Assembly (NCBI RefSeq): GCF_015694425.1
Contig: NZ_JADQDN010000001.1
Span: 682,001-746,000 of the forward strand
Direction of reading: 5' to 3'
DNA length: 64,000 bases
Source of the DNA: Microvirga terrestris
GTDB taxonomy: Bacteria > Pseudomonadota > Alphaproteobacteria > Rhizobiales > Beijerinckiaceae
The notes under the pieces are model-generated. The model had not been told where the DNA came from and searched no databases. It worked only from the letters and a program-made list of their open reading frames with translations. The first letter of the stretch is position 1; each line of letters opens with the position of its first letter. A program made the position numbers and the translations under genes. Shown piece by piece: positions 1 to 64,000 of this stretch.

Positions 1-1116
1 GTCTGGACCGGCACCGACCGGGCTGCCTGCCGCGCCGACACGGGCGGCAGTGAGGCCGGCGCCTGCTGGGCCTTCATCTGGGACAAGCTCAATTACTTCA
101 TCTACGGCTCCTACACGATTTCGGAGCGCTGGCGGGTCAACATCTTCTTCGCCCTCCTGGCCATCGGCGTCGTGTGGCTCTTGTGGCTGAAGGCGCCACG
201 CCGGGATCTGGGAGCAGTTTACTTCTTCTGGGTATTCCCGGTCGTTTCCTATATCCTGCTGACGGGTGGCAATGAGAGCTTCAGCGGCCGCTTCTGGATC
301 GGCTTCCTCATCTTCGGCGCGCTGGTCATATCGCTCTTCGCCTTCTTGGCGGCGCTGCTGAAGACCTCGATCCGCCCGGCGCTCATCCTGGGTGGCGGTA
401 TCGTGGCGGTGATCGGCATTACGCTGGCCTTGGTCGACCTCGATTTCGGTCTCGCGCATGTGCCCACATCCTTGTGGGGCGGCGTCCTCGTGACCCTGCT
501 GGTGGCAACAGTGGGCATCGTGGTCTCGCTGCCGTTCGGCATCGTGCTGGCCCTCGGGCGACGCTCGAAGCTGCCGATCGTCAGGATGGCCTCGGTGATC
601 TTCATCGAGTTCGTGCGTGGCGTACCGCTGATCACGGTTCTGATCATGGCCAACACCATGCTGCCGCTCTTCCTGCCGGGTGACATGACGGTGGATCGCC
701 TGCTGCGGCCGCTAATCGGCACTGCGCTCTTTGCCTCCGCCTACATGGCCGAAGTGGTGCGCGGCGGTCTCCAGGCCATGCCGAAGGGGCAATATGAAGG
801 TGCCATGTCGCTGGGCCTCAACTACCCGCAGATGATGTCCCTCATTATCCTGCCGCAGGCCCTGCGCATCGTGATCCCCGGCATCGTGAACACCTTCATC
901 GGCCTGTTCAAGGACACCTCCCTGGTGGCCATCGTGGGCATCTTCGATCTGGTCAAGACCATCGAGGCGTCCCGCATCGATCCGGCTTGGGCGGCGCCTA
1001 CCATCGGCATCACCGGGTATGCTTTTGCGGCCCTGTTCTACTTTGTCTTCTGCTTTAGCATGTCGCGATATTCTCTTGGGGTCGAGCGCCGCCTTGCGGC
1101 TGGTCAGAAACGGTAA
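1..1116 (+). CDS. aapM: Amino-acid ABC transporter permease (AapM-like), 5' truncated by window edge
   Basis: The reading frame is open from base 1, so the true start lies outside the window; 371 residues are visible. It is an inner-membrane permease of the general L-amino-acid transporter AapJQMP. The C-terminal half carries the binding-protein-dependent permease domain: hydrophobic segments around GGVLVTLLVATVGIVVSLP, then FVRGVPLITVLI and the EAA-type cytoplasmic loop EGAMSLGLNYPQMMSLIILP. The soluble stretch near the visible N-terminus (ACWAFIWDKLNYFIYG) resembles the periplasmic loop of AapM. The ATPase gene aapP follows after 6 bases, so the two are co-transcribed. The substrate range (glutamate, glutamine, aspartate and other L-amino acids) is inferred from the family. 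Confidence 0.93.
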   Translation, partial: VWTGTDRAACRADTGGSEAGACWAFIWDKLNYFIYGSYTISERWRVNIFFALLAIGVVWLLWLKAPRRDLGAVYFFWVFPVVSYILLTGGNESFSGRFWIGFLIFGALVISLFAFLAALLKTSIRPALILGGGIVAVIGITLALVDLDFGLAHVPTSLWGGVLVTLLVATVGIVVSLPFGIVLALGRRSKLPIVRMASVIFIEFVRGVPLITVLIMANTMLPLFLPGDMTVDRLLRPLIGTALFASAYMAEVVRGGLQAMPKGQYEGAMSLGLNYPQMMSLIILPQALRIVIPGIVNTFIGLFKDTSLVAIVGIFDLVKTIEASRIDPAWAAPTIGITGYAFAALFYFVFCFSMSRYSLGVERRLAAGQKR

Positions 1117-1122
1117 ACATTC

Positions 1123-1911
<789 letters not shown>

Positions 1912-1927
1912 TACACACTCTCGCAAC

Positions 1928-1965
1928 AAAAAGGCCCCGAGTCTCCTAGGAGCCTTTTTGTTTGG
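1928..1965 (+). terminator. Rho-independent terminator after aapP
   Basis: The arms AAAAAGGC (1928-1935) and GCCTTTTT (1952-1959) are complementary and are followed by GTTTGG. The hairpin sits 17 bases after the aapP stop. Confidence 0.75.
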
Positions 1966-1980
1966 CTTGATTGACCTCTC

Positions 1981-2069
1981 CGTCATGGCCGGGCCTGTCC
2001 CGGCCATCCCGATCTTGAAATGCGCCGTGCTTGCCGGTCGAGATCACGGGCGCGAGGCCGGTGATGACG
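1981..2069 (-). repeat. Two-hairpin interspersed repeat, copy 1 (inverted)
   Basis: Read on the minus strand, this 89-bp unit matches the copies at 11537-11626 and 63136-63225. It consists of a CGTCATCACCGGCC...GGTGATC palindrome, a variable spacer of about 25-30 bases, then GGATGGCCGGG...CCCGGCCATGACG. It lies between the aapP terminator and the 3' end of sseA, so it is intergenic like the others. Confidence 0.85.
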
Positions 2070-2097
2070 AGGGGCACTTAGGGCACGATGACCTGAA

Positions 2098-2952
2098 CTA
2101 ATCTCTCTTCGCCGGCCCTGTCGCGACCGGCAAATCCTCCCGGGCGCCCCATTCGGCCCATGAGCCGTCATAGATCGCCTTAATCGGGCGGCCTGCGGCC
2201 TCGAAGGCGACCCCGAGAATGGCAGCCGAAACGCCGGAGCCGCAGCTTGTGATCACGGGCTGGCTAGGATCGATGCCTGCCTCGGCGATGGCCTTCTCAA
2301 GTCCCTCCCTGTCCTTCAAGCGGCCATTCTCGACGATCCGGTCAAAAGGCAGGTTGAGGCTGCCCGGGATGTGTCCCATGCGAAGGCCGGGTCGCGGTTC
2401 GGGAGCCTCGCCGTTGAAGCGGTTGGCCGGCCGGGCATCCACCACCTGAGCCGCCTTCGATTGCAGAAATTCCTGCACGGTTGAAGCATCCGCAACAACG
2501 GAAGCATCGAAAGTCGGCGTGAAGGTCCGGGGAACGCGGGTCTTCTCCGGTCCTGTCTCTACCGGTCGTCCTTCCGCCTTCCAGGCAGGAAAGCCGCCGT
2601 CGAGAATCGAGACCTTGCGCGCGCCGAAGGCCTGGAAGGTCCAGCGGACACGCGGGGCCGAGAAGAGGCCGGCGCCATCATAAACCACGATAGTCATGTC
2701 TTCGCTGATCCCCATCGCACCAACGGCCTTCGCGAAATCGTCGGGCAAGGGCAGCATGTGGGGGAGGGACGACGAGGTGTCCTTCACGGTGTCGATGTCG
2801 AAGCGGACCGCGCCTGGAATGTGACCCGCGATGTAGTCGGCCTGCGGATCCCGATTCTGGGTCGGGAGATACCAGGAGCCGTCCACGACCACGAGGTTCG
2901 GATCATCGAGGTGCTCCTGCAGCCAGGCGGTCGACACGAAGGGCTGGGACAT
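2098..2952 (-). CDS. sseA: 3-mercaptopyruvate sulfurtransferase (SseA-type double rhodanese)
   Basis: This 284-residue protein transfers sulfur from 3-mercaptopyruvate or thiosulfate to thiol acceptors or cyanide. It has two rhodanese modules: the N-terminal one contains [16 protein letters not shown], and the C-terminal one contains [10 protein letters not shown] and the catalytic loop TSCGSGVSA, which is the 3-MST type (CGSGV). I chose the ATG at 2952 because AAGGA lies 6 bases upstream; the in-frame ATG at 2958 would overlap that site. It follows alaX by 29 bases on the same strand and is probably the last gene of a phrB-alaX-sseA unit. Confidence 0.93.
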
Positions 2953-2981
2953 GACCATTCCTTTCGAATGGAGAACAGGGT

Positions 2982-3704
2982 TCAGTCGGTAAGGGACAGG
3001 CGAACACGGCGGTTCTGCTTGCCCTTCTTTTCGATGTCGGTGATGACGACCGTGCCGATCTCAGACGTCCGCCGTACATGGGTGCCGCCGCAGGGCTGAA
3101 GATCGATCCCTTCGATCTCCACCAGACGCACCCGTCCGGATCCACGCGGAGGCTTCACCGACATGGTCTTCACAAGACCGGGATTGGCATCGAGCTCCTC
3201 GTCCGTGATCCACCGCTCCGTGATGGGGGCGTCGCGTGCAATTAGGGCGTTCAGCTTGTCCGTGATTTCAGCTTTGTCGAGGCCTGCATCCGGAATGTCG
3301 AAATCAAGGCGCCCGTCGCCATCGCCAATGGCGCCGCCGGTGACCGGGTAGGGCAGCACGACGCTGAGAAGATGAAGCGCCGTGTGAACGCGCATGCGCT
3401 TGAGGCGCCGCGGCCAATCGAGCTGCAGGGTGACGGTCTCGTCCTCCGTCAGCCGGGATGCTGCCTCCGTTCCGACCAGATGCGCCACCTGCGAGCGATC
3501 AGCGCCGTAGACGGTGTTGGTGATCTCGATCCTGTCGCCATTGGCTATCACGAGTGCACCCACATCTCCCGGCTGCCCGCCGCCCTGGGCGTAGAACACC
3601 GTGCGATCGAGAATGACGCCGCCCTCCGGCGTGGTTCCGAGAACCCGGGCTTCGCAGGAGGTGGCATAGGCGTCGTCGCGGAAAAGCAGTGTCGTGGCGG
3701 TCAT
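2982..3704 (-). CDS. Alanyl-tRNA editing protein (AlaX-like deacylase)
   Basis: This 240-residue stand-alone editing domain is related to the second domain of AlaRS and hydrolyses mischarged Ser- or Gly-tRNA(Ala). The zinc-binding residues are visible: HTALHLLS near the middle supplies the HxxxH motif, and [13 protein letters not shown] near the C-terminus supplies Cys and His. The N-terminal part ([17 protein letters not shown]) is the alpha/beta domain typical of AlaX-M type enzymes. It lies between phrB and sseA on the same strand. Exact substrate specificity cannot be read from sequence. Confidence 0.9.
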
Positions 3705-3806
3705 GTGCGTCTCAATAGATGGGGGCGGAGGACCCTTGTCGGAAAGGCGAGGGGCGATGCTGACTGCAATGGGCGCGACGGGTCAAGCCATTCTCTTCGT
3801 CGGATG

Positions 3807-5288
3807 TCAGGCAGTTGGTTCGGATGCCAAGCCCCGCAGACTGCGAAAGGCCTCAAGGGCACGCTCCCGCGCCGGGCCATGTGGAACGATGGGTTTCGGA
3901 TAGGTTTCGCCCAGAACAACGCCCGCTTCACGAAGCACTGCGGGCGGAGCCTCCCAGGGCTTATGGACGAAGCCTGGAGGAAGTTGCGAGAGTTCGGGCA
4001 TAAAGGTTCGAATGTAATCTCCCTCGGGATCGAACTTCTCGCCCTGCGTCACCGGGTTGAAGATCCGATGGAAGGGAGCCGAGTCCGGGCCGGAGCCTGC
4101 AATCCACTGCCAGCTGAAGGCATTGTTGGCGGGATCCGCATCAACGAGCGTGTCCCAGAACCACGCCTCGCCCTGTCGCCAGTCGGTCAGCAGGTGCTTC
4201 ACCAGGAAGGATGCGGTTATCATGCGCACCCGGTTGTGCATCCAGCCGGTCTGCCAGAGCTGGCGCATGCCGGCATCGACGATCGGATAGCCGGTGAGAC
4301 CTTTCTGCCAGGCCTTGAGGGATGGGCGATCCTGAATCCAGGGAAAGTTATCGAACCGGCTGCTATGCGGTTTGTCCGGCAGATGCGGGTGGAAATGAAG
4401 CAATTGGTAGGTGAAGTCGCGCCAGGCGATCTCGCTGAGGAACTTCTCTGCATCCGGCCCGAGGCCGGGCTCAGCGGCAACCGCATTCATGACCGCGTGC
4501 CAAACCTGCCGCGGGCTGATTTCCCCGAAGCGCAGATGCGGTGACAGACGCGAACTTCCTTCCTGCGAAGGCAGATCCCGCCGCTCGGCATAGCCTTTCA
4601 GGCCTGTCTCGATGAACCGGGAGAACCGAGCCTGAGCTGCGTGCTCACCCCGTTCCCACACCTGCCTCATACCGCCGGCCCAGTCGGGGAATGAGGGTTC
4701 AAGGCCAAGCTCCGTCAGCGGAATGGCCCGATCAAGGATCGATCGCGGCCAGACGCCACCCTTCAGCCGTCGCGGTGCCGGAAGCGGAGGCTTGATGGAC
4801 CGGGCGTTTACGGCCCGAAGATATGGGGTAAAGACCTGGAATGGCTTGCCGGCCTGGTTCGTGATCTCCCAGGGCTCGTGCAGCAGGCGGCCGCTGCAGC
4901 TGTGAACCTTGATACCTGCATCCGACAGGCGTTTCTTAATGGCGCTATCCACGGCGATCTCGGCCGCGCCATAGCGGCGGTTCCAGTAGACCGCCGAGGC
5001 ACCAGTTTCCCGCACCACGCTCTCAACTAGGTCGAGAGCCGAGCCTTTCAGGATAAGAAGGCTGGAGCCGGCGCGCTCCAAAGTCTCACTGAGCGCCTTG
5101 AGCGATCCATGGAGCCACCAGCAGGCGGCGGCTCCAAGCGGGCGGATCCCTTCCGATTCATCATCGAGCACATAGAAGCATAGAACCTGCGATCCGGTTG
5201 CCGCCGCCGCAGACAGGGCAGGGTTGTCGCTCAGGCGATGATCGTCACGGAACCAGACGAGGACGGGCTTTTGTGAATCGCTGCTCAT
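3807..5288 (-). CDS. phrB: Deoxyribodipyrimidine photolyase (CPD photolyase)
   Basis: This 493-residue flavoprotein repairs cyclobutane pyrimidine dimers using blue light. The N-terminal alpha/beta antenna domain begins VLVWFRDDHRLSDNPAL. The C-terminal FAD domain has SRLSPHLRFGEISPRQVWH, YPIVDAGMRQLWQTGWMHNR, the NAFSWQWIAGSG block and FNPVTQGEKFDPEGDYIR, all classic photolyase signatures. The ATG at 5288 (MSSDSQ) matches the usual start of the family; an in-frame start further upstream would add 19 unlikely residues. It heads the minus-strand phrB-alaX-sseA group. A cryptochrome role is possible but less likely given the complete photolyase motifs. Confidence 0.93.
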   Translation of the reverse strand: MSSDSQKPVLVWFRDDHRLSDNPALSAAAATGSQVLCFYVLDDESEGIRPLGAAACWWLHGSLKALSETLERAGSSLLILKGSALDLVESVVRETGASAVYWNRRYGAAEIAVDSAIKKRLSDAGIKVHSCSGRLLHEPWEITNQAGKPFQVFTPYLRAVNARSIKPPLPAPRRLKGGVWPRSILDRAIPLTELGLEPSFPDWAGGMRQVWERGEHAAQARFSRFIETGLKGYAERRDLPSQEGSSRLSPHLRFGEISPRQVWHAVMNAVAAEPGLGPDAEKFLSEIAWRDFTYQLLHFHPHLPDKPHSSRFDNFPWIQDRPSLKAWQKGLTGYPIVDAGMRQLWQTGWMHNRVRMITASFLVKHLLTDWRQGEAWFWDTLVDADPANNAFSWQWIAGSGPDSAPFHRIFNPVTQGEKFDPEGDYIRTFMPELSQLPPGFVHKPWEAPPAVLREAGVVLGETYPKPIVPHGPARERALEAFRSLRGLASEPTA

Positions 5289-5372
5289 GGCGGCACAATA
5301 CAGCCGCGCTTCGAACGCGCGACAACTGAGTGCACAGATCGACAAGTTTTGATGGGGGAGGAGAGGTAAGGT

Positions 5373-5447
5373 TGGCTCCGGCGGTAGGATTCGAACCTAC
5401 GACCAACGGATTAACAGTCCGCTGCGCTACCGCTGCGCCACGCCGGA
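5373..5447 (-). tRNA. tRNA-Asn (GTT)
   Basis: The 75-nt cloverleaf reads from 5447 down to 5373. The acceptor arms TCCGGCG and CGCCGGA pair, CCA is encoded at the 3' end, the T-arm GGTTCGAATCC is present, and the anticodon loop CTGTTAA gives anticodon GTT. Confidence 0.96.
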
Positions 5448-5656
5448 ATAAGCCTAACCTCCAAAGAAGCTGAAACAGGAGCTTCTCGAGCGCCGGGGTG
5501 TCTTCGAAGACCGTTCCCGGCGAGGTGGGAGGCATATAGCATGGGTTTCGAGTGTTGCAACCCCCTTGTTGGCGCACCCGAGTTTAAAAGGGGCTGTTGC
5601 TCTTTGGGGGGACGCTTGCTATGGAGCAGCCGTCGCGTTCGCGGCACGCCCCGGAT

Positions 5657-5730
5657 GGCCTCGTGGCGGAGTGGTTACGCAGAGGACTGCAAATCCTTGC
5701 ACCCCGGTTCGATTCCGGGCGAGGCCTCCA
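5657..5730 (+). tRNA. tRNA-Cys (GCA)
   Basis: The 74-nt cloverleaf has acceptor arms GGCCTCG and CGAGGCC, discriminator T, encoded CCA, T-arm GGTTCGATTCC and anticodon loop CTGCAAA, giving anticodon GCA. The pcm start codon is 22 bases downstream with no visible terminator between, so read-through into pcm is plausible. Confidence 0.96.
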
Positions 5731-5752
5731 ACAATTTCTAAAGGCACTGTCG

Positions 5753-6415
5753 ATGGTCGATTTCGCTCAAGCGCGCCGTATCATGGTTGATGGCCAGCTG
5801 CGCACTTTCGATGTGAACGACATCCCTCTTCTGGACGCCATGGATGCTGTGCCGCGCGAGCTTTTCGTGCTTCCGGGTCGGGAAGAGCTTGCCTATATCG
5901 ACCAGGACGTTCTCGTCAGCGACGGGGCCGAACGGCGCTACATGCTCTCCCCGATGATCCTCGGGCGCCTGGTCCAGGCTCTCGGGATCGAGAAAGGCGA
6001 CCGGGTTCTCGACGTGGCCTGCGGCCGCGGTTACGCCTCGGCGGTGTTCAGCGAGCTTGGCGCTCAGGTCACGGGGCTTGAGGCCGACGATGCGCTTGCC
6101 GGTGCGGCGCGACAGAGCCTGAGCTCGGCTGGTGCAGGAAATGTTACTGTCGTGACAGGACCCCTGGAGCAGGGCCATGCCGGCAATGCGCCTTACGATG
6201 CCATTCTGATCAACGGCGCTGTCGAGGTTCGCCCCGAGGTGCTGCTTCATCAGCTGGCGGAAGGCGGGCGTCTTGCCTGCGTGAAGGGCCGCGGGCGCGC
6301 AGCCCGGGCAACCCTCTATGTCCGCACGGGTGATGCCATTGGCGAGCGTGCCCTGTTCGAGGCGGCCGCACCCCTGCTGGCTCCTTTCGTTCAAGTCCCC
6401 GGCTTCACGTTCTGA
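5753..6415 (+). CDS. pcm: Protein-L-isoaspartate O-methyltransferase family protein
   Basis: This 220-residue SAM-dependent methyltransferase is of the Pcm family, which methylates isoaspartyl residues in damaged proteins. The opening MVDFAQARRIMVDGQLRTFDV and the SAM-binding motif VLDVACGRGYASAVFSELG are typical of the alphaproteobacterial branch, which is often found directly before tolC as here. The motif-I glycines are intact. The start is the ATG at 5753, preceded by AAAGG. The usual substrate-loop motif of E. coli Pcm is not obvious, so the substrate may differ. Confidence 0.87.
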   Translation: MVDFAQARRIMVDGQLRTFDVNDIPLLDAMDAVPRELFVLPGREELAYIDQDVLVSDGAERRYMLSPMILGRLVQALGIEKGDRVLDVACGRGYASAVFSELGAQVTGLEADDALAGAARQSLSSAGAGNVTVVTGPLEQGHAGNAPYDAILINGAVEVRPEVLLHQLAEGGRLACVKGRGRAARATLYVRTGDAIGERALFEAAAPLLAPFVQVPGFTF

Positions 6416-6600
6416 TCCTTTCCAGATCCTTAATTTCTATGGTTCGCGGTGTCGCTTTTTTGCGCCACCCCAGCGCAAAAATGGAATTGAGCGCAGCGCG
6501 TTGTTGCCGACTCGGTTCCCATGGTTATTGTTGCGCTTTGAGTCGGAACGATTTCTAAAATGGCCTCGATGGCGGTCGACGGCTTTGAATCGGTGGGCAG

Positions 6601-8013
6601 GTGCGCGTGAACGAAAAGAATTCCAAGAAAACGTATCGCTTGCTCTTTGGGGCGATGACCTCGGTGTTTGTGCTGATGGGGGCTAGCGGCGCGTCGGCAG
6701 AAACCTTGGAGAGCGCCTTGGCGCGCGCCTATGGCAACAATCCCGAGTTGAACGCCCAGCGGGCCAGTGTCCGGGTCCGGGACGAGGACGTCGCACAGGC
6801 GAAATCGGGCTATCGCCCCAGGATCAATGCAACGGCGGATTACGGCCAGACCTATTCAGACGCCAGTCGACAGGGCGTGTTTGGGGGAGCTACTCGAAGC
6901 AATAATATTATTACCCCTCGAGGCTTTGGAGTTGAGATCAATCAGTCGATCTTCGACGGGTTTCAGACCAGCAACCGCGTTCGAGCAGCAGAGTCCGGTG
7001 TGCTCGGCTCGAGAGAACAGCTCAACACGAGCGAGCAGAGCGTGCTGCTCGATGCCGCGACCGCCTATATGGATGTCCTGCGAGATACGGCCATCCTCGA
7101 CCTGCAGCGCAACAACGTCGAGGTCATCGACGAGCAACTGCGGCAGACGCGAGACCGCTTCAATGTCGGCGAAGTGACCCGGACAGATGTCGCCCAGGCG
7201 GAAGCGCGCCTTGCGGCGTCACGGTCCGAAGCGAGCTTGGCCGAGGCCAACCTGCGCAACAGCATCGCCGTCTATCGCCAGGTCGTCGGGGTCGAACCTC
7301 AGCAGCTGGCGCCTGGACGCCCCTTGGACACCCTGACGCCGCGGTCGGTCGATGCAGCCGTGAGGGTCGCCCTGAACGAGCATCCTGCGATCAAGGCGCG
7401 TCAGCATGCGGTGGATGTGGCCGAGCTGCAGGTGAAGGTGGCCCAGGGCGCACTTGCACCGCAACTGGGCGTGGCTGGTTCCGTGGACCAGCGCTATTCC
7501 AGCCAGTCGGCTGGAGATCAAACGTTTTCCGCCTCCGTAGTCGCGCGACTGACGGTGCCGATCTACGAGGGCGGTCAGGTTTACGCTGCTACCCGGCAGG
7601 CCAAGGAAGAAGCCGGACAACGTCGTCTTGAGGCCGATTCAGTCCGTGACCAGGTTCGCGCTGCCGTGCAGTCGTCCTGGGGTCGTCTGGAAGCGGCCCG
7701 CGCTCAGATCCAGGCCGCCCAGGCTCAGATCGACGCCGCCGAAACGGCGCTCAGCGGCGTGCGCGAGGAGGCCCGTGTGGGTCAGCGCACGACCCTTGAC
7801 GTCCTGAACGCCCAGCAGGAACTTCTCACCGCCCGTGTGAACCTCATCCAGGCTCAGCGCGACCGGGTGGTTGCCTCGTACAGCCTCGTCAATGCCATGG
7901 GGCGGCTCAACTCCCGCGCGTTGGCTCTGAAGGTGAATCACTACAGCCCGAAGATTCACTACGATCAGGTCAAGGATCTTTGGATCGGTACATCGACGCC
8001 TGACGGTCGTTGA
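6601..8013 (+). CDS. tolC: TolC family outer-membrane efflux/secretion channel
   Basis: This 470-residue protein is the outer-membrane tunnel of tripartite efflux pumps and type I secretion. It has an N-terminal signal peptide ending near VLMGASGASA, followed by ETLESALARAYGNNPELNAQRA, the typical start of TolC proteins. Two outer-membrane-efflux repeats follow, with long helices (LNTSEQSVLLDAATAYMDVL; LEAARAQIQAAQAQIDAAET) and VREEARVGQRTTLDVLNAQQ. The start is uncertain: GTG at 6601 or GTG at 6607. A clear terminator follows at 8021. It could serve export of the RTX protein at 43799, but no inner-membrane partner is encoded nearby. Confidence 0.92.
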   Translation: MRVNEKNSKKTYRLLFGAMTSVFVLMGASGASAETLESALARAYGNNPELNAQRASVRVRDEDVAQAKSGYRPRINATADYGQTYSDASRQGVFGGATRSNNIITPRGFGVEINQSIFDGFQTSNRVRAAESGVLGSREQLNTSEQSVLLDAATAYMDVLRDTAILDLQRNNVEVIDEQLRQTRDRFNVGEVTRTDVAQAEARLAASRSEASLAEANLRNSIAVYRQVVGVEPQQLAPGRPLDTLTPRSVDAAVRVALNEHPAIKARQHAVDVAELQVKVAQGALAPQLGVAGSVDQRYSSQSAGDQTFSASVVARLTVPIYEGGQVYAATRQAKEEAGQRRLEADSVRDQVRAAVQSSWGRLEAARAQIQAAQAQIDAAETALSGVREEARVGQRTTLDVLNAQQELLTARVNLIQAQRDRVVASYSLVNAMGRLNSRALALKVNHYSPKIHYDQVKDLWIGTSTPDGR

Positions 8014-8020
8014 TAAGTTT

Positions 8021-8060
8021 CGGGGCCAGGGCTTTTTAGTTCTGGCCCCGCTTGTTTTCT
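8021..8060 (+). terminator. Rho-independent terminator after tolC
   Basis: CGGGGCCAG (8021-8029) pairs with CTGGCCCCG (8042-8050), followed by a T-rich tail CTTGTTTTCT. It starts 8 bases after the tolC stop. Confidence 0.85.
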
Positions 8061-8066
8061 TAATAC

Positions 8067-8102
8067 TTCAGTAAAATACTGAACGAACATTCTTGAGAAT
8101 GT
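8067..8102. promoter_or_regulatory. Two short palindromes upstream of popZ
   Basis: TTCAGTA-AAA-TACTGAA (8067-8083) and CATTCT-TG-AGAATG (8089-8102) lie back to back in the 73 bases before the popZ start, after the tolC terminator. They could be regulator sites; no known box is matched with confidence. Confidence 0.35.
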
Positions 8103-8133
8103 GATTCTTGAAGTTTTTGATTTGGATGCGGCT

Positions 8134-8718
8134 ATGGGTTCATCGAGCCTGAAAGTTAACGAGCCATCGATGGAAGATATTTTGGCTTCCATCAGGCGGA
8201 TCATCTCCGACGACCAGGAGGTTTCGCCATCCTCCGACCCCCAGGAGCCGAGTTCCTCACCCCTGAAGAATGTGCTGGACATTGCGGAACTGCATGTGTC
8301 GCCGCTCATCGGCACGAGTCCCAATGAGCCTCTTCTGGGGCCCTGGAGCCGAGGGGATGCTGCCTTCGTCGATCCTCGGTCCGACGCGGAGTCCAGTTTG
8401 GACTGGAGGGCCTTCGATGCACCGGATGAGCCTGGGCTCGAGCCCATCATAGTGCCTAAGCCCGTTCTGAAGGCTGCGGCCAGACCCGCCCCGCCCGCTG
8501 CCGATAGTCTCCTCTCCAGCGAGACCAGCGCCTCGGTGTCCGGTGCCTTCAGCCGCCTGAATGAGACGGTCAAGCCCGCTCAGCCGCAGACGGTCGAGGA
8601 CCTGATGAAGGAGATGCTGAGGCCCATGCTGAAGACATGGCTCGACGACAATCTTCCTTCCCTAGTCGAGCGCTTGGTCCGAACCGAAATCGAGCGGGTA
8701 ACCCGCGGCCGGGGCTGA
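8134..8718 (+). CDS. popZ: PopZ polar organizing protein (DUF2497)
   Basis: This 194-residue acidic, proline-rich protein is predicted to form the cell-pole matrix that anchors ParB and cell-cycle regulators. The conserved N-terminal helix EPSMEDILASIRRIISDD and the C-terminal oligomerisation region VEDLMKEMLRPMLKTWLDDN followed by LPSLVERLVRTEIERVTRG are the two hallmarks of PopZ/DUF2497; the middle is low-complexity, as expected. I chose the ATG at 8134 rather than the GTG at 8101. The position immediately upstream of valS and downstream of tolC is a common alphaproteobacterial arrangement. PopZ partners also include DivK-pathway proteins; divK lies at 31645. Confidence 0.92.
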   Translation: MGSSSLKVNEPSMEDILASIRRIISDDQEVSPSSDPQEPSSSPLKNVLDIAELHVSPLIGTSPNEPLLGPWSRGDAAFVDPRSDAESSLDWRAFDAPDEPGLEPIIVPKPVLKAAARPAPPAADSLLSSETSASVSGAFSRLNETVKPAQPQTVEDLMKEMLRPMLKTWLDDNLPSLVERLVRTEIERVTRGRG

Positions 8719-8812
8719 GATTGTCCCGCGTCTGTTGACTTCGGCCGGTCGGTCCGGTTTGTAGCCGTCTTGCTTGCGCGTTGTTCGCGCCAACAGGCCG
8801 GTAACTATCATG

Positions 8813-11518
8813 ATGGACAAGACGTTCGATCCCTCCGCTGTCGAAGCACGCATTTCCACCCGCTGGGAGGAGGCCGAGGCCTTCAAGGCCGGCCGTGAGG
8901 ATCGCAAGGACGCCGTACCCTACACCATCGTCATACCGCCGCCGAACGTGACCGGCTCGCTCCACATGGGGCATGCCCTCAACAACACGATCCAGGACAT
9001 TCTCTGCCGCTTCGAGCGGATGCGGGGCAAGGACGTGCTCTGGCAGCCGGGCATGGACCATGCCGGCATCGCCACCCAGATGGTCGTGGAGCGCAAGCTC
9101 GCCGAGCGCCAGATCCAGCGCCGCGACCTCGGCCGCGAGGAATTCATCAATCGCGTCTGGGAGTGGAAGGACGAATCCGGCGGCAAGATCAAAAGCCAGC
9201 TCCAGCGCCTCGGCGCCTCCTGCGACTGGTCGCGCGAGCGCTTCACCATGGATGAGGGCCTGTCCCAGGCCGTGCTCAAGGTCTTCGTGGACCTCTACAA
9301 GCAGGGCCTGATCTACAAGGACAAGCGCCTCGTGAACTGGGACCCCAAGTTCCAGACGGCGATCTCCGATCTGGAGGTCATGCAGGTCGAGGTGAAGGGC
9401 AATCTCTGGCACATCCGCTATGCCATCGACGGCCAGCCCGACCGCTCCATTACGGTCGCCACTACGCGCCCCGAGACCATGCTCGGCGATGTCGCCGTGG
9501 CCGTGCATCCGGAGGACGAGCGCTACAAGGACCTGATCGGACAATTCGCGATCCTGCCGCTCGTCGGACGCCGCATTCCCATCGTGGCGGACGAGTATTC
9601 CGACCCTGAGAAGGGCACCGGTGCGGTGAAGATCACGCCGGCGCACGACTTCAACGATTTCGAAGTCGGCAAGCGTCACAAGCTGCCGCTCATCAACATC
9701 TTTGGAACGGAGGCGCAGCTTGCGCTCAGCGGCAACGAAGACTTCCTCGATGGGCTCACGCAGACGGATGATCTCAAGGCCGTTCTAGCCCTCGATGGAC
9801 TTGATCGCTTCGAGGCACGCAAGCGCATCGTCGCGATGCTGGAAGAGCGCGAGGTCCTCGTCGAGATCGAGCCGCACGCCCACACGGTTCCGCACGGCGA
9901 CCGCTCGAACGTGGTGATCGAGCCCTACCTCACGGACCAGTGGTACGTGAACGTGAAGCCGCTGGCCGACCGCGCGCTCGACGTGGTGCGCAAGGGCCAG
10001 ACCAAGTTCGTGCCTGAGAATTGGGAGAAGACTTACTTCCAGTGGCTCGAGAACATCGAGCCCTGGTGCGTTTCGCGCCAGCTATGGTGGGGTCACCAAA
10101 TCCCGGCCTGGTACGACGACCAGGGCAATGTCTATGTCGCCATGAGCGAGGAAGAGGCCAAGGCCGAGGCGCGCACCAGGCACGGCAAGGACGTTCCGCT
10201 CAAGCGTGACGAGGACGTGCTCGACACGTGGTTCTCGTCGGCACTGTGGCCGTTCTCGACCCTCGGCTGGCCGGACGACGCGCCGGAGCTGAAGCGCTAC
10301 TACCCGACCAACACGCTGGTCACGGGTTTCGACATCATCTTCTTCTGGGTCGCCCGCATGATGATGATGGGCCTGCACTTCATGGACGAAGTGCCCTTCG
10401 ACACGGTCTACATCCACGCTCTCGTCCGCGACGAGAAGGGCGCCAAGATGTCGAAGTCCAAGGGCAACGTCATCGATCCCATCGAGGTGGTCGATCAATA
10501 CGGCGCCGATGCCCTGCGCATGACTCTTGCGTCGATGGCCGCGCAGGGACGCGATATCAAGCTCTCTGTCCAGCGCGTGGAGAACTACCGCAATTTTGCG
10601 ACCAAGATCTGGAACGCCGCGCGCTTCGCCGAGATGAACGAGTGCAAGCGCGTTGCCGGCTTCTATCCGAAGGCCGTGCAGGAGACGCTCAACAAGTGGG
10701 CGCTCAGCGAATGCGCAAAGGCGATCAACGAGGTGTCGGCAGGCATCCAGGCCTACAAGTTCAACGAGGCGGCGCTCTCGGCCTATCGCTTCGTCTGGAA
10801 CGTGTTCTGCGACTGGACGCTCGAACTCGCCAAGCCGGTGCTGCAGGGCGCCGATTCTGCGGCGAAGACCGAGACCCGCGCAACGATCGCGTTCATCTTC
10901 GACGAGATCTGCAAGCTCCTGCACCCATTCATGCCCTTCCTGACGGAAGAGCTGTGGGCGATCAAAGGCGAGGACGGCCCGCGGCGCGAGACGATCCTGG
11001 CGCTTGCGCCCTGGTCCAACCTCGAACACCTCGTCGACGGGAAGGCCGAGGCCGAGATTGGCTGGGTGGTGGACCTCGTCAACGAGATCCGCTCCGCCCG
11101 CTCGGAGACGAACGTGCCGGCAGGGGCGCAGATCCCGCTGGTGCTCGTGGCATCCTCTGCCGACGTGCAGACTCGCGCCGGTCGCTGGGGCGATATCGTA
11201 AAGCGCTTGGCGCGTATCTCGGACATTTCCTTCGCGGATGCCGCTCCGAAGAGCTCGATCCAGCTCCTCATCCGCGGTGAGACGGCGGCGCTTCCGCTGG
11301 AGGGCGTGATCGACCTCGATGCGGAGCGCGCCCGCCTCGCCAAGGAAATCCAGAAGCTCGATGTGGAGGTCGGCAAGATCGACGCGAAGCTCGGGAACGC
11401 GGATTTCCTCAAACGTGCGCCGGAAGAAGTGGTCGATGAGCAGCGCGAGCGCCGTGAAGAGGCCCTGACCCGCAAAGCGAAAATGGAAGAGGCCCTTGGG
11501 CGCTTGAAGGACGCTTGA
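8813..11518 (+). CDS. valS: Valyl-tRNA synthetase
   Basis: This 901-residue class I aminoacyl-tRNA synthetase charges tRNA(Val). The HIGH motif is seen as LHMGH at residues 50-54, KMSKS in AKMSKSKGN near residue 545, and the editing domain contains TTRPETMLGDVAVAVHP. The C-terminal ~70 residues form the coiled-coil arm (ERARLAKEIQKLDVEVGKID). Two adjacent ATGs at 8810 and 8813 are possible starts; I used the second. The gene is complete, and a 90-bp interspersed repeat begins 18 bases after its stop. Confidence 0.97.
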   Translation: MDKTFDPSAVEARISTRWEEAEAFKAGREDRKDAVPYTIVIPPPNVTGSLHMGHALNNTIQDILCRFERMRGKDVLWQPGMDHAGIATQMVVERKLAERQIQRRDLGREEFINRVWEWKDESGGKIKSQLQRLGASCDWSRERFTMDEGLSQAVLKVFVDLYKQGLIYKDKRLVNWDPKFQTAISDLEVMQVEVKGNLWHIRYAIDGQPDRSITVATTRPETMLGDVAVAVHPEDERYKDLIGQFAILPLVGRRIPIVADEYSDPEKGTGAVKITPAHDFNDFEVGKRHKLPLINIFGTEAQLALSGNEDFLDGLTQTDDLKAVLALDGLDRFEARKRIVAMLEEREVLVEIEPHAHTVPHGDRSNVVIEPYLTDQWYVNVKPLADRALDVVRKGQTKFVPENWEKTYFQWLENIEPWCVSRQLWWGHQIPAWYDDQGNVYVAMSEEEAKAEARTRHGKDVPLKRDEDVLDTWFSSALWPFSTLGWPDDAPELKRYYPTNTLVTGFDIIFFWVARMMMMGLHFMDEVPFDTVYIHALVRDEKGAKMSKSKGNVIDPIEVVDQYGADALRMTLASMAAQGRDIKLSVQRVENYRNFATKIWNAARFAEMNECKRVAGFYPKAVQETLNKWALSECAKAINEVSAGIQAYKFNEAALSAYRFVWNVFCDWTLELAKPVLQGADSAAKTETRATIAFIFDEICKLLHPFMPFLTEELWAIKGEDGPRRETILALAPWSNLEHLVDGKAEAEIGWVVDLVNEIRSARSETNVPAGAQIPLVLVASSADVQTRAGRWGDIVKRLARISDISFADAAPKSSIQLLIRGETAALPLEGVIDLDAERARLAKEIQKLDVEVGKIDAKLGNADFLKRAPEEVVDEQRERREEALTRKAKMEEALGRLKDA

Positions 11519-11536
11519 GACGGTCTTTCATCCGCT

Positions 11537-11626
11537 CGTCATCACCGGCCTTGTGCCGGTGATCCCGATTGCATGGAGCGCGATGCTTTCCTTATCGAGA
11601 TGGCCGGGACAAGCCCGGCCATGACG
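11537..11626 (+). repeat. Two-hairpin interspersed repeat, copy 2
   Basis: The left palindrome CATCACCGGCC-TTGT-GCCGGTGATC (from about 11540) and the right palindrome GATGGCCGGG-ACAAG-CCCGGCCATG are separated by about 30 bases. The outer CGTCAT and ATGACG ends are themselves inverted. The unit lies between the convergent genes valS and mntH and could act as a bidirectional 3'-end structure. Confidence 0.88.
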
Positions 11627-11647
11627 TGGATGAGAGGTTGAGACCTC

Positions 11648-12994
11648 TCACCCCAGCACGAAATCCACAAGCAGCTTCACGTTCAGCACCACGATCACCA
11701 CTGCGATGAGGCTGGCGACTGCCGTGAGCCAGCGCGGGGTGACGAGGGCTCCCATCTTGGCTTTCGAGGCGGTCATCGTCACCAGCGGGATGATCGCGAA
11801 GGGGAGTTGGAGGCTCAGGATCACCTGACTCAGGATGAGCAGTTTCGCCGTGCCGCTTTCGCCGTAGGCGATGGTGACGGCGGCTGCCGGGATGATCGCT
11901 ATACCGCGGGTGATGAGGCGGCGCATCCAGGGTTCCATCTTGAAGTTGATGAAGCCTTCCATAACAATTTGGCCTGCCATTGTGGCCGTCACGGTAGAGT
12001 TCAGCCCGCAGCACAGGAGCGACAGGCCGAAGAGCATCGGTGCGACGGCGCTGCCGAGCAGGGGCTGCAGCAGTGTATGAGCCTCGCCGATCTCGGCGAT
12101 CTCCGTGCGGCCGGTCCCATGAAAGGCCGCAGCAGCCAGAATGAGCAGGGAAGCGTTGATGGTGAGCGCGAACATGAGCGCGATGGTCGAGTCCATCGTG
12201 GCAAAGCGCAGGGCCTCGCGTCGCTCCTTCAATGTATCGCCGTAAGCGCGCGTCTGCACGATGCCGGAGTGCAAATACAGGTTATGCGGCATCACCGTCG
12301 CGCCGAGGATACCGAGCGCCAGGTAGAGCATGTCCGGATTTGTGACGATCTCCGTCGTCGGCGCAAAACCGGTGATGACGCCGGACCAATCCGGATCGGC
12401 CATGGCGATCTGAATGCCGAAGCAGATTGCGATCACGCCAAGCAGCGTGATGATGAAGGCCTCTACCCAGCGGAAGCCGAGATTCTGGAGGTAGAGGATC
12501 AGGAATACGTCCAGCGCCGTGATGATGACGCCGATCTCGAGCGGAATGCCGAAGAGCAGGTTGAGGCCAATGGCAGTGCCGATGACCTCGGCGAGGTCAG
12601 TGGCGCAGATTGCAAGCTCCGCCAACAGCCACAGCCCCCAGGCGACGGGTCGGGGATAAGCGTCGCGACAGGCCTGGGCGAGATCGCGGCCGGTGGCTAC
12701 CGCCAAGCGGGCACAGAGCGACTGCAGGATGATCGCCATGATGTTGGAGATCAGCGCGACGGAGAGCAGGGCATAGCCGTATTTCGAGCCGCCGGCGAGG
12801 GAGGTCGCCCAGTTGCCCGGGTCCATGTAGCCCACGGCCACCAGATAGCCCGGCCCGAGGAAGGCTGCTGCCCGTCGCCACGTCGACCCCGGCCGCACGG
12901 CAATCGAGCGGTTGACCTCCGGCAGGGAGGGCAGGTCCGAGGGGCGCCGCCATGCGGCCTTCTGCACGAGGGAGACGGGAGCCGGTTGATCCAT
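11648..12994 (-). CDS. mntH: Nramp-family Mn2+/Fe2+ : H+ symporter
   Basis: This 448-residue integral inner-membrane transporter imports Mn2+. The metal-binding motif of TM1 is DPGN (residues 58-61, in [14 protein letters not shown]) and the TM6 motif is MPH in [14 protein letters not shown]. The hydrophobicity pattern runs the whole length, consistent with 11 or so membrane helices. The start at 12994 (MDQPAPVS) is preferred over an upstream TTG. A near-perfect palindrome resembling a Mur box ends about 15 bases upstream of the start, which predicts manganese-responsive repression. Confidence 0.94.
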
Positions 12995-13009
12995 GGTCAC
13001 TTTCTGCAG

Positions 13010-13027
13010 TTGCAAATTATTTGCAAG
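13010..13027. promoter_or_regulatory. Mur/Fur-family operator-like palindrome upstream of mntH
   Basis: TTGCAAATTATTTGCAAG is an 18-bp inverted repeat with only the central position unpaired (core TGCAAAT-T-ATTTGCA). It sits 16-33 bases before the mntH ATG. Rhizobial Mur is known to repress mntH and sit genes through TGCAAAT-type palindromes; the assignment rests on this similarity and on position. Confidence 0.7.
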
Positions 13028-13214
13028 AGAAGGCTAGCGTGGAACAAACGTCCCGGCAAGGGGAGAGTTGCATAAGGTTGCATTGGGAGTTCCGCTTTAG
13101 CCCCAATGGATCACCAGCCTGTTGGAGGTGGAAGCCTCTAGACGGTTCCTGCGTGACAAGTCCCTTGAGGTTTGCTCTAGCTTTCCCAAAACCTGAACGG
13201 ACACAAGATAAGGG

Positions 13215-15197
13215 ATGGACATGCTCGAGAGCGTCCTGATTGCCAATCGCGGCGAGATCGCGTGCCGCATCATCCGTACCGCCCAGAGGCTGGGGATGCG
13301 CACCATCGCGGTTTATTCGGAAGCCGATGCGGATGCGCTTTTCGTGCAGATGGCGGACGAGGCGCATCCCATCGGCCCGCCGCCCGCCCGCGAGAGCTAT
13401 CTCCAGATAGACCGGATCATCGAGGTCGCCCGGCGTACGAAAGCCGCCTCCATTCATCCCGGCTATGGCTTCCTGTCCGAGCGGGCGGAGTTTGCCGAGG
13501 CTTGTGCTGCGAACGGCATCGTGTTCGTCGGACCGCCTGCCTCCGCCATCAAGGCCATGGGCCTGAAGGATGCCGCCAAGGCCCTCGTGCAGCAGGCCGG
13601 CGTGCCGGTAGTGCCCGGCTACCACGGCGCCAAGCAGGACCCGGATTTCCTGCGCCAGAAAGCCTATGAGATCGGCTACCCGGTTCTCATCAAGGCGGTC
13701 GCGGGCGGCGGCGGTAAAGGCATGCGGCGGGTCGAGAAGGCGGCCGATTTCGATGCGGCCCTGGAGAGCGCCCAGCGCGAGGCCTCGAGCGCCTTCGGCG
13801 ATCCGCGCGTGCTGGTGGAGAAGTACATCCTCTCGCCGCGCCACATCGAGATTCAGGTCTTCGCCGACAGCCATGGCAACGTGGTGCATCTCTTCGAGCG
13901 TGACTGCTCGCTCCAGCGCCGCCACCAGAAGGTGATCGAGGAAGCGCCGGCTCCGGGCATGCCGCCCGAGATGCGCGACGTGATGGGCCGAGCTGCTGTT
14001 GAAGCCGCCCGGGCGGTCGGCTATGTGGGCGCCGGCACTGTCGAGTTCATCGCCGACGGGCGCGAGGGCCTGCGGCCCGACCGTTTCTACTTCATGGAGA
14101 TGAACACCCGCCTTCAGGTGGAGCATCCGGTGACAGAGGCGATCACGGGGCTTGACCTGGTGGAATTGCAGTTTCGCGCGGCGTCCGGCGAGACCCTGCC
14201 GTTCGCCCAGGAAGATCTTATCATCGACGGCCATGCCGTCGAGGCGCGGCTCTATGCGGAGGATCCGGAGAAGGAATTCCTGCCTTCGACCGGAAAGCTC
14301 TGGGCCCTGGAATTCCCGAAAGGCGAGGGCATCCGCATCGATACCGGCGTCGAGGCCGGATCGGAGGTCACGCCTTATTACGATCCGATGATCGCCAAGG
14401 TCATTGCGTATGGTGCAACCCGTGAGGAAGCGCTGGACAGGCTAGCTGAGGCGCTCGGGCAAACCATTGTCGCCGGCCCGAAGACCAATGCGGCTTTTCT
14501 CAAGAGGCTCTGCGAGGCGGAGGGTTTCAGGGCAGGGCAGTTCGACACCGGCTTCATCGACCGCAATCTTGATGCACTCGGCGTGGGACCTCAGCCGCGC
14601 GACGATGTCGCAGTCTCGTTCGGCGCGGCAGCGCTGATCTCGCGGGAGATCGAGCGGTTGCGCATGGCCGAACTGCAGAAGAGCGACGAGCCATCCTCGC
14701 CCTGGTCCAACCCGGATGGCTTCCAGCTGCTCGGAGCGCGCAGCGTCGGCGTGCCGCTTCTTGTGGATGGCGAGCGGGTCGATGCCCGCGAGGTGTTCAG
14801 CGCGGTGCATCACGGCGCGAGCACGGTGGCATTCGGCGAGAGCGACCCCTGGGCCGATGAGGAGATCGACCAGGAGGTCGAGGCGCCGCATGGCGTCTAC
14901 ATCCTGCGCAATGGACGCCAGACGCTGGTGCAGCCTTACGATCCCTTTGATGTGGATCTCGAACACATGGACGAGGGCGGCTCCATCAAAGCTCCCATGC
15001 ATGGCAAACTGATTGCGATTTTCGTGCAGCCGGGGGACCGGGTCGAGAAGGGGCAGCGGCTTGCCATCGTCGAAGCGATGAAGATGGAGCACGTGCTTGT
15101 GGCTCCCACCGATGCGAAGGTGGCGGAGATCGCTGCTGAGCCTGGCGCCCAGGTGGCCGAAGGGGCGCGCCTGATCGTGCTCAAGATGGAGGAATAG
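13215..15197 (+). CDS. Biotin-dependent acyl-CoA carboxylase alpha subunit (biotin carboxylase + BCCP), methylcrotonyl-CoA carboxylase-like
   Basis: This 660-residue protein carboxylates its own biotin with ATP and bicarbonate. The biotin carboxylase domain (about 1-450) contains SVLIANRGEIACRIIRTAQR, the ATP-grasp glycine loop KAVAGGGGKGMRRV and FMEMNTRLQVEHPVTE. The BCCP domain at the C-terminus carries the biotinylation site EAMKMEH (about residue 625). The layout and size fit methylcrotonyl- or geranyl-CoA carboxylase alpha (MccA/AtuF); AccC alone would stop near residue 450. No carboxyltransferase beta subunit is next to it, so the acyl substrate is unresolved. An alternative ATG at 13221 has better spacing to AAGGG. 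Confidence 0.88.
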   Translation: MDMLESVLIANRGEIACRIIRTAQRLGMRTIAVYSEADADALFVQMADEAHPIGPPPARESYLQIDRIIEVARRTKAASIHPGYGFLSERAEFAEACAANGIVFVGPPASAIKAMGLKDAAKALVQQAGVPVVPGYHGAKQDPDFLRQKAYEIGYPVLIKAVAGGGGKGMRRVEKAADFDAALESAQREASSAFGDPRVLVEKYILSPRHIEIQVFADSHGNVVHLFERDCSLQRRHQKVIEEAPAPGMPPEMRDVMGRAAVEAARAVGYVGAGTVEFIADGREGLRPDRFYFMEMNTRLQVEHPVTEAITGLDLVELQFRAASGETLPFAQEDLIIDGHAVEARLYAEDPEKEFLPSTGKLWALEFPKGEGIRIDTGVEAGSEVTPYYDPMIAKVIAYGATREEALDRLAEALGQTIVAGPKTNAAFLKRLCEAEGFRAGQFDTGFIDRNLDALGVGPQPRDDVAVSFGAAALISREIERLRMAELQKSDEPSSPWSNPDGFQLLGARSVGVPLLVDGERVDAREVFSAVHHGASTVAFGESDPWADEEIDQEVEAPHGVYILRNGRQTLVQPYDPFDVDLEHMDEGGSIKAPMHGKLIAIFVQPGDRVEKGQRLAIVEAMKMEHVLVAPTDAKVAEIAAEPGAQVAEGARLIVLKMEE

Positions 15198-15250
15198 CCT
15201 GCGGCGCATCGCCGGATGTCTGATCCGCGATGCTCATGGTTGAAAGCAAC

Positions 15251-15688
15251 ATGGCCCTTCACTTGATCAAACTCTGCGTCGGCTGCGACTCGATTACAGA
15301 TCTCGAAGAATGGATCGAGGAGAATCGTGCGGTTCATCGCCGGCTCGGGCGCGACTATGAGCAGACGCATACGACCCGCATGGTGCCCAAGCGCGTGGAA
15401 GAGCTTTTGGGCGGCGGTTCGCTGTACTGGGTCATCAAAGGCCAGGTCGCGGCACGGCAAACTCTTCTCGATGTCCGCCCCTTCACCGATAGTGATGGCA
15501 TCGGACGCTGCCGGCTGGTGCTGGACCCGAAGGTGATCGCCGTGGAGCCAAGGCCCTACAGGCCCTTCCAGGGCTGGCGCTATCTCGTTGCCAAGGACGC
15601 TCCGCGTGATATCGATGGTCGGGAAGGCGATCTCGCCAAGATGCCCGAGGACATGCGCCGGGAACTGGCTGAACTCGGTCTTCTGTAA
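15251..15688 (+). CDS. DUF1489 family protein
   Basis: This 145-residue protein begins MALHLIKLCVGCDSITDLEE, the characteristic opening of the alphaproteobacterial DUF1489 family, and contains YWVIKGQVAARQTLLDVRPF and a C-terminal MPEDMRRELAELGLL. The function is unknown. The ATG at 15251 matches the family start; an in-frame ATG at 15230 would add seven residues. It follows the carboxylase gene by 53 bases on the same strand, so it may be co-transcribed. Confidence 0.83.
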   Translation: MALHLIKLCVGCDSITDLEEWIEENRAVHRRLGRDYEQTHTTRMVPKRVEELLGGGSLYWVIKGQVAARQTLLDVRPFTDSDGIGRCRLVLDPKVIAVEPRPYRPFQGWRYLVAKDAPRDIDGREGDLAKMPEDMRRELAELGLL

Positions 15689-15715
15689 CTTATGTGAATC
15701 CGAGGAGGCGTTGCG

Positions 15716-15976
15716 ATGAAGCTCCCTGTCATCTTCTCCCTGCTTCTGATTGCCTCAGCTGGATCAGCGCTTGCGAAGGATTGCCGCACGCCTCACTTGC
15801 CGCCCGGCATGGAGGTGAGACTGCCGCCCGGCTGCGAGGAGCCCCTCCCGGCGAGTGGTTTAAAGGCGGAAAGGCGTGACGGCCTTAGGGCAGAGCAGGG
15901 CTTCATCGATCTCGGGAACGGCACACAGGTGCGGATCAGCGGCAGCGTCCGGACTGAATTCGGGATCTCTCGTTAG
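15716..15976 (+). CDS. Small secreted or periplasmic protein, unknown
   Basis: This 86-residue product has a clear signal peptide (MKLPVIFSLLLIASAGSALA, cleavage likely before KDC). The mature part has two cysteines (KDCRTPH and PPGCEEP) that could form a disulfide, and a C-terminal beta-rich stretch FIDLGNGTQVRISGSVRTEF. A good ribosome-binding site GAGGAGG precedes the ATG. I do not recognise the family. Confidence 0.7.
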   Translation: MKLPVIFSLLLIASAGSALAKDCRTPHLPPGMEVRLPPGCEEPLPASGLKAERRDGLRAEQGFIDLGNGTQVRISGSVRTEFGISR

Positions 15977-16056
15977 ACTTTTTTGCTGGGGCTCGTCCTG
16001 GAACCTCGCTGCCTCGATCCGCATTGGCTCAGCAGTTCAGTTGAGTGGAGGTTCCG

Positions 16057-16413
16057 ATGCTGATGTGTGCATCCGAAGGCCGGCACTGGCGTTATGAGGT
16101 CTGTGAGCATGATGACGGGTATCTCGTCCAAATGCGCGACCTGACGACCGGGGAGCTGGATGAAGAATTCTCCACCATCTTCCGCACCCTGCCGGTCGCA
16201 TTCGCCTATGCCGAAATGTCAGCCGCCTACGAGCGCTTCGCGGCCTGTGAGCTGGAGCAGTCGGAAGACGAGCAGATCGAGTTCGATGTGGAAGCCACCG
16301 AGCGTCACTTCATCGATCTGAGCGACAGACTGCACGATTCCGGCATCAATGGCGTCGTCGTCCAGGCTTGGGAGCGCGAAAGCCAGCGCGGCGCGGTCCG
16401 GCTTCTGCACTGA
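16057..16413 (+). CDS. Conserved hypothetical acidic protein
   Basis: The 118-residue product starts at the ATG preceded by GGAGG six bases upstream; a GTG at 16045 is in frame but less likely. The N-terminal part (GRHWRYEVCEHDDGYLVQMR) looks like a small beta-sheet and the middle is strongly acidic (ELEQSEDEQIEFDVEATE). It is cytoplasmic by appearance, and no motif gives a function. Confidence 0.65.
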   Translation: MLMCASEGRHWRYEVCEHDDGYLVQMRDLTTGELDEEFSTIFRTLPVAFAYAEMSAAYERFAACELEQSEDEQIEFDVEATERHFIDLSDRLHDSGINGVVVQAWERESQRGAVRLLH

Positions 16414-16506
16414 AACTTGATCGAAGGGCAGCGGCTTCGCGTTTGCAAGCCGCTGTCACCTCTCTAGCATCGCTCCACCACGACTCACGTCGATGATGGA
16501 GTTCTC

Positions 16507-17214
16507 ATGGCCGATCTGTCCGCTTTCCCGATCACCAGCCGCTGGGCGGCTCAACACCCTGACCGCATCCAGCTCTATTCCACCCCCACACCCAACGGCG
16601 TGAAGGTCTCCATCATGCTGGAGGAGACCGGGCTGCCTTACGAGCCGCATTTCATCAACATCGGTGAAAACGAGACCTGGGGTCCGGAATTCCTGTCCCT
16701 GAATCCGAACGGCAAGATCCCGGCGATCATCGATCCCAATGGGCCGGAGGGCAAACCATTCGGCCTGTTCGAGTCGGGGGCCATCCTCCTGTATCTGGCT
16801 GAGAAGACCGGCCAGCTTCTGCCCTCTGACCCGGTTCGTCGCTACGAGACCATCCAGTGGGTGTTCTTCCAGATGGCCGCTGTCGGCCCGATGTTCGGCC
16901 AGCTCGGATTCTTCCATAAGTTCGCCGGCCGCGAGATCGAGGACAAGCGTCCGCTGGAGCGATATCGCAACGAATCCAAGCGCCTGCTGGGTGTGCTCGA
17001 GACCCGGCTCGAAGGCCGCGACTGGATCATGGGCGAGGAGTACACCATCGCCGACATCTCCCTGCTGGGCTGGGTGCGCAACCTGATCGGCTTCTACGGC
17101 GCGGGCGAACTGGTCGAGTTCGACAGCCTCAAGCGGGTGCCTGCATGGCTGGAGCGGGGCTTGGCCCGTCCGGCTGTTGAGCGCGGCCTCGCCATTCCGG
17201 CGCGCCCGGCCTGA
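16507..17214 (+). CDS. Glutathione S-transferase family protein, YfcG/Nu-class-like
   Basis: This 235-residue protein has an N-terminal thioredoxin-fold domain (IQLYSTPTPNGVKVSIMLEE, with TPNG in the place of the YfcG active-site loop and the NGKIPAI cis-proline segment) and a helical C-terminal domain with the N-capping motif EYTIADISLLGWV. FESGAILLYLAEKTG is the glutathione-contacting segment. E. coli YfcG/YghU-type proteins are disulfide-bond reductases that use two GSH molecules, so that activity is more likely than classical conjugation. The ATG at 16507 has no strong ribosome-binding site. Confidence 0.88.
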   Translation: MADLSAFPITSRWAAQHPDRIQLYSTPTPNGVKVSIMLEETGLPYEPHFINIGENETWGPEFLSLNPNGKIPAIIDPNGPEGKPFGLFESGAILLYLAEKTGQLLPSDPVRRYETIQWVFFQMAAVGPMFGQLGFFHKFAGREIEDKRPLERYRNESKRLLGVLETRLEGRDWIMGEEYTIADISLLGWVRNLIGFYGAGELVEFDSLKRVPAWLERGLARPAVERGLAIPARPA

Positions 17215-17297
17215 AGTCGGGGACTCCCGCGTTCTTCCCAGCGGCGATTTACATCTGCCCCATCCCGGCCCACATGTTGGGGTGGGGACGTAAAACA

Positions 17298-18008
17298 ATG
17301 ATGCTTCTTTTCGGAATCGCCGCAGTCGCCTTTCTGTGGTGGCTGGGCAAGACATACACGCGCACCGACCCGAAGGCTTTGGCGAAGGCCGTTAGAACCA
17401 TCGGTGGCGTTGCCGCCCTCGGCGCGGCCGTGTGGGTGGGGGCCAAAGGCCAACCCGGCGTTGCGCTTCTCATCGGCGGGCTCGGTGCCTGGGCGCTGGG
17501 ATGGAACGTTCTCAACCTCACCGGGCCCTGGAACCGATCTCAGCCCCAGCCGGGCCGCTTTTCCCGCATCCGCTCGGCCATGATCGAAATGGAGATCGAC
17601 CACGCGACGGGCGCCGTGGAAGGCAGCGTTCTAGTCGGGGCCTTCGCCGGAAGGCGCCTTTCGAGCCTCGACCCGGCGAGTCTGCGCCGCCTCTTTGATG
17701 AATGCAGCGCCCACGACCCGCAGGGTGTCCCTCTGCTAGAAGCGTATCTTGATCGCCGGTTTGCCGGCTGGCGTGAAAACGCTCAGGGAGATCGTGACAC
17801 GCGGACGCGCACTCATGCGCAGTCGGGCGTAATGACGAAAGAGGAAGCCTATCAGATCCTGGGGCTTCAGCCGGGTGCGAGTCTGGACGAGGTCCGAAAA
17901 GCGCATCGAACCCTGATGAAGAGGCTCCATCCCGACCATGGGGGCACGGCGTATCTTGCGGCTCGTGTGAACGAGGCGCGAGAAGTCCTGCTGGGCCGAC
18001 ATCGCTGA
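17298..18008 (+). CDS. Membrane-anchored J-domain protein
   Basis: This 236-residue protein has N-terminal hydrophobic segments (MMLLFGIAAVAFLWWLG and a second around VAALGAAVWVGA) and a C-terminal J domain (about 180-235) starting MTKEEAYQILGLQPGASLDE with the diagnostic HPD motif in LMKRLHPDHGG. The architecture resembles TIM14-like DnaJ proteins of alphaproteobacteria, which stimulate DnaK at the membrane. Two adjacent ATGs (17298, 17301) could start it. A convergent carboxypeptidase gene follows after a hairpin. Confidence 0.85.
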   Translation: MMLLFGIAAVAFLWWLGKTYTRTDPKALAKAVRTIGGVAALGAAVWVGAKGQPGVALLIGGLGAWALGWNVLNLTGPWNRSQPQPGRFSRIRSAMIEMEIDHATGAVEGSVLVGAFAGRRLSSLDPASLRRLFDECSAHDPQGVPLLEAYLDRRFAGWRENAQGDRDTRTRTHAQSGVMTKEEAYQILGLQPGASLDEVRKAHRTLMKRLHPDHGGTAYLAARVNEAREVLLGRHR

Positions 18009-18040
18009 TACTCCACGCGCGATCCGGTTGTTGTCAGACC

Positions 18041-18068
18041 GAGACGGTGCAAGCACACGCACCGTCTC
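18041..18068. terminator. Hairpin between convergent genes
   Basis: GAGACGGTGC (18041-18050) pairs perfectly with GCACCGTCTC (18059-18068). The T-tract is weak on both strands (GGTTCTTC on plus), so this may be a poorly efficient bidirectional terminator. Confidence 0.5.
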
Positions 18069-18087
18069 AGGGTTCTTCAATCCTGCT

Positions 18088-19686
18088 TCAGGCGCGGGAG
18101 GCGAAGCAGTTCACGCCGCTCTTCTTGAGCTGCTTGCAGGCTTTGGAGGCATCGTCCGATTCCGAGAAGCCGGAGAAGCGGGCGCGATAGAGGGTGCTGC
18201 CGTCGACGGTCACCTTCTCCGTGAACGGCGCGGCTTTGCCGAGCACCTTGCCGAAGCGGCTGCGGGCCGAGTCGAGCATCTCTTTGGCCTTGGACTCGTC
18301 ATCCGTGGCGCCGAGCTGGATCACCCATCCGGACACGGCCGGACGCTCGACCTTCTTCGGCTCGGGAACATCGACCTTCAGCGAAGCGGTCTTGATCGGA
18401 GCCGAGGCTGCAGGAGCTGCCTCGACGGGCTTCGCTTCGATCTTGGCCACCAAGGCAGCTTTCTGTGACGCCGGGATCTGGGCCGGGGCCGCCTGCGGGG
18501 GCAGGGCGGCATAGGCCTGAGCATTCAGCGGCAGAGGCTCCTGGCCCTTCTGCCAGCGCACCGAGGAGGTGGAGGAGGGCGTCGTGGTGGAGCTTGCGCC
18601 GGTTGCTGATGCCACGACCGGGCGAAGCGTGTTCAGATCGAGAGGCTTGCGCTCGGGGGCAGGTTGCGGCGTCGTCGCCTGGGCCATCGGAGCCTCCGGG
18701 GTGGCGGAGGCAACCCTGATCGGGGCCTGCACGGGAGCCGGCTCGACAGGACGCGGAGCGGGGGCCTCGGCCACCATAGTGGGCTGGGCGGCACCTTCGA
18801 CCACCGGCGGCGCGATGCGGGCGCCGGCATAGGCGCGGGGCAGTTGATCGTCGATCAGGCTGGCCATCTTCTGGTCGCGGGAGGCGCCGGAACGGCCGCC
18901 GAGCACCACGGCGACGATGCTGCGGTTGGCGGTGTTGACCGAGGTCAGCAGGTTGAAGCCGGACAGGCGTGTATAGCCGGTCTTGATCCCATCCACCCCC
19001 TCAACCTTGCCCAGGAGCCGGTTGTGGCCGCGGATCGTGCGCTTGCCATACTGGAAGGAGCTGGTCTGGAAATAGGCGAAATATTTCGGGAAGCGGTCCT
19101 GAATCGCCCGGCCAAGCACCGACAGGTCGCGCGCGGTGGTGATGTTCGGCGGATCGTTCGGCAGGCCATGCGGGTTGTAGAAGGCGGTGGAACTCATGCC
19201 GAGCTCCCTCGCCTTGCGGGTCATCATCCGAGCGAAGTCTTCTTCCGAACCGGCAACGTTCTCGGCAACCACGACGGACACGTCGTTAGCCGAGAGAGTG
19301 ACCATCGCCTTGATGGCGTCGTCGACCGCGATGGTCGAGCCCGGACGCAGGCCAAGCTTGGTCGGCGGCTGGCTGGACGCATAAGACGAAACTGTAAGGG
19401 GGGTATCGAGGGTCATCCGGCCCCGCTCAAGCTGCTCGAAGAGCAGGTAGAGGCTCATGACCTTCGTGATGGAGGCGGGAATGCGGGGCGCATCGATATT
19501 CTCGCCCTGCAGAATCTTCCCTGTCTTGGCATCGACGACGATGGAGGCACTGGGAGGGCCATAGCCGCCGCCAGCCGGAGCCTTGCGACGCGCTGCCTCA
19601 GCGGGAGAGGTGATCGTAATGGCAAATGACGCGACGATACCAACGAGAGCCCATGCCTTTCGGTGTCCTGTCCAAACCGAATTCAT
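18088..19686 (-). CDS. D-alanyl-D-alanine carboxypeptidase with C-terminal SPOR domain
   Basis: This 532-residue exported low-molecular-weight penicillin-binding protein trims the terminal D-Ala of peptidoglycan stem peptides. The signal sequence ends near ITSPAEAA. Active-site motifs are SITK (SxxK), SAND (SxN) and KTG in DGIKTGYTRL. A proline/alanine-rich linker of about 150 residues leads to a C-terminal SPOR domain (WVIQLGATDDESKAKEML onward), which binds denuded glycan at the division site. The chosen ATG (MNSVWTGH) gives the usual start; an upstream in-frame start would add 26 non-signal residues. Confidence 0.92.
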   Translation of the reverse strand: MNSVWTGHRKAWALVGIVASFAITITSPAEAARRKAPAGGGYGPPSASIVVDAKTGKILQGENIDAPRIPASITKVMSLYLLFEQLERGRMTLDTPLTVSSYASSQPPTKLGLRPGSTIAVDDAIKAMVTLSANDVSVVVAENVAGSEEDFARMMTRKARELGMSSTAFYNPHGLPNDPPNITTARDLSVLGRAIQDRFPKYFAYFQTSSFQYGKRTIRGHNRLLGKVEGVDGIKTGYTRLSGFNLLTSVNTANRSIVAVVLGGRSGASRDQKMASLIDDQLPRAYAGARIAPPVVEGAAQPTMVAEAPAPRPVEPAPVQAPIRVASATPEAPMAQATTPQPAPERKPLDLNTLRPVVASATGASSTTTPSSTSSVRWQKGQEPLPLNAQAYAALPPQAAPAQIPASQKAALVAKIEAKPVEAAPAASAPIKTASLKVDVPEPKKVERPAVSGWVIQLGATDDESKAKEMLDSARSRFGKVLGKAAPFTEKVTVDGSTLYRARFSGFSESDDASKACKQLKKSGVNCFASRA

Positions 19687-19830
19687 GCTGAAAAATCCCT
19701 GTTTCGTTTGGTTCTTAGGCCCTTGCGCCCGGCTCTCTAAAAGGAACCGTTGCCGGCGCAACACATGGTCTGACGGTAAGGGGTTGCGGTTACGGGGGGG
19801 TTAACAGGGAGGATTCTCTCGGATGGGTTA

Positions 19831-19880
19831 TTGTGCAATGCACAATAAAACTTGACAACTTTTTGTGCATTGCACATAAA
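19831..19880 (+). promoter_or_regulatory. Phasin promoter with two PhaR-like TGC-N3-GCA palindromes
   Basis: TTGTGCAATGCACAA (19831-19845) and TTGTGCATTGCACAT (19863-19877) are near-identical palindromes with centres 32 bp apart, about three helical turns. A consensus -35 TTGACA (19852-19857) lies between them, and with a 17-bp spacer the -10 would be CATAAA (19875-19880), overlapping the second palindrome. PhaR of Paracoccus and Rhodobacter binds TGC-N3-GCA-type sites at phasin promoters, and the next gene is a phasin. Confidence 0.72.
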
Positions 19881-19942
19881 GGACTCCGTCAGCTGCTTAG
19901 CAGCGCTGACCATCATTAAACGCGTTATTGTCGAGGTTCACA

Positions 19943-20275
19943 ATGCTTCAGCCGTTCACCCAGATTCAGAAGCTCGGCCAGGACAACCTGGATGCCACCA
20001 TGAAGGCGCTCGGCGCTTTCTCCAGCACCTCCCAGGCGATCGCCACTGAGGCGGCCGAGTTCGCACGCAAGTCGTTCGAGCATACCTCCTCCACGGTTGA
20101 GAAGCTGCTCGGCGTGCAGACCCTGGACAAGGCGGTCGAGATCCAGACGGCTTACGTGAAGGGCGCCTATGAGAACCTGGTCAGCCAATCGACCAAGTTG
20201 GGCTCGCTCTACTCGAGCCTCGCCACCGAGACGCTGAAGCCCTACGAAGGCCTCCTGTCCAAGACAGCTGCCTGA
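19943..20275 (+). CDS. Phasin family protein
   Basis: This 110-residue, almost entirely helical amphipathic protein coats polyhydroxyalkanoate granules. It matches the phasin_2 pattern: FTQIQKLGQDNLDATMKALG, then AIATEAAEFARKSFEHTSST, the hydrophobic repeat VEKLLGVQTLDKAVEIQTAY and EPSMEDILA-unrelated tail YEGLLSKTAA. The ATG at 19943 is chosen over a TTG at 19928. The twin TGC-N3-GCA palindromes upstream predict PhaR control. No PHA synthase is in the window. Confidence 0.88.
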   Translation: MLQPFTQIQKLGQDNLDATMKALGAFSSTSQAIATEAAEFARKSFEHTSSTVEKLLGVQTLDKAVEIQTAYVKGAYENLVSQSTKLGSLYSSLATETLKPYEGLLSKTAA

Positions 20276-20303
20276 AGCAGCCAAGTCTCTATCCGTTCGG
20301 ATG

Positions 20304-20335
20304 AAGCGCCCGGCCTCGTGCCGGGCGCTTTGCGT
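20304..20335 (+). terminator. Rho-independent terminator after phasin gene
   Basis: AAGCGCCCGGC (20304-20314) pairs with GCCGGGCGCTT (20320-20330) around a 5-nt loop, followed by TGCGTT. It lies 28 bases after the phasin stop. Confidence 0.8.
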
Positions 20336-20357
20336 TGAAGGGCAGAGCGCCCGGGCG

Positions 20358-20381
20358 CGCGACCCGGTCGACCGGGTCGCG
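20358..20381. repeat. Perfect 24-bp palindrome
   Basis: The two 12-base halves CGCGACCCGGTC and GACCGGGTCGCG are exact reverse complements with no loop bases. It sits between the phasin terminator and clpS. Candidate roles are an operator or a hairpin with a tight loop. Confidence 0.6.
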
Positions 20382-20547
20382 AAGGCGTGACCAAGATGTC
20401 GCTCTTTTCATCCATCCTGCGACCACCCATCTGGTTGATCTGGCGAACCGAATGGAGCGACTATAGATTTGGCTGTGTGCTTTGGTCCAAACCGAGATGT
20501 GGCCTATGGCCGGGGCCAAGACGAGAAGAAGGGGCGGACGTCCGACG

Positions 20548-20952
20548 ATGCTGCGGTTAGCTTACGGTACTTTGACTCTGTCGGGGCAGTCTCCGATTTC
20601 GGCTGCCGGCGGGTCTCAGCCTCCTGGGGGAGATCCTGGAGGCGAGGATGGTGGTCGCTCGAACACGGCCATCATTACGAAAACCAAGCCGCGCACGAAA
20701 CGGCCGAACCTTTACCGCGTTCTCCTCTTGAACGATGATTACACCCCGATGGAGTTCGTGGTGCATGTGCTGGAGCGTTTCTTCAACAAAAACCGGGAGG
20801 ATGCGACCCGGATCATGCTGCACGTACACCAGAACGGCGTCGGGGAATGTGGAGTTTTTACCTACGAAATTGCCGAGACCAAGGTGACCCAGGTGATGGA
20901 TTTCGCCCGCAAGCACCAACACCCTCTGCAATGTGTAATGGAAAAGAATTAG
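20548..20952 (+). CDS. clpS: ATP-dependent Clp protease adaptor ClpS
   Basis: This product of about 134 residues delivers N-degron substrates to ClpA. The conserved core starts at [19 protein letters not shown] and contains [14 protein letters not shown] (substrate pocket), [20 protein letters not shown] and [13 protein letters not shown]. The start is uncertain: ATG at 20548 is used, and ATGs at 20497 and 20506 are in frame. The Gly/Pro-rich N-terminal part would be the flexible extension that enters the ClpA pore. clpA follows after 28 bases. Confidence 0.93.
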
Positions 20953-20980
20953 CCGAGCCCTGCTCATAAAGGACAAGCCG

Positions 20981-23439
<2,459 letters not shown>

Positions 23440-23443
<4 letters not shown>

Positions 23444-23691
23444 CGAGCGAAATTCACGAGGGGCCGCTGCAGGCCTCCCACACCCTGGACGCTCCGGCGA
23501 AGGTCTCGTGGCGCGAGAAGCGGTACCAGCGCCGTCGCCGGCGCGTCTGGCTTGAGGAAATCCTCGGCTGGATCCTCGTGCCGGTGATCATTCTTGGCTG
23601 TTATTGGTTCCTGGAAGTGGGCCTGGGAGCTCTTGGCACGTCGCCGGCAGCGATCATGGAAGGCATCGAGGCTATCCTGGCCACACTCTGA
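23440..23691 (+). CDS. Small single-span membrane protein coupled to clpA
   Basis: This 83-residue product starts inside the clpA stop codon (ATGA), so translation is coupled. It has a strongly basic stretch (REKRYQRRRRRVWLEE) followed by one hydrophobic helix (ILGWILVPVIILGCYWFLEV), so the N-terminus should be cytoplasmic. I do not recognise a named family. The coupling suggests a function linked to ClpA or membrane proteolysis, which is inference only. Confidence 0.72.
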
Positions 23692-23711
23692 GGTCGGCTC
23701 TTCAGCCGAGC

Positions 23712-25724
23712 TTATTCAGAGCCGTACCGGATTACCGTCCGGTACGGCTTTTCGTTATTCGCTCGGGCAATAGGTGCATCGACAGTGCAGACGATGCCAG
23801 TGGGGGCAAAGTCGATTGTCGCTTTCCCGTGGAGATCGTGAGCAAGGCTGCGCTCGATCAGCCGGGTGCCGAAGCCCCGGCGTTTTGGAACCTCGACTGG
23901 CGGGCCGTTCATCTCGGACCAAGTCAGCTGCAAGCGCTTTTCCGAGGCGCCGCTCACAGACCAGGCAATCCGCACATCGCCGCCCTCGTTCGACAAGGCA
24001 CCATATTTCACCGCGTTCGTGGCGAGTTCCTGGAAGGCCATGGCGATGGCCAGCGCCATCCGTGGCGACAGGCGGATATCCGGTCCTTCCATTTGGATGC
24101 GCCTCTCCCTCTCGTGCCGATAAGGAGCCATGGCTTCCCTAACGATCTCGAGGAGGCCTGCGCCTTCCCAATTCTCCCGCGTCAGCACGTCGTGAGCACG
24201 GGAGAGGGCGAGCAGGCGCGCCTCCATGGCGGAGCGAGCCTCCTCCATGGCGTCGGCATTGCGAAGACTCTGGGACGCGATGGACTGGACGGTAGCGAGG
24301 GTGTTCTTCACCCGATGATTCAGCTCGTGGATGAGAAGCTCGCGGTGCTCCTCCGCCCGCTTCCTCTCCGTGATATCCACCACGATGCCGGGAAACCGAA
24401 CCGGCTTCCCTGCCACGAAATAGCAGCGGCCTTGCACGTAGACCCAACGGACCTGTGCGTCTCGGCCAATGGCGCGGTATTCGGTAGCAAAGGGATCGCC
24501 GGTTCGTACCGCCCGCTGGATCTGGGCCTCGATCCGGCGCCGGTCGTCCACGTGGATGCCGCTGATGAAGCTGGCGAGCGGTGCTCCCGCCTTGGCTATC
24601 GCAGGATCGACGCCAAAGATCTCGGCGAAGCGCGCATCGGCGTAGACAAGATCAGACTGGATGTCCCAGTCCCAGGTGCCGACGACGCCAGAGGCTTCAA
24701 TGGCGAGTTGGAGACGCTCCTCGCTCTTGCGTAAGGCCGCCTCCGTGCGCACCCGTTCGACGGCATCCCATGTCCGCTCCGCTACGTCCTCGATCAACTT
24801 GACGTCGCTATCACTCCAGAGGCGCGGCGTTCGATTGTGGACGTAGAGGGCTGCCACCATGCGCCCGCGTTTGATCAGGCTGCAGGTGACGACTGCACAA
24901 AATTCCAAGGCGGCAAAGGCAGCAAGATGGTCCGGAGAATTGGTACGGGGGTCCTGCGCAGCATCATGGACCACCAGAGTGTCACCGCGGATCAGAGCAC
25001 CGTGGATCTCCGGTCCAAAGGCGGCCAAATCATGAGTGCCGGTCTGGTGCGCGACGGTACCGTCGGTCCAATTGCTTTCCGTAGTGAAATAACGCTCAGT
25101 CTCCTCGACCTCGCCATAACCGACCCGGCTCGTCCTCAGATGTTCGCCGAGCATCTCCTGAGCGGCGGAGATCACCTGAGTCGGCTCATGAAGCCCGCGC
25201 AGACGGTCGCTCAAGCGAACGAGGAAATCGAGGCGTTGCTCGCCCTGCACCTTTCCCGTCGTTTCGTGAACGATGCAGACGATCCCCCCAACGTCGCCAG
25301 CCTCTTCGTGAATTGGGCTGTATGAAAAAGTCCACCAGGTTTGTTCAGGATAGCCGTTGCGCTCCAGAATGATTGGCAGATCCTCGAAGTAGCTGGCCTG
25401 CCCCAGAAGAGCTTTCTCGGCGATTGGGCCGACCGTTCCCCAGGCCTCTGCCCACACATCGCGAAAGGACTGACCCAGCGCTTCCGGCTTCGAACCGAGC
25501 ATCGGTGCATACGCATCATTGTAGAAGCTCGTCAGCTCCTGTCCCCACAGCATGTAGATGGGGAATTTCGAGTGGAGCATCATGCTCACAGCTGTGCGCA
25601 GGGAGGCCGGCCAGGTCTCGATGGGGCCGATCGGAGTTGCCGACCAGTCGTAATCGCGGATTCTCTCACCCATGCGTCCGCCGTTGGCGAGAAAATCAGG
25701 TTGTGGCTTGAAACGTTGATGCAT
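23712..25724 (-). CDS. HWE-family sensor histidine kinase (PAS-GAF-PAS)
   Basis: The product is about 670 residues and soluble. Domains in order: a PAS-like domain (about 20-170, with SKFPIYMLWGQELTSFYNDA), a GAF domain (about 175-330, with LVRLSDRLRGLHEPTQVISA), a PAS/PAC domain (about 340-460, with WDIQSDLVYADARFAEIFG), then the HWE kinase region with phosphoacceptor His in LLIHELNHRVKNTLATVQSI and an N-box in FQELATNAVKYGALS. HWE kinases often sense light or general stress. No cognate regulator is adjacent. The start is ATG 25724 or GTG 25739. The last codons lie inside the terminator hairpin at 23720. Confidence 0.88.
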   Translation of the reverse strand: MHQRFKPQPDFLANGGRMGERIRDYDWSATPIGPIETWPASLRTAVSMMLHSKFPIYMLWGQELTSFYNDAYAPMLGSKPEALGQSFRDVWAEAWGTVGPIAEKALLGQASYFEDLPIILERNGYPEQTWWTFSYSPIHEEAGDVGGIVCIVHETTGKVQGEQRLDFLVRLSDRLRGLHEPTQVISAAQEMLGEHLRTSRVGYGEVEETERYFTTESNWTDGTVAHQTGTHDLAAFGPEIHGALIRGDTLVVHDAAQDPRTNSPDHLAAFAALEFCAVVTCSLIKRGRMVAALYVHNRTPRLWSDSDVKLIEDVAERTWDAVERVRTEAALRKSEERLQLAIEASGVVGTWDWDIQSDLVYADARFAEIFGVDPAIAKAGAPLASFISGIHVDDRRRIEAQIQRAVRTGDPFATEYRAIGRDAQVRWVYVQGRCYFVAGKPVRFPGIVVDITERKRAEEHRELLIHELNHRVKNTLATVQSIASQSLRNADAMEEARSAMEARLLALSRAHDVLTRENWEGAGLLEIVREAMAPYRHERERRIQMEGPDIRLSPRMALAIAMAFQELATNAVKYGALSNEGGDVRIAWSVSGASEKRLQLTWSEMNGPPVEVPKRRGFGTRLIERSLAHDLHGKATIDFAPTGIVCTVDAPIARANNEKPYRTVIRYGSE
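23720..23755. terminator. Rho-independent terminator between convergent genes, overlapping kinase 3' end
   Basis: AGCCGTACCGG (23720-23730) pairs with CCGGTACGGCT (23739-23749), followed by TTTCGTT on the plus strand. It ends the clpS-clpA transcript. The kinase stop codon (23712-23714) lies just past it, so on the minus strand the same stem encodes the last residues of the kinase. Confidence 0.8.
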
Positions 25725-25959
25725 CAAGCGTTCTCGCACGAGGGCATAATCAAGGGTGGCATGGGTGTGGGAAAATCCCGCGGAAGGGCTGGAGGTCCAT
25801 AGTCCACATATGAACCGATGTCGTGCATTTTCTAGAGCACGACTTGAGGCTCGCTGACGCGGTCCGTCCGTTGCTCAACACTTTTCCACCACATGATTTG
25901 ACTTGTCTCTCCCGAAGCCTAGGCTCTCACGAGCAATCCAGGCAGGAAACGAGGTCCCC

Positions 25960-26538
25960 ATGACGAAACTGATCGGTCTGTCGGGCAGCCTGCGGCAGGG
26001 CTCGTACAACACCGCGCTGCTTCGCAGCGCGGCCGGCATGATGCCGGCTGGTTCGGAACTCATCGTCGAGACTATCCGGGGCATTCCGCTTTACGATGCG
26101 GATCTGGAGGCCGAAGGAATCCCAGAGAAAGTGACCGCCCTGAAAGATGCCATTGCCGCTGCCGACGGCCTGCTTCTGGTCACCCCCGAATACAACAACT
26201 CGATTCCGGGCGTGTTCAAGAACGCCATCGACTGGCTTTCCCGCCCGGATGCGGACATCAAGCGCGTTTTTGGAAACAGACCTGTGGCCGTGATCGGCGC
26301 ATCTCCCGGCGGTTTCGGCACCATTCTGTCCCAGAATGCATGGCTCCCGGTGCTGCGCACCCTGAAAGCCGACTTCTGGGCTGATGGCCGCCTGATGGTG
26401 TCGCGGGCCGGAGCGGTCTTCAATCAGGATGGCAGCCTGACGGATCAGAAGATCGAGGACCAGCTTCGGAAGTTCCTTGGAGGCTTCGTCGTCTTCGCGC
26501 GTGCTGCGCGGCAAGGTGCACCTGCTGACAGCGCCTAG
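25960..26538 (+). CDS. NADPH-dependent FMN reductase family (ChrR-like quinone/chromate reductase)
   Basis: This 192-residue flavodoxin-fold enzyme has the FMN phosphate-binding loop LIGLSGSLRQGSYNTALL and the second FMN-contacting loop TPEYNNSIPGVFKNAIDWLS. GASPGGFGTI near residue 105 is also conserved. Members reduce quinones, chromate or azo compounds with NAD(P)H. The ATG at 25960 has AGGAAACGAGG upstream. Its stop overlaps the stop of the convergent gene by 4 bases. Confidence 0.88.
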   Translation: MTKLIGLSGSLRQGSYNTALLRSAAGMMPAGSELIVETIRGIPLYDADLEAEGIPEKVTALKDAIAAADGLLLVTPEYNNSIPGVFKNAIDWLSRPDADIKRVFGNRPVAVIGASPGGFGTILSQNAWLPVLRTLKADFWADGRLMVSRAGAVFNQDGSLTDQKIEDQLRKFLGGFVVFARAARQGAPADSA

Positions 26539-27710
26539 TCCTCTTCCCGATGCTTGAACGGGGTCGCCTCTTCCAGTTCCTCGGCCGCCTCAGACACGTA
26601 GAGGCGCTCCTGCTCGAGATAGGCCTGCACTGCGTGGCGAAGCCCAGGATCGGCGATGTCGTGTGCCGATGAGGTGAGCACAGGCCTGTAGCCCCGCGCC
26701 AGCTTGTGCTCGCCCTGTGCGCCCGCCTCCACCCGGTCGAGGCCGCGGGTGATGGCGAACGCGATAGCCTGATAGTAGCAGACCTCGAAATGCAGGAACG
26801 GATGATCCTCGATGCAGCCCCAGTTGCGTCCATAGAGGCGCTTGTCCCCGATGAAGTTGATGGCGCCTGCGATGTAGCGGCCGTTCCGCTTGGCCATGAC
26901 GAGCAGCACCCGGTCAGCCATGCGCTCGCCGATGAGCGAGAAGAAGAGGCGGTTGAGATAGGGACGGCCCCATTTGCGGGAGCCGGTATCCATGTAGAAG
27001 GCAAAGAAGGCGTCCCAATGCGCCTCGGTGATATCCTTGCCCGTCACCCACTCGATGGTGATGCCGTTGGTAAGAGCATCGCGCCGCTCGCGCCGCATCG
27101 CCTTGCGCTTGCGCGAGGCAAGCGCCGCCAGGAAGTCATCGAAGCTGCCATAGCCTTCGTTGAACCAATGGAATTGCTGGTCATTCCTGACCAAAAACTC
27201 TTCAGTCGTGAAGGCTTCGAGATCGTCCTGCTGCAGGAAGGTCGCGTGGATGGAGGAGGCGCCGGTCTGATCCCGCAGCGCCCGCAGGCCGGCGATGAGG
27301 TATGAGCGGGTCTCTGCCGCCTTGGGGCCGTTCGGCACGAGAAGACGAGGGCCGGTGGCAGGTGTGAACGGTACCGCCACCTGGAGCTTAGGATAATATC
27401 GCCCACCGGCGCGCGTATAGGCATCCGCCCATGAATGGTCGAACACGTACTCGCCCATGGAATGGGACTTGAGGTAGCAGGGCGCGGCGGCGAGCAATTT
27501 CTCGGTCTCGTCCTGGACGAGAACATGCAGGGGCGCCCAACCGGTTTTCGCGCCGACGCAGCCGGAATCCTCAATAGCCGAGAGGAAGGCGTGGGTGACG
27601 AAGGGATTGACCGGATCGTCATCGCCGGATCCCACCCTTAAGGCACAGGCATCCCAGTCGGCGGCAGGAACCGCCTTCAGGTCCTGGGCGATTTTGACTT
27701 GGAAGCTCAC
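26535..27710 (-). CDS. FemAB-like/GNAT-fold protein (PF04339, DUF482)
   Basis: This 391-residue protein matches the alphaproteobacterial family often annotated as peptidogalycan biosynthesis or GNAT N-acetyltransferase. Recognisable blocks are DDPVNPFVTHAFLSAIEDSG near the N-terminus, GEYVFDHSWADAYTRAGGRY, the basic segment LASRKRKAMRRERRDAL and FLHFEVCYYQAIAFAITRGL. The acyl donor and acceptor are unknown. It is third in a minus-strand group after ridA and the phosphodiesterase gene (63-base gap). Confidence 0.82.
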   Translation of the reverse strand: MSFQVKIAQDLKAVPAADWDACALRVGSGDDDPVNPFVTHAFLSAIEDSGCVGAKTGWAPLHVLVQDETEKLLAAAPCYLKSHSMGEYVFDHSWADAYTRAGGRYYPKLQVAVPFTPATGPRLLVPNGPKAAETRSYLIAGLRALRDQTGASSIHATFLQQDDLEAFTTEEFLVRNDQQFHWFNEGYGSFDDFLAALASRKRKAMRRERRDALTNGITIEWVTGKDITEAHWDAFFAFYMDTGSRKWGRPYLNRLFFSLIGERMADRVLLVMAKRNGRYIAGAINFIGDKRLYGRNWGCIEDHPFLHFEVCYYQAIAFAITRGLDRVEAGAQGEHKLARGYRPVLTSSAHDIADPGLRHAVQAYLEQERLYVSEAAEELEEATPFKHREED

Positions 27711-27773
27711 TGGGTGGAAGGACCCCGCCGTTAGGGATTAAGAGCTAATCACTCGACGGGATCCTTGCAACTA

Positions 27774-28526
27774 TCAGGGCAGAAACCCTTCGAACACCAT
27801 CTGGTCCGCATGTTTCTCGGCGCGGGCGCGATCCTCGGGATTGCGCACGGTCCAGGTCATGACGGGCAGGTTGCCCAAGAGCCTGCTCAGATGGGTCGAA
27901 GCGCAGGGAATGTCCTTCACGCGCCAAGAGAGGAAGTGCGGCTGCGTCTCCCCGAAATGGAGCAGGTTGGCCATCCGGTGCTTCTGCTCCTGCGTCAGGA
28001 AGCTGTCGGCCTTGGATGCATATTCCAGCTCACCGATGAACCCGCGCGTGATGGTGGGAGCATGTTCGCGCAGATGGGCCACGATGTCCGGATCGAAGGA
28101 CTTCACCACGAAGGGACCGGTGTAATCCTTGAGAATCTCGATGACCCGCTTCGTCAGCCGCATGTCGCCATTGAACTTGCTCTTGATCTCGACGACCAGC
28201 GGCGTGCGCCCGGCGATGGTGCCGAGATAATCCTTGAACGAGGGAATCTTGTCTCCGCCGATCGTACCGGAGATGTCGATCCGGGTCAGCTCGGAGAGCT
28301 TGCGATCCGCTACCGTGCCCGTCTCGCCGGTGAGGCGGTCGAGCTCGAAGTCGTGAAACACGATGGCTTCGTTATCGGCGGTCAGCTGAACGTCGAGCTC
28401 GATGGGAAAACCGCGCGCGATGGCGGCTTCCGCGGCCGAGATCGTGTTCTCGATAACACCCCCGGATTTGTTGTGAAGGCCGCGATGGGCGATGGGCTTT
28501 GCGACGAGCCAGGCAGGAATGCTCAT
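27774..28526 (-). CDS. Glycerophosphodiester phosphodiesterase
   Basis: This 250-residue TIM-barrel enzyme hydrolyses glycerophosphodiesters to glycerol-3-phosphate and an alcohol. The catalytic and metal residues are present: PIAHRGLHNKSGG and ENTISAAEAA (HRG...EN), then IELDVQLTADNEAIVFHDFE (ELD...H). No signal peptide is seen, so it should be cytoplasmic, like UgpQ. The start ATG overlaps the ridA stop (ATGA), so the two are translationally coupled. Confidence 0.9.
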   Translation of the reverse strand: MSIPAWLVAKPIAHRGLHNKSGGVIENTISAAEAAIARGFPIELDVQLTADNEAIVFHDFELDRLTGETGTVADRKLSELTRIDISGTIGGDKIPSFKDYLGTIAGRTPLVVEIKSKFNGDMRLTKRVIEILKDYTGPFVVKSFDPDIVAHLREHAPTITRGFIGELEYASKADSFLTQEQKHRMANLLHFGETQPHFLSWRVKDIPCASTHLSRLLGNLPVMTWTVRNPEDRARAEKHADQMVFEGFLP

Positions 28527-28993
28527 TGGACTTCGAACATCCCTTCGACTTCGACGCAGGCATCGAGCGGCAGTTCCGCCACGCCGACGGTGGAGCGGGC
28601 ATGCCGGCCGGCGTCGCCCAGCACTTCGACCATCAGGTCGGAGGCGCCGTTCATGACGGGAGCAAGCGCCGCAAAGGTCGGCACGGCGTTGATGAACCCG
28701 CCGAGGCGCACACAGCGCGTAACCTTGTCGAGATCGCCGACAGCAGCCTTGAGCTGGGCGAGAAGATTGATGGCGCAGAGCCGTGCCGCCGCCTGGGCGA
28801 CCTCAGCCGAAACCTCTGCGCCGACCTTGCCCTTGTGGGCGTCGGCCATCTTGCCGTCGAGCCCGAGGCAGAGCTGCCCGGAGATAATGACCAGATTGCC
28901 GGTTCGCACGAACGGCACATAATTCGCAACCGGCGCCGCCGGGGTCGGCAGGGTGATCCCCAGATCCTGAAGTTTCTTGTCGACTTTGCTCAT
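28523..28993 (-). CDS. RidA family protein (YjgF/YER057c/UK114)
   Basis: This 156-residue protein resembles the RidA-like branch with the signature SVGVAELPLD-type region (here STVGVAELPLDACVEVEGMF) near the C-terminus and NYVPFVRTGNLVIISGQLCL near the N-terminus. The archetypal RidA arginine (RxxxGVxxLP) is not in the standard context, so this may belong to a divergent Rid subfamily and need not be an imine deaminase. It is the first gene of a coupled operon with the phosphodiesterase and the FemAB-like gene. Confidence 0.85.
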   Translation of the reverse strand: MSKVDKKLQDLGITLPTPAAPVANYVPFVRTGNLVIISGQLCLGLDGKMADAHKGKVGAEVSAEVAQAAARLCAINLLAQLKAAVGDLDKVTRCVRLGGFINAVPTFAALAPVMNGASDLMVEVLGDAGRHARSTVGVAELPLDACVEVEGMFEVQ

Positions 28994-29118
28994 GGAGGCC
29001 TCGATGTGTCACATCATCCGGACGGAGTAGTGGCGGATGAGCCGGAAGGACGCAAGCGGGAACATTGCCCTGTGGGCAGGAGCGGCCTATCTTGGCTGCC
29101 GTTGCGTCGGGAGAAGAT

Positions 29119-29958
29119 ATGCGTTTGTTCGTTGCGGCCTTCGGTCTGTCCATCGCCTCGCTGACGCCCGCCGTCGCGGAAACAGCCAAGGCCCCGGTTC
29201 AACTCGCGCCCCATCGGGCCGTCTACGATCTGTCGCTCCTGCGGGCCGGTGGCTCCAACGGGGTCGAGAATGCGAAGGGGCGCATCGCCATGGAATTCGG
29301 CGGCGATGCCTGCGACGGCTACACTCTGAAATACCGACAGGTGACGATCCTTACTGGCAGCGAGTCCGGTGCCAACACCATGGACGTCCAGACCGCCACC
29401 TATGAGACCGGCGACGGTCGCACCATGCATTTCAAGTCCACGTCGGTCCGGCAGGGCATGATCAAGGACAGCGAGGTCGACGGCGACGCCAAGATCGGCC
29501 CGGACGGCATGCTCAATGTCGACCTCAAGCAGCCGAGGAAGACCGCGTTCGGCGCTACCGGCGAGACGGTGTTTCCGACCGAGCATCTCAAGCGCCTCAT
29601 CGAGGCCGGACGCCGGGGCGATACGACGCTGTCGGTCAGGGTCTATGATGGCTCCAACAAGGGCGACAAGGTTTACGACACCCTCGGGCTGATCGGCCGC
29701 AAGATCGAGCCCGGAACGGCCCTAACCTCACTGGAGGAGGCCGTCCGGAAGGGAGATCTCGCCTCCTTGGCGCGCTGGCCGATCACCATCAGCTATTTCG
29801 AGGACGGCAAAGGGGACCGGACGCCCGTTTATCGGATCTCCTTCGAACTCTTCGAGAACGGCATCAGCCGGGACCTCAGGCTCGATTACGGCGACTTCTC
29901 CCTCAAGGGCGAGCTGAAGAGCCTCGATGTCCAGAAGACGAGCGGCTGCGCACGATAG
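29119..29958 (+). CDS. EipB family cell-envelope integrity protein (DUF1849)
   Basis: This 279-residue exported protein has a signal peptide MRLFVAAFGLSIASLTPAVA. The mature part begins with APHRAVYDLSLL and contains GRIAMEFGGDACDGYTLKYR and LSVRVYDGSNKGDKVYDTLG, the pattern of Brucella EipB, a periplasmic beta-spiral protein needed for envelope integrity. Only two cysteines are in the mature part (GDACDG and TSGCAR at the C-terminus), matching the conserved disulfide reported for EipB. I chose the ATG at 29119 because it gives the signal peptide directly. It is divergent from ridA. Confidence 0.85.
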   Translation: MRLFVAAFGLSIASLTPAVAETAKAPVQLAPHRAVYDLSLLRAGGSNGVENAKGRIAMEFGGDACDGYTLKYRQVTILTGSESGANTMDVQTATYETGDGRTMHFKSTSVRQGMIKDSEVDGDAKIGPDGMLNVDLKQPRKTAFGATGETVFPTEHLKRLIEAGRRGDTTLSVRVYDGSNKGDKVYDTLGLIGRKIEPGTALTSLEEAVRKGDLASLARWPITISYFEDGKGDRTPVYRISFELFENGISRDLRLDYGDFSLKGELKSLDVQKTSGCAR

Positions 29959-29975
29959 AGTGTGGTCTCTCCCCC

Positions 29976-31244
29976 CTAAGGCTTGCGCAGCACGATTCCC
30001 TTCTGCAGGGCACCTGCGCCGAACTTGTCGCGGATCTTGTCGATGGCGGCCTCCATATGGGCCTGCCGCACAACGGACTGGTCCGCCAGGTCGCCCTTGT
30101 CCGCGTCCGCCGCATCGCACAGATCGGCGGCGCCGATTCCGATAAGGCGGAAGGCGGTACCGTCACAGGAGGCTTTGAGGAGCTGCCGGGCCGGGTCGAA
30201 CAGCCGGGCGGCGAGCTGCGTCGGGGCGAAGCCGGAGCGGGTCCGGGTGAGCAGCCGGAAGTCCTTGTCCTTCAGTTTCAGGGTCACGCTACGCCCGGCG
30301 AGGCCCGCCTTCTTGAGCCGGCGCGAGACTTTCTCGGAAAGCCGCCAGAGGATCGGTTCGAGTTCCTCAAACGAGCGCAGGTCCGTCTCGAAGGTGGTTT
30401 CCGCCGAAATGCTCTTGGTTTCCCGCTCCGGCGTCACCTTCCTATGGTCCTCGCCCCAGGCCAACCGTGACAGGCGCTGCGAGTCGCGGCCCAGAGCCTC
30501 GAACAGGGTTCTCAACTCTACGTCCCGCAGGTGCACGATTTTAGTCACGCCCACCTTGGAGAGACGGGCTTGAGCTGAGCCCCCGATGCCGGGAATGATG
30601 CCGACCGGCTTGTCGGCAAGGAAGTCGGCGGCTTCCTCCCGGCCGATAATCGAGAAGCCGCGCGGCTTTTGGAGATCGGACGCGATCTTGGCCAGGAACT
30701 TGTTGTAGGACAGCCCGACTGAGATCGAGATCCCGATCTCGTTCTCCACCTTGCGGGCAAAGCGCGCCAGCGTCAGGGCCGGGCTCCCGTGGTGCAGCCG
30801 TTCTGTGCCGGTAAGGTCCAGGAATGCCTCGTCGATGGAGACCGGCTCCACCAGCGGCGTCAGCTCCAGCATCAGCTGGCGCACCTCGCGACCCGCCTTG
30901 CTGTACTTCTCCCCATTGGGCTTGATCACCGTCGCGTGCGGGCAGAGCTTCAGCGCCTGGAACATGGGCATGGCGGAGCGTACCCCGTAGATTCGCGCCA
31001 AGTAGCAGGCGGTCGACACGACGCCGCGCTTGCCGCCGCCGATGATCACAGGCTTATCAGCAAGGCTCGGATCGTCCCGTTTTTCCACGGCGGCGAAGAA
31101 GGCATCGCAATCCACATGCGCGATGGAGAGGCTGTCGCGCTCCTTGTGCCGCAGCAGGCGAGGGGACCCGCAGGCCGAGCACCGTGCCGCCAGGGGGCTG
31201 GCGGACAGCGTCAGGCAGTCACGGCAGAAGGGCGCGTCGCTCAT
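29976..31244 (-). CDS. dinB: DNA polymerase IV (Y-family)
   Basis: This 422-residue translesion polymerase is of the alphaproteobacterial type, with an N-terminal zinc-finger-like segment ([20 protein letters not shown]). The catalytic carboxylates are in [14 protein letters not shown] and [30 protein letters not shown] is the conserved fingers motif. The little-finger domain follows after about residue 290. The DUF3572 gene lies 10 bases upstream on the same strand, so the two form an operon divergent from divK. No LexA box was identified with confidence. Confidence 0.93.
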
Positions 31245-31254
31245 GGGGGTGAGG

Positions 31255-31545
31255 CTATTCGAACTCGGAGGGCGAGAGGGTCCAGCGGGCGCTCATGATG
31301 TGCTCAGGCTTGGTGTTCAGCTCCTTGGCCAGTGCGATCAGCAGCGGCTCGTCGGAAACCACATAGTCGAGAATGCCAGCAAAGAAGCCGGGCGACGACG
31401 CGGCCGAGCGGATGGTGTCCGGCCCCAGCCCTGAGACGGCTAGGAACCGACCGAGGCGCTCCTCGTCGCTCGTGATGAAGCCAAAGGCCCCCACTGCGAC
31501 ATTTTCGGCCTCCTCGCGGGTAACTCTTTTTAAGGGTGTGTTCAT
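31255..31545 (-). CDS. DUF3572 family protein
   Basis: This 96-residue helical protein has [20 protein letters not shown] and [20 protein letters not shown], the pattern of DUF3572, which sits next to dinB or divK in many Hyphomicrobiales. The function is unknown. The ATG at 31545 (MNTPLKRV) is used; an in-frame ATG at 31560 would add five residues. It precedes dinB by 10 bases. Confidence 0.8.
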
Positions 31546-31644
31546 GCTGTCAGTTTGCATTTCATCAATAGGTTTGGACCTAACTATACCATCAGACGAA
31601 AATTCGGGCCGGTGAAGTGCGTTTTGGGCCCCGGGATAGCGCCA

Positions 31645-32028
31645 ATGAAGAAGACCGTGCTCATTGTTGAGGATAACGAACTCAACATGAAGCTCTTCAA
31701 CGATCTCCTTGAGGCGCATGGCTATGCGACTCTCAAGACCAGCCATGGCATCGAGGCCATGGAACTGGCCCGAGCCCACAAGCCGGATCTGATCCTCATG
31801 GATATCCAGCTGCCCGAGGTCTCCGGTCTCGAGGTGACCCGCTGGCTCAAGGCCGACGAAGAGCTCAAGTCGATTCCCGTCATCGCCATCACGGCTTTTG
31901 CCATGAAAGGCGATGAGGAGAGGATTCGGGAAGGCGGCTGCGAAGCCTATATGTCCAAGCCGATCTCGGTGGCCAAGTTTATCGCGACCGTGAAAACCTA
32001 CCTTGAGGCCGACAGCAAGCCGGCATGA
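31645..32028 (+). CDS. divK: Single-domain response regulator DivK
   Basis: This 127-residue CheY-like receiver controls cell-cycle and polarity signalling through DivJ, PleC and DivL. It starts [20 protein letters not shown], the phosphoacceptor Asp is in [20 protein letters not shown], and the switch residues are in [16 protein letters not shown] and YMSKPIS. The sequence is close to the Caulobacter/Brucella DivK consensus. PleD, often next to divK, is not present here. The next feature downstream is a structured RNA candidate. Confidence 0.94.
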
Positions 32029-32150
32029 CTTAGGGAAATCCTTAGCCGGCGTGAATCCGACACCTGAGCAAGCGGATTCATCTCCTTGAGATACATTGGC
32101 TTTAAATTTTCTGGGAAAATGCCGCTTTTTGGCCACATGGGCGCTTGCAA

Positions 32151-32348
32151 CGCCCTGTGTTTCCTATACGTTCGACCATAGTTTCCGCTCGACGCGGAAG
32201 AAATGCCCTACGGATGCTCAGGTCCGCCGCATCTCCTGGGACTTCGTGGGCTCGGCCAGCCTGGGAGCAGATCGTTGCCTCCTCAACGCTGCTCCCGGCT
32301 GGCCACCAACTTTTTCCAATAAGGCGCCGCAAGGCGCCTTTTGTTTTG
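32151..32348 (+). ncRNA. Candidate structured small RNA with CCUCCU hairpin loop
   Basis: The 514 bases between divK and ade hold no convincing gene but do hold four hairpins in series on the plus strand. Hairpin 1: TTCCGC/GCGGAA (32183-32199). Hairpin 2: GCCC-ACG-GATGC with GCATC...CGT-GGGC (32205-32251). Hairpin 3: 254-304, a 21-bp stem built of GGCCAGCC, GGGAGCAG and CGTTG with their complements, whose loop is exactly CCUCCU (32278-32283). Hairpin 4 is a rho-independent terminator (32321-32347). The 5' end is estimated. CCUCCU is an anti-Shine-Dalgarno sequence, seen in loops of several alphaproteobacterial sRNA families. Confidence 0.62.
32321..32347 (+). terminator. Rho-independent terminator of the candidate small RNA
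   Basis: AAGGCGCC (32321-32328), loop GCAA, GGCGCCTT (32333-32340), then TTGTTTT. The T-tract is only on the plus strand, which sets the direction of the transcript. Confidence 0.85.
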
Positions 32349-32542
32349 GCCAGATGGTCTCTCAGGCGGGTTCGGGTCGAACCTCCTGTTTCTCCAAGCG
32401 AATCAGCTACATATCTGTTTAAGCCAAGCTTGGCCTTTAGGGAATATGCCCTTAGGTGAGCCTTCCTCCCATGCGATGCGGGATGCGGTTCCGATCTCGC
32501 CCTGCTAGCTTGAGCCGACGCTTTCCAACGGGATGAGGGATC

Positions 32543-34384
32543 ATGGACCACCGCACACCTTCCTTGCCGCCAAAATCGGCGCTGACCCGCTTTTCGCTCT
32601 CCCCTCTGTCCACCATGACCCGGCGTCTCGCCGATGTCGCGTCCGGCCGCGCAGCCGCCGATCTCGTGATCAGCGGCGCCCGGGTGTTGTCCACCTACAG
32701 CGAGCGCATCACGCCAGAGCGCGAGGTCTGGATTGCTGGCGGGCGGATCGCCGCCGTGAAGCCGGCGGGTTCCTATAAGCAGGTCGCGGGTGCGCCGGGG
32801 CGGGTCTACGACGCCAAGGGCGGTATCATCGCGCCGGGACTGATCGATCCGCATATCCATATCGAGAGCAGCATGATCACCGCCTGCGCCTATGCGGAGG
32901 CGGCTTTGCTCAACGGCACCACGACAATCTTCTGCGACAGCCACGAGATCGGCAACGTCATGGATGCCGCCGGCATCGAGATGATGCTTGAAGATGCGCG
33001 CCATGCTCCCCTGTCTATCTTCCTCACGGTTCCCAGTACGGTCCCAGCCACCACGCCAGATCTTGAGACGGCAGGTGGCGACCTGACGCCCGAGAAGATC
33101 GCAGCCTTGTTCGATCGCTGGCCTGAAGCGGCAGCGCTCGGCGAGAAGATGGATTTCGTGCCCGTCACCATGGGCGACGAACGCAGCCACGCGATCCTCG
33201 CGGCGGCGCTGGAACGCGGCAAGCCGGTGTCGGGCCATATCTACGGGCGTGAGTTCGTGGCGGCCTATGCGGCCAGCGGCGTCACCGACACGCATGAGGC
33301 CATCGACCGGGACATCGCCGACGATCTCCTCGATGCCGGCGTGTGGATCTTCCTGCGCGGCGGACCGCCCACGACGCCTTGGCATTCGCTGCCCGAAGCG
33401 ATCAAGACCATCACGGAACTCGGCTCCTCGCACAAGCGCATCTGCGTCTGCACGGACGACCGCGATGCGGACGATCTCATGATGTTCGGCATGGATTGGG
33501 TCACGCGTGAAGCGCGTCGCGCCGGCATGAGCCGCGAGCAGGCTTGGAGCATGGGCTCGCTACATCCCGCTACGCGCTTCGGCATGGATGGCGACATCGG
33601 CGGCCTCGGAGGCGGACGCCGTGCCGATCTCGTGCTGCTCAACGACGACCTCGACGTGCATAACACTTGGTACGGCGGCGAACTCGTGGTCGAGGGCAAG
33701 AGGATCACACCCGTGCTCGATCAGGCGCTCTCCAACCGCTACCGCTATCCGGACGAGGCCTATCACACTGTTCACATTCCGAGCGTCCCGAAACTGATCC
33801 CCGACCTGCCGATCGAGGCTTGCACAGCCAACGTGATCCGCGTGGCGCTGCCGGGCATCGTACTCTTCCACGATAAGGTGCAGTTGCAGAAAGAAGAGAG
33901 CTGGGATGCTCTGCTGGCGAGAAACGACCTCACCTTCGTGACGGTGATCGAGCGCCACGGCCACACGGGCGGCAAGGGCGTGGCGCATGGGTTTCTCAAG
34001 GATTTCGGCCTGAAGAGCGGCGCGGTTGCGAGCAGCGTCGGGCACGACTCGCACAACGTGATCGTGGCTGGCACCAACGAGGCCGACATGCGGCTGGCGC
34101 TTGAAACGCTCATCGAGAGTCAGGGTGGTGTCTGCGTGGTCGATCAGGGTCAGATCGTTGCCATGGTGGCGCTGCCCATCGCGGGGCTTCTCTCCGACAA
34201 GCGCGTGACGGAAGTGGCCGAGGAGACGCGTGTACTCAAAGCCGCATGGGAGAAAGCCGGCTGCAAGATCCCCTACATGGGTTTCAACCTCATCCCGCTC
34301 TCGGTAATCCCGGAAATCCGCATCACCGACAAGGGGCTGGTGTTAGTGCCGGAAATGGAGTTGGTGCCGCTCTACGAGGGATAA
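32543..34384 (+). CDS. ade: Adenine deaminase
   Basis: This 613-residue amidohydrolase converts adenine to hypoxanthine in purine salvage. The metal-binding HxH is in [20 protein letters not shown], further ligands are in [15 protein letters not shown] and GHIYGREF, and the C-terminal adenine-deaminase domain has [20 protein letters not shown] and [19 protein letters not shown]. The length fits the family. The first ~25 residues are poorly conserved in type, so an internal start at MTRRLADV (32615) is possible. It stands alone after the RNA candidate; I see no purine riboswitch in the leader. Confidence 0.93.
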
Positions 34385-34481
34385 GACTGTCCCTCAGTCA
34401 TTATCCTGAGGACGACAGGTCACTGACCGTCTCAAAGGAGGGTCCAGCGCTCTCTGGATTCTCCTTCGAACTACAGGCAGA

Positions 34482-35603
34482 TCAACTCCCCAGCGACGTT
34501 TTGGTGCGCCCGGAAGCCAGCTCGTCGGTGCGGGCTAGAAGGTCGATCAAGTTCTTCTGGAACTGCTCGAAAGCAAATCCCAGGGCGAAGACCTGTCCGA
34601 ACGCCTGTGCGGGCAGTTCGTGGACAAGCACATCAGCCCGCAGCGCGTCCGCCTCGCCGGTGAATGCCTCCAGGGCCGCACGGAAGGCTTCGGCGTCCGG
34701 CGGCTTCCTGCGCTGCCGGAGAGAATCGGACAGTTTCAGGAGCAGCGCACGCGTGGCCTGATGCAGCGCCGTGAGCGAAGGCTTGAGCCGGTCGAGGACC
34801 GGATCGGGCAGGGGGCTGGACGCCGCGCGGCCGATCATCACGAGATCATGGCGCACCCGGTAGAGGGTGCGAATGAGCGGCTCTGGATCGGGAGCCTCGG
34901 TGAGGTGGGTCCGGCGCTCCCGCGCGGCTTCATCGGCGGCCGCTTCCGCCTTCTTGAGAGCGGAGCGAATTTGGGGATGGATCTTCTGCAGCGCTGGGCG
35001 ATCCGTTGGCCCGGCGGTCAGCTCGTCGATGAAAACAGTCACGAGGTCCGCGTTGAGCGACACGACCTTGGCGGCGGCCTCCGTCATCAGGGTGTGGGCC
35101 CGGGCTGGTAGCACGAACAGGGAGACGAGCACGCCCACGACGTTGCCAAGCGTGATCTCCAGTACCCGGTCAATGGCGGAGGCGAGGGGGCCGATGGCCT
35201 GTCCTGTCGGTGGCAGGAGCATGATGAGCGAGGTGATCGGAGCCACACGGAAGGCCGGTTTGACGGCCGCAAGCAGCGCCAGCGGGAACAAGGCCACGAT
35301 GATGCAGATCCCGAGGGTCAGAGCCGAACCGTGCGGGATGAGGGCGGCGATGACGCCGCCGTAAATGGCTCCGGCGAGGGTGCCGCTGAACCGCTCGATC
35401 GCGGCCTTGAGGGAGCCGCCGACGCTCGCCTGCATAACGACGACGGCGGTGATGACCGCCCAATAGCCCTGCGGCATGTCGAAGAAACGGGTGACCGCAT
35501 AGGCAAGGACGCCCGCGATGGTGACCCGAAATGCCAGTTTGAGTTCCGCACCCCGCGCGCCGATGCGTTCGCCTGCCCGTTCGATCCACCCAGACAATGC
35601 CAT
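34482..35603 (-). CDS. FUSC family membrane protein (aromatic-acid exporter-like)
   Basis: The 373-residue protein has a hydrophobic N-terminal half with about six helices (e.g. PQGYWAVITAVVVMQASVGG, then AIYGGVIAALIPHGSALTLG and LGNVVGVLVSLFVLPARA) and a soluble, mainly helical C-terminal half (ALKKAEAAADEAARERRTHL). This is the fusaric-acid resistance/AaeB-like FUSC layout. The substrate is unknown. No membrane-fusion partner is adjacent. The gene is monocistronic as far as can be seen, with a two-hairpin repeat upstream. Confidence 0.82.
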   Translation of the reverse strand: MALSGWIERAGERIGARGAELKLAFRVTIAGVLAYAVTRFFDMPQGYWAVITAVVVMQASVGGSLKAAIERFSGTLAGAIYGGVIAALIPHGSALTLGICIIVALFPLALLAAVKPAFRVAPITSLIMLLPPTGQAIGPLASAIDRVLEITLGNVVGVLVSLFVLPARAHTLMTEAAAKVVSLNADLVTVFIDELTAGPTDRPALQKIHPQIRSALKKAEAAADEAARERRTHLTEAPDPEPLIRTLYRVRHDLVMIGRAASSPLPDPVLDRLKPSLTALHQATRALLLKLSDSLRQRRKPPDAEAFRAALEAFTGEADALRADVLVHELPAQAFGQVFALGFAFEQFQKNLIDLLARTDELASGRTKTSLGS

Positions 35604-35614
35604 GCGATTCTCCT

Positions 35615-35732
35615 AGCGCATCGTGCGGAAAAGTGGTCCCGGTTTTCCGCACCGAACGATGCGCAAGTCAAAGAGTGGAGCATCGGATTAATCCCAGAAG
35701 TGGAAGCCACTTTTGGGTCCGATGCTCTAGCG
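35615..35732. repeat. Two-hairpin repeat of a second family, long copy
   Basis: The first hairpin pairs GCGCATCGT...GGAAAA with TTTTCC...ACGATGCGC (35617-35665). The second pairs GAGCATCGGA (35679-35688) with TCCGATGCTC (35719-35728), with an inner AGTGG/CCACT stem. Related sequence (CATCGTGCG, GGTTTT(T)C, TCAAAGA) recurs at 59797-59856. Such GATGCTCTA-ended elements are widespread between genes in Hyphomicrobiales. Confidence 0.8.
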
Positions 35733-35794
35733 CCGAGCATAGAGGGTGCTTCGAGGAGTTTGCTACGGGGATGGCGTTTGGCCGAGCGGGCCTA

Positions 35795-35974
35795 TCAGCG
35801 GGGCAGGACCACCAGATCCGCCCCGCAATCGTCGCAGATGCCGAGGCTGGGCGAAGCGATCATCTCGGCCGTGCCGCATTCCGGGCAGCCTTTCATCGCC
35901 ATCCTGAGGGAACCCACCATGTGATGGGCGTTTTCGCGATGGGCTTCACTTGCCTGGACGATGCTCTCGAACAT
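35795..35974 (-). CDS. 59-residue two-CxxC zinc-ribbon protein
   Basis: A short gene read directly from the minus strand: ATG at 35974 with a strong GGGAGG site six bases upstream, stop TGA at 35795-35797. The product has an N-terminal helix (MFESIVQASEAHRENAHHMV) and a zinc ribbon of two knuckles, CPEC (30-33) and CDDC (47-50), separated by TAEMIASPSLGI. The spacing suits Zn2+ coordination by four cysteines. Function unknown; it may be a nucleic-acid or protein-binding accessory factor. Confidence 0.75.
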   Translation of the reverse strand: MFESIVQASEAHRENAHHMVGSLRMAMKGCPECGTAEMIASPSLGICDDCGADLVVLPR

Positions 35975-36044
35975 GGCTGCCTCCCTTGCGGCTCCATGAT
36001 GCTGCGCCTCACGGGGAGTCCCGTCAACAAGGCTTTCTGAGTAT

Positions 36045-36419
36045 TTAGGCCGGCTCCCGGTAGCCCGTCGTCAGCATCGGTTCGAGATGTGTGACAAGGC
36101 ACGCGACCATGGAGAAAAGGCCAAAGAGCATGTGCGGCCAGAGCACCTGGTCGGCAAATCCGAACAGGAACGGAGAGGCTGCCAGCACGATTCCGCCAAG
36201 CCCGTCGAGGATCAGATGCATGGGCATCGGGAGGATTTTCACAAGTCCGAGCTCGTAGGCTGTGAAGGCGGAATACAAGATCGCTCCTGCGCCGAACACA
36301 ATGGCCACCCAAGTGGCGGCCGGCACATCGGCAAAGCCGAAGAACCATGGGCTTGCCATGAGAGCAATGCCCCAGAGGTAGTCGATCGCGCCATGCGCAC
36401 GGGTGGGAAGGAAGCGCAT
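36045..36419 (-). CDS. SPW-repeat membrane protein
   Basis: The 124-residue protein has two copies of an SPW-type motif (ALMASPWFFGFADVPAATWV and VLAASPFLFGFADQ), each followed by a hydrophobic helix, giving four predicted membrane spans. This is the SPW repeat family (PF03779) of unknown function. The start at 36419 (MRFLPTRAHGAIDY) fits the family; an in-frame ATG at 36461 would overlap the upstream gene. It follows the glutaredoxin-like gene by 10 bases on the same strand. Confidence 0.82.
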   Translation of the reverse strand: MRFLPTRAHGAIDYLWGIALMASPWFFGFADVPAATWVAIVFGAGAILYSAFTAYELGLVKILPMPMHLILDGLGGIVLAASPFLFGFADQVLWPHMLFGLFSMVACLVTHLEPMLTTGYREPA

Positions 36420-36429
36420 GAGACCAATC

Positions 36430-36693
36430 TCACATCCGGGCAGCGCCTTTCGCATCACCAAGATTCTGGTCGAGCCATTTGATGATGTCCCGGCTCTCCA
36501 GGATCGGCTCTCCGTCGGCGACGAGGCAGGGTACCTGGGTCTTTCCGGTCAGCTGAGCGAGCCGATCTTTCGCATCGTCCGTCTCAGTGACTTCCGTGAA
36601 CGCGATCCGGTCCTTCAATCCGCGCTCTTCGATGTAATCGCGCACGCGGGCTGAATAGGGGCAGGCCCATTTGTGGATGAGTTCGAGCTTCAA
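36430..36693 (-). CDS. Glutaredoxin/GST N-terminal-domain protein
   Basis: This 87-residue thioredoxin-fold protein opens MKLELIHKWACPYSARVRDY; CPYS would be a monothiol-type active site. The cis-proline loop is in GKTQVPCLVADG and ESRDIIKWLDQNL closes the fold. Proteins of this type reduce glutathione mixed disulfides or act as single-domain GST-like proteins. It forms an operon with the SPW-repeat gene downstream. Confidence 0.85.
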   Translation of the reverse strand: MKLELIHKWACPYSARVRDYIEERGLKDRIAFTEVTETDDAKDRLAQLTGKTQVPCLVADGEPILESRDIIKWLDQNLGDAKGAARM

Positions 36694-36868
36694 GATCGCG
36701 TCCTTTCTAGTCTATCGCTTGAGAAAACGGCGCCGCCTACCACCGATCTCTCCCTCAGGGTCTGTTCGCCAACGTGGAGCGAGCGCCCCTGTTCCGCGAG
36801 GGCTTGGCCTTGTGCGGGCATTCATCCGCTCTAGTTCGCCGGTCATCACCGAGAGGACGCGGCAGCGC

Positions 36869-37132
36869 ATGAGCAGGATCGAATGGCGGCAGGATCAGGT
36901 GGCCGGCGTGCCGCTCAACCGCCATGTCGGCTTTGTCGGTTCTGTCGAGGTGGGCAGCGTAGACTATGACGGCAGCAACCGGTTCTGGATCTGGTCAACG
37001 CCCTTGCAGGAGGACGTCTGGGGTTATGGCCCCACGGAGCAGGCCGCCAGGACAGCCCTCGAGTTGTGGCTTGCATCCTGGCTGGAGAATTTCCGGCCGT
37101 TCCTTCAGGCCGGCGGCGAGCCGCCAGCCTGA
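36869..37132 (+). CDS. Hypothetical protein
   Basis: An 87-residue product starting at ATG 36869 (MSRIEWRQDQVAGVPLN). The central part GSVEVGSVDYDGSNRFWIWS looks like beta strands, and the C-terminal helix ARTALELWLASWLENFRPFL is amphipathic. No signal peptide. The family is not recognised; codon use resembles the neighbours, so I accept it as a gene with moderate confidence. Confidence 0.6.
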   Translation: MSRIEWRQDQVAGVPLNRHVGFVGSVEVGSVDYDGSNRFWIWSTPLQEDVWGYGPTEQAARTALELWLASWLENFRPFLQAGGEPPA

Positions 37133-37152
37133 CCCATCGAATGCGTGCTCCA

Positions 37153-37407
37153 CTAAACTCGCGTGCTGCGACCGCGGCCGAGGAAGTAGTAGAGCAGGGC
37201 CGCGATGACGACCACCGCGACGATGATCCAGATCCAGTCCATGCCTTCCCCAGCAGCAGCGCCCGGAGTGGCGCCAGTTGTTCCAGGAGAGGTCGTTCCA
37301 CCGCCCGGTGTACCAGGCGTACCACCCGGCGATGTCTGGGCCATGGCGATGGCGCTCCAGACGGACAGCATCATAGTCAGCAGGGATACCTTGAGCGTTT
37401 CGATCAT
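37153..37407 (-). CDS. Small exported protein with Gly/Pro/Thr linker and C-terminal membrane helix
   Basis: The 84-residue product has an N-terminal signal-like helix (LLTMMLSVWSAIAMAQ), a low-complexity linker rich in T, P and G, and a C-terminal helix (WIWIIVAVVVIAALLYYFLG) followed by RGRSTRV. If the signal is cleaved, the mature protein would be a single-pass protein with a periplasmic linker. Function unknown. The converging gene at 36869 ends 20 bases away. Confidence 0.65.
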   Translation of the reverse strand: MIETLKVSLLTMMLSVWSAIAMAQTSPGGTPGTPGGGTTSPGTTGATPGAAAGEGMDWIWIIVAVVVIAALLYYFLGRGRSTRV

Positions 37408-37560
37408 TTGATCTCTCCTCGGCCCGAGATCGAACCGAGGATCAACGTCCGCCTGTGATAGCCCGTTCCGGGATGGCGGCAGAGAGACTGCACCGGAACA
37501 AGGGAAGCTCGCCCTCGGTTATCGCGGCACCCTTTTGCTCATGAAACGGGAAGTAAGCTG

Positions 37561-37941
37561 GTGCCTTCGCAAGACCAACATTCGGTGATCGTTCTGGTGG
37601 ATGAGGAGCGGACCATCCGGCAGGCCACCGCCCGCCATCTGCGCGAGGCAGCCTTTAAGGTCGTGGAGGCAGCGGCTTCGGACGAGGCCCTGAAGCACCT
37701 CGAGAGTTCGTCCACGGTTCATGGCCTAGTGACCGATGCGCACCTTCCCGGCAGGATCAACGGCCACGAACTGGCAAGCTTGGCGCGCAAGCGCTGGCCG
37801 GACCTCGCCGTAGTAATGATGTCCGGGCATTCCGATGCCACTTCGGGGCCCGTGCCGCCGGGCGGCGAGTTCGTCGCCAAGCCCTATGTGACGACCCACC
37901 TCGTCCCAGTCCTGAACAGGCTGCTCGGGAGAGGCTCATGA
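37561..37941 (+). CDS. Single-domain response regulator
   Basis: The 126-residue receiver domain starts at a GTG. The acidic pocket is VLVDEERTI, the phosphoacceptor Asp is in LVTDAHLPGRINGHELASLA and the conserved Lys in FVAKPYVTTHLV. No output domain. Such stand-alone receivers often act downstream of HWE or hybrid kinases; an HWE kinase is encoded at 23712 but far away. Its stop codon overlaps the start of the SGNH hydrolase gene (ATGA). Confidence 0.82.
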   Translation: MPSQDQHSVIVLVDEERTIRQATARHLREAAFKVVEAAASDEALKHLESSSTVHGLVTDAHLPGRINGHELASLARKRWPDLAVVMMSGHSDATSGPVPPGGEFVAKPYVTTHLVPVLNRLLGRGS

Positions 37942-38522
37942 CCCACGTGGTCCTGCTCGGCGACAGCATCTTCGACAATGGCGCCTATGTGAGGCGTGGC
38001 GAGCCGGACGTGATCAAGCAGGTCCAGGCGAAGCTTCCGGGCGGCTGGAACGCCACTCTCTGCGCGGTCGACGGCGCCGTCACGACCGGGGTTCTGAGCC
38101 AGCTGTCCCGGCTGCCCTCCGACGCGAGCCATCTTGTGGTGAGCGTCGGCGGCAACGATGCCCTGCGTCACAGCGGAATCCTGCGCGAGGGGGCACGCTC
38201 CGTTGCCGAGGTGATCGAAAGATTCGCGGCCGTGCAGGACGACTTTGCTCGCAACTACCGCGCCATGCTGGACCACGTTCTCGATCAGCGACTGCCGACC
38301 GCTGTCTGCACGATCTACGATGCCCGCTTCGCGGATCCCCAGGAGCAGCGCCTCGTCGTGACGGCTTTGTCCATCTTCAACGACGTTATCACCCGCGAGG
38401 CCTTCGTCCGCAGGCTCCCCCTGATCGACCTACGCCTCATCTGCGACGAGTTGGACGACTACGCCAATCCCATCGAGCCCTCCGCGAAGGGTGGCGACAA
38501 GATTGCTGCAGTCATCGCCTAG
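37938..38522 (+). CDS. SGNH/GDSL hydrolase-like protein
   Basis: The 194-residue protein has block I with the nucleophile (VVLLGDSIFDNGAYV) and block III (LVVSVGGNDAL). The region expected to hold the catalytic Asp-His pair reads ANPIEPSAKGGDKIAAVIA and shows no histidine, so the last catalytic residue is either missing or elsewhere. No signal peptide, so it is cytoplasmic. It is translationally coupled to the response regulator gene before it, and a terminator follows. Confidence 0.78.
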   Translation: MTHVVLLGDSIFDNGAYVRRGEPDVIKQVQAKLPGGWNATLCAVDGAVTTGVLSQLSRLPSDASHLVVSVGGNDALRHSGILREGARSVAEVIERFAAVQDDFARNYRAMLDHVLDQRLPTAVCTIYDARFADPQEQRLVVTALSIFNDVITREAFVRRLPLIDLRLICDELDDYANPIEPSAKGGDKIAAVIA

Positions 38523-38574
38523 GCGATGGCCGGGAACACCATTTTTCCTCGCTCGCAGGTCTACGCGCAGTGAG

Positions 38575-38606
38575 CTTTCAGGCCTCGCGAGGGGCTGAAA
38601 GTTTAT
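38575..38606 (+). terminator. Rho-independent terminator after SGNH hydrolase gene
   Basis: CTTTCAG (38575-38581) pairs with CTGAAAG (38595-38601), with an inner CCTC/GAGG stem, and GTTTAT follows. Confidence 0.65.
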
Positions 38607-38776
38607 GGTCTCATGACTTCCGTTGCTTCAGAGGTCGGGCAAATCTGAACAAATTTTCAGAAAACCGTGATTTTACCAAGAAAGATAAGGGTTTGGCAGC
38701 CAAGCTGTGAACCAAAACTCAAGTTCTGAATTGATTTTGCATTGAAGGGTATTTGCTACTTCTCACGAGGTTGATC

Positions 38777-39346
38777 ATGAAGAAGTTCGCGTTACTGGCA
38801 AGTGTCGCCGTCATGACTGTCGGAAGCGTGGGGACGGCTGACGCTCAACACCGCTACTATCACCGGCATGGTGGGTGGAACAACGGTGGAGCCGTTGCGG
38901 CCGGGCTGATTGGCGGCGCCGTTCTCGGTGGCCTGCTGACCGCGGCGGCCACTCCGTCCTACGCGTATCCTGGCTATGGCTATGGATATCCGGCGTCTTA
39001 TCCGGCCTACGGTTATCGCCCCACCTACAGCTATGGCTACGGTTACCCGGCAGCCTATCCGGCCTACAACTACCCGGCTTATGGCTATTACTCGGCGCCG
39101 GCGACCCGCGTCGTTTACCGGCCTGCTCCCGTCTATCAGACCCGAGTGGTCTACCGGGAGCCGCGGGTCGTGAACCGTGTGGTCTATCGCGAACCACGCT
39201 ACCGCACCCGAGTCGTCTATCGTGATCGTGATCGTCCGCGGGTCGTCCGTGCCTATCGCCGGGATGTGTCGAACACCGGCTCCATCTGGCGCGAGCGCCA
39301 AGGGGATCGTGTCCGCCGCATGGAAGACATGCGCTCGAGTCGCTAA
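38777..39346 (+). CDS. Exported Tyr/Gly/Pro-rich low-complexity protein
   Basis: The 189-residue product has a signal peptide (MKKFALLASVAVMTVGSVGT, cleavage near ADA-Q) and a glycine-zipper-like hydrophobic segment (AVAAGLIGGAVLGGLLTAAA). A tandem YGYPAxYPAYxY region follows, then a basic repeat of VVYREPR units (RTRVVYRDRDRPRVVRAYRR). It probably associates with the outer membrane or cell surface. Function unknown. Its leader is AT-rich, and a bidirectional terminator follows. Confidence 0.75.
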   Translation: MKKFALLASVAVMTVGSVGTADAQHRYYHRHGGWNNGGAVAAGLIGGAVLGGLLTAAATPSYAYPGYGYGYPASYPAYGYRPTYSYGYGYPAAYPAYNYPAYGYYSAPATRVVYRPAPVYQTRVVYREPRVVNRVVYREPRYRTRVVYRDRDRPRVVRAYRRDVSNTGSIWRERQGDRVRRMEDMRSSR

Positions 39347-39390
39347 GGGGAGGACAGCCCATTAAGCCGTCCTTCCTTCGCAGAGAAACG

Positions 39391-39418
39391 AAAAAACCGC
39401 CCTTTCGGGGCGGTTTTT
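39391..39418. terminator. Bidirectional rho-independent terminator
   Basis: AAAAAACCGCCC (39391-39402) and GGGGCGGTTTTT (39407-39418) form the stem around TTTC; both strands end with a T-run, serving the Tyr-rich gene on plus and rpmG on minus. Confidence 0.9.
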
Positions 39419-39444
39419 GATGAAGTTGCTCGTGCAGAAGCCGA

Positions 39445-39612
39445 TTACTTGATCTTGGCTTCCTTGAACTCGACGTGCTTCTTCGCGACCGGATCGTACT
39501 TCTTGAAGTTCATCTTCTCGGTCATGGTGCGCGAGTTCTTCTTCGTCACGTAGAAATAGCCCGTGTCGGCGGTGGAAACGAGCTTCACTTTGATCGTTGC
39601 GGCTTTGGCCAT
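39445..39612 (-). CDS. rpmG: 50S ribosomal protein L33
   Basis: The 55-residue product begins [20 protein letters not shown] and contains [20 protein letters not shown] and VEFKEAKIK, the L33 consensus. It lacks the CxxC pairs of the zinc-binding L33 variant, so it is the C-minus form. The ATG at 39612 has GAGG upstream. It lies at the end of the rnr-DUF983-NUDIX block with a terminator behind it. Confidence 0.95.
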
Positions 39613-39780
39613 GGTCGGACCTCTTGTTCGGTTCGGGCGCTCGGTTGGCCTTGAGGCATCGCCGAAACGCAAAGGCCGGGCGAACCCGGCCGGAAAATCG
39701 TGCGGTTCCCATGCCTGATTATCGGGAGCCCGTCAAGGGTGAAGGGGATGGGGGAGGTGCAATTCCTGCCTTGGAAAGCC

Positions 39781-40533
39781 CTACAGCAACTCCCGCACGA
39801 AACGGCCACGCTGCTGATGGAAGAAGGGGACCGGGAGCCTGTGGGCGAAACCAGCCGCGATGCGGGCCTCCAGCTCGCCGAGGATCACCGTGGTGATGGG
39901 TGGCAGGTCCAGGGCCTTGGCCTGATCGATGGTGACCCAGGCCAGTTCCACAAGCTCGGCTTCCGGCCCGATGACGCCCCCGACCTCGTGCGCAATGCCG
40001 GTGCGGTCGACTGCAAAGAAGCGGGTGTCGAAGCGCCTCACGCGCTTGGGTGGCGTGATGGCCCTTCCGATGAAATGAAGTTCCTCCAGATCCGGATGGA
40101 CGCCCCGCTCCTGAAACGCCGTCCATGCGGTGCCGGCCGGGGCGCGCTCCGGGCTGCCGTAATCCTTGGTGCCGAGCATCAGCCCGGTCTCCTCGAAGGT
40201 CTCCCGGATGGCGGCGAGCGCCAAAGCCCGGCAGCGTTGAGACGAGGGACGCGTCACCCGGGCCATGAGGGCCTGCTCAGCGCGGGGGTGGAGGGCGCCG
40301 GTGACCGTCATGGAGCGGTCGCCGGCCTCAATGCGCCCGCCGGGAAATACAAACTTCCCCGGCATGAACTTGAGTCCCGCATGGCGCTTGCCCATGAGCA
40401 CCTTCGGGGTCTTCGACTTGCGGTCGATAATGATGAGGGTTGCTGCGTCGACGGGTCGGAGAACGGGAGCCTTGGGATTGATCTCAGCGGAAACGAGGCG
40501 ATCCATCTTCGCCAGGGTTTCGATATCCGTCAC
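39781..40533 (-). CDS. NUDIX hydrolase
   Basis: This 250-residue protein has a NUDIX box split by an insertion of about 35 residues: PGKFVFPGGRIEAGD, then AAIRETFEETGLMLG, which carries the catalytic REXXEE-type helix. These enzymes hydrolyse nucleoside diphosphate derivatives; the substrate is unknown. The GTG at 40533 starts 2 bases after the DUF983 stop and fits the operon; ATG 40506 is an alternative. It is part of the rnr-DUF983-NUDIX run conserved in Hyphomicrobiales. Confidence 0.85.
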   Translation of the reverse strand: MTDIETLAKMDRLVSAEINPKAPVLRPVDAATLIIIDRKSKTPKVLMGKRHAGLKFMPGKFVFPGGRIEAGDRSMTVTGALHPRAEQALMARVTRPSSQRCRALALAAIRETFEETGLMLGTKDYGSPERAPAGTAWTAFQERGVHPDLEELHFIGRAITPPKRVRRFDTRFFAVDRTGIAHEVGGVIGPEAELVELAWVTIDQAKALDLPPITTVILGELEARIAAGFAHRLPVPFFHQQRGRFVRELL

Positions 40534-40535
40534 GT

Positions 40536-40958
40536 TCAGTTGTCCTCGTCGTTCTTCTTGACCCGGGCCGCCCCGAAGCCATGCATACCTAGCGCGTATT
40601 GCAGCCCCACGACAGCGCCTTTCATGGGCTGAAGCAGCGCGAGGCAGAGGATCAGGGTCAGCGCCGGCCAAGTCGCCAGATGCACCCACATCGGCACCTC
40701 GAGCTTAGTCTCTGACATCAGGATGCCGTAGCCGACGATATGGCCGACAACGAACATCACCAGATAGGGCGGCAGGTCGTCGGCCCGGTGATGGTGAAAC
40801 TCCGTCCCGCAGGATTCGCAATGATCCACGACCTTGAGGAAGCGCCCGAAGAGGCGCCCGCGGTTGCAGGCCGGGCAACGGCCCAGGAAGCCGCGTCCCA
40901 TGGCGGGAACGACCTTCACCTCATCCGCATCGGCGGCACTCTTGATCGTCAAAGACAT
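40536..40958 (-). CDS. DUF983 family membrane protein
   Basis: The 140-residue protein has two zinc-knuckle-like pairs (RCPACNRGRLF and HCESCGTEF) followed by HHHRADDLPPYLVMFVVGHI and a second hydrophobic helix (LATWPALTLILCLALLQPMK). This is the DUF983 pattern, with two predicted membrane spans and a cytoplasmic zinc ribbon. Function unknown. It lies 14 bases after rnr and 2 bases before the NUDIX gene. Confidence 0.88.
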   Translation of the reverse strand: MSLTIKSAADADEVKVVPAMGRGFLGRCPACNRGRLFGRFLKVVDHCESCGTEFHHHRADDLPPYLVMFVVGHIVGYGILMSETKLEVPMWVHLATWPALTLILCLALLQPMKGAVVGLQYALGMHGFGAARVKKNDEDN

Positions 40959-40972
40959 ATCTCGTCCTTACC

Positions 40973-43282
40973 TCAGGCGCGCCCGCGCCGCTTGACCTTC
41001 ACCCGGGTCGGGGAGCGGGCGGAGGCCTCAGTCGCCTTGGCCCGGCGGGCCGGCCGCTTGCCGCCCTTCCGCCCGCCACCACCGGTCTTGCCGGTGAACC
41101 GGCCCTTGGTGAGGAGCTCGAACCGAAGTGCCCCGGCCACAGGCGCCGCTTCCACCAGCTTCACCTCCACCTTGTCGCCGAGGCGGTAGGTCTCGCCGGT
41201 ATCCTCCCCGCGCATCGAGTGGGTCACCTCGTCGTAGCGGTAGTAATCGTCGCCGATGGTGGCCGCCGGGACGAAGCCGTCCGCGCCGGTCTCATTCAGC
41301 TTGATGAAGAGCCCGGCCTTCGACACGCCCGAAATCTGCCCCTGGAATGTGGCCCCGATCCGGTCGGCGAGGAAGTGTGCGATCAGGCGGTCGATTGTCT
41401 CACGCTCCGCCGCCATGGCCCGCCGTTCGGCGGCCGAGATCTTGGCGCTGATCTCGATCAGCTCCGCCCGGGTGGTGCTCGCGGGCAGGCCGTCCTTGCC
41501 GAATTTCAAGGCAGAGACGAGAGCCCGGTGGACGATGAGGTCCGCATAGCGCCGGATGGGCGAGGTGAAGTGGGCGTAGCGCTTCAAGTTCAGGCCGAAA
41601 TGGCCGTAATTCTCCGCCGCATACTCGGCCTGGGATTGGGAACGCAGCACCACCTCGTTGATGAAGAGCTGGTGCTCGGAGCCGTCGACGCTGCGCAGGA
41701 TCCGGTTGAACAGCTCCGGCCTGATCGGCCCCTGTCCAGGGATCTTGAGGCCGATGGAGGCGAGCACTTCGCTCAAAGACCGCATCTTCTCCAAGGAAGG
41801 CTCATCGTGAACCCGGTAGATCAGGTCGGACTGCGCCTGCTCCAGGGCTTCCGCCGCCGCCACGTTGGCGAGGATCATGAACTCCTCGATGAGCTTGTGC
41901 GCCTCCAGCCGCTGGGGCACGAAGACCCGGTCCACGGTACCGTCGGCTTTCAGCACGATCTTCCGTTCGGGCAGGTCGAGAAAGAGCGGCTCGCGGATGT
42001 CGCGCGCCTTCTTCACAAGCTCGTAGGCGGCCCAGAGGGGCTTGAGGATCGTATCGAGGATCGGCGCCGTAACCTCGTCGGGCCTGCCGTCGATGGCTTC
42101 TTGAGCCTGCTGGTAGGAGAGCTTCTCGGCCGAGCGCATCATCACCCGGTGGAAGCTGTGGCGGATCTTCCGCCCGTCGGGGCCAATCACCATGCGGACC
42201 GCAAGGGCAGGGCGATCCTCCCGCGGCCGCAAGGAGCAGAGATCGTTGGAGATCCGCTCCGGCAGCATGGGCACGACCCGGTCGGGGAAATAGACCGAGT
42301 TGCCGCGCTCCTGCGCCTCGCGGTCCATAGCGGAGCCGGGATGGACGTAGGCCGACACATCGGCAATCGCCACGGTGACGATGAAGCCGCCGGCGTTGTT
42401 CGGGTCGTCATCCGGCACTGCATGTACGGCGTCGTCGTGGTCCTTGGCGTCCGGCGGGTCGATGGTCACGAGGGGCAGGGTGCGCCAATCCTCGCGGCCG
42501 TCCAGGGTGGCGGGTTTCGCAGCCGCCGCCTCGTCGAGCACCGCCTTCGGGAATTCGTTGGGAATGTTGTGGGCGAAGATTGCGATGAGGCTGATAGCCT
42601 TCTCGGACTTCACCGAGCCGAGGCGCTCCTTCACCTTCGCGGTCGGCAGGCCGAAGCGGCCGTGCTTGACGATGGAAACGGCAATCAGATCGCCGTCCTG
42701 CGCCTCGCCTTCGTCGCCGGGTCTGATCTGCAGTTCCTGATCGCGCGCCTTCTTGTCGACGGGGATGAGGCGGCCGCCGCCTTCCGGCAGGCTGCGGAAG
42801 ATGCCCAGCACCTGGGCCTGCTTCTTGGCGATGATCTTGGTCACACGGCCGGAATAGTGGTGAATGTCGCCGGGCTTCAGCGGCTCGACCCGCAGCAGCG
42901 CCCGGTCACCCACGCCGGCAACCGGCATCCCCGGCCGCGGCTTGCGCGGCGATACGATGATGATCGTCGGAACCGAGCCGTGCTCCTCGTCCCATTCCGT
43001 CGGCACCGCAATCAGTTCGCCGTCCCGGTCCCGCTTGGTGATGTCTGCGAGCACCATTGGAGGCAATTGGCCGGCCTTGTGAACCGTCTTGCCCCGGCGG
43101 TCAACAACACCCTCGATCTCCAGATCCTTGAGGATCTGCTTCAGCCAGATGCGATCGTTGCCCTTGATGTTGAAGTGATGCGCAATCTCCCGCTTGCCCA
43201 CCTTGCCCTGGGCCTGGGTGATGAAGGAGACGACCTCCTCGCGGGAGGGCAGGCTGGTCTGAGAGCTGGGACGTTTGGCCAA
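40973..43282 (-). CDS. rnr: Ribonuclease R
   Basis: This 3'-5' exoribonuclease degrades structured RNA. The protein of about 769 residues has an N-terminal winged-helix region (PSREEVVSFITQAQGKVGKR), cold-shock domains, the RNB catalytic core with the acidic cluster LVTIDPPDAKDHDDAVHAVP, AIADVSAYVHPGSAMDREAQ and HFTSPIRRYADLIVHRALVS, and an S1 domain followed by a basic tail (KGGKRPARRAKATEAS). The start is uncertain: TTG 43282 (MAKRPSSQ) looks most natural, while ATGs at 43357 and 43387 are in frame but lack ribosome sites. A terminator-like hairpin lies just upstream. Confidence 0.93.
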   Translation of the reverse strand: MAKRPSSQTSLPSREEVVSFITQAQGKVGKREIAHHFNIKGNDRIWLKQILKDLEIEGVVDRRGKTVHKAGQLPPMVLADITKRDRDGELIAVPTEWDEEHGSVPTIIIVSPRKPRPGMPVAGVGDRALLRVEPLKPGDIHHYSGRVTKIIAKKQAQVLGIFRSLPEGGGRLIPVDKKARDQELQIRPGDEGEAQDGDLIAVSIVKHGRFGLPTAKVKERLGSVKSEKAISLIAIFAHNIPNEFPKAVLDEAAAAKPATLDGREDWRTLPLVTIDPPDAKDHDDAVHAVPDDDPNNAGGFIVTVAIADVSAYVHPGSAMDREAQERGNSVYFPDRVVPMLPERISNDLCSLRPREDRPALAVRMVIGPDGRKIRHSFHRVMMRSAEKLSYQQAQEAIDGRPDEVTAPILDTILKPLWAAYELVKKARDIREPLFLDLPERKIVLKADGTVDRVFVPQRLEAHKLIEEFMILANVAAAEALEQAQSDLIYRVHDEPSLEKMRSLSEVLASIGLKIPGQGPIRPELFNRILRSVDGSEHQLFINEVVLRSQSQAEYAAENYGHFGLNLKRYAHFTSPIRRYADLIVHRALVSALKFGKDGLPASTTRAELIEISAKISAAERRAMAAERETIDRLIAHFLADRIGATFQGQISGVSKAGLFIKLNETGADGFVPAATIGDDYYRYDEVTHSMRGEDTGETYRLGDKVEVKLVEAAPVAGALRFELLTKGRFTGKTGGGGRKGGKRPARRAKATEASARSPTRVKVKRRGRA

Positions 43283-43409
43283 GGGAGAAACTCGTTTGGT
43301 TGACCAGGCCTTGTCGCATGCAAGCTTGGCCGCGACCAGCCCGGCAGCTGTCATTGTCATGACGCATGGAAACGCCAAGAGATCCATGCCGCAGCAAAGA
43401 GCCGTTCAG

Positions 43410-43441
43410 GCAAAAAATAAGGCTCCCGATGGGGAGCCTTG
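43410..43441 (-). terminator. Terminator-like hairpin upstream of rnr (minus strand)
   Basis: On the minus strand AAGGCTCCC pairs with GGGAGCCTT and is followed by ATTTTTTG. It lies about 130 bases before the rnr start used here. It may end a short minus-strand transcript or act as an attenuator for rnr. Confidence 0.65.
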
Positions 43442-43798
43442 AGGGACCGGCCCGTGGGGGCAGATTGAGCCGGTGAACTTGTACAACGAGTTTGTCGGAG
43501 GATGGTTCCAAAGTTTTTCGAAAAATTCTCTACATTTGAAATCCTGAATATTGTTTCATAGTGATCTTCGTGCCAAGCAGTTTTCGCTAAATGTCACTCA
43601 TTCACAATGTTTGGCGATCTCTTTTTTCCTTGGTTCAGTTCTGATCAGCGATGTGCGCCAAAGCACATGATCAGAGGGTGATGATCAGTGCTAAGCCATT
43701 GTCGCAACGGCATTCTCTCCATTCATGGAGTAGGCGCATAATCCTCAGATCACTACTGAATCGTCCCTGTTGAAAATCCATAGCCCAGGGGCACTGAG
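43442..43798. other. AT-rich intergenic region upstream of the RTX gene
   Basis: The 357-base region is clearly AT-richer than the rest of the window (runs such as TTTTTCGAAAAATTCTCTAC and TCTTTTTTCCTTGG). It holds no convincing gene. It must carry the RTX promoter, and its composition together with the 5' half of the gene points to acquisition from elsewhere. Confidence 0.5.
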
Positions 43799-45685
43799 AT
43801 GTACGCTAGTAATATCTTGCAAACCGAACTCGAAAGAATCATGGGAGGCGCGCTGCCCGGAGGGGCATATGGCGGCACCCAAGTGGTTGTTACTCCAGTG
43901 ACAGGCGGCACAGGTTCAGAGGGGAGTAGTGGAAGTAGTTCGAGTTCTTCATCCGGAAGCGGGTCGATTGAAATCAGCGATATCGGATTGGGGACATTCA
44001 TTGCGGGGATTAATTATATGCCTTGGCAGGACATGGGTGGTGATAACAGCATTTTTTTAGGTTTTGGAAATGGAGACCTAAGTCTCACGATGTGGGAAGT
44101 AGACAATAACTTTATGATTGCAGGATATGAGAACCCTGAATTGGAAATGTGGATTGAAGAGACTATAGAATCACTGACGGATGGCCTTAAATTAACAGTC
44201 GAATTCGCGGGATTTCACTATACTCTTATCTTTGATGCAACAAATGGAAAGTATATTCAGTTCATAGAAGGTATGAATGAGAACGACTCCATCAAAGCTG
44301 CAGGTGTTCTCAGTGGAAAAGGCGGGAATGACCATCTCATAGGCCTTTCGACAAACGATACTCTCCTTGGCGGCGAGGGTGACGATGTGCTGGTAGGCGG
44401 AGCTGGGGCGGACCAGCTTGTAGGTGGGGCCGGCGAGGATTGGGTATCCTATGCTGACGCAGCGCAGGGCGTAAGCCTCAGTCTGGCTGATGGGCGCGGC
44501 TATGTCGGCAGCCTTAATGGCGGGGCCGAGGCCAATGGTGATACTTACCACAGCATCGAGAACGTCGAGGGCAGCAATGGCGGTGATGTGCTCACCGGGA
44601 ATGCTGGAAATAACCTGCTACGCGGCCTGGGATCCGACGATATCTTGAATGGCGGTGAGGGAGCCGACGGCCTAAATGGTGGTGCCGGCTTCGATTGGGC
44701 CTCGTACATCAATTCAAAAACCGGTGTCGTAGCGGACTTGGCAAATCGGTCCGCAAACACGGGTGAGGCTGCAGGCGACTACTACAACTGGATCGAGGGC
44801 CTGCAGGGCTCAAACCACGGTGACACCTTGGCCGGTGATAGCATCGGGAATGCCTTATCGGGCCTGAACGGCAACGACGTACTCGCTGGCCGGGGCGGCA
44901 ACGATCACCTCAATGGCGGGGCCGGCGACGACATTCTGCAGGGCGGGGCCGGGGCCGACATGCTGATCGGAGGCGGTGACTTCGACTGGGCCTCGTATGC
45001 CGATGCGACGGCAGGCGTGACGGCCGATCTGTCGAATAGCTCTCTCAACATCGGTGACGCGGCAGGCGACACCTATGTGGATATTCGTGGTCTGCAAGGC
45101 TCGAACCACAACGATGTGCTCACCGGCGACACCACGACTCTCGGCAATGCTCTGTCGGGACTGGATGGAGATGACGCTCTGATAGGCCAAGCTGGAAATG
45201 ACCATCTCCATGGCGGGGCAGGGAGCGATGTTCTCTACGGTAATGGTGCCAATGACATCTTGATTGGCGACCTCGGCAACGATCAACTCATCGGCGGAGC
45301 CGGTGCGGACTATCTTACAGGAGGTGCGGGCCGAGACGTGTTCCGGTTCGACTGTACGCTGGGCTCAGGAAATGTCGACACTATTGCCGACTTCAGCACG
45401 GCGGAAGGCGACCGGATCGAACTGGAAACGCATGTCTTTCGTGCATTCCCAGATGTGGTCTATGAAGTTGACGACGGCTATGTGCTCAACGCCAATTTGA
45501 AGAGCGCAGCCTTCAGCATCGGCGCTGCAGCTACGTCGTCCTCACATCGGATTATCTACAACAGCAGCACCGGTGCACTCTTCTACGATGCAGACGGTAC
45601 AGGGGCGTCAGCCCAAGTGCAGTTCGCACAGTTGAAAGCAGGGTTGGCGCTGAGCGCTGCCAATTTCGGTCTCTACACGCTTTAA
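43799..45685 (+). CDS. RTX calcium-binding repeat protein, probable type I secretion substrate
   Basis: The 628-residue protein has no signal peptide. After a Ser/Gly-rich linker (about 38-56) and an N-terminal domain of about 100 unrecognised residues, it carries many GGxGxDxLxGG nonapeptides ([20 protein letters not shown] and many more) arranged in three larger units, each ending D-W-(A/V)-S-Y followed by ADA or INS. The C-terminal module ([27 protein letters not shown], final hydrophobic FGLYTL) is the usual uncleaved T1SS signal region. No ABC transporter or fusion protein is adjacent; TolC is at 6601. The 5' half is AT-richer than the neighbours. The function of the N-terminal domain is unknown. 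Confidence 0.85.
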
Positions 45686-45714
45686 AGGGAAGCTTGCTAG
45701 GCTCTCAAACAGAG

Positions 45715-45745
45715 AAGGGCCGGCGATTTTTCGCCGGCCCTTCGT
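45715..45745. terminator. Bidirectional terminator between RTX gene and parE
   Basis: AAGGGCCGGCGA (45715-45726) pairs with TCGCCGGCCCTT (45731-45742) around a short T loop, with T-rich flanks on both sides. Confidence 0.85.
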
Positions 45746-45808
45746 TAATATGAAAGAGATGGCTTTAAGTCGCGAATAAACGCTCCCTCTCAAGCCTATA
45801 TGCTTGCT

Positions 45809-47872
45809 CTAGATATCCAAATCCGCTTCATCCGCAAACGCCGCGCGTTCCTGGATGAATGCGAAGCGGGCTTCGGGCTTGTTGCCCATCAGGCGCTCCA
45901 CGACATCGCTGGCGTCCAGCCTCTCCTCGTCGGCCACGATCACCTTCAGAAGCAGGCGCTTCTTCGGGTCCATGGTGGTTTCCTTCAGCTGTCCCGGCAG
46001 CATCTCGCCCAGGCCCTTGAAGCGGCTGACCTCGACCTTGCCGCTGCCCTTGAACACCGTCTTCATCAGGCGCTCCCGGTCGGCCTCATCCCGGGCGTAG
46101 GCCGATTTCGCACCCTGCGTCAGCCGGTAGAGCGGCGGGACGGCCAGGTAAAGGTGGCCATTATCGATCAGCTTCGGCATCTGACGGTAGAAGAACGTGA
46201 TCAGCAGGGTGGCGATGTGGGCGCCGTCCACGTCCGCGTCCGTCATGATGACGACCTTCTCGTAACGAAGATCGGCTTCTCGGAACTGGGAGCCCTGGCC
46301 GCAGCCGAGCGCCTGGACGAGGTCCGAGATCTGCTGGTTCTGGTGCAGCTTGTCCTTTCCGGCCGAGGCCACGTTCAGGATTTTTCCACGCAACGGCAGC
46401 ACGGCTTGCGTGGCGCGGTCGCGGGCCTGCTTGGCGGATCCGCCGGCCGAGTCGCCCTCGACCAGGAAGAGCTCGGAGCCCTTGGCACCGGCGTTGGAGC
46501 AATCCGCCAGCTTGCCGGGCAGGCGCAGCTTGCGGGTCGCGGTCTTGCGGGCAACCTCCTTCTCCTGGCGCCGGCGCAGGCGCTCCTCGGCCCGGTCGAT
46601 CACCCAATCGAGCAGCTTGTTGGCCTGCTGCGGCGAGGCGGCGAGCCAGTGATCGAAGGTGTCGCGGATCGAATTCTCGACGATGCGACCGGCCTCGACC
46701 GTCGCCAGCTTGTCCTTCGTCTGGCCCTGGAACTCCGGCTCGCGGATGAAGACCGACAGCATGGACGCGCAGGTGGCCATCACGTCGTCGGTGGTCACCT
46801 GCGCCATGCGCTTGGCCTGGTTCACGCGCTCGGCATGCTCGCGCAGTCCGCGGAGCAGGGCGATGCGCAGGCCGTTCTCATGCGTGCCGCCTTCAGGGGT
46901 GGGCACCGTGTTGCAGTACGAGGTGGAGAACCCGTCCTCGTTCGTCATCCAGGCGACCGCCCATTCCAGCGAGCCGTGGCTTCCGGGCTTGGTGATCTTG
47001 CCGGAGAAGAGCTGGTCCGTGACCAGCTCCTTGCCCTCGATGTCGTGAAGCAGGTAGTCCTTCAGGCCGTTCGGGAACTTGAAGGTCGCTTCAGCCGGAA
47101 CGTTGGCGACACCCTCGACCAGCGACGGGGCGCATTTCCAGCGGATCTCGACGCCGCCGAACAGATAGGCCTTGGAGCGGGCCATCTTGAACAGGCGGCG
47201 GGGCTGGAAAAGAGCTTCCTTGCCGAAGATCTGCCAGTCGGGCTTGAAGCGCACCTTGGTGCCGCGCCGGTTGAGCACGCGGCCCACGGTCTCGATCTTA
47301 CCCTGGGGAATGCCGCGGGAGAAGATCTGCCGGTACAGGGTCTGGCCACGGGCGACCTCGACCTCGAGAATCTCCGACAGGGCGTTCACCACCGAGACGC
47401 CAACGCCATGGAGGCCGCCGGAGGTCTCGTAGACCTTCGAGTCGAACTTGCCGCCCGCGTGCAGGGTGGTCATGATGACTTCGAGCGCCGACTTCTTCGG
47501 GAATTTGGGATGCGGATCGACCGGGATGCCGCGCCCGTTGTCGGTCACAGACAGCCAGCCGCCTTCCTCCAACTCCACCTCGATGAAGGTCGCGTGGCCC
47601 GCGACGGCCTCGTCCATGGAGTTGTCGATCACCTCGGCGAAGAGGTGGTGCAGGGCCTTCTCGTCCGTGCCGCCGATATACATGCCCGGCCGGCGGCGGA
47701 CGGGCTCCAGCCCCTCCAGCACCTCGATGGCCGACGCGTCATAGCCGGCCTCGTCCGGCGTGCCTTGCTGAGGCGGCGCCTGGCGGGAAACCTTGACGGC
47801 GGCATTGCGGGCCGTGGCAGGCGCGGCACGCTTGGCAGCGCTGCCCCCGAAGAGATCGTCGTTGTCTGTCAT
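45809..47872 (-). CDS. parE: DNA topoisomerase IV subunit B
   Basis: This 687-residue ATPase subunit decatenates replicated chromosomes with ParC. The GHKL ATP site is seen in LHHLFAEVIDNSMDEAVAGH and ETSGGLHGVGVSVVNALSEI; the TOPRIM metal site in ELFLVEGDSAGGSAKQARDR, PLRGKILNV and VIMTDADVDGAHIATLL. ParE rather than GyrB is indicated by length (GyrB is about 800) and by MYIGGTDEKALHHL. The ATG at 47872 (MTDNDDLFGG) is the natural start. parC is not in the window. Confidence 0.95.
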   Translation of the reverse strand: MTDNDDLFGGSAAKRAAPATARNAAVKVSRQAPPQQGTPDEAGYDASAIEVLEGLEPVRRRPGMYIGGTDEKALHHLFAEVIDNSMDEAVAGHATFIEVELEEGGWLSVTDNGRGIPVDPHPKFPKKSALEVIMTTLHAGGKFDSKVYETSGGLHGVGVSVVNALSEILEVEVARGQTLYRQIFSRGIPQGKIETVGRVLNRRGTKVRFKPDWQIFGKEALFQPRRLFKMARSKAYLFGGVEIRWKCAPSLVEGVANVPAEATFKFPNGLKDYLLHDIEGKELVTDQLFSGKITKPGSHGSLEWAVAWMTNEDGFSTSYCNTVPTPEGGTHENGLRIALLRGLREHAERVNQAKRMAQVTTDDVMATCASMLSVFIREPEFQGQTKDKLATVEAGRIVENSIRDTFDHWLAASPQQANKLLDWVIDRAEERLRRRQEKEVARKTATRKLRLPGKLADCSNAGAKGSELFLVEGDSAGGSAKQARDRATQAVLPLRGKILNVASAGKDKLHQNQQISDLVQALGCGQGSQFREADLRYEKVVIMTDADVDGAHIATLLITFFYRQMPKLIDNGHLYLAVPPLYRLTQGAKSAYARDEADRERLMKTVFKGSGKVEVSRFKGLGEMLPGQLKETTMDPKKRLLLKVIVADEERLDASDVVERLMGNKPEARFAFIQERAAFADEADLDI

Positions 47873-48087
47873 TGGGACCTTGGTCCGGGATGATGATTCG
47901 CGCTTCTTTACACTATTTCTCATCCCGTTTTTATACGAGAACAAAACGGAAACGTGAAGGCAGATTTTTCAGTCGCAAGCCACAAATGTGAGGAGGAACT
48001 TAGTCCATAAAGGTTACCGGCGAATTCCCCTAAAGGCTGTCTTACGGATGTCATCCGGAACTGTTTAAATTGTATTCACGTTGAATG

Positions 48088-48105
48088 GTTAAGCATGAGC
48101 TTAAC
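48088..48105. promoter_or_regulatory. Inverted repeat upstream of small membrane protein gene
   Basis: GTTAAGC (48088-48094) and GCTTAAC (48099-48105) are exact reverse complements around ATGA. It lies 13 bases before the GTG start at 48119 and overlaps its ribosome-binding region only slightly. It resembles an operator of a dimeric regulator; no known box is assigned. Confidence 0.4.
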
Positions 48106-48118
48106 GGGAGATTTGAGC

Positions 48119-48307
48119 GTGACCACGCGGACGACTTTGGCGCCAGCCCAGAAGCTTCACCTTGACCGCGCGGCACGCAATGCAGGCGAGGCCTTCGCCT
48201 TCGACGAGCCCGACGCCACGCCGGCCGCCTCGCGCTCCTATGGCTCGAGCCTCATCTGGCTCGGCATGGCGGTTGTGGCCTTGGCAGGGCTCAGCTTAGT
48301 CCTGTAA
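48119..48307 (+). CDS. Small C-terminally anchored membrane protein
   Basis: The 62-residue product starts at GTG 48119, chosen because GGGAG lies 8 bases upstream; an ATG at 48095 lies within an inverted repeat and has no ribosome site. The C-terminus is one hydrophobic helix (LIWLGMAVVALAGLSLVL). The N-terminal part has AQKLHLDRAARNAGEAFAFD. Function unknown. Its 3' end overlaps the convergent mgtC gene by 12 bases. Confidence 0.6.
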   Translation: MTTRTTLAPAQKLHLDRAARNAGEAFAFDEPDATPAASRSYGSSLIWLGMAVVALAGLSLVL

Positions 48308-48799
48308 CTTATCGTTAGCATCCGGATTCCCTCCGAAGAGGCGAACCAGCCGATCCTCGAGCCGCTTGCCATAGGTCAGCAGGAACAGCGTGGCCAACGT
48401 GCCGCTCAAGGTGATGAACCAGGCGCCCAGTCCCGCCGTGACACCGAGGCTGGCGGCGATCCAGACGGTAGCAGCCGTTGTCAAGCCATGGACCTGCATC
48501 CGATCGCGATCCCGCAGGATCACACCGGCTCCGAGAAAGCCTAAGCCCGTCAGGATACCCTGCACGACGCGGCTGACGGCGTCCTGCCCGAAATGTAAGC
48601 CCTCATAGACGGAGCCCGACAGGATCACGATGGCCGAACCGAGGGAGACGAGAGCCAGGGTCCGCATCCCGATGGGCTTGTTGTGAATGTCCCGGTTGAG
48701 GCCGACAACCATGCCGGCAATCGTCGCCATGAGCAGCCTCAGCGAGATCTCAACCTGGTCGCCGTATTCCTCCTTTAGCCAGAACACCCACTCGTCCAT
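48296..48799 (-). CDS. MgtC/SapB family membrane protein
   Basis: The 167-residue protein has about four or five membrane helices with the family signature LRLLMATIAGMVVGLNRDIH, GMRTLALVSLGSAIVILSG and VVQGILTGLGFLGAGVILRD. It is shorter than virulence MgtC (about 230 residues) and lacks the C-terminal ACT-like domain, so it is a SapB-type member of unknown substrate. It lies 5 bases after topA on the same strand. Confidence 0.87.
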   Translation of the reverse strand: MDEWVFWLKEEYGDQVEISLRLLMATIAGMVVGLNRDIHNKPIGMRTLALVSLGSAIVILSGSVYEGLHFGQDAVSRVVQGILTGLGFLGAGVILRDRDRMQVHGLTTAATVWIAASLGVTAGLGAWFITLSGTLATLFLLTYGKRLEDRLVRLFGGNPDANDKLQD

Positions 48800-48804
48800 C
48801 GCGG

Positions 48805-51513
48805 TCAGCCTGCCTTGGCCGTCTTCTTCGCGGCAGCGGTCTTGGTGGCCGCTTTCTTCGGAGCCGCCTTCTTGGCAGTGCTCTTCTTGGCTGCGGTCTT
48901 GGACGCGGTCTTCTTCGAGGCAGGCGCCTTAGCGGCTGCCTTCTTGGCCGGAGCCTTGCGGCCGCGGGCGGGCTTCTTCGACGGGCCGGCCGCTCGGCGC
49001 GCCTTCAGGAGCTCGACCGCATCGGCCAGGGTCACCGCCTCCGCGGCCATGGCGCGCGGCAGGGTCGCGTTGGTTTCGCCGTCGGTCACGTAAGGTCCGA
49101 AGCGCCCGGCCTTCACCACGATGGGCTTGCCCGATTCCGGATCCTCGCCCAGGGGGCGGCCCGGATCGGCCGCGCCACGACGGGCGCCGCCTCCGCCGCT
49201 CTCCTTGGTGACGATCAGGTCGATGGCCCGGTTCGCGCCGATCTCCAGCACGTCGTCGCCCGCGCCCAGATTGGCGTAGGTCTTGCCATGCTGAACATAA
49301 GGCCCGTAGCGGCCGATGCTCGCCAGGATCGGCTCGCCCGATTCAGGGTGGACAGCCACCTGACGCGGCAGCGCCAAGAGCTTCAGGGCCTTCTCCAGGT
49401 CGACCTGCGCTGGCGTCGTGCCTTTGGGCAGGGAGGAGCGCTTGGGCTTCTCGCCTTCGCCGAGCTGCACGAAGAAGCCGAAGCGACCGTCGCGCAGGGT
49501 CACTTCCAGGCCCGTCTCCGGATCCTGGCCCAGCACCTTCACACCCGGCTGGCCGCCGTTCTCTGACAAGCCCTCACCGTCGGCCGCGACGCCGGTGGCC
49601 GCGAGCTGGCGGGTGAACTTGCACTCGGGATAGTTCGAGCAGCCGATGAAGGAGCCGAACTTGCCGAGCTTGAGCGACAGCTGGCCTGTGCCGCAGGTCG
49701 GGCAGGTGCGCGGGTTGGAGCCGTCGCCCTTGTCCGGGAAGATGTGCGGGCCGAGCAACTCGTTGAGGGCATCGAGCACCTCGGTGGTGCGAAGCTCCTT
49801 GGTCTCGCCGATGGCGGCCGAGAAGTGTTGCCAGAACTCGCGCATCACCTGCTTCCAGTCGATCTCGTTGTTCGAGACCCGGTCGAGCTGCTCCTCGAGG
49901 TCGGCCGTGAAATCGTATTCCACATAGCGGCGGAAGAAGCTTTCCAGGAAGGCCGTGACGATGCGGCCCTTGTCCTCGGGGACAAGGCGCTTCTTCTCGA
50001 TCTTGACGTATTCACGATCGCGCAGGGTCTGGAGCACGGCGGCATAGGTCGAGGGACGGCCGATGCCGAGCTCTTCCATGCGCTTGACCAGCGAGGCTTC
50101 CGAGTAGCGCGGCGGCGGCTCGGTGAAGTGCTGGGTGGCGGCGATGCGGCGACGCTCCAGGGGATCGCCCGCCTTCATCGGCGGCAGACGGCCCTCGTCC
50201 TCGTCCGCCTCGTCGTCCTTGCTCTCGTTGTAAAGCGTGAGGAAGCCGTCGAACTTGATCACCTGGCCGGTGGCGCGCATGTCGAGCTTGCGCGGGCCCA
50301 CCTGGGCCGTGATGTCGGCCGTGGTGCGCTCCAGCTCGGCCGATTCCATCTGGCTCGCGATGGTGCGGGTCCAGATCAGGTCGTAGAGGCGGGCCTGCTC
50401 GGGCTCCAGGTACTTCGCTATGGATTTCGGCAGGCGGCCCATATCCGTCGGACGGACGGCCTCGTGCGCCTCCTGGGCGTTCTTGGCCTTGGTGGTGTAT
50501 TTGCGCGGGGCGCCGGGCACGTAGCGGTCGCCGTATTCCTTGCCGATCACCCGGCGGGCCGCTTGCACGGCCTCCGGCGCCATGTCGACGCCGTCGGTGC
50601 GCATATAGGTGATAATGCCAACCGTCTCGCCGCCGATGTCCACACCTTCATACAGACGCTGCGCAATGCGCATGGTCTGGGCCGGCGCCAGACCGAGCTT
50701 GCGGGAGGCCTCCTGCTGCAGGGTCGAGGTGGTGAAAGGCGGGTAGGGGTGTCGCTTGGCCGGCTTGGCCTCGATGGTCGCCACCGAGAAGGTGGCGAGC
50801 TCCAGGTCCTTCTTGAAGGCTTCCGCGTCCTTGCCGTTGCCGATGTCGAGACGTGTGATCTTCTTGCCGTCGGCACCCACGAGACGTGCGTCGAACACGC
50901 CGCCGTCCTTGGTAGCAAGCGTGGCGATCAGCGACCAGTATTCCCTGGGCTTGAAGGTCTCGATCTCAAGCTCGCGGTCGCAGACGAGGCGAAGCGCCAC
51001 CGACTGGACACGGCCGGCCGAGCGGGCGCCGGGGAGCTTGCGCCAAAGGACCGGAGAGAGGGTGAAGCCCACGAGGTAATCGAGGGCACGGCGGGCGAGA
51101 TAGGCGTCGACCAAGGCCTGATCGATCTGGCGCGGATTACGCAGTGCCGTCTGGACCGCGTCCTTAGTGATGGCGTTGAAGGTCACACGCTCGACTGGCA
51201 GGTCCTTCAGCACGCGCTTCTCGCGCAGAGCCTCCAGAACGTGCCAGGAAATTGCTTCGCCCTCGCGGTCCGGGTCGGTGGCCAGGATGAGCTTCTCGGC
51301 TCCCTTGATCGCCTTGGCGATGTCGGACACCCGCTTCGAGCCCCTGTCCTCGAGCGTCCAGATCATGCGGAAATCGGCATCCGGGTCGACCGAACCGTCC
51401 TTGGCGGGCAGATCGCGGATATGCCCAAAGGAGGCCAGGACCTCGTAATCCTTGCCGAGATACTTGTTGATCGTCTTGGCCTTGGCAGGCGACTCGACGA
51501 CGAGGACTTTCAT
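48805..51513 (-). CDS. topA: DNA topoisomerase I
   Basis: This 902-residue type IA enzyme relaxes negative supercoils. The TOPRIM domain opens MKVLVVESPAKAKTINKYLG and the active-site Tyr is in VGIITYMRTDGVDM. The C-terminus has one four-Cys zinc ribbon (CPTCGTGQL...IGCSNYPEC) and several topoisomerase C-terminal repeats (GRFGFFVQLGEG; IGRYGPYVQHGKTYANL; AGRFGPYVTDGETNATL), ending in a long Lys/Ala tail (KKAAAKAPASKKTASKTAAK). The ATG at 51513 is the consensus start. It is separated from pyrB-dprA, its usual neighbours, by the acyl-CoA dehydrogenase gene. Confidence 0.96.
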   Translation of the reverse strand: MKVLVVESPAKAKTINKYLGKDYEVLASFGHIRDLPAKDGSVDPDADFRMIWTLEDRGSKRVSDIAKAIKGAEKLILATDPDREGEAISWHVLEALREKRVLKDLPVERVTFNAITKDAVQTALRNPRQIDQALVDAYLARRALDYLVGFTLSPVLWRKLPGARSAGRVQSVALRLVCDRELEIETFKPREYWSLIATLATKDGGVFDARLVGADGKKITRLDIGNGKDAEAFKKDLELATFSVATIEAKPAKRHPYPPFTTSTLQQEASRKLGLAPAQTMRIAQRLYEGVDIGGETVGIITYMRTDGVDMAPEAVQAARRVIGKEYGDRYVPGAPRKYTTKAKNAQEAHEAVRPTDMGRLPKSIAKYLEPEQARLYDLIWTRTIASQMESAELERTTADITAQVGPRKLDMRATGQVIKFDGFLTLYNESKDDEADEDEGRLPPMKAGDPLERRRIAATQHFTEPPPRYSEASLVKRMEELGIGRPSTYAAVLQTLRDREYVKIEKKRLVPEDKGRIVTAFLESFFRRYVEYDFTADLEEQLDRVSNNEIDWKQVMREFWQHFSAAIGETKELRTTEVLDALNELLGPHIFPDKGDGSNPRTCPTCGTGQLSLKLGKFGSFIGCSNYPECKFTRQLAATGVAADGEGLSENGGQPGVKVLGQDPETGLEVTLRDGRFGFFVQLGEGEKPKRSSLPKGTTPAQVDLEKALKLLALPRQVAVHPESGEPILASIGRYGPYVQHGKTYANLGAGDDVLEIGANRAIDLIVTKESGGGGARRGAADPGRPLGEDPESGKPIVVKAGRFGPYVTDGETNATLPRAMAAEAVTLADAVELLKARRAAGPSKKPARGRKAPAKKAAAKAPASKKTASKTAAKKSTAKKAAPKKAATKTAAAKKTAKAG

Positions 51514-51651
51514 GAACGATTTCCTAAGCGCGGGAGCAGACAAACGCCCTGCTGCCAGGGCGTGACCGGCGGTCAGCCCATGACCGCCGCGGGGCGGGAA
51601 TAAGTGGTTGATGATCGCAGACAAGTCAAATCGGACCCATCCGCACCTTTG

Positions 51652-53286
51652 TCATATGGCCATGAAGGCCCGCTCCAGCAAGGGATTCACGGCAGGCCCG
51701 AGATCGTTGGCGCCGATCATCCGGGCTGGTGATGCGAGGCGGGTGAGGGCATAAGCCTGGGTGATTTCAGGAGGCGCGAAGCGGGCAAGCGCCGCCGTCG
51801 CGGCCAGGAGGAACAGTCGCTCGGCGATGGACCGGGCCCGTGCTTCGGCCTCGGGCGAGTGGAGCGCCATGACCATGTCCCTGGCCGCGTCCGATGCGCC
51901 CGGAAGGTCCCGGATATCGGCCATGAGGCGCTCCAGCACGGCGGTGGCGACCTCAGGCTCACGGGTCTCGGCGCGCAGGATGTCGAGGGCGATCACGTTG
52001 CCCGAACCCTCCCAGATCGCGTTGACCGGCGCTTCCCGGTAAAGCCGGGGCAGGGCGCTCTCCTCCACATAGCCGTTGCCGCCGAGGCACTCCATGGCCT
52101 CGTAGAGCAGGCGCGGGGCCGACTTGCAGATGCCGAACTTGGCCGCTGGCGTGACGAGGCGCGCGTAAGCGGCCTCGTGGTCGTCCGCTTGCTGGAGGTC
52201 GAAGCTGTGGGCCACGCGCAGGCCCAAGGCCGTCATGGCCTCGCTCTCCAGGGCGAGGTCCGCCAGCACCATCCTCATAGCCGGCTGGTCGATGAGCTTC
52301 TTCTGGAAAACGCCGCGATGCCGGGCGTGGTGCATGGCCAGCGCCAGCCCCATCCGAACGAGGCCCGCCGAGGCCACGGCGCAGTCGAGGCGGGTGAGTT
52401 GCACCATCTCGATGATGGTGCGGACCCCGTGCCCCGCCTCGCCGATCCTCCAGGCGAAGGCGTCGTGGAGCTCGACCTCGGAGGAGGCATTCGAGCGGTT
52501 GCCGAGCTTGTCCTTCAGGCGCTGCAGGCGAAGGGTATTGAGGGAACCGTCGGGCCGGAACCGTGGGACGAGGAAGCAGGTGAGCCCGCCGGGCGCCTGG
52601 GCCAGCACCAGGAAGGCGTCGCACATGGGCGCCGACATAAACCATTTGTGGCCGGTGAGCGCATATTCGTCTCCCGTCTTGGGAACGGCCTGGGTCGTGT
52701 TCGCCCGAACATCCGTCCCGCCCTGCTTCTCCGTCATGCCCATGCCGAGGGTGACCGCACTCTTCTCCCAGAACGGGATGACGCGGGAATCGTAAGCCCG
52801 CGAGCGGATCTTTGGCAGCCAGTCGGCAAGCCGGTTCGGAGAGGCGGCGAGCGCCGCTGCGGCGGCATGGGTCATGGTGATCGGGCAGATATGGCCGCTC
52901 TCGACGCCCGCCGCCGTGTAGATGCGCGCGGCGCGTGTCACATGGGCGTGACCTGACCGGGGCTCGTCCCAGGTCGAGGCGTGGAGCCCGTCCTCCATGC
53001 TGGCGCGCATGAGCACGTGGTAGGCCGGGTGGAACTCGACCGCGTCGATCCGGTAGCCTCGCGCATCATGGGTGCGAAGTTTCGGCGTGTTCTCATTGGC
53101 GAGACGCCCGAGGTCGAGCCGCTCCGCCGAGCCCCAGGCGGCCCCGAAGGGAATGAGTTCCTCCGCCTCCGGGTCGACGCCATTGGCCTTCAGCGCGTCG
53201 AGCAGGGGTTGATTGATTGCAATGAGGTTCACATCCCCGAAGGGTGGCGTCTGATTGAGAACGTCATGGGTTTCGAACGGGAGCAT
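51652..53286 (-). CDS. Acyl-CoA dehydrogenase family protein, AidB-like
   Basis: The 544-residue flavoprotein resembles E. coli AidB, with DAVEFHPAYHVLMRASMEDG and the FAD-binding motifs MGMTEKQGGTDVRANTT and GHKWFMSAPMCDAFLVLA. MECLGGNGYVEESALPRLYR and VNAIWEGSGNVIALDILRA are typical of AidB, which is linked to alkylation resistance. It may alternatively be an isovaleryl-CoA dehydrogenase-like enzyme. The ATG at 53286 is used. It is monocistronic and divergent from pyrB. Confidence 0.88.
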   Translation of the reverse strand: MLPFETHDVLNQTPPFGDVNLIAINQPLLDALKANGVDPEAEELIPFGAAWGSAERLDLGRLANENTPKLRTHDARGYRIDAVEFHPAYHVLMRASMEDGLHASTWDEPRSGHAHVTRAARIYTAAGVESGHICPITMTHAAAAALAASPNRLADWLPKIRSRAYDSRVIPFWEKSAVTLGMGMTEKQGGTDVRANTTQAVPKTGDEYALTGHKWFMSAPMCDAFLVLAQAPGGLTCFLVPRFRPDGSLNTLRLQRLKDKLGNRSNASSEVELHDAFAWRIGEAGHGVRTIIEMVQLTRLDCAVASAGLVRMGLALAMHHARHRGVFQKKLIDQPAMRMVLADLALESEAMTALGLRVAHSFDLQQADDHEAAYARLVTPAAKFGICKSAPRLLYEAMECLGGNGYVEESALPRLYREAPVNAIWEGSGNVIALDILRAETREPEVATAVLERLMADIRDLPGASDAARDMVMALHSPEAEARARSIAERLFLLAATAALARFAPPEITQAYALTRLASPARMIGANDLGPAVNPLLERAFMAI

Positions 53287-53397
53287 GGCCGCCGGCCCTC
53301 GCGCTGTGTTCCTTGTATATTCTAGCGCGGAATGACCTTAGGCGAAGAGAGCCTGCTTGCCGCCGTTTCCCGGAGCGCCTATAGCCATCGCTTTAAG

Positions 53398-54345
53398 ATG
53401 ACAGACGCCCCCCGATCCGTTTTTCCCCACCGGCATCTCCTCGGCATCGAGGGGCTGTCTCCCTTGGACATTCAGGCGCTGCTCGACCTGGCCGACGAAC
53501 AGGTCGAGGTGAGCCGGCAGATCGAGAAGCGGAAGACGACCCTCCGGGGCCGGACGCAGATCAACCTCTTCTTCGAGGCCTCCACCCGCACGCAGTCCTC
53601 CTTCGAGATCGCCGGCAAGCGGCTCGGCGCCGACGTGATGAACATGCAGGTCGGGTCGTCCTCGGTGAAGAAGGGCGAGACCCTGGTCGACACGGCCGTG
53701 ACGTTGAACGCCATGCGGCCCGACATCATCGTGGTGCGCCATCATTCGGCGGGCGCCGTGCATCTCCTGGCCCAGAAGGTGGACTGCTCGGTGGTGAATG
53801 CCGGCGACGGCGCCCACGAGCACCCGACCCAGGCGCTCCTCGACGCGCTCACCATCCGGCGCAACAAGGGCCGCATCGAAGGCCTCACGGTCGCGATCTG
53901 CGGCGACATCCTGCATTCGCGGGTGGCGCGCTCCAACATGATCCTGCTCGCCGCCATGGGCGCGCGGGTGCGTCTCGTCGCGCCGTCGACCCTGATCCCG
54001 CCCGGGATTGCACGGCTCGGCTTCGAAACCTTCACCAGCATGGAGAAGGGATTGAGGGACGCCGATATCGTCATGATGCTGCGCCTGCAGCGCGAGCGCA
54101 TGAACGGCTCCTTTGTGCCCTCCGTGAAGGAGTATTTCCGCTTCTATGGGCTCGACCAGGAAAAGCTCAGCTTTGCCAAGCCTGACGCGCTCGTGATGCA
54201 TCCTGGTCCCATGAACCGGGGCGTCGAGATTTCCTCTGATGTAGCCGACGGCGCGCAGTCGCTCATCCGCGAACAGGTCGAGATGGGCGTCGCCGTGCGC
54301 ATGGCGGTGCTGGAGGCTCTGGCGAGCCATCTGCCGAATCGGTGA
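53398..54345 (+). CDS. pyrB: Aspartate carbamoyltransferase catalytic chain
   Basis: This 315-residue enzyme condenses carbamoyl phosphate and aspartate in pyrimidine synthesis. The carbamoyl-phosphate motif is [13 protein letters not shown], and further conserved blocks are [36 protein letters not shown] and [20 protein letters not shown]. The ATG at 53398 ([20 protein letters not shown]) fits homologues; an in-frame start at 53332 is unlikely. Normally pyrC follows immediately; here a DUF559 element separates them. Confidence 0.95.
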
Positions 54346-54356
54346 GGAGAAAAGAA

Positions 54357-54404
54357 CCCTCTCCCCTCTGCGGGAGAGGGTGGCCCGAAGGGCCGGGAGA
54401 GGGG
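54357..54404 (+). repeat. Left inverted-repeat arm of DUF559 element
   Basis: The 48-bp arm lies 11 bases after the pyrB stop. Its first 28 bases and last 11 bases are exact reverse complements of the right arm (54781-54832). It also folds on itself: CCCTCTCCC with GGGAGAGGG, and GGCCC with GGGCC around GAA, so it is a REP-like double hairpin. Confidence 0.9.
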
Positions 54405-54406
54405 CC

Positions 54407-54850
54407 GTGGACACAACGCGCAAGAACCAAGTCGCTCCAAAACTCCGCTCCTTTGCCAAGGAGCAGCGATCGATCCCGACCCGTGCGGAGGATCTGTTCT
54501 GGCAACAGGTACGCGCCGGCCGCTTTCACGGCTACAAGTTCAAGCGCCAGGTGCCGATTGCACCATACATTGTCGATTTCCTCTGCGCTGAGGCCAGGGT
54601 AATCGTGGAACTGGATGGGGCTCCTCATGAACGGCCGGAGCAGCGGGCGCACGACGAACGACGCGACGCCTTCCTACGAGGCCAAGGCTTTCGCGTCCTT
54701 CGCTTTTCCAACGACCTGATTCTAGGCAACGGCAATCTGGTTCTTGACTCTGTGCGCCAAGCGATTGAAGCCGAACTCCGCCCCTCTCCCGACCTGCTTC
54801 GCAGGCCACCCTCTCCCGCAGAGGGGAGAGGGCAAGAAGGTGCATCATGA
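54407..54850 (+). CDS. DUF559 (Vsr-like PD-(D/E)xK) nuclease-fold protein inside inverted repeats
   Basis: The 147-residue product has the DUF559 core: LRSFAKEQRSIPTRAEDLFW, then FHGYKFKRQVPIAPYIVDF and EARVIVELDGAPHERPEQRA, whose D...ExD and H fit the Vsr-like endonuclease fold. HDERRDAFLRGQGFRVLRFS follows. The GTG at 54407 lies right after the left repeat arm; the ORF is open further upstream to GTG 54380 inside the arm. The C-terminal ~20 residues are encoded by the right arm itself (PSPDLLRRPPSPAEGRG). Its TGA overlaps the pyrC ATG (ATGA). No methylase is adjacent, so a repair or mobility role is as likely as restriction. Confidence 0.88.
   Translation: MDTTRKNQVAPKLRSFAKEQRSIPTRAEDLFWQQVRAGRFHGYKFKRQVPIAPYIVDFLCAEARVIVELDGAPHERPEQRAHDERRDAFLRGQGFRVLRFSNDLILGNGNLVLDSVRQAIEAELRPSPDLLRRPPSPAEGRGQEGAS
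54781..54832 (-). repeat. Right inverted-repeat arm of DUF559 element
   Basis: The 52-bp arm mirrors 54357-54404: read on the minus strand, it starts with the same 28 bases and ends with the same CGGGAGAGGGG, differing only in the central loop (CTGCGAAGCAG in place of CCGAAGGG). It ends 14 bases before the pyrC start codon. Confidence 0.9.
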
Positions 54851-56142
54851 CCGCTGAACGTCCCCTGCTGCTGAAAAACGCCCGCCTCATCGACCCCGCC
54901 AGCGAGCGCGAGGAGCGTGGCAGCGTGCTGGTGCGCGATGGCGTGATCGAGGCTCTTGGCCCGCAGGTCGCCGTTTCCGACGACGTCCAGGTGATCGATT
55001 GCGGAGGCCAGGTGCTGGCCCCCGGCCTCATCGATATGCGCGCCTTCATAGGCGAGCCGGGCGGACCCTATCGCGAGACCCTGAAGAGCGCTGGCGAGGC
55101 GGCGGCGGCGGGCGGCGTCACCACCGTGGTGTCGATGCCGGACACGAGCCCGGCCCTCGACGATCCGGCTGTGATCGACTTCATCGTGCGCCGAGCCCGT
55201 GACACCTCCATGGTCAATATCCTCCCGGCTGCGGCCCTCACGAAGGGGTTGCAAGGTGCCGAGATGGCGGAAATCGGTCGTCTGAAGGAGGCCGGCGCCA
55301 TCGCGTTCACGGACGGGGGGCGCTCCGTCACCAACGCCCAGGTGATGCGCCGCGCGCTCACCTATGCCCGCGACTTCGACGCGCTGATCATCCACCATGT
55401 TGAGGATCCGGATCTCGTCGGTCAGGGCGTGATGAACGAGGGTGAGTTCGCCTCGCGGCTCGGGCTGCCGGGCATCCCGCGCGAGGCCGAGACGGTGATG
55501 CTGGAGCGCGACATCCGTCTCGTGCGCCTCACGGGCGGACGCTACCACGCGGCCATGATCTCCTGCGCCGACTCGGCCGAGATCGTGCGCACTGCCAAGG
55601 CGAAGGGGCTGCCCGTCACCTGCGGCGTGTCCATCAATCATCTGGCGCTGAACGAGAACGACATCGGCGATTACCGCACCTTCCTGAAGCTCTCGCCGCC
55701 GCTGCGCCACGAGGATGACCGGCAGGCGATGATCGAGGCGCTGGCGGACGGCACCATCGACGTGATCGTCTCGGATCACAATCCACAGGATGTTGAGAAC
55801 AAGCGCCTGCCCTTCGCCGAGGCGGCTGATGGCGCCGTGGGGCTTGAGACCCTGCTCTCGGCGGCCCTGCGCCTCGTCCATGCGGATCGCATCTCCCTGC
55901 CGCGACTGCTGCGGGCTTTGTCCACCAAACCTGCGGAAATCCTAGGATTGCCCGGCGGGCGGCTCGCGGTCGGTGCGCCGGCCGACCTGATCGTGTTCGA
56001 CCCGGACGCGCCGTATGTACTCGACAAGCGCCAGCTCAAGTCCCTGTCCAAGAACACGCCCTTCGACGAAGCGCGCCTTGAAGGCCAAGTGAGCATCACG
56101 ATGGTGGCGGGCCGGGTGGTTTTTCAGCGCGAAACGATGTAA
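54847..56142 (+). CDS. pyrC: Dihydroorotase-like protein, probably non-catalytic (PyrC'/PyrX type)
   Basis: The 431-residue amidohydrolase-fold protein is colinear with class I dihydroorotases, but metal-binding residues are lost. The motif that should read DxHxHxR before EPG reads GLIDMRAFIGEPG, so both HxH histidines are gone; the Asp-site motif reads SDHNPQ. In other bacteria such pseudo-dihydroorotases bind PyrB and are required for aspartate carbamoyltransferase assembly, with the active dihydroorotase encoded elsewhere; that role is inferred here. Its ATG overlaps the DUF559 stop, and plsY follows after 10 bases. Confidence 0.88.
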   Translation: MTAERPLLLKNARLIDPASEREERGSVLVRDGVIEALGPQVAVSDDVQVIDCGGQVLAPGLIDMRAFIGEPGGPYRETLKSAGEAAAAGGVTTVVSMPDTSPALDDPAVIDFIVRRARDTSMVNILPAAALTKGLQGAEMAEIGRLKEAGAIAFTDGGRSVTNAQVMRRALTYARDFDALIIHHVEDPDLVGQGVMNEGEFASRLGLPGIPREAETVMLERDIRLVRLTGGRYHAAMISCADSAEIVRTAKAKGLPVTCGVSINHLALNENDIGDYRTFLKLSPPLRHEDDRQAMIEALADGTIDVIVSDHNPQDVENKRLPFAEAADGAVGLETLLSAALRLVHADRISLPRLLRALSTKPAEILGLPGGRLAVGAPADLIVFDPDAPYVLDKRQLKSLSKNTPFDEARLEGQVSITMVAGRVVFQRETM

Positions 56143-56152
56143 CGAGAAATGA

Positions 56153-56755
56153 ATGTCTGACGAGGCCAATCTCCTGTACCTGCTGGCGGCTCTGTTTTTC
56201 GGCTATCTCCTGGGCTCGATTCCGTTCGGCCTGATCCTTACCCGCATGGCCGGCTTGGGCGATGTGCGGAAGATCGGGTCGGGCAATATCGGCGCCACCA
56301 ATGTGCTGCGCACGGGCCGCAAGGGTTTGGCGGCCGCAACGCTCATTTCCGATGCCCTGAAGGGCACAGCCGCCGTGCTCATCGCCGCGCAGTGGGGTCC
56401 GCAATTCGCCATCATGGCTGCCCTCGGGGCCTTCCTGGGCCACCTCTTTCCCGTTTGGCTCGGGTTCAAGGGCGGCAAGGGCGTTGCCACCTTCATCGGG
56501 GTCCTGATCGGCCTCAAGCCACTGGCGGCGCTTATCTTCTGCCTGATCTGGCTCGGGGTCGCGTTCGCATCCAAGTATTCCTCGCTCTCGGCCTTGGTCG
56601 CCAGCGCAGCGTCACCGATCGTCCTTTGGCTGCTGGGTGAGCCTGGCATGGCCGGGATCGCCGTGGTGCTGGTGGCGCTCCTGTGGTGGAAGCACGGGCA
56701 GAACATCAGCCGCCTCCTTGCCGGAACAGAAGGCAAGATCGGCCAGAAGGGATGA
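56153..56755 (+). CDS. plsY: Glycerol-3-phosphate acyltransferase PlsY
   Basis: The 200-residue inner-membrane enzyme transfers acyl groups from acyl-phosphate to glycerol-3-phosphate, the first step of phospholipid synthesis. The conserved loops are [35 protein letters not shown] (motif 1) and [20 protein letters not shown] (motif 2), with [20 protein letters not shown] (motif 3) at the C-terminus. It has about five membrane helices. It is 4 bases from dprA in the same operon. Confidence 0.96.
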
Positions 56756-56759
56756 TCTC

Positions 56760-57944
56760 ATGATCCTGACGGATGAGCAGCGTCTCGACTGGCTTCGCCT
56801 CATCCGCTCGGAAAACGTGGGCCCGCGCACCTTCCGCGCCCTGATCAACCAATATGGCGGGGCCGGGGCCGCACTGGACGCCCTACCGGACCTTGCTCGT
56901 CGTGGCGGGCGCCTGCTGCTTAAAGTTTACAGCCGAGCCGAGGCCGAAAAGGAGATGGCCGCCGCCGCGCGCCTCGGCGTGCGCTTCATCGCCATGGGCG
57001 AACCGGATTACCCGAAGACCCTCCAGGCCATCGACACCGCCCCACCCCTGATCGGGCTGCGAGGCAGCGCAGCGGCGCTGGCCAAGCCCTCCGTCGCCAT
57101 CGTCGGCTCGCGCAACGCTTCCGCGTCCGGCCTGACTTTCGCCGAGCGCCTCGCGCGCCAGCTGGGCGATGCGGGTTATGTGGTGGTCTCTGGTTTGGCG
57201 CGGGGCATCGACACGAAGGCGCACAAAGCGACCCTTGAGACCGGCACGGTGGCGGTTCTAGCAGGCGGGCATGACCGGATCTACCCGTCCCAGAACGAGC
57301 CGCTGCTGCAGGCGATCCTCGATCAGGGCGGTGCGGTGATCTCCGAAATGCCCATGGGCTGGGAGCCGCGCGGCCGCGATTTCCCGCGCCGCAACCGCAT
57401 CGTCTCCGGCCTGTCCTACGGGGTTGTCGTAGTGGAGGCGGCGCGACGCTCCGGATCGCTGATCACCGCGCGCTTTGCTCTGGAGCAGGGCCGCGAGGTC
57501 TTTGCCGTGCCGGGCTCACCCCTCGATCCTCGCGCCGAGGGCACCAACGATCTCATCCGTGACGGCGCTACCCTCTGCGCCGGAATCGAGCATGTGACGA
57601 GCGTGCTGGAGCCGCTAATTGCCTCAGGCCCTCGCCTCGACCGAAGCGCCGAGGAGCCACACTACAGTCTTGGGTCGGAAGAGCTTTGGGACGAGCTCGA
57701 TCTGCCCGACATCGCCCGTGCACCAGTACGGCCCGTCATGCCGGATGCCGGGATCGAGGACGAGGCGGAGGAGAGCCCGGCCGATCTGATCACGTTCCTC
57801 GGACCGTCGCCGGTGGCCATTGATGATCTCGTCCGGCAAACCGGCCTGTCGATCCGGTCGGTCCAGACGGCTCTGCTGGAACTTGAGATCGCCGGGCGGC
57901 TTGAGCGGCACGGCGGTAACGCGGTGTCGCTGCTCGGGTCCTAA
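56760..57944 (+). CDS. dprA: DNA-processing protein DprA
   Basis: The 394-residue protein loads RecA on single-stranded DNA in transformation. An N-terminal SAM-like region ([20 protein letters not shown]) precedes the Rossmann fold ([79 protein letters not shown]). The C-terminal winged helix is at [20 protein letters not shown]. The ATG at 56760 is used. It is the last gene of the pyrB-pyrC'-plsY-dprA group; the stop overlaps the convergent gene by four bases. Confidence 0.94.
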
Positions 57945-58183
57945 TCGCTCTTATCGCCTGACTGCACCGCCCGAATGGCTTCCAGCCGTGCCATGTCGAG
58001 AAGATAAGCCAGAAGATCGAGATTGGCCTCACGGGCGAGGTAGGACAGCTCCGCCGAGAACTCGGCCACGTACTGGGCCGTTTCCGCGGGGCTCATCTTG
58101 CGACCGGGGCGGTCGCTATCCTCAGCGCCCGAAACGTCATTCGCCGACGGGTCTTTTCCGGAAGGGCGCAGGGCTTTGGTCAT
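57941..58183 (-). CDS. Conserved small helical protein
   Basis: The 80-residue product has a polar N-terminal part and a helical C-terminal part ([40 protein letters not shown]). I recognise this as a short protein often found next to dprA in this order, but cannot name a function. The start ATG at 58183 has no strong ribosome site. Confidence 0.65.
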
Positions 58184-58289
58184 GAGGAATGACGCTGTCT
58201 CACTGTTGCAATTCGCCTAGTTAGCAGCACAACCGGTAATAAGACAAGCCGTCATATTATACCTTGAATTGCAAGTCGGCGGTTCGCGA

Positions 58290-59216
58290 TCAACCCAGGA
58301 GGGAGATCAGCACCGGCATGGACAGCAGGGCGAGCAGGGTCTGCAGTGTCAGGATTTCCGCCATGAGCCCGGCATTGCCTCCCATCTGGCGCGCGAGCAC
58401 GTAGGCTGCGCTGGCCGAAGGCACCGAGGCGGCGACGATGGTCACCGTCATGTCGTCTCCGGTCACACCCGCGAAGCGAGCCAGGGTTCCGGCCATGACC
58501 GGCAGGAGGACGAGCTTAAGGCCAGTCGACAGGGCGTGGGGCAGGCCGGGACGGGCGAGGCGACGGATGTCGAGCCCCGCTCCGACGATCAGGAGGCCCG
58601 CGGCGAGCGCCGCCCGGCCGATGATGTCGATATAGATCGCGACCGGCTTCGGCAGCGGCGGCGCCAGAAGGTTGAGGGCAAGCCCCACGGCGCAGGACCA
58701 GATGAACGGGTTGGTAACGAAGGAGCGCAGGATGTCGAAAGGACTGCGCCGGGGCTGGCCGGCAAAGCGGATGAAAACGTAGAAGGCGAGCAGGTTGAGG
58801 AGCGGCACCATGGCGGCGATGGCGACCGCGATCAGCGCGATGCCGCGCTGGCCGAACAGGCTGCCGGCGACGGCGAGGCCCACGAAGGTGTTCCAGCGCG
58901 TCGCCCCCTGAAATATCGACGTGAAGCTTGGGCCGTCGATGCCGAAATGGCGCTCCAGCACGGGGCGCAGCGCCAGCACGATTACCGCCATGATGAGGAT
59001 CGCGCCGACCAGCGCGCCGCCGACGCCGAGAACCGGCACGGAGGAGAGGTCTGCCCTCGACAGGGTGTCGATAATGAGCGCCGGGAAGAAGATCACATAG
59101 GTGACGCGCTCGAGCCCGGACCATTGCTGCTCGCCCACGAAACCCGTGGTGCGGCATAGCCAGCCGGTGGCGATGATCAAGAAGGTCGGGATCAGGCTGG
59201 CGAAGACGGCCGACAT
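58290..59216 (-). CDS. AEC family transporter
   Basis: The 308-residue membrane protein has about ten helices with the AEC (auxin efflux carrier) layout: two five-helix halves, with FVGEQQWSGLERVTYVIFFP near the N-terminus, FQGATRWNTFVGLAVAGSLF and RAALAAGLLIVGAGLDIR in the middle, and VPSASAAYVLARQMGGNAGL in the second half. Such proteins export organic acids (e.g. malate, malonate) or other anions; the substrate is unknown. It has no neighbours in an operon. Confidence 0.85.
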   Translation of the reverse strand: MSAVFASLIPTFLIIATGWLCRTTGFVGEQQWSGLERVTYVIFFPALIIDTLSRADLSSVPVLGVGGALVGAILIMAVIVLALRPVLERHFGIDGPSFTSIFQGATRWNTFVGLAVAGSLFGQRGIALIAVAIAAMVPLLNLLAFYVFIRFAGQPRRSPFDILRSFVTNPFIWSCAVGLALNLLAPPLPKPVAIYIDIIGRAALAAGLLIVGAGLDIRRLARPGLPHALSTGLKLVLLPVMAGTLARFAGVTGDDMTVTIVAASVPSASAAYVLARQMGGNAGLMAEILTLQTLLALLSMPVLISLLG

Positions 59217-59373
59217 GGGGATCCGGAGCGGGAGAGAGCAGGCAACCTGGCAAAAGCAGGGTGCATGAGCGGCTTAAGGCTTGCGGGTACGCTCGACAAG
59301 CGCCGGATAAGCTTGCATTGGATTTCGCTCCCGGTACTCCACTTGTCTTTGTCTGCGTCCCGCCAGAGGCCCC

Positions 59374-59796
59374 ATGATCCAGGTGACGAATTCCATCGCG
59401 CTCGATGAAGCAGAACTCCAGGAAAGCTTCATCCGCGCCTCCGGGCCGGGCGGGCAGAACGTCAACAAGGTGGAAACCGCCGTCCAGTTGCGCTTCGACG
59501 TCCGCAACTCGCCCTCGCTGCCGGATTACGTGAAGGAGAAGCTGGAACGGCTCGCCGGCAGCCGCCTGACCAATGACGGCGTGCTGATCATCACGGCGCA
59601 GCGCTTCCGCTCGCAGGAGCGCAACCGGGAGGATGCGGTGGAGCGCCTCGTCGAGTTGGTCCGTCAGGCGACCGAGCGGCCCAAACCGCGCCGGCCCACG
59701 CGGCCGACACTGGCTTCCAAGAAGCGCAGGCTTGAGTCGAAGGGCCGGCGCGCCGAGATCAAGAAGGGCCGCAGCGGCAAGCCAACCTTCGACTAG
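59374..59796 (+). CDS. arfB: Alternative ribosome-rescue factor ArfB (YaeJ-type peptidyl-tRNA hydrolase)
   Basis: The 140-residue protein has the catalytic GGQ motif in RASGPGGQNVNKVETAVQL and a Lys/Arg-rich tail (KKRRLESKGRRAEIKKGRSG) that would thread into the empty mRNA channel. This is the codon-independent rescue factor rather than a full release factor. The ATG at 59374 is used. A repeat of the second family starts right after its stop. Confidence 0.93.
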   Translation: MIQVTNSIALDEAELQESFIRASGPGGQNVNKVETAVQLRFDVRNSPSLPDYVKEKLERLAGSRLTNDGVLIITAQRFRSQERNREDAVERLVELVRQATERPKPRRPTRPTLASKKRRLESKGRRAEIKKGRSGKPTFD

Positions 59797-59856
59797 CCCA
59801 TCGTGCGAAAAAATGGATCCGGTTTTTCGCGAAAGCGATACGCTCATCAAAGAATG
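59797..59856. repeat. Repeat of the second family, short copy
   Basis: GCCCATCGTGCGAAAAAATG and GGTTTTTCGCGAAAGCGAT correspond to the first hairpin of the element at 35615-35732 (CATCGTGCGGAAAAGTGG, GGTTTTCCGCACCGAACGAT), followed by CATCAAAGA in place of AAGTCAAAGA. The second hairpin is missing, so this copy is truncated. Confidence 0.7.
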
Positions 59857-59860
59857 AGCC

Positions 59861-60229
59861 TTACCCTTGAAGAACGATGCCGCCGAAGCCGAGAAGATCT
59901 GCAAAGACGGCAAACACAACCCCAAGACCGACGAAGATGAGCCCGGTCAGGAAAAACCGGACTGAGCGGTTGTACCGCTTGAGTTGGAGCGAGGACACCA
60001 TAAGCAGATCGGCCAGCGCCTTGACCTGCAGGGCCAGCCCCAGAGTGATCAAGACGACTGAGACGAGATCCGAACGGGTCCATTCGCCGGGCAGCGCCGC
60101 CCAGCGGCTCAGGAATCCCAGAGAGAAGCCGACAACGACGCCGATCGCCGTAATGGAACCGCTGCGGAAGATCGAGTCGATGCGCTGCTGCTCGTCGCGC
60201 TGGGCAGGTTCAACCGCATCATTCGCCAT
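59861..60229 (-). CDS. Hypothetical three-span membrane protein
   Basis: The 122-residue product has a polar N-terminus (MANDAVEPAQRDEQQRIDSI) and three hydrophobic segments (ITAIGVVVGFSLGFLSRWAA, LVSVVLITLGLALQVKALAD, FFLTGLIFVGLGVVFAVFAD). The ATG at 60229 is chosen over an upstream TTG. I do not recognise the family. Confidence 0.68.
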   Translation of the reverse strand: MANDAVEPAQRDEQQRIDSIFRSGSITAIGVVVGFSLGFLSRWAALPGEWTRSDLVSVVLITLGLALQVKALADLLMVSSLQLKRYNRSVRFFLTGLIFVGLGVVFAVFADLLGFGGIVLQG

Positions 60230-60300
60230 AGCCGGCTCCAATCCAGAGCTTTCGTGGGCGATCTTACATCAGGCTATGGTTGGTGCCGATACCGCTTTCG

Positions 60301-61350
60301 TTACTCTGACGGGGGATAGACGTGCTCGCCACCTCTGAAGTCCATGACCGTGTGGCAGCCTCCGTTTTCCCGGATGGCGTCCGGGCCGATCACGGCCTTT
60401 CCGTGCCCGCCGGGGATGTCGAGGATGTAGGTCGGCTGGCACAGGCCCGAAATCCGACCGCGTAAGGTCGCCACGAGAGCGCGGCCTTCCTCGATGGAGA
60501 GGCGGAAATGGCTCGTGCCCGGTGCGAGATCGGGGTGGTGAAGGTAGTAGGGCTTCACCCTCGTCTCGACGAAGGCCCGCATCAGGTCGGCGAGCGTATC
60601 GGGATCGTCGTTGACGCCCTTGAGCAGCACCGACTGGCTGATCATCACGATGCCTGAATCCACCAGCCGGGCGCAGGCCGCGCGTGCCTCAAGGGTCAGC
60701 TCGCGCGGGTGGTTGGCGTGAAGCGCCACATAGGCGGTCTTGCCGCTGCACTTAAGGGCCGCGATCAGTGCCTCGTCGATCCGCTCCGGCTCCACCACGG
60801 GCACGCGGGTGTGGAAGCGGACGATCTTCACGTGACCGATGGCGGAGAGCCGCTGCATGATCTCGGTCAGCCGACGCGGCGAGAGAACCAGCGGGTCGCC
60901 TCCGGTGAGGATCACCTCCCAGATCTCCGGATGATCCGCAATATAAGCGAAAGCCTTGTCCATAGCCTCGGGCGAGAGGGTGCCGAGCCCCTGCGGCCCC
61001 ACCATCTCGCGGCGAAAGCAGAAACGGCAATAGACCGGGCACACATGCACGGCCTTGAGCAGCACCCGGTCGGGATAGCGATGGACGATGCCCTCGACGG
61101 GTGAATGCGCCAGATCGCCGATAGGATCTTCCCGTTCCTCGGGCGTGGTGGTCAGTTCTGCCGCGTCGGGCACGAACTGGCGGGCGATGGGATCGCTTGG
61201 ATCGTTGGGATCGATGAGAGCAGCCATGGCGGGGCTGATGGCGACGGCATAACGCTCAGCGACTGCCTCGATACTGGCGATTTGTTCGGGCGCAACGAGA
61301 CCGGCTTCGACCAGTTCGGCCGGATTGCGTAAGGGGCGGATCGCATTCAC
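60301..61350 (-). CDS. epmB: EF-P-(R)-beta-lysine forming lysine 2,3-aminomutase
   Basis: The 349-residue radical-SAM enzyme converts lysine to (R)-beta-lysine for EF-P modification. The cluster motif is [17 protein letters not shown] (CxxxCxxC), the radical SAM glycine motif is [17 protein letters not shown], and [20 protein letters not shown] is the PLP/lysine-site region. It is shorter than clostridial KamA (about 415), as expected for EpmB. The start is GTG 61350, which overlaps the epmA stop (GTGA). Catabolic lysine aminomutase is unlikely given the neighbours. Confidence 0.92.
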
Positions 61351-62411
61351 CGGCCCGTCTCCGGCACAGGAGCCCAGAGCACCTGATCGATGCGCGACGC
61401 CCCGGTGACGAGCATCACCAGCCGGTCGAAGCCGAGCGCGATGCCGCTGGCTTCCGGCATCTGGGCGAGCGCCGCCAGGAAATCCTCGTCCACCGGGTAG
61501 CTTTCTCCATAGACCCGCATCTTCTCACGCATCTCGGCCTCGAAGCGGCGGCGCTGCTCGGCAGCGTCCGTCAGCTCCCCAAAAGCATTGGCAAGCTCGA
61601 CGCCGCAGGCATAGAGCTCGAACCGCTCCGCCACCCGCGCGTCGCGGGCGGTCGGGCGGGCGAGGGCTGCTTCGGCAACCGGGTATTCGTCCAAGATCGT
61701 GGCGCGGCCGAGGCCGAGATTCGGTTCGATCCGCTCCACGATGACGCGGCTGAACAGGTCCGCCCAGGTGTCGTCCTCCGCCACTCGCAGACCCGCCGTT
61801 TTGAGGCTGGCAGCCAGGTGCGCCTTATCGGTTTCGCCGTCCTCGTCGATGGAGGCGAGGAGATCGATGCCGGCGAAGCGCTGGAAGGCCTCGGCGACGC
61901 TCAGGCGCTCAGGCTCCCGGAACGGATCGCTTTCGCGGCCGCGAAAGGTGAGGGTGCGGGTGCCGGCGGTCTCGGCGGCCAAACCCAGGATCTCGCCGCA
62001 ATCCTTCATCAGCGTCTCGTAGCTTTCGCCGGTCCTATACCACTCAAGCATGGTGAATTCCGGGTGGTGCAGGGGGCCGCGCTCCCGGTTGCGGTAGACG
62101 TGGGCGAAGCACGCGATCCGGGGCTCGCCCGCCGCCAGCAGCTTCTTGCAGGCGAATTCCGGCGAAGTGTGGAGGTAGAGGGGGGTGCGAGAGCCGTCGA
62201 GGCCGATGGCCTCGGTCGCGAAGGCATGGAGATGCGCCTCGTTGCCGGGCGAGATCTGGAGCGTGGCGGTGTCGACCTCTACGAAGTCCCGTTCCGCGAA
62301 GAACCCGCGCAGGGCGGCCTGAATCCGGTTCCGCGCCATCAGGAAAGGGCGGCGGTCGGCGTGGACATGGGGTATCCACCAGGGGGAGGGAGCGGTGAGA
62401 GGCTTATCCAT
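61347..62411 (-). CDS. epmA: EF-P--(R)-beta-lysine ligase
   Basis: The 354-residue LysRS-like enzyme (PoxA/GenX) attaches (R)-beta-lysine to EF-P. It is a truncated class II synthetase with motif 2 ([20 protein letters not shown]) and motif 3 ([20 protein letters not shown]) and no anticodon-binding domain. The ATG at 62411 is used; an in-frame start at 62492 would run into the intergenic region. It overlaps epmB and is divergent from efp. Confidence 0.93.
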
Positions 62412-62552
62412 TCCAAAGGGTTCCGTGAGGTCGGACTGGCGAATTGCGCCAAGATAGGCTACTTGCGGCACCGAAAGCGTTTTCGGTGCCACTGGGGCTC
62501 GGGCGACCCGACCCTCACGACGCGCCTCTATCTGTCACAAGGAAAGCCTCAC

Positions 62553-63119
62553 GTGAAGGTCATCGCCTCTACGCTCCGCAAAGGCAACGTCGTCGATATG
62601 GACGGCAGGCTCTATGTGGTTCTCACCGCCCAGAACATCCACCCTGGCAAGGGCACGCCGGTCACCCAGCTCGACATGCGCCGGATCTCCGACGGCGTGA
62701 AGGTCTCCGAGCGCTACCGCACCACCGAGCAGGTCGAGCGCGCTTTCGTGGAAGACCGTGAGCACACCTTCCTCTACCAGGACGGCGAGGGCTTCCACTT
62801 CATGAACCCCGAGACCTACGATCAGGTCGTGGTGCCGGAAGACATCATCGGCGACCAGAAGGCCTACCTCCAGGAAGGCATGGCCGTGATGCTCTCGATC
62901 CATAACGGCATCGCCATCGCCATCGAGCTGCCGGCGCGCATCACCCTCGAGATCGTTGACACCGAGCCGGTGGTGAAGGGCCAGACGGCCTCCTCGTCCT
63001 ACAAGCCCGCCATGCTGTCGAACGGCGTGCGCACCCTGGTGCCTCCCCACATCCAGGCCGGCACCCGCGTGGTCATCATGACGGAAGACGGCTCCTACGT
63101 GGAGCGCGCGAAGGACTAA
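62553..63119 (+). CDS. efp: Elongation factor P
   Basis: The 188-residue factor relieves ribosome stalling at polyproline. The modified Lys is in IHPGKGTPV (Lys33 here), and domains II and III follow ([39 protein letters not shown]). The start is GTG 62553 after CAAGGAAAG. The modifying enzymes EpmA and EpmB are encoded divergently next door, so the Lys is predicted to be beta-lysylated. The hydroxylase EpmC is not in the window. Confidence 0.96.
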
Positions 63120-63135
63120 GGGCTCTCTTCTCGCC

Positions 63136-63225
63136 CGTCATCACCGGCCTTGTGCCGGTGATCTCGATTGGAAGAGCGTTGAGCTTCACAGGATCGGGAT
63201 GGCCGGGACAAGCCCGGCCATGACG
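63136..63225 (+). repeat. Two-hairpin interspersed repeat, copy 3
   Basis: The same structure as 11537-11626: CGTCATCACCGGCCTTGTG, CCGGTGATCTCGAT, a spacer, then GATGGCCGGGACAAGCCCGG and CCATGACG. It begins 16 bases after the efp stop. Confidence 0.88.
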
Positions 63226-63250
63226 ACAGTGAGATCAATCATACCTTGCA

Positions 63251-63302
63251 GGGCAGGCGATTCCGGTGAAGGCTCACCGGGCGTCCTGCCCTTTCTCATT
63301 TT
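63251..63302 (+). terminator. Rho-independent terminator after efp
   Basis: GGGCAGG (63251-63257) pairs with CCTGCCC (63285-63291), inside which CCGGTGA pairs with TCACCGG; TTTCTCATTTT follows. It may end the efp transcript beyond the repeat. Confidence 0.8.
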
Positions 63303-63320
63303 GCGGAGTCGAACGGTTTC

Positions 63321-64000
63321 ATGACGAGCGGTCCTGCCCATTCCATCAATCCTCTCGTGGCCGATGTCGGCAGCCCTCCGATCCCGGAGGCGCAGGCGTG
63401 GACCAGGCGCTATGACGGGTCATACGGGCCGCTGATCAACCTCTCCCAGGCCGTGCCGGGCAATGCGCCCCATCCGGAGCTGCTGGAGCGGATGGCCGCC
63501 ATCGCCGGCTCACCCACCGGCTCGCAATACGGCCCGATCAACGGCGATGCGCCGCTTAAGGAAGCCTATGCGGCCGAGCTGTCCCGCATCTACGAAGGCC
63601 GTATTGAGCCAGACGACACGGCGGTGACGGCCGGCTGCAACATGGCCTTCTTTGCCGCCATGATGCTGCTCGCCCATCGCGGCGAGGCGGTGTTGCTGCC
63701 GACCCCCTGGTACTTCAATCACCAGATGAGCCTGGACATGCTCGGCATCGAGCCGCGCCCGCTGCCGTGCCGGGCGGAGAACGGATTCGTGCCGCGCATC
63801 GAGGACGCCGAGGCGCTGATCGACGACAAAGTCAGGGCCATCGTGCTGGTGACGCCCAACAACCCGACCGGTGCCGTCTACCCGGCGCATATGATCGAGA
63901 GCTTCGCCCAGCTCTGCAGACGGCGCGGCATTTACCTTGTGATCGACGAGACTTACCGGGACTTCCTGCCGCAAGGCATGAACCGCCCCCATGGGCTCTT
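63321..64000 (+). CDS. PLP-dependent class I/II aminotransferase, 3' truncated by window edge
   Basis: The first 226 residues of a fold type I aminotransferase. YGPINGDAPLKEAYAAEL, TAGCNMAFFAAMMLLAHRGE, VLLPTPWYFNHQMSLDML, VTPNNPTGAVYPAHMI and LVIDETYRDFL are the usual PLP-site blocks (the NPTG and DETY motifs bind PLP); the catalytic Lys lies beyond the window. The ATG at 63321 is used. The amino donor and acceptor cannot be inferred from this part. Confidence 0.9.
   Translation, partial: MTSGPAHSINPLVADVGSPPIPEAQAWTRRYDGSYGPLINLSQAVPGNAPHPELLERMAAIAGSPTGSQYGPINGDAPLKEAYAAELSRIYEGRIEPDDTAVTAGCNMAFFAAMMLLAHRGEAVLLPTPWYFNHQMSLDMLGIEPRPLPCRAENGFVPRIEDAEALIDDKVRAIVLVTPNNPTGAVYPAHMIESFAQLCRRRGIYLVIDETYRDFLPQGMNRPHGL

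Follow-up and report, generated by a model that had tools for sequence, protein, structure and literature searches.

The locus described here raises the question of why pyrB and pyrC, neighbours in most relatives, are separated in a Microvirga genome by a small nuclease gene lying between inverted repeats, and whether gene and repeats together constitute a mobile unit. The window, the 64,000-nucleotide stretch of DNA that was analysed, comes from a genome of 4.2 Mb and carries an arm, a DUF559 gene and an inverted arm at 54357-54832, in the gap between two genes that we take, by their protein families, to be pyrB and pyrC (Table 1). We think it probable that this segment is an old copy of a small mobile unit, and that DUF559 is the missing partner of the BoxC repeats.

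Table 1. Features in and around the gap between pyrB and pyrC (window coordinates).
Feature	Coordinates	Strand	Pfam
pyrB, aspartate carbamoyltransferase, upstream host gene	53332..54345	+	OTCace_N, OTCace
Left arm: intrastrand triplex (BoxC/TM) motif with internal second hairpin	54357..54405	+	
DUF559 nuclease gene, 147 aa from GTG 54407; mechanical ORF from 54380	54407..54850	+	
Right arm: left-arm motif in inverted orientation; codes for the C-terminal end of the nuclease	54780..54832	-	
14-nt spacer, presumed pyrC ribosome-binding sequence (role inferred)	54833..54846	+	
pyrC, dihydroorotase-like, downstream host gene	54847..56142	+	Amidohydro_1, DHOase

A preliminary description of this DNA had proposed a single DUF559 gene between two arms, with its C-terminus encoded by the right arm and its stop codon overlapping the pyrC ATG, and the reading frame bears this out: the product matches DUF559 (PF04480) with an E-value of 3e-34 (117.5 bits against a curated cut-off of 20.6), and the nuclease stop and the pyrC start share the tetranucleotide ATGA at 54847-54850. 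The distance from the right arm to the pyrC start is 14 nt in all seven unit alleles, the present one included. The nuclease likely starts at the GTG directly behind the left arm, where G019 and G021 have an ATG at the matching position, and under that start the left arm is non-coding. The pyrimidine tract of this arm is outermost, and its last purine tract (GAGAGGGG), directly 5' of the presumed start codon, looks like a candidate ribosome-binding site for the nuclease.

The two arms are true inverted repeats, the earlier counts of 28 outer and 11 inner bases becoming 29 of 29 complementary positions in the outer repeat (54357-54385 and 54804-54832) and 14 of 15 in the inner one (54391-54405 and 54780-54794); when both flanks were shuffled 200 times the longest common inverted run was 10. 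Folding with DNA parameters gives -16.2 and -14.5 kcal/mol (z -2.3 and -1.5), with 3 and 14 of 200 shuffles folding as well, which is modest taken alone. Across an alignment of nine arm rows, one of them with a one-base typing error in the loop, the outer hairpin is invariant and the second hairpin is variable with its pairing kept through two-sided changes; three pairs have double changes (matched by 8 of 500 shuffles), and the covariation score is matched by none of 500. The order within an arm is CCCTCTCCC - loop - GGGAGAGGG - hairpin - GGGAGAGGGG, i.e. a pyrimidine tract followed by its complement and then by a third purine tract, a layout by which the arm is classed as a G/C-rich intrastrand triplex motif, formerly BoxC or PIT. 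Both arms of the unit pass a scan for this Y-R-R motif (8-nt tracts with one mismatch each, loops of up to 10 and up to 40 nt, the third R tract mirroring the R tract), and their type, A, is one of several (A to E) in Microvirga.

E. coli has been known to carry BoxC or triplex repeats since the 1990s; they have 23 copies in MG1655 and occur in more than 260 genomes, and Holder et al. 2015 (PMC4666352) state that no mobility-providing activity was found around the E. coli motif sites. The definition given there has loops of 1-6 nt, a limit that the internal hairpin of the Microvirga arms exceeds, and the published in vitro triplex formation is for the E. coli motif and not for the Microvirga arms; the arms were compared with the published E. 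coli sequences by eye. An Rfam search of 54000-55200 gave no match up to an E-value of 1. The description of the arms as REP-like double hairpins stands for the fold and for the second hairpin, which keeps its pairing, and falls for the affiliation: they are BoxC/triplex motifs and not RAYT-type REPs, the latter being rejected because the genome of the unit (G000) has no match to the Y1/RAYT transposase (PF01797). A comparison by eye was also made with the CGTC repeats, which predominate in alphaproteobacteria and are described as not associated with transposase genes (PMC3733652).

The protein itself is predicted to be a Vsr-like nuclease of the PD-(D/E)XK type. Residues conserved in the domain among 30 diverse DUF559 copies (E18, D47, E58, D60 and H64) are all present in the pyrB-pyrC copy, which thus retains the conserved E, D and ExDGxxH pattern. 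By profile the closest solved chain is 3hrl, an endonuclease-like protein (E 7e-38) whose aligned stretch is identical to the protein of a gonococcal locus (L327), and also among the closest is 3r3p, a mobile intron protein (E 6e-6) which we take to be I-Bth0305I. A Pfam scan at E 0.001 returned DUF559 and a sub-cutoff match to MTES_1575, with no match to the Vsr family (presumably PF03852), and neither these matches nor NCBIfam, where DUF559 falls below the equivalog cut-off, indicate a known transposase. Of the PADLOC defence models DpdF alone was matched, and only in part, over 64 of its 1078 positions (E 1.4e-5). The E. coli relative YcjD has been treated as a PD-(D/E)XK member, and its profile finds Vsr (PMC1189080).

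Adjacency of pyrB and pyrC had been regarded as the normal state, and an empty site was expected in relatives. Among 38 junctions read from 48 genomes, 23 have a gap of 6-14 nt and one a gap of 48 nt, so adjacency holds in most relatives; the unit is present in seven, a remnant with the right arm in one (G013), a single hairpin in two (G017 and G028) and other sequence in four. We read the single hairpins, for which the automatic labels were empty and TM, as scars. Three junctions (L030 in G023, L038 in G012 and L035 in G015) have 253-385 nt of other sequence between pyrB and pyrC, with no triplex arms; insertion at this junction seems to have been tolerated more than once.

Mean divergence at fourfold sites is 0.39 for the DUF559 gene, 0.35 for pyrB and 0.43 for pyrC, and of 21 pairs compared, the DUF559 gene has diverged less than pyrB in 7 and less than pyrC in 16. 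Recent horizontal spread of the pyrB-pyrC unit was considered and is unsupported, its divergence being like that of its neighbours. The holders are scattered on the pyrB tree (seven changes for seven rows), which is poorly resolved, with 8 of 35 branches starred. Judged by these divergences the unit entered the pyrB-pyrC gap long ago, has diverged along with its neighbours and shows no sign of recent movement, and a single old insertion followed by losses or by replacement with an empty allele fits best, leaving the abundance of clean junctions unexplained.

The central prediction, that nuclease and arms travel together, is borne out by units at different loci. Genome G029 has one copy between glyQ and glyS (L087) and another in front of a permease-like gene (L068), these and the pheT-like names used below being presumed from the sequence of the neighbours. 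The two are identical at 420 of 494 positions (85%) over the block including both arms, whereas the flanks agree at 88 of 199 and 105 of 233 positions, the value for a shuffled flank being 43%. The same is seen between different genomes, in L093 and L086 (unit 404/495; flanks 101/240 and 111/236) and in L082 and L068 (unit 373/493; flanks 105/240 and 113/241); L073 and L084 have the right arm in common and not the left. Homology between loci starts and ends at the arms, which shows, as far as alignments can tell, that the block moves arm to arm. The boundary of the unit carries terminal inverted repeats, and no target-site duplication is visible at pyrB-pyrC or in the G029 pair, where the flanks have diverged.

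In a tree of 68 Microvirga proteins, built on few columns, arm type largely tracks the protein clade rather than the locus. Two protein clades are found in the glyQ-glyS gap, mostly each with its own arm type, and one clade occurs at two loci; the exception is a group of five C-clade copies in this gap with a C-type right arm and a left arm of another kind. Left and right arms within a unit have a mean similarity of 0.65, against 0.32 between units. Arm and protein similarity are correlated (Mantel r 0.68 with n 88, and r 0.42 with n 44 outside the genus; neither value was reached in 2000 permutations), the correlation being weak for distant proteins (r 0.21 and 0.13), and part of it is shared ancestry.

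The alternative that fares best against these observations, although we hold it unlikely, is that a homing endonuclease invades triplex motifs, so that the arms are its target and homology and the motifs spread by other means such as replication slippage or template switching. The presence of the mobile-intron protein 3r3p among the closest solved relatives would suit such an origin, as would the single hairpin retained in scars, the two protein clades at glyQ-glyS and the occurrence of different arm families at one site across species, which is expected if a cut motif is repaired from another motif. It accords less well with the end of unit homology at the arms and with the gene-free pyrB-pyrC junctions, which are mostly short, clean and motif-free (23/38), so that a pre-existing motif at this site is not apparent.

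The preliminary description had named two outcomes that would count against a unit: the gene at this junction in every relative, with diverged arms, and DUF559 genes elsewhere that never have the arms. Neither is seen, since not all relatives have the gene at pyrB-pyrC and most other DUF559 copies have one arm or more. The Microvirga sample comprises the 69 DUF559 matches with E-values up to 2e-13 from the set of 48 genomes. Both arms are present in convergent orientation at 44 of the 69, and any motif within 150 nt of the domain at 66; windows shifted by 600-900 nt gave 0/271 and 22/271. Three copies have no motif, seven at a pheT-like locus have an upstream motif only, and four (Y, Z) have a downstream motif only. 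The pheT-front clade, in seven genomes (L044, L045, L047, L050, L053, L059 and L075), with a motif upstream and none downstream in the scan, is possibly a domesticated or decayed form.

Across Pseudomonadota, 61 of 249 genomes yielded 137 DUF559 matches, and 70 of these (30 loci plus 40 chosen without seeing the flanks) were examined. Both arms, convergent, were found at 32 and any motif at 59, against 0/278 and 14/278 in shifted windows, and a GIY-YIG control from the same 249-genome draw had the motif at none of 27 loci (those with full flanks among 30). When the 139 loci are pooled, the 100 nt directly upstream contain 87 plus-strand motifs and the 100 nt directly downstream 94 on the minus strand, compared with a background of 0-3 motifs per strand per 100 nt at more than 400 nt from the gene. 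Named loci outside Microvirga have both arms in 13 of 74 cases and any motif in 29 of 74 (shifted windows 0/273 and 11/273), with examples in Sphingopyxis, Blastomonas, Methylobacterium, a betaproteobacterium and Doudnabacteria. In plasmid records of Deinococcus and two cyanobacteria motifs adjoin a DUF559 gene in an orientation that is not uniform, and four phage records contain DUF559 matches (E 8e-12 to 6e-7).

The arms also occur without the gene. An exact hairpin pattern with a 5-nt loop matched in just 5 of 48 genomes, because the loop of the pyrB-pyrC arm has 6 nt, and was replaced by a covariance model. With this model A-type arms were found at E 1e-4 in 36 of the 48 Microvirga genomes, up to at least 68 in one of them (G007, weaker scores only); the counts are lower bounds because 121 candidates were scored per genome. 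Gene-less two-arm copies of about 123 bp occupy dozens of places among those listed, eight candidates being scored per genome. The intergenic site of one such pair, followed through 30 loci, has both A-type arms in eight, both arms of another family in five, one arm or disturbed arms in eight and no motif in eight (a single or degraded hairpin persists in three of these), with one unreadable; depending on the species this one site thus carries an A-type pair, a D-type pair or no motif. Eight genomes hold the A-type gene, seven at pyrB-pyrC plus G005 with a 52%-identical relative elsewhere, and they carry more A-type arms than the 40 non-holders (p 0.003, or p 0.006 minus their own arms; the counts are again lower bounds). 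Ten of these 40, the remnant carrier G013 among them, have at least ten A-type matches, so the repeats can persist without a resident gene. The earlier proposal of a mobile or formerly mobile unit thus draws support from the empty sites, the agreement of arm type with protein clade, the G029 pair and the dispersed gene-less pairs.

It is distinctly improbable, in our judgement, that the arms are instead regulatory or terminator elements of a chromosomal repair gene with a Vsr-like role in mismatch repair, and not mobile ends. The DUF559 protein VsrA of Caulobacter causes an SOS response in cells without a cytosine methyltransferase and is discussed as a mismatch repair protein in PMC12907096, and the Microvirga copies keep the same loci across the genus and show old divergence, all of which would suit a repair gene. 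Such a gene does not account for one arm-gene-arm block at two loci of G029 with unrelated flanks, for dispersed arm pairs without a gene or for the lack of motifs at GIY-YIG loci. We give still less credence to the motifs as mere fragile sites, where replication stalls and DUF559 genes accumulate as insertions are tolerated: a link between triplex motifs and instability has been described for E. coli (PMC4666352), yet matched inverted arms on both sides, arm types that follow protein clades and boundaries running from arm to arm are left unexplained. That a RAYT (Y1 tyrosine transposase) moves the arms as ordinary REPs, and that a DUF559 gene came to lie between two of them by chance, is scarcely credible despite the REPIN-like two-arm architecture, as PF01797 is absent from the source genome and matched in just 6 of 48 Microvirga genomes, and the DUF559 association is far above controls.

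Under the preferred reading, in which DUF559 gene and arms form a mobile unit, the recurrent packages of gene and repeat may mean that the DUF559 family spreads the repeats. We infer that the protein nicks or cuts at an arm, which it would recognise as a folded (hairpin or triplex) single strand, for example at replication forks. Host repair would then either place a copy of the unit, or of an arm pair, elsewhere or delete it and leave a single hairpin. Deletion between the pyrimidine tracts would generate hairpin scars like those at pyrB-pyrC junctions and in E. coli 536. The working mode would resemble that of REP-RAYT/REPIN systems or of a homing endonuclease, and the enzyme is not related to RAYTs.

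The DUF559 gene of E. coli, reached via matches in the plasmid collection, is ycjD, located between sapF and fabI; of 5426 complete genomes, 3364 cover at least 80% of a query made of ycjD plus its downstream region. In K-12 (L337, NC_000913.3 1349500-1353500) a BoxC copy starts 167 nt behind ycjD, and by position it is no. 9 of the published table (PMC4666352). By eye, the end of ycjD in strain KE47 (L326) reads as a right-hand BoxC arm, which the scan missed because one tract contains a G; a left arm is not recognisable at E. coli ycjD. A clean empty site was sought and none was found, as the four examined strains without ycjD have efflux genes there, given as the eef operon in PMC12817139. 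At alx-sstT, strain 536 has a BoxC pair with an internal deletion that leaves a hairpin; no clean empty site was found for this pair either, a second strain having other sequence. Other motif places are more numerous in rows with ycjD than in rows without it (39 against 21 of the 60 listed from 5105 records, p 2e-7), a link that is suggestive at most because the rows, belonging to lineages, are non-independent and 329 of the 5426 genomes have no match.

REP-RAYT/REPIN systems consist mostly of vertically kept single genes framed by inverted palindromes, together with dispersed, non-autonomous copies of two palindromes. The DUF559 unit is alike in having a mostly vertically kept gene framed by inverted palindromes and dispersed short-spacer pairs. 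It differs in encoding a DUF559 nuclease where those systems have a Y1 (HUH) transposase, and in that the palindromes are triplex motifs. IS elements and MITEs have terminal inverted repeats with one gene, plus short derivatives without a gene. These traits are shared by the DUF559 unit, which has no classical transposase or recombinase and no target duplication that could be seen. Vsr-fold homing endonucleases such as 3r3p have a nuclease domain related to the DUF559 protein by profile, and the lifestyle of a small single-gene selfish element is a plausible analogy; no intron or intein is seen in the DUF559 unit, which has inverted triplex ends and many gene-free junctions without a motif.

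The closest resemblance in the arms is to BoxC/PIT/TM_ECO (PMC4666352), which likewise has a pyrimidine tract, a complementary purine tract and a third purine tract, occurs as single copies and inverted pairs, is intergenic and undergoes deletions that may leave a hairpin. That element is reported there without a mobility gene, whereas the Microvirga motifs frame a nuclease gene, and several arm types differ from it in that the two purine tracts are separated by a second hairpin. The domain of the pyrB-pyrC nuclease is also that of Caulobacter VsrA and E. coli YcjD, and the ycjD gene lies near a BoxC copy; neither protein is described as part of a mobile unit in the accessible portions of PMC12907096 and PMC1189080.

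We found no open-access literature linking DUF559 with BoxC or triplex repeats; the working mode proposed here would resemble that of REPIN-RAYT systems. Whether DUF559-triplex units are a distinct class of mobile element, present in several phyla and the source of BoxC/TM repeats, with ycjD as the resident or relict enzyme in E. coli, we regard as evenly balanced; proof that the nuclease moves the arms would make the units a class of their own. DUF559 would then be a second, unrelated solution to the role that RAYTs play for REPs, and a substrate is proposed for a large family still named a domain of unknown function. The origin of the BoxC repeats becomes open to direct tests in E. coli K-12, whose genome has both ycjD and 23 copies of the repeat.

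Three further arrangements of repeats were observed near DUF559 genes. In Legionella and relatives (L165, L174, L179, L182 and L194) the inverted repeats that frame the gene are very long (scores 66 to 111); they contain a CCCTCTCC tract and are not flagged by the strict motif scan. In N. gonorrhoeae (L327, locus positions 2001-2697) three inverted pairs of triplex motifs with a spacing of 281 nt lie downstream of DUF559. In L308, L309 and L315 the loop of the outer triplex hairpin contains long inverted sequences, which by eye are like other alphaproteobacterial palindromic repeats.
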